In this document: positions 1 through 64,000 of the stretch, piece after piece
Position numbering within the stretch: the first letter of the stretch is position 1
How the letters are laid out: every line of letters begins with the position of its first letter
Origin: Onthophagus taurus
Taxonomy: Eukaryota > Arthropoda > Insecta > Coleoptera > Scarabaeidae
Reading direction: 5' to 3'
Assembly (NCBI RefSeq): GCF_036711975.1
Contig: NC_091973.1
Coordinates: forward strand, 1,550,001-1,614,000
DNA length: 64,000 nucleotides
Made by a program: the position numbers and the translations under genes
Notes under the pieces: model-generated
What the model was told of the DNA's origin: nothing
The model's database searches: none
Seen by the model: the letters and a program-made list of their open reading frames with translations, nothing else

Positions 1-921
1 TAAATAAGCGGAATTAAAAATCGTCGGATCTCGTCCTTGTTATCCACACAGGCCCTTAACGATGATAAATCCACTTGTTTTTTATTGCTTTCCGGCGGAA
101 GGAAAGGGGGCGGCGCGCGCTGTTTAATTAACACAGTCGACAATTCCATTTATCCGGTCTCTTTTGTTATGAATAAGTCGTGACTTAATAGTCGATTGCC
201 CGCTTTTTCGACACCATTAATTCCAACCAAAGAAAAAAATTATCAATTTGCACATAGATACAGTCCCGCGTTCGGAATTTGGACACTCGAAAATAGCATG
301 GATTTTTAAAGGCGATCCCAAGTTCCACCGCCCCCGCGACTCGTATATTATTGCTATCTGGTATTTGCCCGCCGCGCCAGCTCTCCAAAAAAAATTATCG
401 ACTCCACGCTATTGCAAAAATAATTGTTCCCGCGCTGTATGCAACGGAATATGGATGGCGATCCTGCGATACAAATCGTACCGCTCCCACGCTGGCTGTT
501 AACGGCATAAATGTCTTCTTTTTATCGTCGCCCACTTACCCCACTCTTCTCATCAAACACCCCCGCGTGCTACCGTTCCATACCCAGCTTATCAATACTC
601 CCCCACATATGCACTTTTCGATTTCGTTATTCCATTTCTACGCTTCAATTCTTCAATTTCAGTATCAGATCCTTATATTTCAGCATAACACGTTTCGCGC
701 AAACTTCATTTATTTTAATCATTTCCGATAACGACATCACCTTTAATAATTCAATTCGGCGAAGAGAAATTATATCTCCTCTTTAAATTGTTAAATGTCA
801 ATTTACGAGGGGAGTATAGAACACGCGTGTCTGGGAATAAAACATGAAACAAAGAGCTCAATTATTTTTACTGTATTTTCGCTTTTATTTGTTTCTTTTA
901 TCTTTCATGAAACGATACATA

Positions 922-1059
922 TACAGTGTGTTAATTCATTATCGTCATTGCAAGTATGCAACCAAACACGCAAATCGCGTATTGCACTACGAATACTGTG
1001 ATGTTGGTTGCATACTTGTAATGATGACGTTGGGTACGATAATGAATTAACACACTGTA
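922..1059. mobile_element. Palindromic Tc1/mariner-type MITE, copy 1
   Basis: The two ends are perfect inverted repeats of 24 bp (922-945 and 1036-1059), beginning TACAGTGTGTTAATTCATTA. An inner pair of arms (about 945-964 and 1002-1023) is also complementary with one mismatch, so almost the whole 138 bp folds into one hairpin. The outermost TA at each end fits a TA target duplication around a CAGTGTG terminus, as used by Tc1/mariner elements. It has no coding capacity. Related copies lie at 8231-8290 and 12971-13124. Confidence 0.75.
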
Positions 1060-2211
1060 CTACTTCTCCTTTGTTAGAAAGCCGCTAGATCGAACGTTTT
1101 AAAAATAAGTCGAAAGGTATAAACGAGAAGGTAAGGGATCAATTATCGGGTTGGTTCCTTCTTTCTCCTTCAATAAACGAACAACGGTAAATTACTTCGG
1201 AAAGAATAAATTAATCGGTCCACTTAAAGTGAATCGAGGTTGTTCGGGGAGTTCCTACAATTCTTAATTTGGAGAACAGTTAGAGCGCGATTGTAGCAAC
1301 GGAGGGTTGACTAATCGATGCAACGGAAAGAATTGGCACTTGTTTGTTTTGAAATCCCGAAGGAGGCAGTCTTAAATTTGGAATGCATGTAGATAAATAC
1401 GCAATTATACTAAAAATATGGCGGAGGTGGCGGGGAATGAAATATTCTGGGAGGGCGGAAATGTCTCGTGCGCTTCAACGTGAACGGTTCATTGTGTTAC
1501 TTCTATCTCTCAACCCCGACCAGCCGTTATGGCAATGTGATTCACTATTTAAAGTTGCCGCACACGGTTTGATCGATATTTACCCCTCCTCCAGCTGGTA
1601 ACGTCATCTTTTTACGTTTTCGACACATTCCTATTTAACCAATACGCGTCACTTCAAACACTCGACTTTCGGAAGGGATTTTATTGGCATTTCTGATTAA
1701 ATCCGAATTTTCGCATAACAACAAAACTTTGAGACCGGTAATCTCATTGATTCCTTCGCCAAATGATAAATTTTCAATGAACCCCTCTGCTTTACCGTTC
1801 CCATTATAAATTCATCATTGAATCTCCATCGTCGCAGCTTATCCATCAAATTCGCTAATCGACCTGCATCTTTTCAAACAACTTGATTCAAACAAGAATC
1901 GAACAAGTCTTCGATATTGCTGGATGAAGTGGTGGATTATTGATTTTAGTTTGCTCGAGTTATTAACCGATATTCGAAGCTTTTTCGTTTTGATACCTGC
2001 ACCAAAAGCAAAAGGAGGATTCTTGAAGTTTCCGTTCGATATGCGTCGATTCGCACCATGCTAATGGCGAAATTCGGTACAACTTTCATCGTCCAAATCG
2101 TAGAGCTGAACGTAATAGATTGTGTGCGGGGAACCTAAACATTAAATGCACTTTAATCTTTATTTCTCGATATTTTTGCAATCACACATTATTAATTCTA
2201 TTTTTTATTAG
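1060..2211. other. Non-coding stretch, nothing recognised
   Basis: Only short unsupported frames with no family resemblance are present. I see no repeat, RNA gene or splice-linked exon here. The first 900 bases of the window are the same in character. Confidence 0.5.
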
Positions 2212-2924
2212 ATATCACTATTAATATAAGATATAATAAAACAATAATGTGTTTTAACTTCAGTTTCTCGCGTTTATTTTTAAATTTCCTCGGTACCGGT
2301 TTCGACGCTATATTAGGTCATCATCAGCCGAATCTACAAAACAATTGAATTACAAAAAATCCTGTATGAATGTGAATAATTAAAACTGTATATAAAATCT
2401 TATAAAATATAATTTTTTACAAACTTACGGTCAAAAATAAAAACTAAATTAAAATTGGAAACATCTGTTTGGTCATTAGAGATAAAATTTCACACGTAAC
2501 TAACAATTTAAAATTATTTTCACGAAAAGGACAACACTTGACATGAGACATGAAACATAAATCAAGGACTCAATACTAATACTATACTAATACTAATACT
2601 AATAATATTTTATCTCTAATCACCAAACAGATGTTTCCAATTTTAATTTAGTTTTTATTTTTGACCGTAAGTTTGTAAAAAATTATATTTTATAAGATTT
2701 TATATTATTTTATACACAGTTTTAATTATTCACATTCATACAGGATTTTTTGTAATTCAATTGTTTTGTAGATTCGGCTGATGATGACCTAATAGAGCGT
2801 CGAAACCGGTACCGAGGAAATTTAAAAATAAACGCGAGAAACTGAAGTTAAAACACATTATTGTTTTATTATATCTTATATTTATTAACCTCGCAACATG
2901 GATTCTAATAATATCACTATTAAT
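2212..2924. mobile_element. Foldback element with hammerhead-like motifs
   Basis: Left arm 2226-2490 and right arm 2607-2879 are near-identical inverted copies around a loop of about 115 bp that carries an (ACTAAT)n-like run. A 14-bp direct repeat, ATATCACTATTAAT, lies at 2212-2225 and 2911-2924. It reads as a target-site duplication, with a 31-bp non-palindromic tail between the right arm and the right duplicate. Each arm carries a CTGATGA...GAAAC block that can be drawn as a short type-I hammerhead. A long, non-TA duplication and ribozyme motifs in inverted orientation resemble Penelope-like or retrozyme-type retroelements more than a cut-and-paste transposon. That assignment is inference. 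Confidence 0.65.
2771..2820 (+). ncRNA. Hammerhead ribozyme-like motif (right arm)
   Basis: The core CTGATGA is at 2778-2784 and GAAAC at 2802-2806. Stem I would pair TCGG (2774-2777) with CCGA (2812-2815). Stem II would pair GAC with GTC around an AT-rich loop. Stem III would be ACC/GGT with no loop, and the cleavage position would follow A2811. A bulged U directly after CTGATGA is a weakness, and the loopless stem III could only work as a dimer, as proposed for Penelope-like hammerheads. The mirror copy on the minus strand lies at about 2289-2338 with one change in the stem II loop. Activity is not shown. Confidence 0.4.
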
Positions 2925-4693
2925 GTTATTAACTTCTCTTGGCTTTGAAAAACAAGTTTTGACACACACCAACACGGTGTTTGTACTTTTTGTTGTAACC
3001 ATTATAAAATAAAGATTTAAAATTAAATCAAATTTTGGGTGTTTTATAATGTATACATTTTATTTAGTATAAGTGAGTTGTAAAGACGAGTAAAGGGATG
3101 AAATTGGATAAAGATGAAGTTGTAACGTTCAAAATTTTTGGGGGGACGTAACGTAGATTCCGGTGCAAGGTAACGCGGTTATCCGCGGTGATCGTTTGAG
3201 TGTGTAAAAATGGGACAACTTTCAGCTCTTCGTCGATTTTCAAGTGGACGAGCAGAGAGAGGAAATTTCATTATACGATCGATGTATTTCCAACTTGTCC
3301 GCTAACTCTTCCCATTCCAGATTTGCTCAGCTTTCTACAAATAAAGGGCATATATTATAGATGCGAAGATAGATGCGTAATCAATATTTCAGTTGGGAGC
3401 ATTCTGTCGTTAAACGGCCGACGTCTCAGGATTTACTTTCGAATGGTAAGCGTGTTATTTTTTTAGCCACAGTTGATGCATATATCTCTTGTAAATGAAC
3501 CTTACGCAGTGGCATTCAACGCCTAGACTATTGTACTTAATAAAGGAGTACTTTGGTATTCAGGGCTCTGATGATATTAATATTTGTTTCATGAAACTCC
3601 AGCGTTTCATACATTAAATTTGTCTTTCAAACATATTACGTTTCCACCGCGTACTTCTATATTATTAACGAACTATAATATGTATAGAGAAAAAAGGATG
3701 AGACTAAATGAAACCTAGCTGGAGGGAAAATTATAAACCAAATTACCATATTTTTTCATCTGGCCGCGAACAAAATTGTAGCCGGGCAAATACATTTTTT
3801 GCACGAAACTTTATGTTTTCAGTTTCGAGGGCTTAATACTCTATTTGCCTTTTCCATACCTTTAAATTGCAGGATTTAACGTAACCGACTCGAAAAATAT
3901 TCACTCTCGCTAGATGTCCATGTTCTTACATCGCGTACTGAAACAGCTCGGTCTCTGTTTTTGAAAATAGATGACCCGCGTTTATGAATGTGCCTGAATG
4001 TTAAATTTAATTAAACAATCCCCGAGGATATTATAAATTAGCGACACACGAGGAAACTTAGAACGCCCTTGGGTTGCTCTCTCGCGTTGCTATAGATATT
4101 CTCGGTTTATGTACCTGACCTTTGTTCATTTTGTCTCGCACCGTTTTATTCGCGTACGGGTTTGAAGTCACTCTTTTTGAACATCACCGCTTTTGCATTT
4201 TCACCACCGACCTACTTACAACCATTAAACTCTTCTTAGCAGCTTTTAGCTTAAATTATTTTCTCTATCCTGATTACTTCTTTCTTATTCGCTCAACTGC
4301 GAAAAAATCTTTTATAAGAGAATCTTTTCGAAAAGAAATAACTTGTCTGATTATGTACTATTATCGGATTATGTTGTAGATGCTGCAATATACCGATTGG
4401 TAACTTTAATTTTAGGAGATACACCCAACACGGACGTACGTATAAGTCATTGAGGTCTTATATATAATCTAGAGTGCGTATGTGGTGGTGGTGGGGGTAA
4501 TCAAAAAGTCAGACATGTTGGATGTACCGACCTGAACGTAGCTATAGTTTCAAGTCTCTATTGTACCTACAAGACCTACGATTATAACCTCACAATTTTT
4601 TTAAATATATATTGTTATTTTTATTAAAATTTTATTTTTATTGAAGGTTTTCGAATTCTTTTTGTTTCACATATGTTTTTTTATAATTTGGTT
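2925..4693. other. Non-coding stretch, nothing recognised
   Basis: AT-rich sequence with short frames only (for example 3200-3466 and 4122-4379) that show no domain, no signal peptide followed by a plausible protein, and no splice partners. A short TGGTGG-type simple run is at about 4482-4497. Confidence 0.45.
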
Positions 4694-4975
4694 GGTTGGA
4701 AGCTTTGATTATATATAATATGGATTGAGCCAACGAAAGAGATAGCTTGCGCAAGGTGATCGAACCGAGATAGACATAGAAGCGTACTGCCATATAATGG
4801 GTGTACTGATAGAAGTGAGATAGATATAGAAGCGTACTGACATATAATATATCTATCTTTGTTACACTTTCACATTATCGCTTTCCATCTGCGTCTATTC
4901 ACCTTGAGCAACATTTTTGTTAGTAGATATATTCAGTTAGCTCAATCCATATTATATATAATCAAAGGTTGGAAG
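4694..4975. mobile_element. MITE with 27-bp inverted ends and 9-bp duplication
   Basis: Terminal inverted repeats at 4704-4730 and 4940-4966 are exact over 27 bp and begin TTTGATTATATATAATATGG. The direct repeat GGTTGGAAG flanks them at 4694-4702 and 4967-4975. A second, inner inverted pair (about 4748-4760 and 4901-4913) has one mismatch. A 33-bp internal segment is duplicated (4768-4800 and 4817-4848). A 9-bp duplication suits Mutator-like elements, but no transposase is present, so the superfamily is inferred. Confidence 0.7.
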
Positions 4976-5443
4976 ATTATTTACAAAGTCCATAAAATGT
5001 TTCTGGTTAGTTGACTTGAAATTAACAATGAAGTTCAAGTAAAGTTTATTATTAAGGAATGTTCAGTTCTTTTAAAATAAACTAACAATTATTTATAAGC
5101 AAAAGGTTAACGTGATCAATAAGAATTGTTTTAAATATTTTCTTCTTAGTTTATGTTAATTATAAGTGTTATTGTTAAAAATTATTAAGTTCTTTTAAAA
5201 TACTATATAATTAATAATTATTTATTAATAAAAAATTAATGTATTTTGTTTTGGTTATTATTTTCTGTGTTTCCAGTTTATAATAATGTAAATTCTTGCA
5301 TAACTATATATAAGAATTTCAAATTTCCCGCTAAGTTGGTACATCTAACATGGCGACCTTTCTGGCTTCATTTTAGGTCGTAAGTAACTGAAATAAACTT
5401 TGTAAAACAAATAAAACAAAAAACTATAAAAATAAAATATTTT
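4976..5443. other. AT-rich stretch between two transposon relics
   Basis: Nothing codable is visible. It probably contains the 3' non-coding end of the mariner-like relic that starts at 5444, but I could not find convincing terminal repeats for that element. Confidence 0.35.
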
Positions 5444-6462
5444 TTATATTAGGTGTTCAAATAAACCACCATTCTGTGCTAAACAATAGCCCAATCTATC
5501 GTAAAAAGTTCGCCTTACATTCGCTAGTATATCGGGACTAATATCCTGTATACAATTGCGAATTTTTGTTTGTAAGTCATCCAGATTGGTTGTCCTTTCT
5601 TCATCAAAACCATAAATTTTCGATTTTAAATATCCCCATAGAAAAAAATCATTGGGGTGATCTAGGCGGCCAAGTTAACGTTCCGCAAATAGATACTACA
5701 CGATTTGGAAATTGTGCGTTAAGATACTCTTTAACTTGCCGGTTGTTGTGAGCCGGGCAACCATCTTGTTGGAACCAGATACTTCCAAATTGAACATTGT
5801 CTAATTGTTGAAGCGATGGGATTACGTCATTTTGCAAAATGTTTAAATACTTATGACCATTTAAATTTCCTTCTATGAAAAAAGGACCGATAATATGGTC
5901 ACCTACTAAGCCAGCCCAAACATTTAATTTTTGGGGATATTGTGTACGAGCCGCATAAACTTTGTGTTCATTGTCACGACTCCAATATCGAGCAACGCTG
6001 GGATTATGCCGACCATGCAAAGGAAATGTAGATTTCCGTTGGCCATTTCCATCATAGCAAAGCAAAATTCCGCCCTTGTAATATTATCGTTCTCGCAGAC
6101 TTCCTGACTTTTTTGTACTTTGTACGACCTGTACCCGTGTTTCTTTAATGTTTTTAGGACGGCAACATGTCTGATAGCAAACGTCTCCGCAACTTGTCTG
6201 CTTGACTGATTTTTATTGCGTTCAACATCAGCACATACCTTCGTAATTTGTGTTTCTGTGGAGACACACATCCATGTCGCTCAAAGTTTTTAATAATATT
6301 TGAAATTGTTCCGCGACTAGGAATTGATCTGTTTTCATAGGCCACAGGAAACAAATTAATTATTTGGGCTACAGAATTGCCACCATAAAACCATTTTATA
6401 ATCTGTACCTTTTCCGCTACAGTAAACAACATCTTAGTTTTTTTTGCTAGGGTTAACTGCAA
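5444..6462 (-). pseudogene. Mariner-like transposase, frameshifted relic
   Basis: Read on the minus strand, the start is MQLTLAKKTKMLFTVAEKVQ followed by a helix-turn-helix-like N-terminal region. The catalytic part contains the blocks LNVWAGLVGDHIIGPFF and FQQDGCPAHNN, typical of the Tc1/mariner DDE domain, then WPPRSP and a C-terminal end QNGGLFEHLI before a stop at 5444-5446. The reading frame changes at least twice (about 6154-6271 and 5924-6065) and again near 5690, where a stop and a small deletion follow WPPRSP. It is therefore a dead copy. The family is sure at the Tc1/mariner level; the lineage within it is not. Confidence 0.85.
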
Positions 6463-8230
6463 AGCGATGCGACCAAAGAAATTGTATAACTAGAAGCAGC
6501 ATTGCCTATCTCCGCCCGTATACGAGATTGAAGCCAACGTTCGAGTGTTTGTTTTGGTATTGGTCCCACTGACAGTGGCGTGTATAGTTTCGGTAAAATC
6601 AGACATACACAGTGGCGTACATGAAGAAATGTATATTACCATTATTTTTTTTTATTGAGCATGGTTGAAATGTTTATTAAGGACTGTAAACTTTGAGTTC
6701 TTTTGTAATTAATTAATTTATAATTGTAACCGTATAAATTGTGAACATTGCTTACAAGTAAATTAAAGATGATATAATTAGAATTTTACAGTACTTTCAT
6801 GGTAAATACTGCAGTAAAAATATTGTATTTGCAAATAACATTGATATTTTGTTTACAAATTTTTATTACATAACAAAAAACTTAAAACTTAACTCATAAA
6901 TATAAGTTTTAAAATAACTCCCATTGATTTGAAAATAATATTTGTTTGCTTAACATATGTCAAAGCCTAGGTTCTTGATTTATTAACTTGGTTTCATTAA
7001 GTAACTTTACGTTAATAAATTTTATTATTATTAACTTTATACATTGTATTTCATGCCCATCATAACATGCAGTTTTGAGGCAAACTTAATAAAATGGAAT
7101 TACTTAACTTTAAAAGTATGTTCTTGTTATTGAATAATACATTTTGTCATTTATAGTCTCTAATAATTTTTTCTCTAATTAAGTAAAGTTTGACTACAAA
7201 CTCAGAAGCTTTAGCCATAAATCCCATATGTCTTTTGTATCTATAGTATTGAAATATTACTAGTTCCTACTACTATATTTAAACAAAATTGACAAATAAT
7301 ATTAGTTTTTAGAAAATAGTAGTTAGATAGTTAAATGCATGTTGTCTAAATTCGCAACGTCTATAATGTCCAGTGTTTCAATTTCATCATTTTTATTTTT
7401 GAGTATTGATGAACAATTTAAAATATTAGTATAATCTCATGCAATTGCATTTCCAAATTCTGCCCCTTTACTGTCGGTGTGTACTAATAGTTTTTTGTAT
7501 TCTTGTTCAAATTGTAGTGCAGTATGATTCTTACAATACCCACAACGTCGCCTAACTGCACTAAAAAATCCTTAAATAGTTTTGTGACAATTTATAGTTA
7601 AATATTTTTTTTTCTATCTTTAGAAAAACTGAAATCATTTTGAATAATATCTTTTTTCAGAAAAATATACTGTATTTTTCGGACTATAAGACGTATCCCA
7701 AATTTAGAGACGATTTATTGAAAAATATATTTTGAGTCCATTTTTCTATGTAAAAAGATGCGTCTTGTAGTCTGTAAACTATGGAACTACTAAAATGTTA
7801 ACTTGACCAAAGCCAAAACACAAATGCGCACACAAACCTTGTTTACTTAGAAGAGAATTATTCATTTATTAGGGTTCGGTAAATATGGATAAACATTAAT
7901 CAGGTAAATTTATTTTCAAAGGAACCATAAAAAGATTGGCCTGTTCGGAAATACTCGGTGATCGTCGGCCGGACGGTCCGATCTGAGCGCGTTCCGTTCT
8001 GGACTGAGTGAAAACGTAAACAAAACACATCGAACGCTGGCTTCAACTCTTGGTGTTTATATGTGCTTCTAGTTATACAATTTCTTTGGATGCGACCAAC
8101 TTCGCCTCTCAACAATCTATGAACGATTCAATTTGTGCATTACCCCTACGCTTGTTTATTCCCCACTTAACGACACCGAATATACACACACAAAATTAAA
8201 GTTACCAATCGGTATAGACTTAGGTTAGGA
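6463..8230. other. Non-coding, AT-rich
   Basis: No gene seen. It contains the possible small MITE at 7669-7777 described separately. The 71-codon minus frame at 7900-8115 has no recognisable feature. Confidence 0.45.
7669..7777. mobile_element. Small degraded inverted-repeat element
   Basis: CGGACTATAAGACGTATC near the left end and the complement of GATGCGTCTTGTAGTCTG near the right end match over 18 bp with three differences. The arrangement looks like an old DNA-transposon-derived MITE of about 110 bp. No target duplication was found. Confidence 0.35.
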
Positions 8231-8290
8231 TTAATTAATTGTCGTACCTGACGTCATCATTGAAAGTATGCAACCAATATCACAGTATGT
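8231..8290. mobile_element. Half copy of the CAGTGTG palindromic MITE
   Basis: It shares the inner block TCATCATTGAAAGTATGCAA with the MITE at 922-1059 (same block, small changes) and the following CCAATATCACAGTAT with the copy at 12971-13124. Only one half of the palindrome remains. Confidence 0.55.
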
Positions 8291-11200
8291 AAGATGATTG
8301 AAGAGGTATTAATTTTCTTTGGAGTATTAGTAGTATTGTTTAGGTAAATATGAAATTATTAGTGTTTGGTGAGACTGTTATTGTTAGTGTGTAATATCAA
8401 TAGAATTAAATGGGAGTATAGGAACGTCTCGATTAATAGTGAGCATGCGTATTAGGTTGTATCCTGAAAATTGCCCCTTAAGGGCAATAAGGCTGTTATT
8501 ATTTTGTAAAGCACTGGCGATTTACGTCGTAGTAGATGGTATCGTCAATATTGAAACTTCGGTCACGACCAAAATACCAACGTTTTGTATACTAATCTCT
8601 ACATTAATTATATCGGAAGTGTTGACCGAAGGTATTATCGCGGGGGCATAAACGGATGATAAACTAATCTGTTTACTTTATATTGTACCGACGCAAGGGT
8701 TGCGCTGTAGAGTTGAACATCGGAAGGGGGAGTAGGAAAATGGCGGAATAAGTACCTGCCAAGTGGAGATCTCGCGATTACGCATTCAATGGTCTTCCCC
8801 CCTCGGTAACGGTAAACTCCCCTTTTTCTGATTCCAAGTGCCAAAAGAAAATTTAGATAAACAGTAACGGTTTTTGGAGGAAGGTACATCGGACGAGATA
8901 CGTCAAACTTATATTTATCTTTCGACCGTGTCGGTATATATGTAGTGCGGCGAACGGGGTCTTTGAGCACTGCATAGATTGGAAATGTCCCGTTCGTGAC
9001 CGCGGTACATAATGAGAAAGCGACGTAGGTTTGACACCTGCGGCCAGATCAATTTCGATACAGATGCACTGCAGGTTCGCTTGATAAATGTCCTCCTCTT
9101 TGGCGCGTTCCAGTCCTTCATTGTTCGTTTAGAAGCCTTCACGTTATCTTGCGATTATCAACAAAATACCATTTCATTAATCAAATTATCGACCGTCCCG
9201 TTCCGCTCAGCGACGCCGAGCCGCGTACGAATCCTATATTAATATAACAACCCCTTACGGAATGCGCTACAACTCCCCTTAATTTACTATACAGTGCGCC
9301 AACCGTCAGCCGACCAAACCATAAACAAACCTCATCAACCGTTCCCGTTGATTCAACGCGCAACGGACTTGTTCTGGCGGGACGTTCCGCCCAATATTGA
9401 AATACGCCATTTTCTACTTAATATTGCAAACACAAACGACACCCTAGAAAGTTTCACGAAATAATTCACGTCACTTTTACGTCTTGAATCGACTTTAACT
9501 CATCAATAGTAAGAACAATAAGAAAAGTTAATTAAATCTTTTATTGATGTGGATATTTTGAGAAGAAAAGGGTGTTAAAAATTAAAGAAGAAGTGGACGG
9601 GAATAGTATTGGCTCTATATCGGACGGGAAGAGGTGTGAAATATAGCAATAAGTTGGGCGGAAGTTCGTGTGCGAAGTTGAAATCAATTTGGAGCTATAT
9701 TTTGGAGGCACTCGGAGAAAACAAAGCAGGGTTCGTTCGTCCTCGTCATCTCCCCGTTGTATTTCGGGCGAGAAGTTAAAAATGAATAACAGAGTCAAAG
9801 ATTAATGGTTTACGTGCACCGTGAATTTACATGCAGGGCAGGAAGTAAATTAAATATAAACCCCCACCAGCGTAGTCACGAGATCATGCTCAAATCGCCA
9901 GAATATAGAATGTTTGTTTTCCGTGGAAGAAATACAAATTGCCCCTTTTTACTAGGGTGCAAGAGGTGGTCGAACTGAAGCATCAATCAGCGAGCCGGCG
10001 GGAGCACTAAAAACTCTTGAGCGTATTCAAACGTTTCCGTTATATATTGGATTAAAACGTCGAGTTGAAAAATTGGTGCCGGTCCTAGTTTATAGACGAT
10101 TTCCTTAAGGAAGTGGACAACCAAACATGGAATGGGACGGTTCCTTACCCACACAAACACATGGACAATTTGAACTACCGCAGTTCCACGCAAAGCAAAT
10201 TAGATAATATAAACTGTGACGCTTCCAAGTTTCCGCTGCAGCAACAACTATGTATAATCCCGCGCTTCGTAACATGTTCGAGCCGGTTGCATTTATAAAC
10301 AACGCCCCGCTATTCGGACAAGTTTAGAATTGATTTTTTACCCCATTTGCCTGTCCCCTCCATTAAATATATTGCACCCAATAAACAACCGTCTTAATCA
10401 ATTGATATTGTTAACGCTCCGGTTCGAAAACAAACCGTTTTTTTTTTATAACCGGCGTAATTTAATTATAAAATTGCAATTTAAATATGCACCCGAAAGC
10501 ACGTGCCTCGCTTTAACGCGCACTCGCTGAATACCAAATGTATATTGATAAATTAATATTTTAATGCTTATCCGGGATTTTTCTCGTCATTGTTAAAGTT
10601 AAGTTAAGCCAAATTTATCCATTACCGCAATATATCATGCAAAGAAGTCGTTAGTGATACGGTAACGAACCGATAGAGTTACTTATTCGAAAAAAAAAAA
10701 AATCACAACTCTATTATGTTACACGGATGATTTTAGATAAAACTTTTACGGTATATAAACCCGTTAAAATGTATTTTTGTTGTTTTTTTTTTGCAAAAAA
10801 AAAATTCAGTTTTAATAAAATCCCGGTCTTATTTTATTCGGATTTAAATAAATACCGGATATTTTGTAGCTTTTGATTAAAAATTTACAGAACCGTGACG
10901 GCGCCGCAGAAAAAAATACAGCACCGCGAAATCTCATTAAAATAAACTCAAAAAAAAAGTAGTTTTTAGCTAGGAAATTAGGAAGGATTCATAGGAGTTT
11001 AAATTGTTGGTCTGCTCCCATGGGCGAGCACCATAAATTTTATTTACATCCATAACCGGGAAAACTGCGCGTAGTTTTTACCGAGGATAAATTGCCCTAT
11101 AAACCCTAAATTTAAATTGTTTAAAATACCTTTTTTCTCCACGTCCGTATATGTTTGCGCGTGCGTCAGCGCAAACGCAACGTGAATGTATGAGCACAAT

Positions 11201-12970
11201 TATTTTATAGTTCAACAAACAAGCAAACACCACAATTCTTCCACAAACATCTTATATTAATCACTTTTATGTATAAAACTTGCCGACAATGCAAATACGC
11301 ATGCGTTAACGCAAGCGTAAAATCATTTAAACCTTGACAAGACACCATTAAACCGTTACGATGTTATTACTCTGACGTCGGTGTAAATATGCATTGTGCG
11401 GGAATATTAGGTTGTAAATTAGCTCGCAAGTTCTTTGCCCAGCTGCACAGAGTATTTCTAAGTTAAATTAGTGCGCTGTCTCTATTTTGACGAACGAAAG
11501 GAACGTCAGTGCTGTATATATATGCATGGAAATTAGGTGTTTAGACACGTTGTTTGCAGTAAGTCCGCGTAGTGCCCTTTCCCCCGCGTCACGAACTAAC
11601 GTTAACCTGCACTGTAAATATTCATGAAGAATAAACTACACACGGAGATACACACGGCACTTTTTTCAAACTAATAAAAATTCATCCGCCCCTTCTACAC
11701 CGATTTATTTCTTTTTTGGTACACACAAATTTTAAATTAATTAATTTATCGTATAAATTAACCCGAGAAAAGATTCGATTTTATTAAAACTCTATCCTAA
11801 TTGTGTGCCCCAAAGAAAACAATATTATATTTGTTGTTCTTGGTGTAATTTAACACAAACAGAGGGAAGCCCGAGGGGGCGTCCGCCGCAACGAGATTGG
11901 TTTTAGAAATCGCATTTCTGACTCTGTCTTCAGTCCGTATTTCTTTAAAATCCCGGCGGATAGGAACGAAACCCGCGTGTTCAATCACCGTAATTTACCT
12001 CTTAAAAATATTACACATTTATGAACCCAACTCGAAATAAAGTTAACTTTCAAACTCTTGATGTGGTCCGCAACGATCAACGAGAATCCATCAAAACGTC
12101 GATCGGTTGGTTTGCGCTTTAAAAAAGTTTTGAAAAACTTTTACCGCAAGAACGAGACACCTGTTAATCCAACGAAATGAAAGCCCAGTTCTAATTTATG
12201 TTATATACGGGCCTTCTGTGAAGGACCCTCAATGGGCACACACGTTTTCAACACTATCACGTACCTTGGCTGATGATGGTTGCTATATAGATGATACCGA
12301 TGGTACAGTAGCGGTTTTGCCGCGCGTTTTGCCTTTTCAGGGCCATCAGATCAACCGCGATTGAACACTTAGTCTTTGGACACGTGCACCCAGTTAAACG
12401 GCGAGTTAGGCAAATTTCCGCATTGCAAAAGATCGAGCGCGTCGTGCGTCTACGAGCGCCCGGAAGTCTGCTGCTATCCGCACCAAACAACAGTCGGGCT
12501 GAAACTGTCCGAATCTACTTCAGCGCTCGCTGACGCGCCTGAAAACTGCGCTGGCAACCGACCCACTCTTCGGCACTGCACACCACATGTCCTAAACATC
12601 AACCATTAAGTTTAGGTCTCCGCGAATCATTGATCCCTACCTATTCGCCACCGACGACGACTCTTTACTCCTTTACTCCACTCTACTTCATCAAAACGAT
12701 TTTGTTTCCACTTACTTATTTACAACTTACACTTCATCTATTTTTAACTCATTCATAAACATACCAAATTAACTATCTTTACGTTCAATCATTACTTAAT
12801 ACAAATATTACATACTCACTATTAATATATTAAGACCATAATCATGTAATAATTTCTCGTGCTTGTATGTTTTGATTGATCATTTTAGAATGCGTAGATT
12901 ATTATCATAAGTATTAAATTTTGATATAGTACATTATATAGTAAATACTATATAATATTGGACCAATACA
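8291..12970. other. Gene-free, CpG-richer non-coding region
   Basis: Base composition is less AT-rich than elsewhere, with many CG dinucleotides (notably about 8,750-9,400, 9,950-10,300 and 12,300-12,600). Frames of 60-111 codons occur on both strands, but none has a domain, a consistent codon pattern or splice-linked neighbours. Possible cis-regulatory sequence of a gene outside the window; that is a guess. Confidence 0.4.
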
Positions 12971-13124
12971 TACAGTGTCTTAATTAATTAGACTTATCGT
13001 ACTTCATCATTGCAAATATGCAACCAACATCACAGTACAATACGCATCATACGCAAATCGCGTATTACAATACCAGTATTGTGATATTGGTTGCATACTT
13101 GTAATGATGACGTCGGGTACGATG
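12971..13124. mobile_element. Palindromic MITE, second long copy
   Basis: It starts TACAGTGTCTTAATTAATTA and contains the same central block CGCAAATCGCGTATT and the same inner arms (CATCATTG...ATGCAACCAA and TTGGTTGCATACTTGTAATG) as the element at 922-1059. The right terminal repeat is eroded after GGGTACGAT. Confidence 0.65.
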
Positions 13125-16022
13125 TGAGTTCCAACTTATCTTTCAATCAGTTATTTTTGCTGTTATCTGCGATGGGTTGAGTTAGATTTATTTCTAAGTT
13201 GTTTATTTTTTGTGCTTAAATGAATAAATAAGATGCTAACTTGAAGGGTAATTCGCTTTGAGAATAAATTAATTAAAAAAAATATATTTTGTTACATTTT
13301 ATTATGTTGCTTACAAAACAGTCCGTAACATTGTATCGGTGTGAAAGCATAGCCCGTAACAACCCCCTTTTCGTATACCGATAGTAATAACGAGTCGACG
13401 CTAACTCTTTGGCTAACTCCTGTAGCTCTTTCCGGTATAGCAGTTTTCTTATTTTATTATCTTTTTTAAATCCCGCTCGACTTGTAATTGAATCCACCGC
13501 CCTCTGAAGCGTAATTAAGTTATCCACTCCGGCTAACAAAGCTATATACTTTTAGAAACGCGGATAAAATTGAATTTGACAATTTTTCTTTGAAGTCGCA
13601 CTTTGCGTCGATGCTATTTGAATGTGCGCTGCAGATAATGGTTATATGTAAGAAGTTACCGGCGAGTACGGACTTATTCGCGCCTTCGGCGGCCTCGCAA
13701 ATCGCCGCTTCGAACTTATTGATTTGATAAACCTTATCAATCTCGGCACTTCCGGCAATACGGACTGTTTCAAATTTGTTCAACTTCCTTACGTCTTCCG
13801 CAAACCCGACGGGAAGCTAATTACGTTCTCGGCAGCTTTTAACCCTTACTTTGTTATTGTAATCGGACTTTTAGAATAATACCTCCTTGTTAATAACTAA
13901 ATTATTCAATTTTTATGCAGAATCATTACTTCCTATTGGCAGTAATTTGGTAATTAATATACCGTGACCAAGTTATTTTACGTTCAAGTTGTTGACTCAG
14001 CAATATGGATTAAAGAAAAATTTTTATTTTATTGAATCTGAAAAGTTTTACCCTACTAATGACATTTCGTAATTGGTTGGGGTTTTCAGTGAAAATGAAG
14101 GCCCGTTAAGGTAAAAGTAAGTGTTGGCAAAAAAGTTATACATCATTGGGTTAATTACGGTCCATTGAATAGGTCTAAGAAGTGGTGGCAATCCGACGTC
14201 AGCTGGTGGGGGCGGAGTTCGAAGTCCGGCGATTATTCAGCCCTCGAAATTTGTTGCTTTCCTCAAGTATCAAGCGGCAACCGCAAGTTAATCATACAGC
14301 TTCAGATTAATACCTATCCTCCCGGCTTAATTACGCGTATGTTGACAAATTGCGTAAACAATCTAAACCCTGCTGGTCCAACGTAGCAAGACGCTTTATC
14401 AGCTGTTTTAAATATGATCTATTTCCGTAGACTGTAAACCGGTTATCTGCTGCGCTGTAAACTTTACGCAGTAAAAGTTACGTGTATATCGGTGTCGCGG
14501 AGACCGAAATCTCGTTTTATTAACCCGCAACGGTCGTTTTGCCGCAAATTTCTACGCTACTTTAATACTAAAACGCATTTTAAGCAGCAACTCCACATCG
14601 CTTAATGCTTTCTTTATTAACCATCAAATATCATCATATAAAACCAACTTACTCTTCGATGTCGTTTTAATAAAAATACCATGAATGCCAGACAAAAAAA
14701 TCTTCGTACTACTACAATTGAGAGTTTAGATTTGATAGAATTGTACAATTCAAGACTGTTGCTTAGAGTAAAATAGAAAAAAGAATCTTGGGTCCGTTTG
14801 TAGGCTATAAAAGTTTTCATTTGCGAGGAGATGAAACCCACGTAGTTAGGATGTGTGGCACCCATCGAGACCCTTGACCATTGCGGCAAGATGTGACGGC
14901 GTAAAAAGTGAGAAACGTGACAAAGAAAAATATGTTAATAAGTGGAGGCCGAAACGCACAATGAAAATAACGCCAACGAACGCCCGGGAAACGAACTTCG
15001 AACTAGGATTCTTAGATTATGCATACGCCCGCTGCATAAGGCATGCCTTTGCCCCGAGACAGCAATTCACATATACTGCTCGGCTCCATCAAACATTCAT
15101 CCGGGTCACAGCGTACTCGGTCCATCCATCTTACGTTTTGTCGCTGCTCAGACATCATCTTAACCTTCGTTCGTCCCCGCATCCAGCGAAACCATCCGAA
15201 AGTTATGTATTTTACATATTTTCCCCTTACATAGTCCCGAATGAACTACCCCCAGACCAAACATCGTTAAATCTCACCAATCCCATTTTAACTACTTTAC
15301 GTACGCTCGTATTCCTCGCCGCCTTTCACACTTTCTACACCGTTCTCGTTTCCTCAACGCGGTACCTCTCATTGACGTCTCAGATACTCAGAGGTTCATA
15401 TTTGATTACCTCGCGTGGATATTGCTAGTCCCAACAGGATTAAAAGAAAACAGCGACTTCAAGGGTCTCCTGTAACAAAGTGCATAGCTCGGTCGACCTC
15501 ATATCCAATATTTATCTTCTCGGTGACATTTTTATGGGGCGAACTTGTGCAATAGGTGGAAGAAACATGGAAGACTTATTTTAAATTCTCAACGTACCCC
15601 AAACATTCAACATACTTTTACACTTATTCAACTATCATCTATACTAAAATACCATTGTTTCAATTTTATTAAATAAAAATTCATAACATTTATTTTCACT
15701 TGTATATTTAAATGAGGATCATTATCTAGTCCCATCGATAACAAAAACAAGTCGCCCAGCATTGTTACACCACATCTCCATGATTTTAATCAGCACTCGC
15801 GTCCTCCATCCCATTTAAGCTTGGGGGCGTCTAGTTTAAATCAAAATTTAATCAAAATCCCACCATCGTTATTGTCTATTAGGCTTAACTAATTAGTTGG
15901 TGTAATCGTTCTAGCAAAATCTTTTCGTTTCTAGAAATTTCCAACTCGAAACTGTTAAACATCAACTAACTAAATACTCAACTAATACACAGTGGTAGGA
16001 CACTATTTGAAAAATATAGCTT
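13125..16022. other. Non-coding, two unsupported long frames
   Basis: The longest frame is 191 codons on the plus strand at 14853-15428. Its translation has irregular composition and no recognisable motif. Two minus frames at 13273-13783 overlap by 20 bases and are likewise unrecognised. I do not call any of them genes. Confidence 0.4.
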
Positions 16023-16095
16023 ATTGCTTGCAGAAGGCTAGATACTGCCAATAGAAGAGTAAATAAACGAGATACTGCCAATAAAAGATTAATAA
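16023..16095 (+). repeat. Short GCAGAAG-type degenerate repeat, locus 1
   Basis: Units resembling GCAGAAGGCTAGATACTGCC recur twice here. The same type of unit recurs several times at 20954-21150. Confidence 0.45.
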
Positions 16096-16384
16096 TTAAT
16101 AATTGAAGATTATCATCGTGGATTTAGAGAGAATCGTTGAAGATAGTTCAAATATTCACTATTAGGCAGATAATAGAGAAATGCTGTTGAACATCCAACT
16201 GCAGCAACCAATTTCTCCAAATATCAAAATGACTGAAAATTGAAAAAATGATGAAAAAATTGATTTTCATGTTGTCTGATAGGTAAAAGTGTAACTTATC
16301 TTAGATACACCAAGAAATTCTACAATAAAAAAATAGATGTTAGTATAAAATTAAAAGTTTGTCTTTTATTTTATATAGAATTTA

Positions 16385-16425
16385 AGTCTAACTAGTTTCG
16401 GCCATTGGCCATCTTCAGATAGGCA
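16385..16425 (-). ncRNA. Hammerhead-like motif, second example
   Basis: On the minus strand: CTGAAGAT, then GGCC-AAT-GGCC as stem II, then GAA, then the self-complementary ACTAGT as a loopless stem III. This repeats the architecture of the motif at 2771-2820 with different stem sequences. Stem I is weak here, so this is a motif-level resemblance only. It may mark the end of an otherwise unrecognised retroelement. Confidence 0.28.
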
Positions 16426-16489
16426 GATTATAATATTACTATGTTGTATATTTTTATTGAACTAAAAAAAAAACTTTCAGTTGTCAATG

Positions 16490-17060
16490 TCAACTTTAAT
16501 TTTATTATTATGTTCTTTAATTCTTTAATTTTCTTAAATAACCTTTAAAGTGAGTCCAAATTTGACGCATTTATCTCATAAAACCAAAAAACGAACTTTC
16601 AACTTTTAATTTTGACATATTTGTCAAGTTCATAAAAAATCCTTTAAAATGAGTCCAAACTCGACACATTTAACTTTAATATTAATGGAGATACAATTAC
16701 TTCCGGTTTGAAACGTCAACGTCAATTTTGACATATTTGTCATCTTCATTAAAAAAAAACCTTTAAAGTGAATTCACTTATCTCAAAGAACAAAAAAAGT
16801 TAGACTAAAAAAACATTAAACCCGAAGTTAGAAGCAATGAAGATAGCAATTTAATTTTTAAATATTAATACCAACCTTAATTATTTATTTTTTTTATTAT
16901 TTCTGTTTTTGTGACAAATATTAAGACGTAATAATTAAACGTATCATGTTTAGACTCATTTTAAAAAGATTTTTCACGACGATTACAAATATGTCAAAAT
17001 TGACATTCTTAACCGGAAGTTGACCATAACTTCATTAATATTGTAAATTTGTAACTAATA
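16490..17060. repeat. Degenerate direct and inverted repeats
   Basis: Blocks with GAGTCCAAA...CGCATTT/CGACACATTT and ATTTTGACATATTTGTCA recur at about 100-bp spacing (around 16552, 16652 and 16770). A complementary version (CAAATATGTCAAAATTGACA then CCGGAAGTTGACC) lies at about 16987-17027. It looks like an old inverted-repeat transposon or decayed satellite. Confidence 0.4.
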
Positions 17061-18894
17061 ATCTGATTTCGACTTTGATATGTGATCTTTTTTAACAAAA
17101 GAAAAAGAAACATTAAGAAACTTGTTGGTAAAATGGATAAGATGAGAGTTGTTAATCTATTAGACCTATATTTTTAGAGAGATGAAAACGAAAATCTCGT
17201 TTTTCTCAACATTGTTCATTTGCCGCTTAGTCAAGTATCTTCAATTAATCTTGTATAAAATACTTTGAAAATACGCATGGATACAATTTCAAATATAGTG
17301 TAGTAAAATATTTTGTCTATTAAATATCCGATATATACAAATGTAATGAAACGTTGTAATGTTTTTCCTGGTCCCTCTACATCCCAAAATTGATAGAACG
17401 TGATTTTGTATAAGCAAACTAATTATGCCACCGACCGAAAGTGCAGACGTGGCTACTCCGAAAATTGTAATTTTATTGCCTATTTTTAACAATGTTGAAT
17501 ATAGCGTTTATTTAACACGTCATATAAATTCATCGTTGGCTCATTTTGTTTATTTTTACCCGTAAACAAGTCTGATGTAGCGACATCTTCACATAAAGAG
17601 CGAATCCGAAAACGCTTGCTTAGTAGACAGCTTTGATTTTGGATTGGAACAATTGAAATTGAACACGTAAAGATCATAAACACCGTTGTTGTATTGAATG
17701 CATGTGTTGTGATCGTCAAAACAATAAAATCAAGCATTTACATACAAATGAAAAATTGTAAAAGAGGTATTTTGCGTGCTCTTCGCATTAACGAGGAAAT
17801 ATAAAAATTTCGAAATATATATATGTTTATCGATTACCCCAAAAACGCGTTTTATAATAAAATATATTTTTATTGCTCCGGTGGCTAAATTTATGTTCGT
17901 TTTTATTTATTCCTGACCCTTTTATCAAAAACAACTGTATGGTCGTTATTGGATATTTCAACAAACAAAAATTTTAAACTACAAAACCATTCAAGTTTTA
18001 ACCAAAAAAAAGCCACAACAATTACAAGCCACCCTTGAAATAAGGGTTGTAAAGGGACGAAAACGGTCGACTATCTTTCGGCGTCCGAATTAGTTTTCCC
18101 TTCTCTCCACACTTACCGCTAATTTAATAACGGAAATGCGAACAGACTGTCGCTCTCTCTGACGTTCTGTCAACGTCAAAGTCAATGAGACCAACTCATC
18201 AACGTCCCAAAAGAAAATGGACCACCTAAATAAAAACTTATACTCGACTATAATCAATTACTTATTTAATACGTAATTAAAAAAAAAATATGCCAAAAAT
18301 AAAAATGAAGCATTTTTGTAATTACCCTAAGATTTGAATTTAAATTTTAAAGAAATCTGCTTTATTAAGCGCCATCTATTAACAAAATGCTGGAGTTTAA
18401 CACAAATTTGTTAAACGTAACCTATTTACCTTAAATTTACGAAATGAGTTGATATATATTTATGTATTATTCCGTGTGTAACCTCAACTTGTCAAATAAT
18501 TTCGAAAAAGACATTAATTACATTCCTTAATTACTTACATTATTACATTAACATTCCAATATCTCGTAAATGATTCATAAAGTAACACCTTTCAATGTTT
18601 TTATCATAACCTAATTAAAAAAAGAGCAAAAAAATCCAGCGGAAACACTCGGAATGATTAGCTGGAATGCAAGATAAGATCGCTACCAACAAGTTATCAA
18701 CGGCATGTTTTCTAGTTTGTAAGGTAATACTTTTTTTAAACGAATGCCGCGTATCGATATCGTGGAGAAAGTAAAAGTGTGCTAACGTGGAATGGGTAAA
18801 GCGAGGCCAATCGTTTTTAACTCTCCCAAGTGGCACACTTCTTATCTCGCTGCGACCACCAACACCTAAATTATTAATTATATTTATGAAAGTT
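17061..18894. other. Intergenic sequence upstream of UAP1
   Basis: No gene seen up to the UAP1 start. A GCGCCATCTATT motif at 18369-18380 is about 515 bp upstream of the UAP1 start codon. CG-containing sequence at about 18,060-18,190 could include promoter elements, but no TATA/Inr pair is clear. Confidence 0.4.
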
Positions 18895-20322
18895 ATGGAT
18901 GAACTAAAGAAATCCCTTGAAAGTGCAGGTCAAGAACACCTTTTAAAGTTTTATCATGAACTGGATGAGTCTCTTCGTGACATCTTCATGAGCCAGCTGG
19001 AACAAATCGATTTCAGCGAGGTAACAGAACTTTTCAAACGTGCCATAGCAACAGCCGAAGATGATGTCCAAAAGTTAGATGCAAGAATGAAACCTATTCC
19101 TGATGCTAGTTATGGATCAGAAATTAAATCAACACAAGAGGAATTAGATAAGTATAATGGTATTGGGTTGGAGGCGGTTTCGAAGGGCGAGGTAGGTGTT
19201 TTACTTATGGCTGGGGGACAAGGAACTCGCCTTGGGGTTTCGTATCCAAAAGGAATGTATTCAGTTGGATTACTTTCTAATAAAACTTTATTTCAAATTC
19301 AAGCGGAACGTATTCGCCGAGTTGAGATATTAGCCGAAAGACAAACCGGTAAAAAAGGCGTGATCACTTGGTACATAATGACGAGTAAATCAACAAAAGA
19401 ACCAACCGTTAAGTTTTTAATCGATAATAATTACTTTGGGTTAAACCCCGATAACGTTGTGATATTCGAACAAGGTGTTATACCATGTTTTGATTTTAAC
19501 GGTCGAATTTTCTTAGAAAATCGCCACAACATCGCCTTAGCTCCAGATGGTAATGGAGGGATTTACAAAGCTTTAGCCAAAAGTGGAGCTTTATCTGATA
19601 TGGAAAAACGGGGAGTTCGTTACGTTCACGCACACAGTGTTGACAATATTTTAACAAAAGTAGCAGATCCAATCTTCATGGGTTACTGCATCTCTAAAAA
19701 TGCCGATTGCGGAGCTAAAGTTGTTTGCAAAAGTACTCCAACAGAAGCTGTAGGTGTTGTTTGTCTTGTAGACGAAAAATTCCAAGTCGTCGAATACAGC
19801 GAAATCACCGAAAAGACAGCCCATCTTACCGACGACAAAGGTGATTTATTATTCAACGCAGGAAACATTTGCAACCATTTCTTCTCAACGAAATTCTTAA
19901 GAACGGTCGTCAACGAATTCGAATCACAATTAAAACTTCACGTTGCCAAGAAAAAAATCCCTCACATCAACAACAACGGCGAAATTGTAAAACCAACATC
20001 ACCCAACGGTATTAAAATTGAAAAATTTGTTTTTGACATTTTCCAATTTACCGATAACTTCGTCACTTGGGAAGTACCACGTCACAAAGAATTTAGTGCT
20101 TTGAAAAATGCCGATGACGCCGGGGTTGATTGTCCATCAACAGCCCGTAAGCATTTATTCAATTTGCATAAAACGTATTTACAAAACGCAGGAGCCATCG
20201 TTGAAATTGACGAAATCGAAATTTCACCTCTTCTTTCTTACGGCGGCGAAGATTTAAACCACTTCAATGGACAAACAATCAATACTCCTTTATATTTAAA
20301 ATCGAAACAAGAAGAAAACTAA
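18895..20322 (+). CDS. UAP1: UDP-N-acetylhexosamine pyrophosphorylase
   Basis: The cytosolic enzyme makes UDP-GlcNAc from UTP and GlcNAc-1-phosphate, the last step of the hexosamine pathway. It supplies chitin, N-glycans and GPI anchors; the fly orthologue is mummy. The nucleotide-binding signature LLMAGGQGTRLG followed by VSYPKGMY is at about residues 102-122. The tracts NRHNIALAPDGNGGIY and FNAGNICNHFF are also typical. The open frame continues upstream to 18787, but those extra residues have no family match. The start at 18895 (G at -3, G at +4) puts the signature at the usual position and gives 475 aa; 18886 is an alternative three codons upstream. The gene is one uninterrupted exon with a long AT-rich 3' flank, and it converges on the succinyl-CoA ligase gene. 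Confidence 0.95.
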   Translation: MDELKKSLESAGQEHLLKFYHELDESLRDIFMSQLEQIDFSEVTELFKRAIATAEDDVQKLDARMKPIPDASYGSEIKSTQEELDKYNGIGLEAVSKGEVGVLLMAGGQGTRLGVSYPKGMYSVGLLSNKTLFQIQAERIRRVEILAERQTGKKGVITWYIMTSKSTKEPTVKFLIDNNYFGLNPDNVVIFEQGVIPCFDFNGRIFLENRHNIALAPDGNGGIYKALAKSGALSDMEKRGVRYVHAHSVDNILTKVADPIFMGYCISKNADCGAKVVCKSTPTEAVGVVCLVDEKFQVVEYSEITEKTAHLTDDKGDLLFNAGNICNHFFSTKFLRTVVNEFESQLKLHVAKKKIPHINNNGEIVKPTSPNGIKIEKFVFDIFQFTDNFVTWEVPRHKEFSALKNADDAGVDCPSTARKHLFNLHKTYLQNAGAIVEIDEIEISPLLSYGGEDLNHFNGQTINTPLYLKSKQEEN

Positions 20323-21781
20323 AAAATTCATTTTTTTACCATTTTTTTTATCTTTTAAAACATGTCTATTATATTATAAATTTATATCAAATTGTGTATT
20401 GTAAGTTATTTTAAAAATTTATTGATTCCATTAAAAACGTTATATTATTACAACTGTTTTTTTTTTATTTTTATGATTATTGATAACGTTATCAATTGAT
20501 AATGATAATGCATTGATGTCAAAATCGATAAATCAAAGTCTAAATAGATTTATTTATTGTTTCAAAACTATTTTTATAGTAACCAATTAGGATTACATCA
20601 AAAAGTGCCGTTTCATTACATGAATAAATTAATAAATAAATAAATTCTTCCTTGTATAAGATACTTTGATACAACAAATAACGCTAATATCTTTTATGAA
20701 AGTCAACATATTTTTTTACGTACAATTAAAAAGTGTAATAAAAACTATAGCATTCCGTTTAAAATAACGAAGTTCTGGTAGATCGGAAGTGACGACCATT
20801 TTGAAAATATTTTAGATCGAAAGTTCCGAATGAACAACCCAAAATTTCAAAACTGCACGAATTGTGGAACCTAAAAAGTTCTTGAGTTAGAAAAAAATAG
20901 GATTTGAAGTCAATATATTTTAGTTAATTAATAACCTTATTTTGTAATTACTTGCAGAAGACCACTTACTATTAGCAGAAAACTAGATATTGCTAGCAGG
21001 AGACAGTCTAAATATTGGTAAATACTGCTTTCATAAGACTAAATAGTGGATTTTTGATTAAAATAGTGCTTGCAGAAGACCATTCGCTGTTAGCAAAAAA
21101 GTAGATATTGCTGGCAGAACTCTAAATATTGATGGCAGAAGACTAAGTACTAATTAAAAGGCTTATCTTATTACAAACCTCGATCTTGTTAATTGTATAT
21201 ACCAACCCAACCCCTGCTTTAATTTCCATCTAACACTCTCAGAAAATTTTAAAATTCCTCCTCCACTCCATCTCATCCTCCAAAATCACTCCTGGATATC
21301 TTCCACCATCTTATGTTCGCACCAACCCCATGTTTCTGAAAGATATTAATGATGATTCCACAATCTTGCAAAATCAAGACTCTCGCTAACAAATAAAAGT
21401 ATTCTAAAGTTTGTTCAGCAGTTTATTTTTTATCAATATCATTGATAAAAGACTTCCTGTTTATGTAATAAATTGTTACATAATTATAAGTTATAAAATA
21501 TATAACAATTAGTACAAATTGTAATTAGTTAATAATTCGCACTTACACATATATTTTGAATTTGTTATTTGTGTCACAATCTTGTTATAAATTACTTGAT
21601 AGGATAAATAAAGTTTTGAAAATTCAATTTGATAAAACAATAATTTATTTTATTATTATTTATATAGTAACAAGGTCACACCCTCATAAAGCCCCGTTAA
21701 CTCGCGTTGTCGATTAAAAAAGGGGGCAAGAACCAATTCAAAGAAGCTTCTTTAATTAATATTGACGTATTTTTGAGAAAA
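20323..21781. other. UAP1 3' flank and intergenic repeat region
   Basis: T-rich sequence with ATTAAA-like signals follows the UAP1 stop. A run of degenerate GCAGAAGAC/TAGATATTGCT units occupies 20954-21150. No gene is seen before the minus-strand gene ending at 21782. Confidence 0.5.
20954..21150 (+). repeat. GCAGAAG-type degenerate repeat, locus 2
   Basis: Units such as GCAGAAGACCACTTACTATT, AACTAGATATTGCTAGCAGG and GCAGAAGACCATTCGCTGTT recur at irregular 30-100 bp spacing. The same unit type occurs at 16023-16095. Confidence 0.45.
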
Positions 21782-23126
21782 TTACGCTAAACCTAAACGT
21801 CGCATTTCTTTTAACAGTTCGTTACCCATCGCGGCTGGGGACTTCGTTACAATAACACCAGCCTAAAAAGAAAAATGTTAATATTTGGTATAAAAATGTG
21901 TTTTTTTACCTTTTCTAAAGCGTTGATTTTATCTTGGGCTCCACCTTTACCACCAGAAATAATAGCACCGGCGTGTCCCATTCTTCTACCAGGCGGGGCA
22001 GATAATCCAGCGATAAATGAAACAACTGGTTTTGCGTTGGGACCCTAAATTCAAATTCAAAATTTTAATTAAAAAATAATGAAATTGTTATATATTTATT
22101 ACCGTATTATTTTTCATGAGATATTCAGCGGCGTTTTCTTCAGCAACGCCACCAATTTCTCCAATGAGGATGATGCCTTTTGTTTCTGGGTCATTAATGA
22201 AGACTTCCAAGCAGTCGATGAAGTCGGTTCCATTGAATGGATCGCCACCGATACCAACACAAAGAGTTTGGCCAAGTCCTACTTGGGTGGTTTGATGAAC
22301 GGCTTCATAGGTTAAAGTTCCAGAACGGGAAACAACACCCACACGGCCTTTTTGATGGATATGACCCGGCATTATACCAATTTTACACTGAAATAAAAAA
22401 ATAATGCTTACATAATCACTAAAATAATTTGTAATGTACATACTTGTTCTGGTGCAATAATTCCAGGACAATTAGGTCCAACAAGACGACTTTTGTTTTG
22501 TCTCAACAACTTATGTTTAACTTTGACCATATCATGCTGTGGAATGCCCTCAGTAATACAAACAATAAGGGGAATTTCTGCATCAATAGCTTCTAAAATA
22601 GCTTTAGCAGCACCTGGTGGTGGTACATAAATTACAGTTGCATCACAACCAGTAGCATCTCTAGCTTCTTTTACACTATTAAAGACGGGAAGATCGAGAT
22701 GTTTCTTTCCACCTTTTCCAGGGGAAACGCCTCCAACCATATTCGTTCCATACTCAATGGCTTGTTTGCTATGGAAAGTGCCTTGTTTTCCAGTAAACCC
22801 TTGGCAAATGACTTTGGTGTTACCAGTTAACCGAAGATTGTTTCTAGTTGCATTGTAGCTATTATAACGAACTGGTTGGACATTTTTGAGAGCGCCTATA
22901 AAATTTTTGAAAGAAAATAATAGATTTAATACCAAGTTGTTAAAATTGCACTTTGTACCCTTATAAAAAAAGTACGCGTGGTAAATAATAATTTTAAGAC
23001 AAGTTTTTTAATTAAACTCCTTATAAATAAATTAAGCGCATTATGTAAGTTTTTTATTTTACGATGTGGAATTTTTCATTTTGACTTACCGAATGCTCTG
23101 CTGAGTATCTTCGACGATGATGCCAT
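21782..23126 (-). CDS. SUCLG1: Succinyl-CoA ligase alpha subunit, mitochondrial
   Basis: The alpha subunit of the TCA-cycle enzyme converts succinyl-CoA to succinate with GTP or ATP formation, in the mitochondrial matrix with a beta subunit. Five coding exons on the minus strand: 23126-23090, 22895-22444, 22387-22103, 22044-21910 and 21862-21782. All have GT/AG borders and compatible phases, giving 329 aa, the usual length. The N-terminus [12 protein letters not shown] is a short basic Ser-rich leader of presequence type. Family blocks in order are the CoA-binding region ([20 protein letters not shown] and GGVSPGKGG), [33 protein letters not shown] and [17 protein letters not shown]. The last contains the active-site histidine. 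Nothing is broken. It is convergent with UAP1. Confidence 0.96.
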
Positions 23127-23651
23127 TATAGGACTATCGGTGAACGTGAAGGTTGCGTTCGGTTCGTATCAGTTTTAGTCGTCGACCCGAAGTACAAATA
23201 TTTTTTCCTCTTTATCTCTACTCCACGGCGGGGAGTATGTACTATTACTCGTACCACACCGTACAATCGATAGTGTCCAGGTCAGGTGGTTAGAAAACCA
23301 GCCATACCAGCTCGCACAGCGCGACAACAGCTGGTCAAAATTAATTCTTAAAGGTTGATTCACATTGTACACCCTTTTCCGGATGCACTTTATAAATAAC
23401 TATATTTGACCTTCATGTTACTTAAGCGACATCCACAAAAAATATCTATTTTTAAATTTTAATTAAAAAAAATTATAATTTGATTCAACTCATTTTAAAG
23501 TTTTTTATCATAAATATTAATTTATTTATTTTAAATATTAATAAGGATTAATAGCATTACTATAACCGTTGTTTTTGAAAGATCTACATCATTTTTTAAT
23601 TGCCAACGACGAAATGCTTTTGTGGTTGTCTATTTAAAAAATTTAAAAAGA
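23127..23651. other. Upstream region of the ligase gene
   Basis: A CG-containing stretch at about 23,150-23,330 directly upstream of the start codon probably holds the promoter. No motif is decisive. The rest is AT-rich. Confidence 0.35.
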
Positions 23652-24963
23652 AAAATTTAGAAAGTATTACATTACATTACATAGAATACCCAACAATACT
23701 AAACCCAACAAGTTGAGGTGTGCTTTTAATCGGCAGTGCCCAGTAAAAACACCCATTAGAACTTTTATGCTACTACGGGCAAGTCCTAAAATATTTCCGG
23801 GTTTGACAGTGGTGATGTTAATAAACACCTTAGCATGTCTCATTCCAGGAGAACTGATTCACAGTAGGCGAAGTCTCTCTTCAGCCCACAGTCCAATCCT
23901 ATATTTGGCCATCGCAAATGATACACCAACTGCTGGTTCCGGTCCCACAAACGCTTCAGCGCTGCCATCTCGTGCTAGCTTATCTGCCGCTTCATTGCCA
24001 GCAACACCAGAGTGACCCGGGACCCAGATCAGAGAGACTCTGTTATCACAACACAGTGTGTTTAATGTTCTCTTACAATCATTAACCAGAGCCGACACCG
24101 TTTTCACGGCTTGCAGCGCCTGGAGAGCGGCTTGACTGTCTGAGAAAATTCGTACTGTCATGTTCTTCACCCCTCTTTCAAGAAGGATTTTAGCACCCAT
24201 GTCAATAGCAAATACTTCCGCCTGGAAAACAGTACAGTACGTACCCAGGCTGTAAGCTTGCTTAATTCAAGATGTCTGGCAGTATACTCCTGCTCCTACC
24301 CCTTCAGGCGTTTTTGATCCATCTGTGTACAAGCAAATGTCTGCCCGAACCAGAGAATTTTCATTTTCGATCCAGGACTGCCGCTCAGGCAGTACAATCT
24401 GGTATCGAGCGTTAATCACTGATAGTGATACCGCCAAATCTGACGGCATTGATAGCACAGTATCAGTGCTTATAATGTCTTCCGCAGCCCATTGGTAGGA
24501 CATGTCGGAACAGTTTTGAGCATATTGCTTAAATCTGTAAATGGTTGTTCTAGCCACTTTCTCTATATGCAAATGCAGAGGAGATAGGCCAAGCAGAACC
24601 TCCATTGCTAGAGTTGGCGTTGTGCCTATCGCACAAGAGATTACCAATCCAGCTACTCGTTGAATTCGTGAAAGTTTACTGATAACTGAAGTCTGTCGGA
24701 CTTTCCTATACCAGGCTGCTGCTCCGTATGTGATCATAGGTCTAACCACAGTCACATAGAGCCAGTACAGTCTTTCAGGGGTAAGACCCCAATTTTTCTA
24801 GCTTTGTGCAAAACTCCCTGCAAATGTCCATTCCATGACAGGGTTTTGTCTAGGATTACTCCTAGATATTTGACTTCCTTTGAGAAAGAAATTTCTTCAC
24901 CTTGGATAGTTGGGCGGATTAGTCCATCCAACTTTCGCTTCCTGGTGAAAATTTAGAAAGTAT
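23652..24963 (-). mobile_element. 5'-truncated non-LTR retroelement (I group) with target duplication
   Basis: The flanking direct repeat AAAATTTAGAAAGTAT lies at 23652-23667 and 24948-24963, so the insert is 23668-24947 (1,280 bp). On the minus strand it encodes the last part of a reverse transcriptase (KYLGVILDKTLSWNGHL, then ITYGAAAWY) followed by an RNase H domain with LYTDGSKT, FSDSQAALQAL and WVPGHSGVAGNEAADKLA. An RNase H after the RT is typical of the I/R1/LOA group rather than Jockey. The 3' tail is a short (TGTAA)n run (23668-23682 on the plus strand). Two in-frame stops, near 24270 and 23859, interrupt it. It is a dead, 5'-truncated copy. Confidence 0.88.
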
Positions 24964-25602
24964 AGTTTTTAACAAAATCTGAATCTTCCTTTAATAACGA
25001 ATGTTGGAAAACGCCCAATTCTATCATACCTGATACTATTATCATTATTAAAGCTTATACTATTCATCTATACCATTTTGCATCTCTTTTTTAAAGTATC
25101 AAGTATCGGAATTTCTCTATGTAGAAAATGTTTTCTCTCGCATTATACATTTTTAGACTGTGGTGCTGCAATTAATTCCATTTCGACCTAAAACTAAACT
25201 TAAAACAAAATAAGATTTTGCAAAGGAAATATAAAAAAATTTTTTTCTTTAATGAATAATTTATTTAAATAAATCTCGAATAAAAATAAAAAATATTGGT
25301 TTACATTAAATGTAGTACACGCGCATCTTATAAGTTTTTGGTGTTCTTAAAACTCCTAAAAGGAACATAAGTCACATATTTTATTCCAAAATTTACAGTA
25401 AAGATGTACAAAAAAAAGTTTCGTTTTTTTATACCATATGTATTGCACAATTTTCTGATCAAAAAATTTATGGATAAAATAGACGAAGTTTTCATACAAT
25501 TTATGATTTGTCGATAAAATGTAATGTAATTTGTTTGTAATGCGTCATTTAGTTCATTTACGAAATAGACGAGTCTTAAAATATCACAATGATCACGATT
25601 TC
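24964..25602. other. Dicer-1 3' flank
   Basis: AT-rich sequence with AATAAA-like hexamers on the minus strand. It is expected to hold the Dicer-1 3' UTR and polyadenylation site. No other feature seen. Confidence 0.4.
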
Positions 25603-28600
25603 CTAATTTCGCCTAGTAAAGTTTTGTTTTTTTAAATGTTTTAAGGCGCATTTAGCTGCCGTACACTTGGCGATACGATAATTTCTGCCGATTCCTTTGA
25701 AAATACCTTTTCCAAAGACTTCAACCGTCACGCGCACTCTTCTTCCATCGACTAATTTTTCTGGAGTTCCGAATTTCGCTGTTTCGGGTTCCAACTCCAG
25801 TAATTCCCTAATAGGCGACTTTGGAACTTTATCGCTAAACTGTTCGATTTCATTTTTCATCATTTGATAGTAAACTTGCCAAACAGCGTCGAGCGATCTA
25901 CCGGAATCTAAATAAATCGCGCCAGCAATCGATTCAAAAACGTCGCCTAAAGCTTTAGGTACTTCTACATCTTCGACTTCTTCGCATTCATGTTCGGCTA
26001 ATAAATATAATTCTTCGGCTAACGCGTGCCCACTTTCTTCTTGTAATCGAACGAATCTTTCAACTACTTGGTGTAAACCAGGCGATAAATGTCGAAAGTA
26101 TTTATGAAATCCATGTCGCACCGCTAAAGACGCAAATATAGTATTATTGACTAAAGCTGAACGTAAATCTGTTAACGCTCCGGGGGAATGCATTCTGCTG
26201 TCTTCATACAAATGTCTAGTGATTAAATAATCTAAAACGGCGTCTCCCAAAAACTCCAATCTTTGATAACAGTCGGTCAATGTATTGCTGGAGTAAGAAG
26301 CGTGTGTTAACGCTTGTAATAAATAAGCCCTATCTCGAAACTGATAACCAATATTCTCTTCAAATTTAGCATAACCATCCAAAAGAATATCCAATTCCCC
26401 TTCCGGATCCGGAACATGTCGTAACAAGGGTGATTTAGGATTTTCTAATTTTCCATAGCTGCCATCTTGCAAACGAGGTAAAACTCTTATCCCTAACCAC
26501 GCCATAAATAAAAGTGCTCCGTGTGGACCACATTCAATTAAATAGGCTCCAATTAACGCTTCAACACAATCTGCAATACTTTTATCGGGAATGCTATGTT
26601 GTGTTACTAAATTATATGGAATAGTCCCTGGCAAATCGATAAGTTCGCCTAATTTTTGTATTTGAAATGTGGTATCAATAATTTCTTGTGGCCTATTCGA
26701 ATGTATCACTCCTGAATTTAATAAAGCTTCTTCTAATTCTCTAGGTACGTAAAAACACGGTGGCAACCAATTGTCATGAGGATCAAATTTCGTCGCTATC
26801 ATACACTCACCAAGATTTTTTCTTTTCCCCAATCGATACAAATTTAAATTACTAACTTGTTTCGATCGTAAATGACTTAATTTACCTTCATGTACGTTCT
26901 CGTATTTTGAATATAAATAATCAGTGATTGCGTATTTTAAAAATGAATCTCCAATCGTTTCTAAGCGTTCCAAATTGATTCCGTCGTTTGCGTTCGACAT
27001 CGTTAAAGCTTGTAAAATAACACTCGGACTTGGACCTGGATGATCCTCTAGCGACGGTTGAAGATCAAAACTAAACGGTAATTTCATATTTAAACACTGT
27101 ATTTTATCGTTGAATATTTTATCCCCAGTTCCTGAATTATACTCCGGGCAAAGATCTTTTATAAGAACGTTATTATCTAAGGCAATTTGACTTTTTTCAG
27201 AATTTGCAATGTTGGCCTTCTTGAAATTTGATTCTTTTCTTATATAAATTCCGGAATTAAAAATGGTTTCAACGTTTCGATTGCAAGCTTCTAAAAATTC
27301 TTCTTTTAGTACGGTCATACTGTCATCTGTAACCATATTGTAATTTTCCCAAGAATCAGTTACTCGTAACAAATGGCTGTCATCATCGTGTTGGACGCCA
27401 GTATCAACAGCTTCAGCTATATTATCACCCATAAATTCAATGTGTAACCCTCCAAATTCTGAGCTAGATTCGTCCTCGGAATAACATTCATCTGAATCAG
27501 AAAAATCGTCATACGTTTCCGGTAGCCAACTTGTTGGTGATGCATATCTAACCATCGCGTCATTTGCAATTTGAATATCAATCATATCATTTGACCAAGT
27601 ACCAATTTCCAAATTCCAATCTTTTTCATCTTCCTCCTCTTCGCCATTTTGGATTTCTTCGATAATTTCGACGGATTCATCTTCGACGATTTCCGTGATT
27701 TTTTCTCGAGTGGCTGATGAATGTCGTGAATGCTTTTCTTGGAGTGCGTTATCTTGAGGTTTCTTTTTTAGTACTTCTAAAAGACTCCATCCAAAATTTA
27801 GCGTTGGCCATTTGAAGTCTTGCGGCAAATTTTTTTCGCCTAAATTCATTTCGTGGGCGACGGTCAATCGGATTTGATCTGCTAACAACAACGCGTTTAT
27901 TCGATACAAAATACAAGGTAAACAAACTGCTTTTCTCCATAACGAAGCGGGAAATGGATGAACCGCACATAATTCAGGTACTAAAATTTGTTTTTGCTCC
28001 AAATTTTCGCGCTTTGCTCGTTTAGTTTCTTCACTACTGGTCGGTAACGCAACGCCTTTTCTATTCACGTATCTTGGGGTTAAAAAATTTAATCGTGCTG
28101 AGGTGTGATCGACGTCGAGTAAGTGTTGTTGAAGATTTTGTATTTTAATGTTATATTTTCGATTGTAATATTCGTCGAATGTTGCGTACTCCGAGCCGGG
28201 AAACGCCGATTTTGGATTCAAATTTGTACAAATTTCCGCTACGTAAAAATATTGGGGTTGATCGCGATTTCTGTACCAAGGCATCACGACAGCATCCTTG
28301 TATTTACATGGTTCAAACTTGTAGTTGACGCGTTCTTCATCCGATATTGATTGTGGTAATATGTTACGATTATCATATATTAAGTCGATGAAATCCCAAT
28401 CGATTTTTGTTGTATTATTAACTAAAAAAATTAAAAAAATAAATTAAATTATACCTATTAAGTTAAGTACCTGTAATCGTAGGGGCGATTAAATAGGAAC
28501 TGTCGGCTTTTTCCGGTTCGAATAACATTAGGTATCGTTGAAGTCGTAAAACGCTAGTGAAAGTATAATTTAAAAATTCCCTTATCTTATGGATTTTGTC

Positions 28601-31600
28601 GTCGTCAAGCGATTCGTTTGATGTGCACAATTCTAAACTAATACTAACTTCCCCAGATCGCGTGAAAATTGGAAAAGGACAAATCTGTTTAAAAAAGTCG
28701 GTTATTATTGCAAAAATTGTTTAGAATAAAGTTATATTTACCTGAGGAATAGGTTTGCAAGTTAAAATACCGAAACCTTGCGGTGATTCTTCAGGTGGAT
28801 AAATTTTGCGTCCTCTGGTATTTTGTTCTTCAGGTAAAGGACATGTTAACGTCATAATTATTCTATAAAAGTAAACTGGTTGATTTGGAATGGGATGACA
28901 TGCTAATAAAGCGTTTGAGACACGTTTGTAATAGTATTGCCTCCGTTTAGTGGTTCCAGGTCGTTGTTCAACGTTTTCATTAACTAACTCTTCGTCGGAA
29001 GGTTCTAAAGGAAAATGATTCCAATCGTCTTCGCTGGCTTTAAAATTTTCTTTTCCGACCGGTTGCAACATGTCGTCTAATTCTCCCGCTTGATGAAGTA
29101 ATTTGCAGGTATATAAAGCGGCTATTCGTTTGGCTAAAAGGCAATTGACGACTGGTGGGGAAGAAACCGTTTGTTTCACGGGAGAATTAATCGGAAGTCG
29201 TAAGGTACAAACGTAAAGATTTCCTTCTTTCTTAATATTCCAAAGTGGTGTTAACCGTGTAAATGTATCGCTTGGTAATTTGGCACAATATTTATTAACT
29301 AATTGAATGGCAGTAGCTAAGGTAACATTAGGCGATCCAACTTGAGGTAACGGCTGATATGGTAAAATAGCCCCGTTATAACGATTAGCTTCAGCCTTCT
29401 CTTTCGCATCCGGTTCCAAACTATACGCCCTCCTCAACAGCGTTTTCTCCACCTCCATGTATTCGCCCAATTTCTCCACAAACTCCTCCGAATCATTCTC
29501 GTTTACCACCAATAAATAATAAGCATCCGGCAATCTCGCCCTAGCTTTACTTTGAAGGTAACTGTGAAATGTATTCGGCAAATCGAAACGAACCACCAAG
29601 TTACATTTCGGTAAATCACAGCCTTGTTCCAACACGGAAGTCGCTATCATTATGTTACACTCGTGTGCTCGATATTTTTTTAACACTTCTTCTTGTCTTC
29701 GATGTTCTAATTCAGCCTCACGTGGTTCTCTACTTGGATCCGTTATTTTATCTACCGAGTATAATGTTGATACCCAATAATAATCTGGGTGCTGTTGACT
29801 CATCGTCTTAAATTAAAAAAAAAAAATTATATAATTATAATTTATTTAGTACGTCAAAATTATTTTTTAATTTATTATTATTAATTTAATAGATATTCCG
29901 TGATTGCTTGGGACTCAATTCATGTAGGATGCATTGAGGTTATCAAGGATTTTTGGACTACTTCCAAGAATGTTTAAAAGATTATGAAACTTAGTTCTTG
30001 GGGGTTTCAAGAATTATGTAGTGTCTTAGGGTGTGTCCAAACATAGAGCGCGGCGTGTTTCACATATGCTGTGCAAATATTCTTTGGTATGTCCAAATTG
30101 GCGCGCGACAGATACCTTTACAGGATTTTGAAAGTTTTCAAAGACTGTCTAAGGGTGTGTCCACACATTATCCTGCGGCAGAATTGTGTCCTGCGAACGC
30201 AGCGTAAGAAAGAAGATTCTGAATGTTACCAAAGACTGCCTAAAAGTTTAATTATTATGCGGCGATCCATTTGATTGAAATCTATGGAAGAAATAATCTC
30301 GGCCGACTTCGAAGACGTCGGCCGCCCCGAGTATCATGAACAATATTTAGGAATCGGAGCATGTTATAAAAAAACTTTTAGAACAAAAGTTGTAGCAAAT
30401 CTTATTCTTAACAATATTGCAATACAAAAATATGAAAATTTGACGAATTCGTTGGTTTTTTAAGCTGTTATGGTAACACTAGGGAAACGGAGCATACTAC
30501 TAAAAAACTTTTTAAGCAAAAGTTGTAGATAATTTTATTCTTAACAATATTGCTCTCTTGTACTTTTGCTCTCAGATGCGTCAATATCGAGAAAAATACG
30601 AAAATATGAAAATTTGATGAATTTGTTACTTTTTAAGCTATTATAGTAACACTAGGGAAACGGAGCATATTACAAGAAAACTTTTGGAACGAAAGTTATA
30701 GCAAATTTTATTCCTAACAATATTGCTCTCTTGCACTTTTGCTGTCATGTGCGTCAATATCGAGAAAAATACAAAAATATGAAAATTTGACGAATTTGTT
30801 GCTTTTTTAAGCTGTTATGGTAACACCAGGGAAACGGAGCATACTACTAAAAAACTTTTTAAGCAAAAGTTGTAGATAATTTTATTCTTAACAATATTGC
30901 TCTCTTGTACTTTTGCTCTCAGATGCGTCAATATCGAGAAAAATACGAAAATATGAAAATTTGATGAATTTGTTGCTTTTTAAGCTATTATAGTAACACT
31001 AGGGAAACGGAGCATACTACTAGAAAACTTTTTGAGCAAAAGTTGTAGATAATTTTATTCTTAACAATATTGCTCTCTTGCACTTTTGCTCTCAGATGCA
31101 CCAATATCGAGAAAAATACGAAAATATGAAAATTTGGTGAATTTATTACTTTTTTAAGCTGTTATGGTAACACTATGGAAACGGAGCATACTACTAGAAA
31201 ACTTTTTAAGCAAAAGTTGTAGATAATTTCATTCTTAACAATATTGCACTCTTGCACTTTTGCTCTCAGATGCGTCAATATCGAGCAAAATACAAAAATA
31301 TGAAAATTTGACGAATTCGTTGCTTTTTTAAGCTGTTATGGTAACACTAGGGAAACGGAACATACTACTAAAAAACTTTTTAAGCAAAAGTTGTAGATAA
31401 TTTCATTCTTAACAATATTGCACTCTTGCACTTTTGCTCTCAGATGCGTCAATATCGAGAAAAATACAAAAATATGAAAATTTGACGAATTCGTTGCTTT
31501 TTTAAGCTGTTATGGTAACACTAGGGAAACGGAGCATACTACTAAAAAACTTTTTAAGCAAAAGTTGTAGATAATTTCATTCTTAACAATATTGCACTCT

Positions 31601-33952
31601 TGCACTTTTGCTCTCAGATGCGTCAATATCGAGAAAAATACAAAAATATGAAAATTTGACGAATTCGTTGCTTTTTTAAGCTGTTAAGGTAACACTAGGG
31701 AAACGGAGCATACTACTAAAAAACTTTTTAAGCAAAAGTTGTAGATAATTTCATTCTTAACAATATTGCACTCTTGCACTTTTGCTCTCAGATGCGTCAA
31801 TATCGAGAAAAATACAAAAATATGAAAATTTGACGAATTCGTTGCTTTTTTAAGCTGTTATGGTAACACTAGGGAAACGGAGCATACTACTAAAAAACTT
31901 TTTAAGCAAAAGTTGTAGATAATTTTATTCTTAACAATATTGCTCTCTTGCACTTTTGCTCTCAGATGCGTCAATATCGAGAAAAATACAAAAATATGAA
32001 AATTTGGTGAATTTATTCCTTTTTTAAGCTGTTATGGTAACACTATGGAATCGGAGCATGTTATAAAAAAACTTTTAGAACAAAAGTTGTAGCAAATCTT
32101 ATTCTTAACAATATTGCTCTCTTTCACTTTTGCTCTCAGATGTGTCAATATCGAGAAAAATACGAAAATTAGATGAATGCGTAGTTTTCTATGTTGTTAA
32201 TAGCAACTCCCGGGGTTCTGAGTATATTAGATTTTTTTTTATAGTTTTATAATCCACCAATATCTAGATCTAGTAGTCGCAGTATCTAGTTTTCCACAAT
32301 CTCTCAACAGATTTTTCACTCCATCATCTTATATTAGATGTAGAAACTAAGACAATGTGATACTGCGTTCTTTCAGAAAAGGATAGTTAATGGATAACAA
32401 AAAAAATCAATTGAGGTTCCTTATATTTGTTGATGAATGAGCTATAAAGTTAGTGAGGGAAAAAATTAAAACACCATGATTGCCAATTTGTTAGTAATAA
32501 AATCACAACTAATAAAATTCACTTTATTAAGTTTATTCCATTGTTTTAGAATGGTTCAAAAAAAACAGAATTACGACTGTTAGAAGTCGTAAAATTGTTA
32601 TTAACAAATTAAATGTTGAGATTGCTAAAAGATAATTTTTTACTTACCGAAAGTAACATGAATAAAACTTTAGCAGTCATGCGGTTGTGTACAAAAACTA
32701 AAGCGCATAAATTATCGTCACTTTGTTGGCGATGCATCATTAATCGTTTAGGTCCTCTATGATTTTTTCTTCCCGTTCCTTTGCCCAATTGTGGAACATC
32801 TGTAGGGGTTGTATCGCTAAGAGTAGGAGGTTCAGGTGGTTTTTCGTAATTAGCGGGTTTAAATTCTTTAATAACTTCTAAGAAACGTAAAACTTTCGGA
32901 CTGGAATGTTTTGCGATTTTTTCCTTTTCCTCAAGATCGCCAAATTCCGAGTCGCAGTAAGCCCTAATTTCTAGCATAACAGTAAATATCATACACAAAA
33001 GGAGATAGTGTCTCTCGTAAGGAACTTTAACCTTCAATTTTTCTATTAAAGATATAGTGTTTAAAGCAGCTTGATCGACGGCCCATGGTCCAAGATCTTC
33101 GAGTATTTTTAAAGTATCGTTTAAAAATTCAAGCGGTTGTAGCTTTGGGTCGGGAACTTTTAAGAATTCTTCTAAAAGTTCGTCTGAATAAATTTCACTT
33201 GGATCGTAACGGTGTTCGGCAAGAAATTCTTTAGCGTTTAATATGATATGTCGAAGTTTGTCGCATAACGGGGTAGGAAGCATTAAGGCGCATTCAACAA
33301 CGTGCTCTTTTGGCCTACAGCAAAGTCGCAACAACGTAACAACCTCGCTTGATGTGTCAACAGACGAACGAAGAAGTTTTTCGAGGCGTTGCATCTCAGC
33401 TTCTAACAATACTGGACGTAATTCGGTACTGAGTAAACCCGCTACTAAGCCTAATACGCGCGGACGATCGTCAATATCCAATTCATCATATTTAATCATC
33501 AATTTTTCTACTAATTGTTGCCTAGAACCGTGTAGACAATCATCTATGACTAGCAAAACTAAATTTGACAAACTCAAACTTCCGTTTAATATCAGTTCAA
33601 TGCAGATATCTGCTGTTAATACTATAACAGAATACTTAGATAATAAATCATCCCATTCTAAGTTATCTATTGAGAGTACACTAGTAACAGTAAGGTCAGT
33701 AAGTAATCTAACTTGTGTGGTCATGATTGAAATATTCTCTGAATCTAATATAAAAAGAGCTCGTTTACCACGATGCGAACGCATACACCACGAATATTCT
33801 TGTACTAATTTAACAGCAATAAACGTTTTCGCTTCTCCAGTACTAGAACATACGATGGTGTTATTTCTTTTAATCGAATCAAGCAACTCCACTTGATATT
33901 CTCGCGGAGTAAAAGTGTGAGTATACACATTATCCAATATGTGATACGCCAT
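25603..33952 (-). CDS. Dcr-1: Dicer-1 (microRNA-processing RNase III)
   Basis: It cuts pre-miRNA hairpins in the cytoplasm and loads Argonaute with a dsRBD partner (Loquacious in flies). Four coding exons: 33952-32648, 29806-28742, 28684-28471 and 28421-25603; phases agree and give 1,800 aa. Domains: helicase-like 15-535, DUF283 about 565-670, platform/PAZ about 790-1060, acidic linker about 1105-1235, RNase IIIa from about 1322 (LERLETIGDSFLKYA at 1345-1359), RNase IIIb from about 1555 (QRLEFLGDAVLDYL, and GDVFESIAGA with D1688 and E1691), and a dsRBD about 1731-1795. The helicase is decayed: SSTGEAKT replaces a P-loop and DDCLH replaces DECH, as expected for insect Dcr-1 and unlike ATP-dependent Dcr-2. 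Intron 1 (2.84 kb) holds a satellite array. The gene is divergent from the palmitoyltransferase gene. Confidence 0.96.
29820..30276. other. Dicer-1 intron 1, part beside exon 2
   Basis: Two direct copies of a GGGTGTGTCCA(A/C)ACAT block (about 30031 and 30154) look like end fragments of a DNA transposon. No coding sequence. Confidence 0.35.
30277..32205 (+). repeat. 174-bp satellite array in Dicer-1 intron 1
   Basis: About ten to eleven head-to-tail units of 173-174 bp. Each contains GGAAACGGAGCATACTACTA, AGCAAAAGTTGTAGATAATT, CTCTTGCACTTTTGCTCTCA and GATGCGTCAATATCGAGAAA. Spacing of the AGCAT word (30491, 30664, 30838, 31011, 31185) fixes the period. The left edge carries a leader with the hairpin GGCCGAC-TTCGAAGAC-GTCGGCC (30301-30323), also present at the start of the array in Cdc14 intron 1. 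The last unit diverges at about 32165-32205, as at satellite edges. Confidence 0.92.
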
Positions 33953-34946
33953 TCTTTTTAATCTTTACTATATATTATTTTACATATCACAAAAGTATTT
34001 CGTTAAATAGTCTAATAGATGATTCTTAATTCTTAATCGAATTTTAAACTTTCTTTGTAGAGGTTATGTTTCGTATGTACTTTGTTGTGCATTTCGGCGA
34101 AGATTTTTTTAATAACACTATACTTAACTAAACAGTTTACGATAACTCCTTTTTAACTAATATAGTTAACTAATAAGTAATATAGTAAACTCTTTGAATT
34201 CACTAAAAGTAGTCGTAACTCGACGTTTTTATATACAGTACAACCATAGAATATCTAGACATGACACTGATGTCAATTCCCGCGAGCCACATTTTTGACC
34301 TTGATTTAAATTCCGCCATCTTTAAGAAAGAACCCCAAATCTAACTCCGCTTCTAAAACATGGCGTTGTCGCAAAATCGGAGTTTTGGCGGGAACCCCTC
34401 AGTGTCCTTTCTGGCTATTCTGTGGTAATGACCTACCTGTCATTTTAAAAATGTAGATGGCGCTGCGTATCAAAACAAATCTTTCAAAAAAAATTGAATT
34501 CAATTAACTTTTTAATAATCAAATAATGATGAGTAATAATAATTAAAATTGATTAGATTTGCTTAAATCTGTTTATTGTAATATAATAATTGTAAATTAA
34601 AATCGTAATTTGTTGAAATGTAGATGGCGGAACGTGTCACAACATAGATAGTCCCCCATAATTGTGGTAGGGGGTTAGGTGCTCCACAAATTTTTAATAA
34701 ATTTGGTGTGAAACTAAAAAGTAATAATTCTAACGCACAAAATAATATTCAAATGCCAGCAATAATAACGATAGTGAGTCAAAAACGTAGCCACACCGAA
34801 GGACAACCGACGACTGTAGTAGGTGTTCTTCTGTTATGAACGTAAATTTTAGGTTAGCTGTCAAAAAAATATATCAAAGTGTACAACGTTAACAAAATCA
34901 AGTATGTGATAAACTTTACTCATATTGTGTATTTTTAGGTGTAGAA
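33953..34946. promoter_or_regulatory. Divergent upstream region of Dicer-1 and the DHHC gene
   Basis: The start codons of the two divergent genes are 995 bp apart. The region holds GTAGATGGCGCTGCG at 34453-34467 and TAGATGGCGGAACG at 34621-34634, plus CG-containing sequence at about 34,270-34,400. A TTTTTAG acceptor at 34932-34938, just before the DHHC start, suggests a 5' UTR intron. No TATA box is evident for either gene. Confidence 0.45.
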
Positions 34947-37900
34947 ATGGCCGTGCCAGGTAACAATCAAAGGGAAAGCTGTTGTGTTAGAGTTTTCAAA
35001 TGGATCCCAGTCTTATTTATACTATCCATAGTCTTCTGGTCTTATTATGCCTATATTATCCAACTATGTATACGTAAGATTTAAATTTATACACTATCTC
35101 CTAAGCTTTTTTAAAACATTTTTTATTTAGTTACTATTGAGGATGTCCCTAAACAAATTATATACATATTTGTTTATCATTGCATCTATGCTATGTTTTT
35201 ATGGGCATATTGGCAGACTGTTTTAACTCCAAGCGGACGAGTACCCGATAAAGTATGTAAAAGTCTTGTATTATTAGAGATGTAACAGAAAATGATAATC
35301 ACTTTAGCTTAATTAATTAAATTTTAATGAATGTGGCCAAGATTTCAGAGTAATTTTAGAAATGGGCATATCTGTGAATACTATAAGTCTGAGTCTAGGA
35401 CATTATCATGGGAAAATATGCTAATATTGGAAAATCCTATAAGGAATTATATTGGTGCCAGACCCTATTAAAACCCTAATACAGTGATTTCAACTTATAA
35501 TGAACCCTCACAGACAGAGATACAGTACCACTCAAAATTATGTGATAATTTGGTTTTTCCTACATAACTTTTTTGAAACTTTATGAAATCAGATAACTTT
35601 TTCAATGTATTTTACATGACTTGTGTAGAAGAATCCGTTTCAACTTTGAGTTCGATGTCAACAAAAATAAATCATAACTAAAGAAATATCAACATAACAA
35701 TCGCGTACAGCAATCAGCCATGTAAAGCAACTTAGTACTTGGTTGGGTTTCAGCATCTAATGCTATAATGAGAGTTTAGTAACATTTTATGGTAACATTA
35801 TATTTACACATTTATATTTAGTAACATTAATTGGTAACATTGGGTCATTAATTTTTTTGTGTTTTGACAATTTTTAATTGTCAATTCAAATTTCATACAT
35901 ACCTATTTCCCTACATTGTCAAAATTTATCAAAATCAACAAAATCAGTTTTCTTATTAGAGTATTGTGTCATTCAAGCTTGTGTGTTTTTCTTATGTTTT
36001 GGAATCTAGAGTTTTATTTTTAGTCCAATACATTCATTTTTGGCTACTTGTGGAATATTTTATTATTTATTTATATTATATATTTTTTTAAAGAATTAGC
36101 GAAGAATACGCTTCATAGAAGGCAGCTAGGAAGAAGTCTGAATCTAGGACACTATCATGGGAAACTCCAGAGAAAAGTGGAAAATCCTCTAAGGAATTAT
36201 ATTGATGCCAGACCCTATTAAAACCCTAATACAGTGATTTCAACTTATAATGAACCCTCAGACCATGCTATTATAACCAATGTACAGGGTGGGCAAATTT
36301 GGGTGTTATTATAGGCTATCTCAGAAACTATAAGGGATACGAAAAAAGTAGGTGCCATGTCCCGGTCTCTTTTTTCGAGACTAATTCAATCCCGCAAACA
36401 TCAAACCTCTATCTTCTTTTGTTTTTAAGTTATAGCCAAAAAGTCAAATTTTCGTGATTTCAAAAAATGCTCATATTTCGTTTATTTTTCAAATTATAGG
36501 AATGGGATTGATACGTTCTTAAGACACTTTTTTAAGTGGAATATACTGCCGTTGAAAAGTTTTAAATATACTTGATGATTTTTGAGATATAACACAAAGT
36601 TGTGTTTTTTTAAATACAAACTATACTCGATTATGATGTTAAAGAAAAGAGCATATTTTTAGCTTTCCAATGATGTATCGCACGCATAATGTTTCTGCGG
36701 AAAATAAGCGTTAATTTTCAATTCGAAAATAGTAAGCGCTAATGTTCAAAATTTTGATTATAGTAGGCGGGTCCGGACAGTAAATACTACCTAGTGGCTA
36801 TAATATATGGTTTTGCACGAATATGACAGAATAAAGTTGGTTTTGTACCATTATTCAGGATAAGTTGGTTTTGTACCAACGAATAAAAACTTTGAATAGT
36901 TAATTTAAATTTCTCAGCATCTTATCCCTGACTTTGTTCACCAATAAAAAATGATTAGCATTTAAAGTTTGTTTATTAAAAATACAAGAAATGTATTAAT
37001 TAATGAATAATTAAATATGGACAACTTCAGGAACTAAAGAGTCATAAACTGTCATCTTCTTCTACTCAACTTACTGGTTGTAAGATTAGAACAGTTCGGT
37101 ATCAATGAATGAAATCTTCGGTAGTATATTCCCAGTTTTCCCCAAACATAAGATGTAGAAGTTTTTTGATATCAGCAATCTTTTCTTTTGAAATTGGGTG
37201 AGATAGAGGAAAATTAGGAATCATAAACTGGGAGCGGACTTTCCATTGAAACACCGTTTGAATGGGGATATGAAGACTTATGTATCATCTTCAAAGCGGA
37301 CTCCAATATATTCTATATTTAATTTTATCGTTTTCTTTAAAGATAATGCGGAACTTCTTAAACGGGAAACTCGTTTCGCAAAATTTATGAATGAAATGAC
37401 AAGTAAACTCACGTTGCTATAGTAACTAAGTAGTATTTAGCGTTTTCCTCGCCTACTATAATTAAAAATTTGAATTTTAATCTTTAATATTTTAAAAATT
37501 GAAAAATAACGCTTATTTTCCGCAGAAACATCATGCGGGCGATACATCATATATTCTACTCAAAAAAGTGTCTTAAGAATGCATTAACCCCATTTCTCTA
37601 ATTTGAAAAATAAATGAAATACGAGCATTTTTTGAAATCACTAAAATTTGACTTTTTGGCTATAACTTAAAAACAAAAGAAGATAGAGATTTGGTCTTTA
37701 CGGGATTGGATTAGTCTCGGAAAAAGAGACCGGGACATGGCACCTACTTTTTTTGTATCTCTTATAGTTTCTGAGATAGCCTATAATAACACCCAAATTT
37801 GCCCACCCTGTACACTAAAACTGGAGATAACTTTTTTGAAACTGTATGAAATCAGACCATAGCTTTTCTAATGTATTTCACATGACTTGTGTAGAAGAAT

Positions 37901-40900
37901 CCGTTTCAACTTTGAGTTCGATGTCAAAATAAATCATAACTAAAGAAATATCAACATAACAATCGCGTACAGCAATCAGCCATGTAAAGCAACTTAGTAC
38001 TTGGTTGGGTTTCAGCATCTAATGCTATAATGAGAGTTTAGTAACATTTTATGGTAATATTATATTTACACATTTATATTTAGTAACATTAATTGGTAAC
38101 ATTGGGTCATTAATTTTTTTGTGTTTTGACAATTTTTAATTGTCAATTCAAATTTCATACATACACTCGTGATCTTTTTAAATGAAAAGTAAAGAAGGAT
38201 GGCTAGCTCGGAGTCGGGGACGCTCGGGTTGGTTTATTTTGAGACCCGGGGCGAGACTAACGGTCGGAGCGACAGAAACGGGTAAAGCAAGTAGAAAATG
38301 AGTAATTTAAAATTGTCACTACGGGATTTTTAAATAGGTTTATTGTAAATGCAACCAGTTAAATATTGGATTAAATGAATACATTATTTAATGTATTATG
38401 TTTTGTTAAAAAATGAATTTTGGAAAACAAATAAAATTATTCCTAATTTAAATCAATTTCATGATGAAAACATATTAAAATATAAATACTGAAAAAATAT
38501 TAATAACTTAATTTAGATAATTTTCGAACAATTGATTTGATTGCATTGATTGTGCGCAGTTAATTGTTTCTATTAATGGTAAACCTCCTTGTCAATACAA
38601 GAATACATTAATTTCATAAATAAGTTTTATGATGATAATAGAGGACCATTCACCAGTAAACGGTGAATCTGAAACCATAAAATCCAATTTGAAGTCGAAA
38701 AGAAGCACTTTCTTCCCCTTTTGCTTTTGAGAATAATTTACCTTATATAGCCCAAATTAGACCAACTCAAAAAAATGCTATTTAAATAAATCGTTAACAA
38801 TTAAAACGTTGTATCGTTTAAAATCTTGTAAATCAGTTTACAGCGGCTCAAAATCAATTAAAATATAGTAAAATCATTTAGAAACTATCTAAAATGGTTG
38901 AAGATCAATCTTCTATACTCACGTAAAATCATCTGCAGAAGCTTAATATTTAGTAAAATCATTTAAGATCAGTTAAAATCATCCAAAACCGACTTAAAAT
39001 CACACAAAAATTTTCAAAAAACAGTTTAAAACGGTATAATGCCACCTGGAATTTAAAATGACTTAAAACTGTTGAAATTGAGTTTAAAATTGGTACACAT
39101 TATTTAATCAGTTTAAAATGGTTGAGAATCAATTGAAATCGTTTAAAATCAACTTGAACCATTCAAAATTCTCTAAAATCTTGTAGGACCACTACGGCCA
39201 CTCAGACCAGTCAAAATCATCTAAAACAAGCTTAGAATCATCCAAAAATGTTCAAAAAATAGTTCAAAACGGTATAACATCATCTGGAATCATCTAAACT
39301 CACCTAAGATTGTTGAAAATCAATCTAAAATGGCGTGAAATTGCTGAATCGATTTAAACTGGTTGAAAATTATCTGAAATGTTTTAAAACCTTGCAAAAT
39401 CTTCTAGGAACACATAAAATTAGCTGCAACCACTTAAAATCTAGTAAACTCATTTAAAATTAGTTAAGATAATCCAAAATTGTCTTCAAGTCATCTAAAA
39501 ATGTTCAAAATAAGGATTAAATGATTAAAATAGTAATTAATCAGTATTAATATCTTAATATATTATCATCATGAAATTGATTTAAATTAGCAACAATAAT
39601 TGAAACTGCACAATCAATACAATCGAATCAATTGTTCGAAAATCATCTAAATTAAGTTTTACTGTAATAATATTATTATTTAATATTTTTTCTGTATTTA
39701 TATTTTAATAGTTATCATCATAAAATTGATTTAAATTAGGAACAATTTTTATTTGTTTTCCAAAAATCATTTTTTAATAAAACATAATACATTAAATAAT
39801 TTATTATGCTATTTTCGATAATTTAATCGAATATTTTGCTGGTTTCTATTACAATAAACCTATTTAAAAATCACGTAGTGACAAATTCTAAATTACTCCT
39901 TCTCTACCTGCTTTGGCCGTCGTGATTACTCCGGCCCCTTAGCCTTGCGCCGGGTTTCAAAGTAAACCATCCCGACCGTCCCCGACTGTAATAGGTACTC
40001 ACGAGTGTACCTATTTCCCTACATTGTCAAAATTTATCAAAATCAACAAAATTAGTTTTCTTATTAGAGTATTGTGTCATTCAAGCTTGTGTGTTTTTCT
40101 TATGTTTTGGAATCTAGAGTTTTATTTTTAGTCCAATACATTCATTTTTGGCTACTTGTGCAATATTTTATTATTTATTTATATTATATATTTTTTTTAA
40201 GAATTAGCGAAGAATACGCTTCAAAGAAAGCAGCTATTACTCCGGAACTACTACGAATTTCGCATTAATATTTTAGTATCGCATTCTTAAGACGTTTAAG
40301 AACAATTTTGTGAGAAAAAAATTGTTGAGTTTTTTCGAAGGTTCTAAATATATTTTTTGTTTAGCTAATATTAGCGAATTTTTGTATCCCTGCGATATTG
40401 ATTTTCATCTGTTCAGTGAGTATCCCAGACCTCTTTGATGTTGTCCATTGTTAGGTTGCATTAAAAGCAAATCATTCTTCACCTATCCTGCTTTTATAAA
40501 CTTCAATAAATATCGTTCCCCACCTTCATAAATTTAGAAAGTATCCATGTTGCATTTCAACAGCAACCTAACTAATTCTTTGTTTTTCCTTGCCTCACTT
40601 AAATATTGTCTTTGAAATCTTTCAATATTGTTCTCTACGAAACTCTCATGGTTATACTTAACCAGTAAATATCCCTCAGTAAGGATCAAATCTCTCTTTG
40701 AAAGCATGGATTTTAAATTACGAGTATTAAGAATAATTTTTTTATCTGTTACATCTCTAATTATGTTTTTTTATATAATACAATATGATTGAAATTATTT
40801 TTATGTACTATTTTTTTAATATGTAGTTTAGATTATCTGAAGTTGAGTATGACAGAATTCTACAAGCGGAAAATGAAGAGACACAAAGATTAATGTTAGA

Positions 40901-42755
40901 AGATTTCTCTCGCAATTTGCCGAATTTGAATCGTACCGTTAGTGGTTCTGTGCGTTATTGCGAAAAATGTCGCCTTGTAAAGCCCGACAGGACGCATCAT
41001 TGCTCCGTTTGCGGTCGGTGCATATTGAAAATGGACCATCACTGCCCTTGGGTTAACAATTGTATTGGTTTCACTAACTATAAATTTTTCGTACTGTTTT
41101 TGGGATATGCTCTCATTTATTGCATCTACGTCGCTCTTACTTCTGTACAATATTTCATTAAATTTTGGCATGTAAGTTAATAAATAATTTTTTTTAATAA
41201 TTTTTTATGTATAACTTGTTTTATAGGGTACATTAGAAGGTACGGGAAGATTTCATATTCTTTTCCTGTTTTTTGTCGCATTAATGTTTGCGATAAGTTT
41301 AGTATCGTTATTTTGTTATCATTGTTATTTGGTTCTTCAAAATCGGACAACGTTAGGTAAATTAAGTTATTTTAGTTAGTTTTTTATTAATTTTTAATTT
41401 ATTTTCAGAGGCTTTTAGAGCGCCGATTTTTCAAACAGGTCCTGACAAGCAAGGTTTCGATTTAGGGAAATATAATAATTTCCGTGAAATTTTTGGGGTG
41501 AAACCAAAGTTATGGATATTACCTATTCCAACAAGGTGAGTTAAAATAAATGTTTTTTTACACTAAAAAACTTAAAAGGTTTTTGAGCAAAAATTTTTTG
41601 GTGGTATTTTTGTTATAAACTTTTTTATAGTTTGGGCGATGGTGTGGCATATCCAACTCACTTGCAACACCAATCACACATGTATCATTCTATGGAAAGC
41701 ACACAGACCAGGTCAGACTGATGGCACTAAAAATATATTAAGTTTTAATAAATAAATAATCAAAGTAATTAGTTATAAAGTATTAAATTGTGCCGTTGGC
41801 CTCTGCGTTCAAAACAAAAAACACACCATTTATTTCTTTTTATAAAAACAATTTTCATCTTACCTTTTTTACTATCAACGCAAATTGGTAGTAAAAGTCG
41901 AGTTTTTCTCAACATTTTTTTACGTAAATGTGAACTTTTTATTATGGACTTTTTTGAGGAAAACGCAGAACCAGAGTGAATCACTCGATGTGATAAACAC
42001 TTTGTATTTATTAATTTTTTTCGAACTAAGATAAGTAAGTTCTTTTATTATAAAATAAAAATAAAAAAAAATTAAAATACAAGGTGATTTAAAAGATCAA
42101 ACTCAAAAATATGTTTTTTTAATTCCCGAAATTATATAACATAATAAACAATTCATCTTGTATTTTAACACGAAACAAAGTGGTTTCTATATGCAATAAT
42201 AATTTTAATGAAATCAGTAGGAGCCTATTTAAGAAGCTCGCGCTATTTATCACTTTTTGTACATAACATAAATACCATTTGATTGTAAGATATAATTGAG
42301 TGATTTTCAAACTGATTATTATTCCAAATAAATTTAATTTTATTAATTTTTTGCTTTTTTGTATTCATCTACAAAAAAAATCCTAAAATATCCTGACCTA
42401 AACGTGCAACGGTAAGTAAAAGAAAAAGCATGGAAGAAGCGTAAAGGCCTCCGATGAATAATTGTAACGTTTTAACTCCCTTTTTTATACTAATTATGAC
42501 GTAACGCTTTATAATAGACCTTTCTGTGTGCTAATTCCGTATTAATTATTTGTTATTAAATAATTCAGCTTCTTTTCTTTTTTGTTAATTAGCTTGGGTA
42601 GCGGATACATATTTCCTCGCCGAAAATACGGGGATGACACAGAACAGTTAATTTCTACCACTCCATATTTCCTTTGGGATGATGAAGAAGAACAATTAAT
42701 GACTGGAAATCACGATAGTAGTCCCAGCCCCGACCTCGGAATGGGGGACCCATAA
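34947..42755 (+). CDS. DHHC palmitoyltransferase, ZDHHC2/15 type
   Basis: An integral membrane S-acyltransferase that adds palmitate to cysteines of substrate proteins, probably at Golgi or plasma membrane. Exons: 34947-35073, 35131-35252, 40827-41171, 41227-41356, 41409-41535 and a last exon 42593-42755, giving 337 aa. There are four membrane segments (about 19-40, 50-70, 172-195 and 208-232). The cysteine-rich domain between segments 2 and 3 has [19 protein letters not shown] and the catalytic DHHC at 153-156 ([14 protein letters not shown]). An additional exon at 41631-41721 also starts with SLG-D-G, matching the vertebrate ZDHHC2/15 continuation, and ends at its own stop. The C-tail is acidic (WDDEEEQL). 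Assignment to ZDHHC2 or ZDHHC15 singly is not possible. Intron 2 is 5.57 kb of nested repeats. Confidence 0.93.
36285..37810. mobile_element. Long inverted-repeat element, TA-flanked
   Basis: The ends CAGGGTGGGCAAATTTGGGT and their complement are flanked by TA on both sides (36283-36284 and 37811-37812). The inverted arms extend about 400-500 bp (36285 to about 36810 and about 37420-37810) with roughly 90 percent match and one larger indel. Landmarks in both arms include GCCATGTCCCGGTCTCTTTT and TTCTGCGGAAAATAAGCGTT. There is no coding content. A TA site and a CAGGG terminus fit a Tc1/mariner-type non-autonomous element. Confidence 0.8.
38164..40017. mobile_element. TA-flanked inverted-repeat element with documented empty site
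   Basis: It begins CACTCGTGA and ends TCACGAGTG. Copy 1 of the surrounding duplication shows the uninterrupted site CATACATACCTATTT, so the insertion duplicated exactly TA. Inverted arms of roughly 400 bp include TTTGTTTTCCAAAA/TTTTGGAAAACAAA and a GC-rich outer part. The middle (about 38,640-39,540) is a field of degenerate TAAAATCA-type words. No transposase frame. Confidence 0.8.
41631..41721 (+). CDS. Alternative or cassette 3' exon of the DHHC gene
   Basis: A TTTTTTATAG acceptor is followed by coding sequence for [20 protein letters not shown] and then MESTQTRSD and a stop at 41719-41721. It begins in the same phase as the downstream exon at 42593, which starts [15 protein letters not shown]. 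Used as a last exon it would give a 313-aa protein. A donor at 41712 (AG|GTCAGA) would also splice in phase to 42593, giving 364 aa. The SLGDG start matches the vertebrate homologues, so the exon is very likely real. Confidence 0.75.
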
Positions 42756-44411
42756 TCAAATTTTCTTCCACGTTAGTTATTAAACAAGTTTTTTCCTATT
42801 TTCTAAACTCTAGTCTGAATTTAATTAAAAAACCGATCTATTAAGATATATTAACAAAAGTAAAATAATTTAAAGAAAAAAAATGACTTAGTTTTGAATT
42901 GTATATAAAGTTAGATGTATTTTTGTTCGTAACGTTAAATAAAAAAAAATAGTTTTGATTCAAATTTGTTGTTTATTTTGAAATTATTGTGTTATTTTGT
43001 ACAAAATAAAATTAACCTTAAAAATATATTTTTCGAAATGTTATGAGCGACATCTATGATTCACAGGATGCAAATTCCACTCAAAAATTAATTTTCTGTA
43101 CTTAATATGAGATCCAGGTGTACCCAACAATTACATTCAAAATTTTTAGGACCAACAACAGCCACCTAACGCATTGTAGCTTAACGTTACGTGACTATTG
43201 TTGGCCCTAAAAATGTTGTGTTTAGTTCACTGTCATCTAAAAAGATTGCTATGTAAATTATTTTGAAAATTTGAAGTTACATCATTATATACATACCCAA
43301 ATGCAACTCAACTAGACAGCAGTATTTCATTTTGAAGAATAGTGATACAATGGAAGAGGTCAACATCCACATTATGTACTTATTATAACACATAATAGTG
43401 TATGTAGATCCTATCCCACCGTACAATATTCCTAGGAATGATGATATTATGGCATATCTGTAACATACGACTTAATACAAGGCAGAAATTTTATTACAGT
43501 TCAATAATTATTATCTCAAGAACGAGTAGAGGTTTTCAAGTAAGATCAAGTTCATGTTAAAATACACACTTTCCTTTATAAATTACAATTTGTTTCATTG
43601 AGATATCTTAAAAATTCGATTTTTTACGATTTCAAGGTCGCATAATAGAAGGGGCAAAAATTACTTACTTAATTTTGAACTCAGGTTGGATAGTGATAAA
43701 GTTTAAAATACGTTACTTGGAGATATGAGGCAAAAATAGTAAGTATAAATACTCACTTAAGATAATTCCTAAAGATTTTCGACCCAAAAAGGTCCAACAG
43801 ATTCTATAACAAAATTAAACAAAATAAATAAAAAAAAATTTAGCATAGATGTTAACATCCCTCACAACTTTGTAGTCTTCATCACCTCCAAGATCATTCA
43901 CATCTTCCTCTTCAATACTTTTTGTTGATTAATAGTCCCGAAAAAGAGATTCGGACTTAATTATATATGGATGAATTTTGTAATCAAAAATAATTTTATA
44001 ATGAATAAATAAATTTGAAATTAATTTGAGAGAAATAACACAAAAATAAAAAATAAATCATTTTTATTACCCAACACAACGTAAAACAATACAAATAAAA
44101 TCGATTGAGATTTCTTTTTAAACGGGATAATAAAAACTAAACGAAAATATAATTGTGTTAATCTCATAAAAAAATCTGTGGGTCAAACACTAAACAAAAA
44201 AAAAAAATTTATTCTTTTTAAAAATGATTATGAAATATTAAAAAATAAAACTTTTATGCTTGAAAAAGTATCGCATTTCTTCGATTCGGTTAATATCAAA
44301 ACGATTAGAACTCTTACGTGTCTGTATATCGAATGTAAAAGGAGTTACATCCACATATTATATTTAATATCGAACGCAAAAATAATACTAAACATCAAAA
44401 TCAAAGATTAT
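42756..44411. other. DHHC 3' flank and intergenic sequence
   Basis: AATAAA-like signals at about 42935-42945 fit a polyadenylation site. An inverted pair at 43136-43161 and 43195-43220 (TTTTTAGG-CCAACAA type, three mismatches in 23) may be a small MITE. Otherwise nothing. Confidence 0.4.
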
Positions 44412-45446
44412 TTAATGGAATTTAGTTGTTGGAGTGAATAAGCGTTTTCGTGATTCGTAGCGCTCCTTGGAGGTTAACGGCTTCTTTTTACCAGAAACAT
44501 TTTCATTGTTTGCTTCTTCGCCTTGTTCATTATTGCGATTATTAGCATTGTTATGATTGTTACGATTATAATTATCCGGATAAACAAATTGAGTTTGTTC
44601 AGGTTCCGTTTTTTTGTTTTTCTTATTTCTCTTCTTTTTAGGTTTTTTGGTTTCAGCAACATTCTTTTCTGCGTTTTCTTTAGAAGTGCTTGGTTCGCTT
44701 TTTGGTTCTACTTTTACATTAACTTCTGCCAATTCTGGCTTTTTCGACAAGTCGTTTATCAATTCCCCCAAAGTTGGTACTTTTAATTCGGGCATATCAA
44801 GTACTTCAATTGTAACGTTCTTTAAATCATCAGAAGGCAAATTTGCACTCTCTTTGGTTAACTTAAGTAACTTGGCTAATTTTTCATGGTTTGCTTTCGA
44901 ATCGTCAAAGAGATGTTGCATTACCTTAACGAAGTTTTCTTGGGCTTCGCTTAGTTTCTGGTTCGATTTCGATTCGGTTTGATTTAACTCGTCTTGGGGG
45001 GTTAAATTTAGTTGTTTTGGTTTTGTTTTTGGTTCATCGCGTTGTTTTAATTTTTGGTAACTTGTTTTAATGTTACGTTTTCTCGGTTTTTTGTTGGGTG
45101 CATTAAGATTGTTTTGTTCGTTTGGTTTCTTATTTAAATCGTCTTTGGATTGCTGTGGCTTGAATTCAGCGAGATCCGTGTTTATGATAGAATTATATAA
45201 ATCAAGGGGTCCATATTTATCTTCGTATTTTTGGACTTGATCGAATAATGAGGAAACTACAAGGAGAGTTTCGCGGAATCTGTCATAAATCGTGATATAC
45301 GCGACGACCATGGAATCAAGTTTTTGTTCGGGAGATAAGTTTCGAAGCGATTTCATCAAGTTGTCGATCATTTTCATGTCATTTCTGCGGCAATAATCTT
45401 CGCAGGCGTCGATATTTTCGAAGAACATTGTTTTAAGTTTATCCAT
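44412..45446 (-). CDS. Unrecognised Lys/Asn-rich protein, 344 aa
   Basis: I do not recognise the family. The frame is uninterrupted over 344 codons from MDKLKTMFFENIDACEDYCR to a stop at 44412. Residues 1-90 look like a compact helical segment with two close cysteines (DACEDYC). Residues about 95-165 are polar and Lys/Gln/Asn-rich, 165-225 may be helical again, and the rest is disordered with a basic cluster KKPKKKRNKKNKK that could act as a nuclear or nucleolar signal, then an Asn-rich tract. A minus-strand acceptor (TTTTTAG, exon from 45451) just before the start and a donor AAG|GTTAGT ending at 45854 suggest a 5' UTR intron. Coding status is likely from length; function is unknown. Confidence 0.7.
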   Translation of the reverse strand: MDKLKTMFFENIDACEDYCRRNDMKMIDNLMKSLRNLSPEQKLDSMVVAYITIYDRFRETLLVVSSLFDQVQKYEDKYGPLDLYNSIINTDLAEFKPQQSKDDLNKKPNEQNNLNAPNKKPRKRNIKTSYQKLKQRDEPKTKPKQLNLTPQDELNQTESKSNQKLSEAQENFVKVMQHLFDDSKANHEKLAKLLKLTKESANLPSDDLKNVTIEVLDMPELKVPTLGELINDLSKKPELAEVNVKVEPKSEPSTSKENAEKNVAETKKPKKKRNKKNKKTEPEQTQFVYPDNYNRNNHNNANNRNNEQGEEANNENVSGKKKPLTSKERYESRKRLFTPTTKFH

Positions 45447-46759
45447 TTACGCTAAAAACACGATTGTTTGTGTTAAAGGGGTTATTAATATTATTAATTA
45501 ATAAGAGTGGGTTAAATTACGATAACTCGTGTTCGATTTATCACGTTCTATAATTTCCTTTAACTTTTAGAAACGTTATTCATTCTCGATAACATTTCCA
45601 AACGTACACATAATCGAAGAATTTTTATTGAATTCTTATCTAACTTTTTAAGCAACTTTAATTTTATGGGTGTGATTCTTTTTTAAATAAATTATTAAAT
45701 AACAACAACCTAACCCCAAAATCACACCCCCAAAGAAAAATTTTAACCTCAATTCCACATGTTACAATGGATTCGAAAATTATGTGAATATAACAAGTTT
45801 CAAATTAACACTGATGATATATAAGTTTATTAAAATAAGATAAAATAACTAACCTTAAGCAAAAGTGTGGTTGCTTGGATGAAGTTGCACTTGGAAATGC
45901 ACCGGTCAACTGCCAAAAAGCTAATGGGGACGATTCGCACGTTGCAATTCTTTATAAACTCCAAGAACGATGATATCATTCCTTCCTAAAAAATTCGTCT
46001 AACTTCACTCCATTTCCAAAATTAACGTTATTATAAAACGTTGTAACTTTAAAATAATGTTTTATTTCTTATCGAAATTAAGTTATCATAAAAATGTGCT
46101 ATTTCTTTCTAACTATTAAAGAGAGAGAGGGAAACAAGGAGTATTCATAGATTGTAACATCATAGACATAGAAACTTTGTTTTCGTTCCTATCTTCGCGT
46201 GCATGGCGAAAAATGCAGCTGGAAATATTTAGATATATTTTTAATATCATCAGTTCAGATTACATCATTAAATTAATTAATATTTGCGAAACATAACCTC
46301 ACCTTTATGTCCAGTTGATTGATAATAAATTAGTAAAATGAATAAATATGAAATTGAGTAAAAATTTTCTAGATTTGTTTCTAGTTTATCATTCGATTCA
46401 TAATTAAGCAATGTGTGTTTTTGTTATTAACATTTTATCAATTCTTTTAAAAACGGATTTAAAGTTTTTACTATGTAATAATAAAATAATAATCAACGCT
46501 TTTACAAATTAATTTGGATAACGTCTAAACATCCTATATCATTTATAACCGCTGAACGTTTACCATTGGACGTTGCCCGGGTGGTCGCCATTTTACTTGG
46601 CGCTCGGAAACATGGTGTCTTAGGGAACTTTTTTTTACGTTGGGAACTCAGAATTGGAGGGTTAGGTTAAAGGGCGGAGTTTTAGGGGTTGTGTACGATT
46701 TATTATTCCTGAAAATATCCTAAAAATCGAAAATTATACATGTATAATATATTTATTAG
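45447..46759. other. Upstream region of the 344-aa gene
   Basis: A probable non-coding first exon of that gene ends at 45854 (donor GTTAGTTATT on the minus strand). A GC-richer patch at 46,555-46,690 is unexplained and could be a promoter. The rest is AT-rich. Confidence 0.4.
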
Positions 46760-49700
46760 TTATATATTATAATTATATGACATTGGTATCCACACATCTC
46801 ATTATTTCAGCATTCCTCATTGTTTATTGATATAGATTTCGGCAGATTTCATCGTGATATCTTCAGGATTCGATTTTTTAAAAATGATTATAAAAAATTA
46901 TCATCTTTAAAAACTAATATATCAAAAATTATTATTCGAATCAATATTTTTTGTAAACAATGTTTTTTAGAATTGAATTACAAACAACTCTTATTAATAA
47001 AAATTTTTAAAATAACTTAATTTTAATTTCCCTGTGAACAGTACATATCACCGAATATCAAAACAAATTATCACTTTAATCAAAAAATTTTTCCTACAAT
47101 ACTTGTTTATTACGTTATTTTGATTTGATTTTTTTAATAAAAATTTTTGATATCTCTACAAGGTGATGCTGTGTACTGGTATATAAATTAATATTTTTGA
47201 GGATATATCAATTATTATTATTCGAATTAAAATTTTTTGTAAATAATATGTATTTAGAATTTAATTATAAACAATTTTTATTAATAAAATTTTTTAAAAT
47301 AACTTAATTTTAATTTCCCTGTGAACACTACATATCACCGAATATCAAAACAAATTATTACTTTAATCAAAAAATTTTTCCTACAATACTTGTTTATTAC
47401 GTTATTTTGAATCGATTTTTTTAATAAAAATTTTTGATACCTCTATCAGGTGATGCTGTGTACTGGTATATAAATTAATATTTTTGAGGATATATCAATT
47501 ATTATTATTCGAATTAAAATTTTTTGTAAATAATATTTATTTAGAATTGAATTACACACAATTTTTATTAATAAAATTTTTTAAAATAACTTAATTTTAA
47601 TTTCCCTGTGAACACTACATATCACCGAATATCAAAACAAATTATTACTTTAATTAAAAATTTTTTCCTACAATTCTTGTTTATTACGTTGTTTTAAATC
47701 GATTTTTTTAATGAAAATTTTTGATATCTCTACCAGGTGATGCTGTGTACTGGTATATAAATTAATATTTTTGAGGATATATCAATTATTATTATTCGAA
47801 TTAAAATTTTTTGTAAATAATATTTATTTAGAATTTAATTTTAAACAATTTTTATTAATAAAATTTTTTAAAATAACTTAATTTTAATTTCCCTGTGAAC
47901 AGTACATATCACCGAATATCAAAACAAATTATCACTTTAATCAAAAAATTTTTCCTACAATACTTGTTTATTACGTTATTTTGAATTGATTTTTTTAATA
48001 AAAATTTTTGATATCTCTACAAGGTGATGCTGTGTACTGGTATATAAATTAATATTTTTGAGGATATATCAATTATTATTATTCGAATTAAATTTTTTTG
48101 TAAATAATATTTATTTAGAATTCAATTATAAACAATTTTTATTAATAAAATTTTTTAAAATAACTTAATTTTAATTTCCCTGTGAACAGTACATATCACT
48201 GAATATCAAAACAAATTATCACTTTAATCAAAAAAATGTTCCTACAATACTTGTTTATTACGTTATTTTGAATCGATTTTTTTAATAAAAATTTTTGATA
48301 CCTCTACCAGGTGATGGTGTGTACTGGTATATAAATTAATATTTTTGAGGATATATCAATTATTATTATTCGAATTAAAATTTTTTGTAAATAATATTTA
48401 TTTAGAATTTAATTTTAAACAATTTTTATTAATAAAAGTTTTTAAAATAACTTAATTTTAATTTCCCTTTGAACACTACATATCGAATACCAAAACAAAT
48501 TATCACTTTAATCAAAAAATTTTTCCTACAATACTTGTTTATTACGGTATTTTAAATCGATTTTTTTAATGAAAATTTTTGATATCTCTACCAGGTGATG
48601 CTGTGTACTGGTATATAAATTAATATTTTTGAGAATATATCAATTATTATTATTCGAATTAAAATTTTTTGTAAATAATATTTATTTAGAATTTAATTTT
48701 AAACAATTTTTATTAATAAAATTTTTTAAAATAATTTAATTTTAATTTCCCTGTGAACAGTACATATCACCGAATATCAAAACAAATTATTACTTTAATC
48801 AAAAAATTATTCCTACAATACTTGTTTATTACGTTGTTTTAAATCGATTTTTTTAATGAAAATTTTTGATATCTCTACCAGGTGATGCTGTGTACTGGTA
48901 TATAAATTAATATTTTTGAGAATATATCAATTATTATTATTCGAATTAAAATTTTTTGTAAATAATATTTATTTAGAATTTAATTTTAAACAATTTTTAT
49001 TAATAAAATTTTTTTAAAATAATTTAATTTTAATTTCCCTGTGAACAGTACATATCACCGAATATCAAAACAAATTATTACTTTAATCAAAAAATTATTC
49101 CTACAATACTTGTTTATTACGTTATTTTGAATCGATTTTTTTAATAAAAATTTTTGATACCTCTACCAGGTGATGCTGTGTACTGGTATATAAATTAATA
49201 TTTTTGAGGATATATCAATTATTATTATTCGAATTAAAATTTTTTGTAAGTAATATTTATTTAGAATTTAATTTTAAACAATTTTTATTAATAAAATTTT
49301 TTAAAATAACTTAATTTTAATTTCCCGGTGAACACTACATATCACCGAATATCAAAACAAATTATCACTTTAATCAAAAAATTTTTCCTACAATACTTGT
49401 TTATTACGGTATTTTGAATCGATTTTTTTAATAAAAATTTTTGATACCTCTATCAGGTGATGCTGTGTACTGGTATATAAATTAATATTTTTGAGGATAT
49501 ATCAATTATTATTATGGGAATTAACATTTCTTGTAAATAATATTTATTTAGAATTGAATTACAAACAATTTTTATTAATAAATTTTTTTTAAATAACTTA
49601 ATTTTAATTTGCCTGTGAACAGTACATATCACCGAATATCAAAACAAATTATTACCTTAATCAAAAAATTATTCCTACAATACTTGTTTATTATGTTATT

Positions 49701-49910
49701 TTAAATCGATTTCTTTTATGAAAATTTTCGATGTCTCCACTAGATGGCGCTGTATACTGTTATATAAATTAATATTTTTGAGGATATATGAATAATTATT
49801 ATTGGAATCAAGTTTTTTTGTAAACAATATTTGTTTAGAATTGAATTACGTATAAGTTTTCTTAATAACATTTTTTAAAATAACTTAATTTTAATTTCCC
49901 TCTGAACAGT
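46760..49910 (+). repeat. 287-bp AT-rich satellite array
   Basis: About ten full units, fixed by the word TACATATCACCGAATATC at 47042, 47329, 47616 and 47903, each 287 bp apart, to about 49627. Each unit has CTACAATACTTGTTTATTAC, GGTGATGCTGTGTACTGGTA, ATTTTTGAGGATATATCAAT and AACTTAATTTTAATTTCCCT. Inner units are nearly identical. The first (46,790-47,040) and last (about 49,640-49,910) units are clearly diverged. No coding potential. Confidence 0.93.
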
Positions 49911-51536
49911 ATGGTGCATTATATAATAAAACTATAGAAGTGTTTTGTGATATTTATAATACTTACCTTAAATTTTATATTATAATGAATAATTCTCTTT
50001 TTATGAAGAAAAAAAAAACTTTTTAATCGTGATATGTCACATTTATTTATTTATAAGACTTATGATTTTTTTAATATGAACAATTCTTAAACAGTTTTCA
50101 GTCGTCAATAGCCATCACCCATGTTTTATCACTCTTGATTGATTGCGAAATCCTAATTTAATAACAACAAGCTTTTTAGGATGATTTGTAATTATGTTTA
50201 TTTGACGTGAAAAATGACCTTTTTGCTTCAAACCCACCATAAAAAATCGTAATTTTTTATTGTAGATTTCGAAAGAAATCGATTGTTCAAAAATAAATCT
50301 GACAAAAAAAAAATCGGAAACAATGAGATTGCGCGGAATCTGGACACGAATACACTGAAAGCAGATGATAAAATATTTTTTAAGTAGTGTGTTTAATAAA
50401 ATAAAATTTGAGGTTATCCTTCGAATTTCGTTAACATAAAAGTTTTATTTTATTCAACACAATATAAAATTCTAGTTAAAAAAACAATTATTTTTTTGAA
50501 AATATAAAGGGGAATCATCAACTATATATACATCTTATATACTAAAGAGGCACATGACAATGAAAATAGACATACATTGGAAAAATATATTAATATAGCA
50601 ACTATTTACTTGCTAGGCATTTTCAGGTTTTTTTTATATGCCAATTTGTACACAAAACTTTAATTATTTTGATGTAAAACATTATTACAATATTTACAGA
50701 CAAGCTTTTTTTTGCACGCATACATAAATATAAACTATTTGTGTGTTTTGGTTCGCTAGTGCTCTTAGAAAAAAGAAAAAGAAAATATACTCCATTTTTT
50801 TTAACAAAACGGAGGTTGTTTTCTTATTCTTGTTAGACACATATAACTTTGTATTTTTGTTAGTAATTTTTTAATTATTATTTAATACATATACTCATTT
50901 TCTTTATATGTAGTGTCCAAAAATAATTGTGCAATAATTTTTATTTTTTGATTAAGTTCTTAGTTGTGTTACTAATTAGAATAATTAATTAAAACACAAT
51001 CATTATTGGATACCTTCAAAAACTTTAATAAAGTTCTATTGTAGTGTAAAAACATTTATTATTCGATCCGGACCTCTTAACATTAAAAAAAAAAAAACAT
51101 TCTTCGGGGACAAAAATTAACAAATTTTAATTTAAACGCTTATTAGTGTACATTGTACACAAAATTTTTTGTTTTAGCAAACGGATTTAATTTCTTTTGC
51201 GAATGCGAAAATAATAGTACATTCTTTATTTTGCCTTAACGTGCCGAATAATTTTTTTTTAAATTTATTTATTATTCGGGTCCCTTTTTAATTGTTTATT
51301 ATAAAGTGAGGCACGCTCGAGTTATTTTCGGATTTGTAAGAAGCGCAAGCGCAAAAGAAAATCCCTTGCTAGAACATATTTAAAATTAAAGTATTATTGT
51401 AACTGAAATTTATAAAAACAGTAAAAAAACACTAATAACCACCATACACCGCGCACCTTACAAGACTTAAAAAAAGTCTAAACAAAATAAACAAACAATT
51501 TTTTAGCACCAAAAACAATTTTTTTTATTTTCCTTG
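49911..51536. other. AT-rich sequence downstream of Cdc14
   Basis: No gene seen. The part next to 51537 probably contains the Cdc14 3' UTR. Confidence 0.4.
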
Positions 51537-54500
51537 TTACTTAGAAACTTTCATAAGGGGTAAATGAATCTTCTTACCACTTTTAACATTCGATTCTGAA
51601 GGATTGGATGCATGCGATCTTCTTTGCACCTTGACGGACCGCGGACTTGTAGCTTTATCCTTTTCCATATTCAATGTTCGCTTGACGCGTTTTGTCACCT
51701 TAACATCAACGACCGTTTTCTTTTCTCCGCCCGTGCTACATGTAGTATCCATTTCCTCCATGGTCCATCCGTTGTTTTCATTTTTTTTTGCCACCACCTT
51801 CGGTTTACCATTCCGCAATAACGAAGCCCCGCTGGTTGTTTTAGTTAACGCCGCCGCTACCTTACGCTGGCTGAGACGCCGAGCGACCGTCGACGTCGTT
51901 TCCGTAACCTCGTTTCTGTTAAACACAAATTATAACTCGAATAACAGGAACCATTTCGACTTTTATTTATTTTAATCCAAATCCGGACCACCCCAAGCAT
52001 GCCCCTTTTTTTTTGAAAATATTTTTTTTTTTAATTTGTCTTTTTGATTTCGCCCCCGGACGATTTCTTTGCGTCTGTTCTATTGGTGAATACAAAAAGA
52101 AAAAAATTTATGTTTTTTTATTGAAATTGTTATTTTTTTAATATTATTTTTGCAGGTTATATCACATTAATAATGTTTTAATGTATTTAATTATTTAGAA
52201 TGTGTTTACATAAAAATATTAACCTGCAAAATAACGATTTTTCATTGAACTAAAACTAGACTCACAACTAAAAATTTTCGGGCTATCCCGTGCGTCTTTT
52301 GAAAAAGTATTTGACGTTTTGGATGCAACATGGCGTTTAAAACGTCAAACACTTTTTCAAAAGACGCATGGTTTAACCAGAAAGTTTCTAGATCATGTGT
52401 TAGTTCTACTTTTAGTTCAATAAACACCGGCTGTAAAAGCCTTCGTACTTATAACGATTTTTAAATTTTTTAAAATGAAATGATGGTTAAAAAACGAATA
52501 ATGGGCATGTTTGAGTCATGGAGAACCTTTTAATACTATTCCTCTAACGCTAAGATTAAATTTAAAATTAATCAAGGAAGCATTAATTGAAGCGTTTATT
52601 TTTAGTTAATTAGTTTTACTATGATTCGAATTTAACATACCTTTTTACAAGCACTCGAGAAATGGATGGGGTTGGTGCTTTGGTTGTAGTACAAAGTACT
52701 TTACTCACTCTTGTTATCGCCGAGGTAGTCTCAACGGTATTTACCAACATCTGTGACCTAAAAGTTCTACATTCCCTTTAAATATAAAAAATTAATTTAA
52801 GAACACATTTTTGTTAATTAACTTACGATGGATTTGTAACAACGTGACATTGTCTTTTAGCTTTAATTTGATTTAATCGATCACCTTGAGTAATTCCATC
52901 TTCTTCGTCTTCTTTTTCGGAATTGTCATTAAGTTGCATTGTGTCAACTTTCTTTAATATTCTGGTAACTTTATCGTTTAATTTTCCTTGTTTTCCAGAA
53001 CCCTCTAAAGGTCCAACCGGGGCGTGTTTGCTATAAATGCCAAAACGATGTTTTGGCATCGAAGTAATGCCGCGTTTTCTTCGATACGCCTCTCCTTCTT
53101 TCCACATTTGTTCTTGTTTTCGATCCAACCACTCTTGTTGGTGACCGATAACCGATCCCGGCCGACATATTCGTATCCAAGCGATTGCTTCGTGCGACGA
53201 AAACTGATAATGTTTCATTAAATAACAACCGATTAAAGTCCCGGTCCTTCCTAACCCCGCTTTACAATGAACCGCAATTGCGCCATCCGTTTTTTCGCAT
53301 ATATTCATAAATTCATTGAGAATTTTTACGGTTGGGGTACTTCCATCGACGAAATATAGATCATAATGTTGAAACCCGGCTAATAAAAATTTATTTGAGT
53401 CATAAATTCGTTTATTTAACCGGATTATAGTGGTGACGTTGTGCCGTTGAAAATATTTAAAGTAAAATTCAGGCGAGTGAAGCGGATATCCGTTCACGTT
53501 TCGGGATTTATTATGCGGACCGCAAAAACCTAAAAATTTTTCGGGAACTATCCAGTTTAAATCGCCGTTTTCAACACATTCATAATGTTCGTATTGTAAA
53601 TAATTAAACGAAGTAAAATCAAAAAATCCGAAATGAAAAGCTTTCTCCAAACCTTTCAAACAATCTAATAAAGATATGGTGTAACCATCTGGACCATTTG
53701 AAGCATCGCGGAAATGAATAAACGGATATCGATTGTCACCAACGAGTGTATCGTAAGCTTTTTGGGCATCCCAATTCAAATAAATAATCTAAAATCAATT
53801 TTAGATTAAAAATTTATTTAATTTTAAGCAAAAAAAATTATTTACTGCATAGCTGCCGATCAAATACGCGGCATTCGCTCGTTTCCGGTAATCGTCGGTC
53901 GTTGTGTGAACGATTTTTTTCTTTTCCAAGGCGGCGCAGCTTAATTTTAAATTTAGCTTTGTGCAGTAGTGGTACAACATCGATATGTTTAACGGCCCAA
54001 AATCATCGAAAAAACTATCGTATGTTAATTGCCCTTCTATTGAGAAGAAATGTGTAAATTGTGTCGATTTTGGTTGATCAGTTGTCTTCAATGTCACAAA
54101 ATAAAGACGATCTAAAAACAAATATTTTCAAAAAATTAATAAATAAGCAATTTTATTAATTACACAAAATATTAAACCAGTAACTTTGAATTAAAGCAAT
54201 TAAGTTTTAAGTTAAAAAATGTTACTTCACATTTCTTGCTATTTTATTCTTGGCAATTCAAATATAATGGATATAATTAAGAGTTGAAATTAACATTGTG
54301 CTGACCAGGAACTGACTTAGGTTGCTGTTATTGCTATAGGACTTAATAGGTATAATAATAAGATGATTATTGACCAGAAAAGTTGCAAATGAATCATAGC
54401 ATCACTCGGGATTCGGAGCGTCAAACCAACTCAACCCTGCTAGAAATTTATGAAAGAAGTTATCTCGGCCGACTTCGAAGATGTCGGCAGCTCTAAATGT

Positions 54501-56997
54501 TGTCCATAATACGAGATTATTTCTTATATCATGAACAATAGTCAGGAATCGGAGCATGTTATAAAAAAACTTTTAGAACAAAATTTGTAGCAAACTTTAT
54601 TCTTAATAATATTGCTCTCAGATGCGTCAATATCGAGAAAAATACAGAAATATGAAAATTTGACGAATTCGTTGCTTTTTTAAGCTGTTATGGTAACACT
54701 AGGGAAACGGAGCATACTACTAAAAAACTTTTTAAGCAAAAGTTGTAGATAATTTTATTCTTAACAATATTGCACTCTTGCACTTTTGCTCTCAGATGCG
54801 TCAATATCGAGAAAAATACAAAAATATGAAAATTTGACGAATTCGTTGCTTTTTTAAGCTGTTATGGTAACACTAGGGAAACGGAGCATACTACTAAAAA
54901 ACTTTTTAAGCAAAAGTTGTAGATAATTTCATTCTTAACAATATTGCACTCTTGCACTTTTGCTCTCAGATGCACCAATATCGAGAAAAATACGAAAATA
55001 TGAAAATTTGGTGAATTTATTACTTTTTTAAGCTGTTATGGTAACACTATGGAATCGGAGCATGTTATAAAAAAACTTTTAGAACAAAAGTTGTAGCAAA
55101 TCTTATTCTTAACAATATTGCTCTCTTTCACTTTTGCTCTCAGATGCGTCAATATCGAGAAAAATACAAAAATATGAAAATTTGACGAATTCGTTGCTTT
55201 TTTAAGCTGTTATGGTAACACTAGGGAAACGGAGCATACTACTAAAAAACTTTTTAAGCAAAAGTTGTAGATAATTTCATTCTTAACAATATTGCACTCT
55301 TGCACTTTTACTCTCAGATGCCTCAATATCGAGAAAAATACAAAAATATGAAAATTTGATGAATTTGTTGCTTTTTTAAGCTATTATAGTAACACTAGGG
55401 AAACGGAGCATACTACTAAAAAACTTTTTAAGCAAAAGTTGTAGATAATTTTATTCTTAACAATATTGCTCTCTTGCACTTTTGCTCTCAGATGCGTCAA
55501 TATCGAGAAAAATACAAAAATATGAAAATTTGACGAATTCGTTGCTTTTTTAAGCTGTTATGGTAACAATAGGGAAACGGAGCATACTACTAGAAAACTT
55601 TTTGAGCAAAAGTTGTAGATAATTTTATTCTTACCAATATTGCTCTCTTGCACTTTTGCTCTCAGATGCGTCAATATCGAGAAAAATAGGAAAATATGAA
55701 GATTTGATGAATTTGTTGCTTCTTTAAGCTATTATAGTAACACTAGGGAAACGGAGCATATTACAAGAAAACTTTTTGAGCAAAAGTTGTAGCAAATTTT
55801 ATTCTTAATAATATTGATTTCTTGCATTTTTGCTCTCAGATGCGTCAATATCGAGAAATATACGAAAATATGAAAATTTGGTGAATTTATTGCTTTTTTA
55901 AGCTGTTATAGTAACACTATGGAAACGGAGCATACTACTTGAAAACTTTTTGAGCAAAAGTTGTAGATAATTTTATTCTTAACAATATAGCTCTCTTGCA
56001 CTTTTGCTCTAAGGTGCGTCAACATCGAGAAAAATACGAAAATATGAAAATTTGATGAATTTGTGGCTTTTTTAAGCTATTATAGTAACACTAGGGAAAC
56101 GGAGCATATTACAAGAAAACTTTTGGAACGAAAGTTATAGCAAATTTTATTCTTAATAATATTGCTCTCTTGCATTTTTGCTCTCAGATGCGTCAATATC
56201 GAGAAAAATACGAAAATTTGTTGCTTTTTCAAGTTCTTAATGGTAATATTACAAAACAACTTTTGTAACGAAAGGACAACACATATTGCGAGGTTGGCCA
56301 CCTCGGCTTACCCAGGAGGTATCATAAATACTCCACCCTAAATTTAGCCCAGCTCGCTTGCAGGCGATTCTTTATAATTAATAACACCACAACCCAAAAC
56401 TCGACAACACAAATTGCGAGGTGGGCAATATGTTGGAAATGTTTAAAATGTCTTAATAACTCCTTATTTGAAGTGTATCAGTAAGTCAAATAAATTAGAA
56501 ATAAGAAAATAAGTAATAAGTTCTGTTCAAAGAATATTCAAGAATATACAAATATTAATACAAGCAGTTTTACATATTAAAACTTTTCTTTGAATAACAA
56601 TTCCCTTTTCATGTAAAGTATATCTCGAGAATAAAAAGAATCAAATCAAAATTATTTTCTTAACTTGGATCTTGTAAATTAATCCTCCTTTTGAAATCCT
56701 CACTAAGTTTGTAAACAACTTGGGGCTATAAAAAATAAGAACAAATATATATTTGAACACCACAAAAGAAAATATTTACCTCGGGTTGAGTTATCCTTAT
56801 TAATTGCTATGATGCATCTCATGTTACAAAGAAAACTATGGCACTCAATACATTACATTACATTGCAATCCTTACCACTTAATTGTAATAATGTACTTCA
56901 ATTCAAATTTACTGGTTTAATACATAAAGTTTTTAAAATTTTTTTTACCTTTAATAAATTCTGAGGCACTAACTAATACATCCCCTGAGACTTCCAT
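51537..56997 (-). CDS. Cdc14: CDC14 dual-specificity phosphatase
   Basis: A Ser/Thr-Pro-directed dual-specificity phosphatase that counteracts CDK phosphorylation in mitotic exit, cytokinesis and cilium-related roles. Five coding exons: 56997-56949, 54111-53846, 53788-52827, 52757-52641 and 51915-51537. Phases agree and give 590 aa, as in animal CDC14A. The first 16 residues ([16 protein letters not shown]) join to DRLYFVTLK exactly as in vertebrate EFIKDRLYFATL. The N-terminal structural domain is followed by the catalytic domain with [12 protein letters not shown], where C280 and R286 are the catalytic Cys and Arg. [11 protein letters not shown] follows. The C-terminal 230 residues are basic, Ser/Thr-rich and low-complexity, usual for the family. 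Intron 1 (2.84 kb) holds the 174-bp satellite and intron 4 a hairpin. Confidence 0.95.
52142..52236. repeat. Small inverted-repeat element in Cdc14 intron 4
   Basis: TTTTGCAGGTTA and its complement TAACCTGCAAAA enclose about 70 bp of AT-rich sequence. It is adjacent to the larger hairpin at 52244-52421. Confidence 0.4.
52244..52421. repeat. Near-perfect hairpin in Cdc14 intron 4
   Basis: The inner stem GCGTCTTTTGAAAAAGTATT... (about 52291-52319) pairs with its complement (about 52341-52369) over 29 bp with one mismatch, around a loop of about 20 bases. Weaker outer pairing (ATTGAACTAAAA at 52244 with TTTTAGTTCAAT ending 52421) extends the fold to about 178 bp. It could be a MITE, or a hairpin RNA precursor if transcribed with the intron. 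Confidence 0.7.
54443..56215 (+). repeat. 174-bp satellite array in Cdc14 intron 1
   Basis: About ten units of the same 174-bp monomer as in Dicer-1 intron 1, in the same orientation relative to the window and to the host gene. The left leader with GGCCGAC...GTCGGC (about 54469-54485) is shared with the other array, starting at GAAAT(T/C)TATG(A/G)AAGAA in both. Some units contain the variant ending GGTGAATTTATTACTTTTTT seen in both arrays. Confidence 0.92.
56275..56427 (+). repeat. Direct repeat pair 128 bp apart
   Basis: GACAACACATATTGCGAGG... at 56275-56299 recurs as GACAACACAAATTGCGAGG... at 56403-56427 (three differences in 25). The GC-richer sequence between (CACCTCGGCTTACCCAGGAG onward) is unlike its surroundings and looks like an inserted retroelement fragment. 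Confidence 0.4.
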
Positions 56998-58232
56998 GGT
57001 AGACCCAAAAAACAAAACTTTCAAGGTACCGGATACAATGTTTTGGGATGTTCTGTACTTGTTTTTGAAACGATTTGAAATGTTTTAATGAAAATGCGCA
57101 ACAATTGTTGCAACTAACGCAAACATAACTTTATTGGTATGAAGCCCACATCGCGTGTTGGTCCTCTTTGGTCTTGTCGTAGGCGTCTGGCGTGACACAT
57201 TTTCATCTTACTGAACTCTTTTTTTTACCCACTCAAATAGACTTGACAATTTTTTTTAATCTAAACTCCTTTCTATTTTTTCTCTCCTTTTCCTTCAGGA
57301 ATCAAGTTCACCAACAAAAGTATCAACAAAAACGTACAATTTAATATACCAGATCTGTTCACTTAGTCCACGCACAACAACAAAAATATATAACTAAACT
57401 TGAATGAGAGAAAAAAGGGGGAGAAACCTGATGATGATTTTTTGATGGTGTTTCGGTTCCGCTTTTTTTTAGAAATGTAACCGGAATGATAACGATTAAT
57501 GATTGCAGGTTATTCACTATTTTTGGTTGATATTCACGGTTAAATACGTCTTGGTTTGTGATGTACACACTACATTACAGCCTGATGTCGCGACATTCGC
57601 GTCTATAAAACTCTACAAACATAAAAACTCCGTAGAAACATCAAATTGTCAACCTAAACCGCAGAATAACTGTTATCCCGTGTCTAAACTAGCCCTAGTT
57701 TGATCTTTTTATCATAGATGGCACCGATTAAACATAATCGCAAGATTATTACTGTTCCCCATCAATAGATGGCAGTAATTCATTCCGATGATTCATACAT
57801 TTATGTTTTATTTGCATAGATGGCGTAATGAAAAGAAATATTTTCGAAATTAGTATTAACTCATGGTCTTCTGGATAATTTTAATGACTCATTTTCCCTA
57901 AGGTAAATATCACGCAATATTTAATAAATTATTAAAAATCAAAAAAAAACTAATTCGTTCATTGCCATTTTTTATTACTATTCAAATCTCGAAATGAATT
58001 GATACAGGTGCGTATCGAAACCTAAAATCTAAATAACAAATCGATTATTTTTTCTACCTCAGGTAAGAATCCTCATTTTTTTTTGCTAACTTCGTTAACA
58101 GGTTACGTAAACATTTCGGGATTTGCCATAAACCTTGAACGATATGGAGGTAAATTTTAAGAATAAATTTACAAATTTAAATCAGAAGGTAAGTAATCTT
58201 GGGACTACCCGGAGTGGGGTTCTCTTTTTTAG
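56998..58232. other. Divergent region between Cdc14 and the secreted-protein gene
   Basis: Three copies of a TAGATGGC word lie at 57714-57721, 57765-57772 and 57819-57826. A CG-containing patch is at about 57,540-57,680. A Cdc14 5' UTR exon may be here but I cannot place it. Confidence 0.4.
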
Positions 58233-58267
58233 TATAAAAATAAATCCATGATCAACCATTTTCATTC
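58233..58267 (+). promoter_or_regulatory. TATA box and initiator of the secreted-protein gene
   Basis: TATAAAAA at 58233-58240 is followed by TCATTC at 58262-58267, which fits the arthropod initiator TCAKTY. The A at 58264 is 31 bp from the first T of the TATA box, the standard spacing. The start codon follows at 58288, so the 5' UTR is about 24 bases. Confidence 0.75.
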
Positions 58268-58287
58268 AAGAATTAAGTGTAGACAAA

Positions 58288-58809
58288 ATGAAAATCTTAT
58301 TCAGTTTATTCTTCATCGTCAGTGTCGCTTTTGCGGCAACATCCCCGATTCAACCAGAATCTCCTGAAAATCAAGACACCCAGCTCGTTGCTGTTGTTAG
58401 AGAAAAACGAGCACCTGTTTTTCTTGGAAAAGCTGCTTTAGGGTTAGCTGCTGTTGGAGGATTAGGATTAGCTGGGTAAGAATGAATTAAAATATTAAAA
58501 TTTTATTTTAAATTGTTTTTTATTTACAGCGCTGCTGTTGGAAAAGCTGCGTTAGTTGGTGGAGCTTTAGGAGTTGGAGCTTTAGGTGCTGCTAAGCTTT
58601 ATCATTATGGCGGTTATGGGCATGGTTACGGAGGATATGGTGGTTATTACGGCCCATCTATCCACCATCATTACCCATCATCAATAAGATATGTTAATCA
58701 TTATGATAGTTATCCCTCTTATGATAACTACTATGGTGGTCACTACGGACATGGAAGTAATTACGGCTACGGTTATGGATACGGATATGGTTATGGTCAC
58801 GGATGGTAA
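58288..58809 (+). CDS. Secreted Gly/Tyr/His-rich protein with furin-type site
   Basis: Two exons, 58288-58475 and 58530-58809, joined in phase (GG|C) to give 155 aa. Residues 1-17 (MKILFSLFFIVSVAFAA) are a signal peptide. A short acidic propeptide ends at VREKR, a furin-type site. The mature part starts APVFLGKAAL and is Ala/Gly/Leu-rich (repeats like GKAALGLAAVGG and GKAALVGGALGVG), then Gly/Tyr/His-rich (GGYGHGYGGYGGYY to GYGYGYGYGHGW). This composition is typical of insect cuticle-associated or structural secreted proteins; an antimicrobial glycine-rich peptide is another option. The family name is not certain. A strong TATA/Inr promoter suggests regulated, stage- or tissue-specific expression. 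Confidence 0.88.
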
Positions 58810-59695
58810 CATCCAATAATGTTTGTCTTCAAATTAATTAAGTCAAAAATTAAATACATTTTTATATGATTTTTTTAATATTAAACGTTTAATTACTTTT
58901 TTAATTCATCTTTTTTATTTTGATAAAAGTGCGTGTCATTGAGGAGTGGGTGAGATTCTGGGTCGCATCAAGGTCAATCGTTAGGTTCAATGCCATCACC
59001 TTTACACGTAGAAAGTCTACGAGAGTTTAAATGAGAACGCGATAATCGTTTTATTTACACATTCTATTGAATCATAATAGAAATGTTATAATTTAATAAA
59101 TTGAAACGGTTTTATTTTAAAACTCAGTCTTATACATTAAAAAGGAGCTTAGATATGCTGAAGAAGACTCTGTTCATAAGAAGACAAGATGTGGCCTTTA
59201 GATAAAGCATTGTTTTATTAAATGTCATAAAACGATTAAGTTTCATTACAAAAATTTTAGACAAGGTTGGTTATATTAATTAAGATTATTAATAGCCTGA
59301 TTAAGAATATTGGGTAAGGTTATAGCCTCCTGGTGGAAATGTTGGGAAAGATTAGTTTTGTTGATAAAGGTCGATGACCTCCACGTGATGGAAGATAAAT
59401 TGGATAAAAACTTAAATCAAACAATTCCAATCAAGAAAACTAACACCCACAGACAAATCGACGAGAGTTGTAAAGTAATTAAATCTTTATAGTCTACCAG
59501 CAACCTCACTTTTTGTTTTTTTTTATTAATTGTTGAGCCTCAACCGTAAGCAACCTCAATTTAATCACACAAAATTAAAAATTTGTACCACAATCACAAT
59601 AAACCGGTTGACATTTAAAATATATCGATCCGAATTCAAGAAGTTGTGGATCAATAACACCAACGTTTTTGTTGTGATTAATTTTAGTTTTAACC
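58810..59695. other. 3' flank and intergenic sequence before BBS5
   Basis: AT-rich sequence with AATTAAATAC-like signals after the stop. No gene recognised; the 60-codon frame at 59310-59492 has no support. Confidence 0.4.
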
Positions 59696-60934
59696 ATGGC
59701 TTCGGTATGGGAAGACAAAGAAGTCCGCTTTGATGTTCCTTTCTCGTTAGTTAATAACAATTTTATATAAACAACGTTGTAATTATTTTATGTTAAAGAG
59801 ATATGAAACTCAGAGTCGGTGAAAAATTGATTGATAGAATGGATAATGTGGAAGACACCAAAGGAAACGCCGGGGATCGAGGGAGGTTTTTAATAACGAA
59901 TTTAAGACTCGTCTGGCATTCTTTGAGTAGCCCAAGAATTAATTTGTGTTTGTTATCATCAAAAATTTTTTTGTTTGTATTTATTTAATTTTTTTTGTAG
60001 CAATTGGTTTTAATACAATTTTAACTATAAATTCGAAAATAATTAATTCTGTAAGAAATTATTTATTATTAAATTTATTATTAAATGATTTTATTTTAGA
60101 AAACTCAGTATCCAACGCGAGCTTTACACATGATGACCGCTTGTGATAAAGCAAGATTTGAATTTATTTTCACGAATTTGGTCATAACTGACAAAAAACA
60201 TTTCCAAACTGTCATCGACGTCCATCGAGCTTATATTTCTTCGAAACCTTATCGGGAATTAAAACTTCGCGGTGCCATTGTGCGTGAGAATCGATTAAAA
60301 ATTTTACCGTTAGAACAAATCTTCGAAACGTTTTATGGCGTTTGGAATTTATCGACTGATCAAGGTAGTTTGGGAACTTTCATCATCACCAATGTTCGAT
60401 TGGTTTGGTTTGCTGATACAAACGAAGGATTTAACGTCTCTTTGCCATATCTTCAAACGGAATCTGTAAATAATGTTGTTAAATAATTTATTAATCTAAT
60501 TTATTAATTTTTTTTAGGTCAAAATGTGTGATTCAAAGTTTGGCCCCGCATTAGTAGTAATAAGTTCCGAAGAAAGTGGGAGTTTTATTTTGGGGTTTAA
60601 GCTAGATCCGGAGGAAAAAATGCGCGAAGTTTATCAAAAATTAACTTCAGTTTATTCCGTTTATTTTAACAACCCTATTTTTGGGGTTGAGTACGAGTGG
60701 GATCAGAAAAAGAATGGAAATAACTCCAATGAATTAACCCAAAACTATTTAATCGACGATTTATACGTTTTGGACGATAAAGCCGAAAATGTAAATGAAC
60801 TTTCTGCTTATTTGGCAGAAGAAAACAAGGATGTGGGTTCTGGACCGGTTTTTAATAGCCAGTTAGGATTGGCTGTTCAAAGTGTTAAAGAAGGTTATAG
60901 TTTAGCAAATTTATGGGAAGTTGTTTCAACATAA
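59696..60934 (+). CDS. BBS5: Bardet-Biedl syndrome 5 protein (BBSome subunit)
   Basis: A BBSome subunit with two PH-like domains that binds phosphoinositides and helps traffic membrane proteins into cilia. In insects it should act in ciliated sensory neurons. Exons: 59696-59745, 59799-59947, 60001-60050, 60100-60465 and 60518-60934. All phases agree, giving 343 aa against 341 in human. The start [14 protein letters not shown] matches the vertebrate WEDRDVRFD region. Other conserved blocks are [45 protein letters not shown] and [14 protein letters not shown], and the end SLANLWEVV. The exon 2 acceptor is set at 59798 (AAAG|AG), because this keeps frame ([10 protein letters not shown]). Introns are all about 50 bp. 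It converges on the chitin-binding gene. Confidence 0.94.
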
Positions 60935-61366
60935 TGTTAATACATAAAGAAATAATTTTTTTAATTACGTAATTACGGCGCATCTATTTTTATTTTTTTA
61001 TTAATCATCATTCGTTGGGTTATAAAAAACAACAACTTTCCAAGCTCTTTTTATATAATCTCATAAATAATTCCGAAAGCGTAAAAAGGTTGGCGAAATA
61101 AAATATGCAAATAACAAAAATTATTTTATTTTATGTTACAATTTTATTAATATTACAATTACTAGATTCGTCATTCAATAAATTACTTATGCTCTACACA
61201 AATCACCATCGACTATAAATTCCGTTTATTTCAAAATTTCCATGCACACTTCTCTTTCATATATTAAAAAAAAATTAGTGTAAAAAAGTTCGACTATATT
61301 GATTTGACTAAAACTCATTCATTTTAAAGTAGCATTTGAAAATAATCGTAAAGACAAATTTAAACA
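60935..61366. other. Intergenic, between convergent genes
   Basis: AT-rich 3' flanks of BBS5 and the chitin-binding gene. An imperfect GGCGCATCTATT word is at 60977-60988. Nothing else seen. Confidence 0.4.
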
Positions 61367-63748
61367 TTACCGTTCGACATCACTTTTTGCCGTATCTTTT
61401 TTATAAGCCGAAAAGAACGTCAACGCTTTCATCAGTTGATAGCTTTTAGAAATGGGAATGTTGGAGTCGTAGAGTTTTTTCGAATTTTTACAATCGACGT
61501 AAAACCACCAATTACATTTCAGTATCGTTTGATCGAAAAGCGTCGATTCCGGGCACAAAAAGCTCTTCATTATCAATCCATCATCGGTTAATGCACAAAC
61601 GTGGAACACCTAGAAATAAAAAAATCACAATTTACATGAAATGATTAAATTTTTAATAGAAATGTTGTGTCTAATAATAGGTTTCGAATGGAAAGGCGAA
61701 AGAGTGAAAAACAAATAAAGAGTTAGTATGAGCCTACTCAACTATAAAAGTTATGTAACTATACGTTCTTCGAAGAACATTTATTGTTCGCTTTATGATC
61801 AGAAGAAACTGAAATAACTTTTATCAGTTAAACTTTCCCCTCCACATTTTAATAACTCATCTTGGATTTTGACGCTGATTTTTGGTTTTCGTTTTTCTGA
61901 CACTTTCTGGTGTTATTGTAATATCGCAGTTATTGTAATGTTATTTCGTAATCATAGATTCTAATGTGTGGATCACTTTTGGGATCAGAAGAATTGGCAT
62001 CTTGATGGATAAATGAGCAAGTTTCAAAATTTTTCAAAGCGGGTTTTTCATTACACCATCTGTGCCGACTGAAGTAGAATAAGAATGAGAATTTCACAAA
62101 CCTAGATCGGACTAATAACAGTAAAAGAAATCCGAGTTGTTAGAAACGTCAATAAAGACAAGATCACATTAATTAAATAACGTAATTAATTTGTAGATTA
62201 TTAAATGTATTTTTATGTAATGAAAAAATATAGTGTTGTTAATTTATTATCAAGATTACGACATCTTTAAAAGACTCCTCTATTAACAAATACATATGTC
62301 GTAATTTTACTTAGGTATTTTTTTTTCTTATATATCGACAATTATTCAGTTATCATAATTGCGAGTGGTGCCTTTTCGTCATTCTGCACTTTGATACTTG
62401 TTCGACGACGACAATTTGAGTTTTATGTCACGCTTTCGCAAAGAAATTGCTGAAAAAGTGGCACACAAAGATCCTTTTCTATGCAAAGTTTTTAGACATT
62501 TATTATTTTTTTATTTTTTTTTGAGGAACAACTTTCTAAAACCCCAAAAATATTTTTTTGAAATTTGTTTTTTATTAAAAATTTTTTTTTTAATTGGTGT
62601 GATGATAAATAATGATTGAATTAAACGAGAATGAGTTAGTATATAAATGAGTTTAGGTCTTTGTGACATTGAAACGCATTCGTTTGAGATCTATAAATAT
62701 TCCAACTTTCCCTTTTTACAACTTGCATCGCCTCGTTCGTTTTCCAATATGTTTCTACGATCGCTAATACCTTTGTTTGGTCATTCTTCGTTTTTAACTT
62801 TCTCAAAAGTTTCACTTAGCTTATTCTACTTTAACTAATTTGTTTTACTTCATAATTGTTTGGTGATTAATTTTTTAATTTTTTTTGTTATATAAGTTTC
62901 CAAAATTAGATGTTAATGTGGGTTATATAACATTTTGAAGAAAGACTTTGTTATGTCAATTCTATTTAGAAAGTATTATTTGTAAAAACATCAGGATTAA
63001 TAAAACCTTGAATTATCTTAAACAATTCTGAGATTTCTAATTAATAATAAAAAAGCTTTATTTACCATACATCCGAGGTCTTCATCTGCATATAAACCGG
63101 GAAAATGTTTTTGATTGCCGCAATGAAACGAGGTTTCAGGCAAATCCACCCTCGAAGAAAAATTGTCATCAAAATTTTTGTCATAACCAACCGGGTAATA
63201 TTCCCTAGGCGCGTTCATAACTTTTCCCGTCGTTGAATGTTTACGGATTTGATTCGGCTTATTCGCAGAGGTCATATTTTTAATAATAGGAGGTGAAATT
63301 GTTGTTGTACGTCGCGGTTTTGGAGTTTCAACTAAATTTTCGCTTGCCATATCAACATTCGATAAATCATCATTTTCGATTCCATTATTTGACATCCTAT
63401 CAGATATTGTCACATTTTTTCGATTTATTTGTGGGTTTATTTGTGGTCTTTCCGGAGCTGGAGGAATTGGTTTGAAAGGAGGAACATTTTGATCTTCATT
63501 TTGTCTTCTGGATACATCTTGAGAGGAAGAATTTAACTAAAAAAGAGTTGGCTTTAAAATTTCATTTCAACTCCTCAATAAATTATATATATATATTTTA
63601 CTTACGTTAGATCGTCTTAATTGATTCGAGTTTTGAGTAAATTTGGTAGCTTGAACTGTGAATGGTGAAGCTTGGGCTGCTCTTCGGCGATTTCCTTCGA
63701 CGTTTGAAAGGGAATCTTTGAATCCCAACTCATCTCCTAAACTAAACC
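61367..63748 (-). CDS. Peritrophin-A chitin-binding protein, 3' part
   Basis: Three exons are visible: 63748-63606 (acceptor TTCTCTTTAG inferred), 63536-63066 and 61609-61367, phases 0 at both visible joins. The 5' end is outside the window or not identifiable. The CBM14/peritrophin-A domain is split by the 1.46-kb intron: FHCGNQKHFPGLYADEDLGC before it and FHVCALTDDGLIMKSFLCP...CNWWFYVDC after it, supplying the six-cysteine pattern. One chitin-binding domain, a long Pro/Asn/Ser-rich linker (PPFKPIPPAPERPQIN) and a charged tail after the domain fit the CPAP1-type cuticle proteins, which are secreted and bind chitin. The N-terminal signal peptide is not in view. The exact family member is not determined. 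Confidence 0.85.
61610..63065. other. Intron of the chitin-binding gene
   Basis: AT-rich, donor GTAAATAAAG at 63065 and acceptor TTTATTTCTAG at 61610 on the minus strand. Frames at 62398-62838 on the plus strand are T-rich and unsupported. Confidence 0.6.
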
Positions 63749-64000
63749 CTAAAGAGAACCCAAAAAGGTTATTTTTTTCTGGAAATATGTTAGGGTGTAA
63801 CAAAAATTTTAAATATGTGAACGATGGAAGATGCGAGTGCGTGGCGTCGTATCTGATGGTCCCCACAATTTAACATAAAATGTGTAAAAAGTACCATAGC
63901 ATACATAGAAAAAGATGTTAAAGAGTGGTTAAAGTTAAGAACAAAACTAATAACAAATGAGCGAGTAGGTGATAGCGATAAAAACCTAAAGGTAAAAACC
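63749..64000. other. Upstream part of the chitin-binding gene, probably intron
   Basis: If the acceptor at 63749-63750 is used, this is intron sequence running out of the window. The open frame continues upstream to a Met at 63866 (MGTIRYDATHSHLPSFTYLK), but that extension has no signal peptide or domain. Confidence 0.4.

Follow-up and report, generated by a model that had tools for sequence, protein, structure and literature searches.

The pLTRs of Penelope-like elements (PLEs) are said, in work by Lunse and colleagues from 2017, to carry type-I hammerheads with a very short or absent stem III, for which cleavage as a dimer was reportedly proposed or shown. Type-I motifs, minimal or canonical, number more than 6000 in a coral genome, according to the available part of one report (PMC7229834). 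The way in which PLEs insert is still poorly understood (PMC11167929). In an active element both strands are cut, and are extended from two neighbouring sites within the RNA; the in vitro study reports no difference in start site between strands, and no RNA read in it ended at the hammerhead site (PMC11167929). PLE hammerheads and inverted pLTRs are already in print.

The 64-kb window, the whole stretch of Onthophagus taurus DNA analysed here, comes from a genome of 290.8 Mb and holds a 713-bp palindrome at 2212-2924 with a hammerhead motif in each arm. It is not a new foldback or inverted-dimer element, but an element of a known kind: in all likelihood a single PLE insertion of which truncation on both sides has left the pLTR. 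There is nothing unusual in the palindrome as such, but its family yields two testable facts, namely an extra nucleotide at position 9.1 of the hammerhead in nearly all motifs listed from the genome, and one tail in every head-to-head pair examined.

Anatomy of the palindrome

The insert has two inverted arm pairs, 2220-2413 with 2692-2885 (194 nt, 96%) and 2390-2488 with 2607-2705 (99 nt, 99%). Both edges of the insert carry an exact 14-bp direct repeat, ATATCACTATTAAT, at 2212-2225 and 2911-2924, which is read as a target-site duplication since pairs elsewhere in the family show similar repeats. Inside it lies a left pLTR at 2226-2582, with its sense on the minus strand and an untailed outer end (sense ...TATCTTAT), as delimited by arm copies in the genome. 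An ACTAAT-like simple repeat at 2583-2606, placed by its sequence and by the arm boundaries, forms the junction with a right pLTR at 2607-2879 (plus strand), which family comparison shows to be 5'-truncated at sense position 95. Beyond this, at 2880-2910 on the plus strand, a 31-bp "tail" runs from the pLTR end into the first codons of the PLE ORF (ATG at 2898-2900). The tail matches those of other copies at 90.7-100% among the matches listed, and its counterpart in locus L011 leads into a 521-aa ORF. The two arms differ by about 4%, which may reflect age or two template RNAs.

An earlier note made from the sequence had described the arms and the 14-bp duplication, and both are present, with two corrections. 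Judged by the ends of family members, the left boundary of the element is 2226, so that 2220-2225 belong to the duplication, and the right end has 31 extra bp (2880-2910) that are absent from the left.

Elsewhere in the window, two pieces of a Dicer gene lie on the minus strand, one at 25603-28287 with RNase III, Dicer dsRBD and PAZ domains and one at 32609-33952 with the Dicer partner-binding domain (Pfam). Other host genes, again by Pfam, are found at 18787-20319 (plus; UDPGP), 22408-22935 (minus; a CoA-binding domain, read here as succinyl-CoA ligase-like), 52823-53779 (minus; a dual-specificity phosphatase, read as CDC14-like) and 60130-60486 (plus; BBL5/Bardet-Biedl syndrome 5). An RNase H domain at 23859-24200 (minus) probably comes, by its setting, from a retroelement.

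Membership in the Penelope-like elements

A genome search with the insert returned 109 pieces that match it; 40 of the 210 candidates were scored and, the insert being a palindrome, many places are counted once for each strand. Outside the window the longest matches run to about 360-390 bp. The family loci considered below are the ones most similar to the insert rather than a random sample. At the five places compared, GIY-YIG domains lie 138-142 bp from arm copies, and the arm unit is always 3' of the domain. Pfam finds RVT_1 (3.5e-9) and GIY-YIG (1.9e-6) in one ORF at L010; at L011, RVT_1 falls in one ORF piece and GIY-YIG in the other. The order at L011 is a pLTR, then ATGGATTCTAATAAT... 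opening the 521-aa ORF that carries RVT_1, then the second ORF piece in another frame, and then a second pLTR. Because arm copies adjoin GIY-YIG domains and L011 reads pLTR-ORF-pLTR, the arms are, on the basis of RVT_1, GIY-YIG and anatomy, the pLTRs of a Penelope-like element. The link to these elements, which the earlier note had drawn, is borne out in this way.

Could the palindrome nevertheless belong to a different class? Its shape, with a flanking duplication, is also that of a class-II foldback or MITE-like DNA transposon with long terminal inverted repeats. However, the related ORFs tested encode RT and GIY-YIG rather than a transposase, the duplications vary between 10 and 14 bp instead of being of fixed length, and the two ends differ by the tail, so that this origin is extremely improbable. 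The combination of a DDE transposase with a fixed duplication, which would have spoken against a retroelement, accordingly did not turn up. Tandem direct hammerhead units, as expected of a retrozyme, are likewise absent: the arm units are inverted. What the family does show is an ORF with RT and GIY-YIG, pLTRs in direct or inverted order, a tail from the ORF start and a short duplication of variable length.

Hammerhead motifs in the arms

The core pattern CTGATGAN{7,24}GAAACCGGT has two matches in the 64 kb and no others, at 2295-2327 on the minus strand and 2778-2810 on the plus strand, while none of 100 shuffles reaches two matches (the largest count was 0). The full motifs span 2285-2336 and 2769-2820. 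Read from the sequence, stem I is UCGG/CCGA, stem II is GAC/GUC and stem III is ACCGGU, and in the left arm stem II gains CUA/UAG across one bulged base. Both motifs fit the core CUGANGA...GAAA...UH with stems I and II, plus one extra nucleotide at 9.1. Cleavage is predicted 3' of the A at 2294 in the left arm and 3' of A2811 in the right, the latter being the base that the earlier note had picked out.

Rfam has no match at the gathering cut-off in the whole window, and at 2150-3000 it returns four matches down to E 10, none of them a hammerhead; the loopless stem III presumably accounts for this failure. A covariance model built from this genome's own motifs, with the insert's family left out, finds the arms at E 4.5e-13 (left) and 1.6e-12 (right), and its next matches in the window stand at 0.071, 1.3, 1.5 and 1.6. 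A covariance search of both arms, proposed earlier as a check, thus fails with Rfam and succeeds with the genome-derived model. Since within the window the pattern occurs only in the arms and a family-excluded model recovers both, the claim of one hammerhead-type motif per arm holds, and its description as a minimal type-I hammerhead with a short, self-complementary stem III is supported.

Two other places in the window resemble these motifs. At 16381-16427 (minus) the model match at E 0.071 is a hammerhead-like motif, CTGAAGA-T-GGCC-AAT-GGCC-GAAACTAGT, whose stem III, ACTAGT, is self-complementary and differs from that of the arms; a stretch of about 86 bp starting with this motif recurs in the genome, in most cases with 95-99% identity (40 places scored). 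A hammerhead-like core at 3568-3597 is absent from the model matches down to E 10 and is taken as chance.

The extra nucleotide across the genome

With ten further letters added (the first H, the last D), CTGATGAN{7,24}GAAACCGGT has 680 matches in the genome against 0 in a backward control. Of the first 100 of the 680 listed, 84 were matched up with their 5' flank and 16 were dropped, leaving 75 distinct motifs, which supply the unselected stem figures. Skipping one nucleotide after CTGATGA lets the first three positions of stem II all pair in 56 of 74 of these motifs; without a skip the count is 0 of 75, and with a skip of two it is 7 of 74. The skipped nucleotide is T in 72 of the 75, A in two and C in one. 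For stem I, 248 of 300 cells are paired, where 1000 shuffles give a mean of 149 and a maximum of 175. An alignment of 25 of the 75 motifs (A1), the source of the covariance model, has a covariation score of 0.97, against 0.05-0.20 with the partners slid by 1-3; its share of paired cells, 93.5%, is overstated, the motifs having been hand-picked for diversity and clear stems. A1 holds no motif with the stem II of the insert's family and two with its stem I.

A looser pattern, which fixes neither N7 nor the middle of stem III, has 4,160 matches in the genome and 40 in the control, so that by this measure the genome holds about 4,100 minimal hammerhead-like motifs. The first 100 matches listed have CG, TA or AT, all self-complementary, in the middle of stem III in 83 cases, and among the 87 distinct motifs that they contain the skipped nucleotide is T in 80. 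The extra U had been held to be the weak point of the hammerhead assignment; in these motifs it is rather the rule. The compensatory changes in stems I and II that genome copies might have lacked are present and, together with the self-complementary stem III, agree with selection on the hammerhead fold. A stem III of this kind fits the pairing of two copies, as far as its sequence tells.

Does this fold cleave? The presence of the extra U neither excludes nor demonstrates activity. The resemblance might have been retained for another reason, such as RT binding, in an RNA that does not cleave: the PLE hammerhead of Anolis is inactive without protein and its loss has no effect on insertion in vitro (PMC11167929), and an extra core nucleotide in a viroid hammerhead is said to go with weak activity (PMC11014351). 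Compensatory stems I and II, and a self-complementary stem III middle in 83 of the 100 motifs listed, argue the other way and make a non-cleaving RNA unlikely, though it is the most serious of the alternatives considered here.

The motif can also be followed outward from the endonuclease. Forty loci reach about 1.1-2 kb 3' of a GIY-YIG match, and the core pattern occurs in 16 of them and not in the other 24, where the core may be of another variant, the 3' end may be missing or the distance may be greater. Two of the 16 (L040 and L041) have the core on the strand opposite to the endonuclease. The covariance model was run on 16 loci near GIY-YIG, comprising 13 of the core-positive ones plus L030, L031 and L035 (L035 and L045 are one place), and 14 of them have a match at E 1 or below. 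The two without one are L030 and L031, which overlap L040 and L041, and the model match at L043 (601-629) differs from the core-pattern match there.

Can the palindrome act as a dimer?

The motifs of the two arms lie on opposite strands, and any one transcript therefore contains the motif once in sense and once in antisense. Folding predictions for the full-length insert give a duplex between the arms at -400.9 kcal/mol, against a mean of -103.5 for 20 shuffles. A hammerhead dimer drawn from the motifs reaches -17.9 kcal/mol, the best co-fold -25.6 and two monomers -17.8, so that nearest-neighbour energies do not favour the drawn dimer, and the monomer is no stabler than its shuffles (z -0.13). 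Opposite-strand motifs and the predicted duplex make it unlikely, on these folding models, that the palindrome itself works as a hammerhead dimer. The proposal of a non-autonomous element with an inverted-dimer structure is left unsupported for the same reasons. Dimers might instead arise from two separate molecules, or in tandem copies at other sites. In longer copies the hammerhead probably works on sense transcripts that are paired or in tandem, either as a dimer or helped by protein, rather than within the palindrome.

Tails and duplications of head-to-head pairs

Head-to-head pairs make up 15 of the 26 family loci examined, and exactly one end is tailed in all 15. Were the ends independent and tailed with a probability of one half, such a result would arise by chance about 3 times in 100,000. 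The untailed end falls at sense position 350-363 in 12 of the pairs, for which alone the corresponding figure is about 2 in 10,000. The other three stop short of the usual pLTR end, at 347 (L012), 332 (L020) and 329 (L028), and may have lost a tail through truncation. The 11 loci that are not paired comprise L011, with its direct pLTR-ORF-pLTR order, and ten others, three of them tailed. The tails of L020, L021 and L025 end next to the flank in a variable number of AAT repeats, as though reverse transcription had slipped on AAT at its start.

Exact duplications of at least 10 bp (10-14 bp, lengths that may include a few bases common to the element end) bound 11 of the 14 head-to-head pairs examined, a set that leaves L020 aside; none of at least 10 bp was found at L012, L028 or L082. 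Other families look much the same. Twelve foldbacks from about seven families, as told by stem II, were compared by eye: ten have one tail bearing an ATG, two (L084 and L091) are ambiguous, and seven of the twelve have a clear duplication of 9-13 bp. Hammerhead neighbours less than 1 kb apart are head-to-head in 9 of 11 cases, tandem in two and tail-to-tail in none (first 100 of the 680 places); with the loose pattern the counts are 13 of 16, two and one (first 100 of the 4,160 places).

Do such foldbacks form a family of their own, non-autonomous and retrozyme-like, that propagates as a palindrome with its two hammerheads cooperating? The recurrence of head-to-head pairs in other families would be in keeping with this, as would the several short foldbacks without an ORF in the insert's own family (L021 and L079-L082). 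Yet these five and the window copy all differ in their central breakpoint, which points to a separate, curtailed insertion in each case, and nothing suggests a master copy. Copies with long ORFs (L009, L010, L024 and L026, of which L010 was tested with Pfam) have the same head-to-head ends, and the opposite-strand motifs with their predicted duplex tell against cooperation. A self-propagating foldback is on this evidence very improbable, and truncated PLE insertion is the reading followed here.

A model for insertion

One tail per pair, in 15 of 15, suggests that both target strands serve as primers and that the RNA is copied from two start sites. The PLE endonuclease would make a staggered cut at the target, and both target 3' ends would then prime reverse transcription of PLE RNA. 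One cDNA would start inside the beginning of the ORF and give the tailed end; the other would start at the end of the pLTR, some 31 nt further upstream, and give the untailed one. The two cDNAs would grow toward each other, stop early and be joined head-to-head. A staggered cut, two-strand priming and cDNA joining would together explain the head-to-head order, the duplication and the two types of end.

Another course would be self-priming, in which one cDNA snaps back and copies itself to give inverted arms, as proposed for the palindromic junctions of rotifer PLEs in the available part of PMC3846280. This accounts for the head-to-head order but not for the fixed untailed end: it would be expected to give a tail at both ends or scattered ends, whereas 12 of the 15 untailed ends lie at sense 350-363, and the duplication encloses the whole insertion in 11 of 14 pairs. 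Its chance of being the right explanation is small, if somewhat better than that of a self-propagating foldback.

Priming on both target strands can be taken in a stricter sense, in which the two strands are obliged to use two different fixed RNA start sites. Every two-ended insertion would then have one tailed and one untailed end, head-to-head pLTRs would be the normal product rather than an accident, and the window copy would be its minimal form. The three truncated untailed ends weaken this version, and the in vitro work, with no difference in start site reported between strands, does not predict a strict one-tail rule. Obligate use of two sites is accordingly a tentative idea, standing a little below even chances. 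The limited PLE literature examined holds no statement of such a rule that we could find, and we do not claim that it is unpublished. The one-tail pattern ties the anatomy of the genome to start sites seen in vitro, and would account for the frequency of head-to-head PLE copies.

Comparison with known elements

The metazoan retrozymes resemble the insert in having type-I hammerheads within small retroelements. The accessible portion of the relevant report (PMC7229834) describes tandem repeats whose hammerheads are canonical and which have circular RNA, whereas the units at 2212-2924 are inverted and belong to one insertion of a PLE pLTR.

Further parallels come from Adineta vaga, where Pen2a and others, as far as the available part of PMC3846280 describes them, share with the insert's family a single ORF with RT and GIY-YIG and head-to-head pLTRs. 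They also show a short duplication of variable length and a 31-bp tail on one pLTR, as here. The window copy differs in lacking the entire ORF and in having a duplication of 14 bp, against 9 bp in print. In the same portion of that source the tail is optional, whereas the insert's family has one per pair in 15 of 15.

The Poseidon element of Anolis carolinensis (PAc) has its hammerhead at the boundary between pLTR and ORF, as the insert's family does (PMC11167929). Its start codon comes after C3 and G8, and its ORF begins at stem II, a layout that, going by the description rather than by the PAc sequence, would fit an extra U after A9. The PAc ORF thus starts inside the hammerhead, whereas in the insert the distance from the cleavage base to the ATG downstream is 87 nt (2811 to 2898). 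In PAc, too, the tail is explained by two start sites of reverse transcription, and both target strands are cut and extended (PMC11167929), just as is proposed here for the family of the insert.
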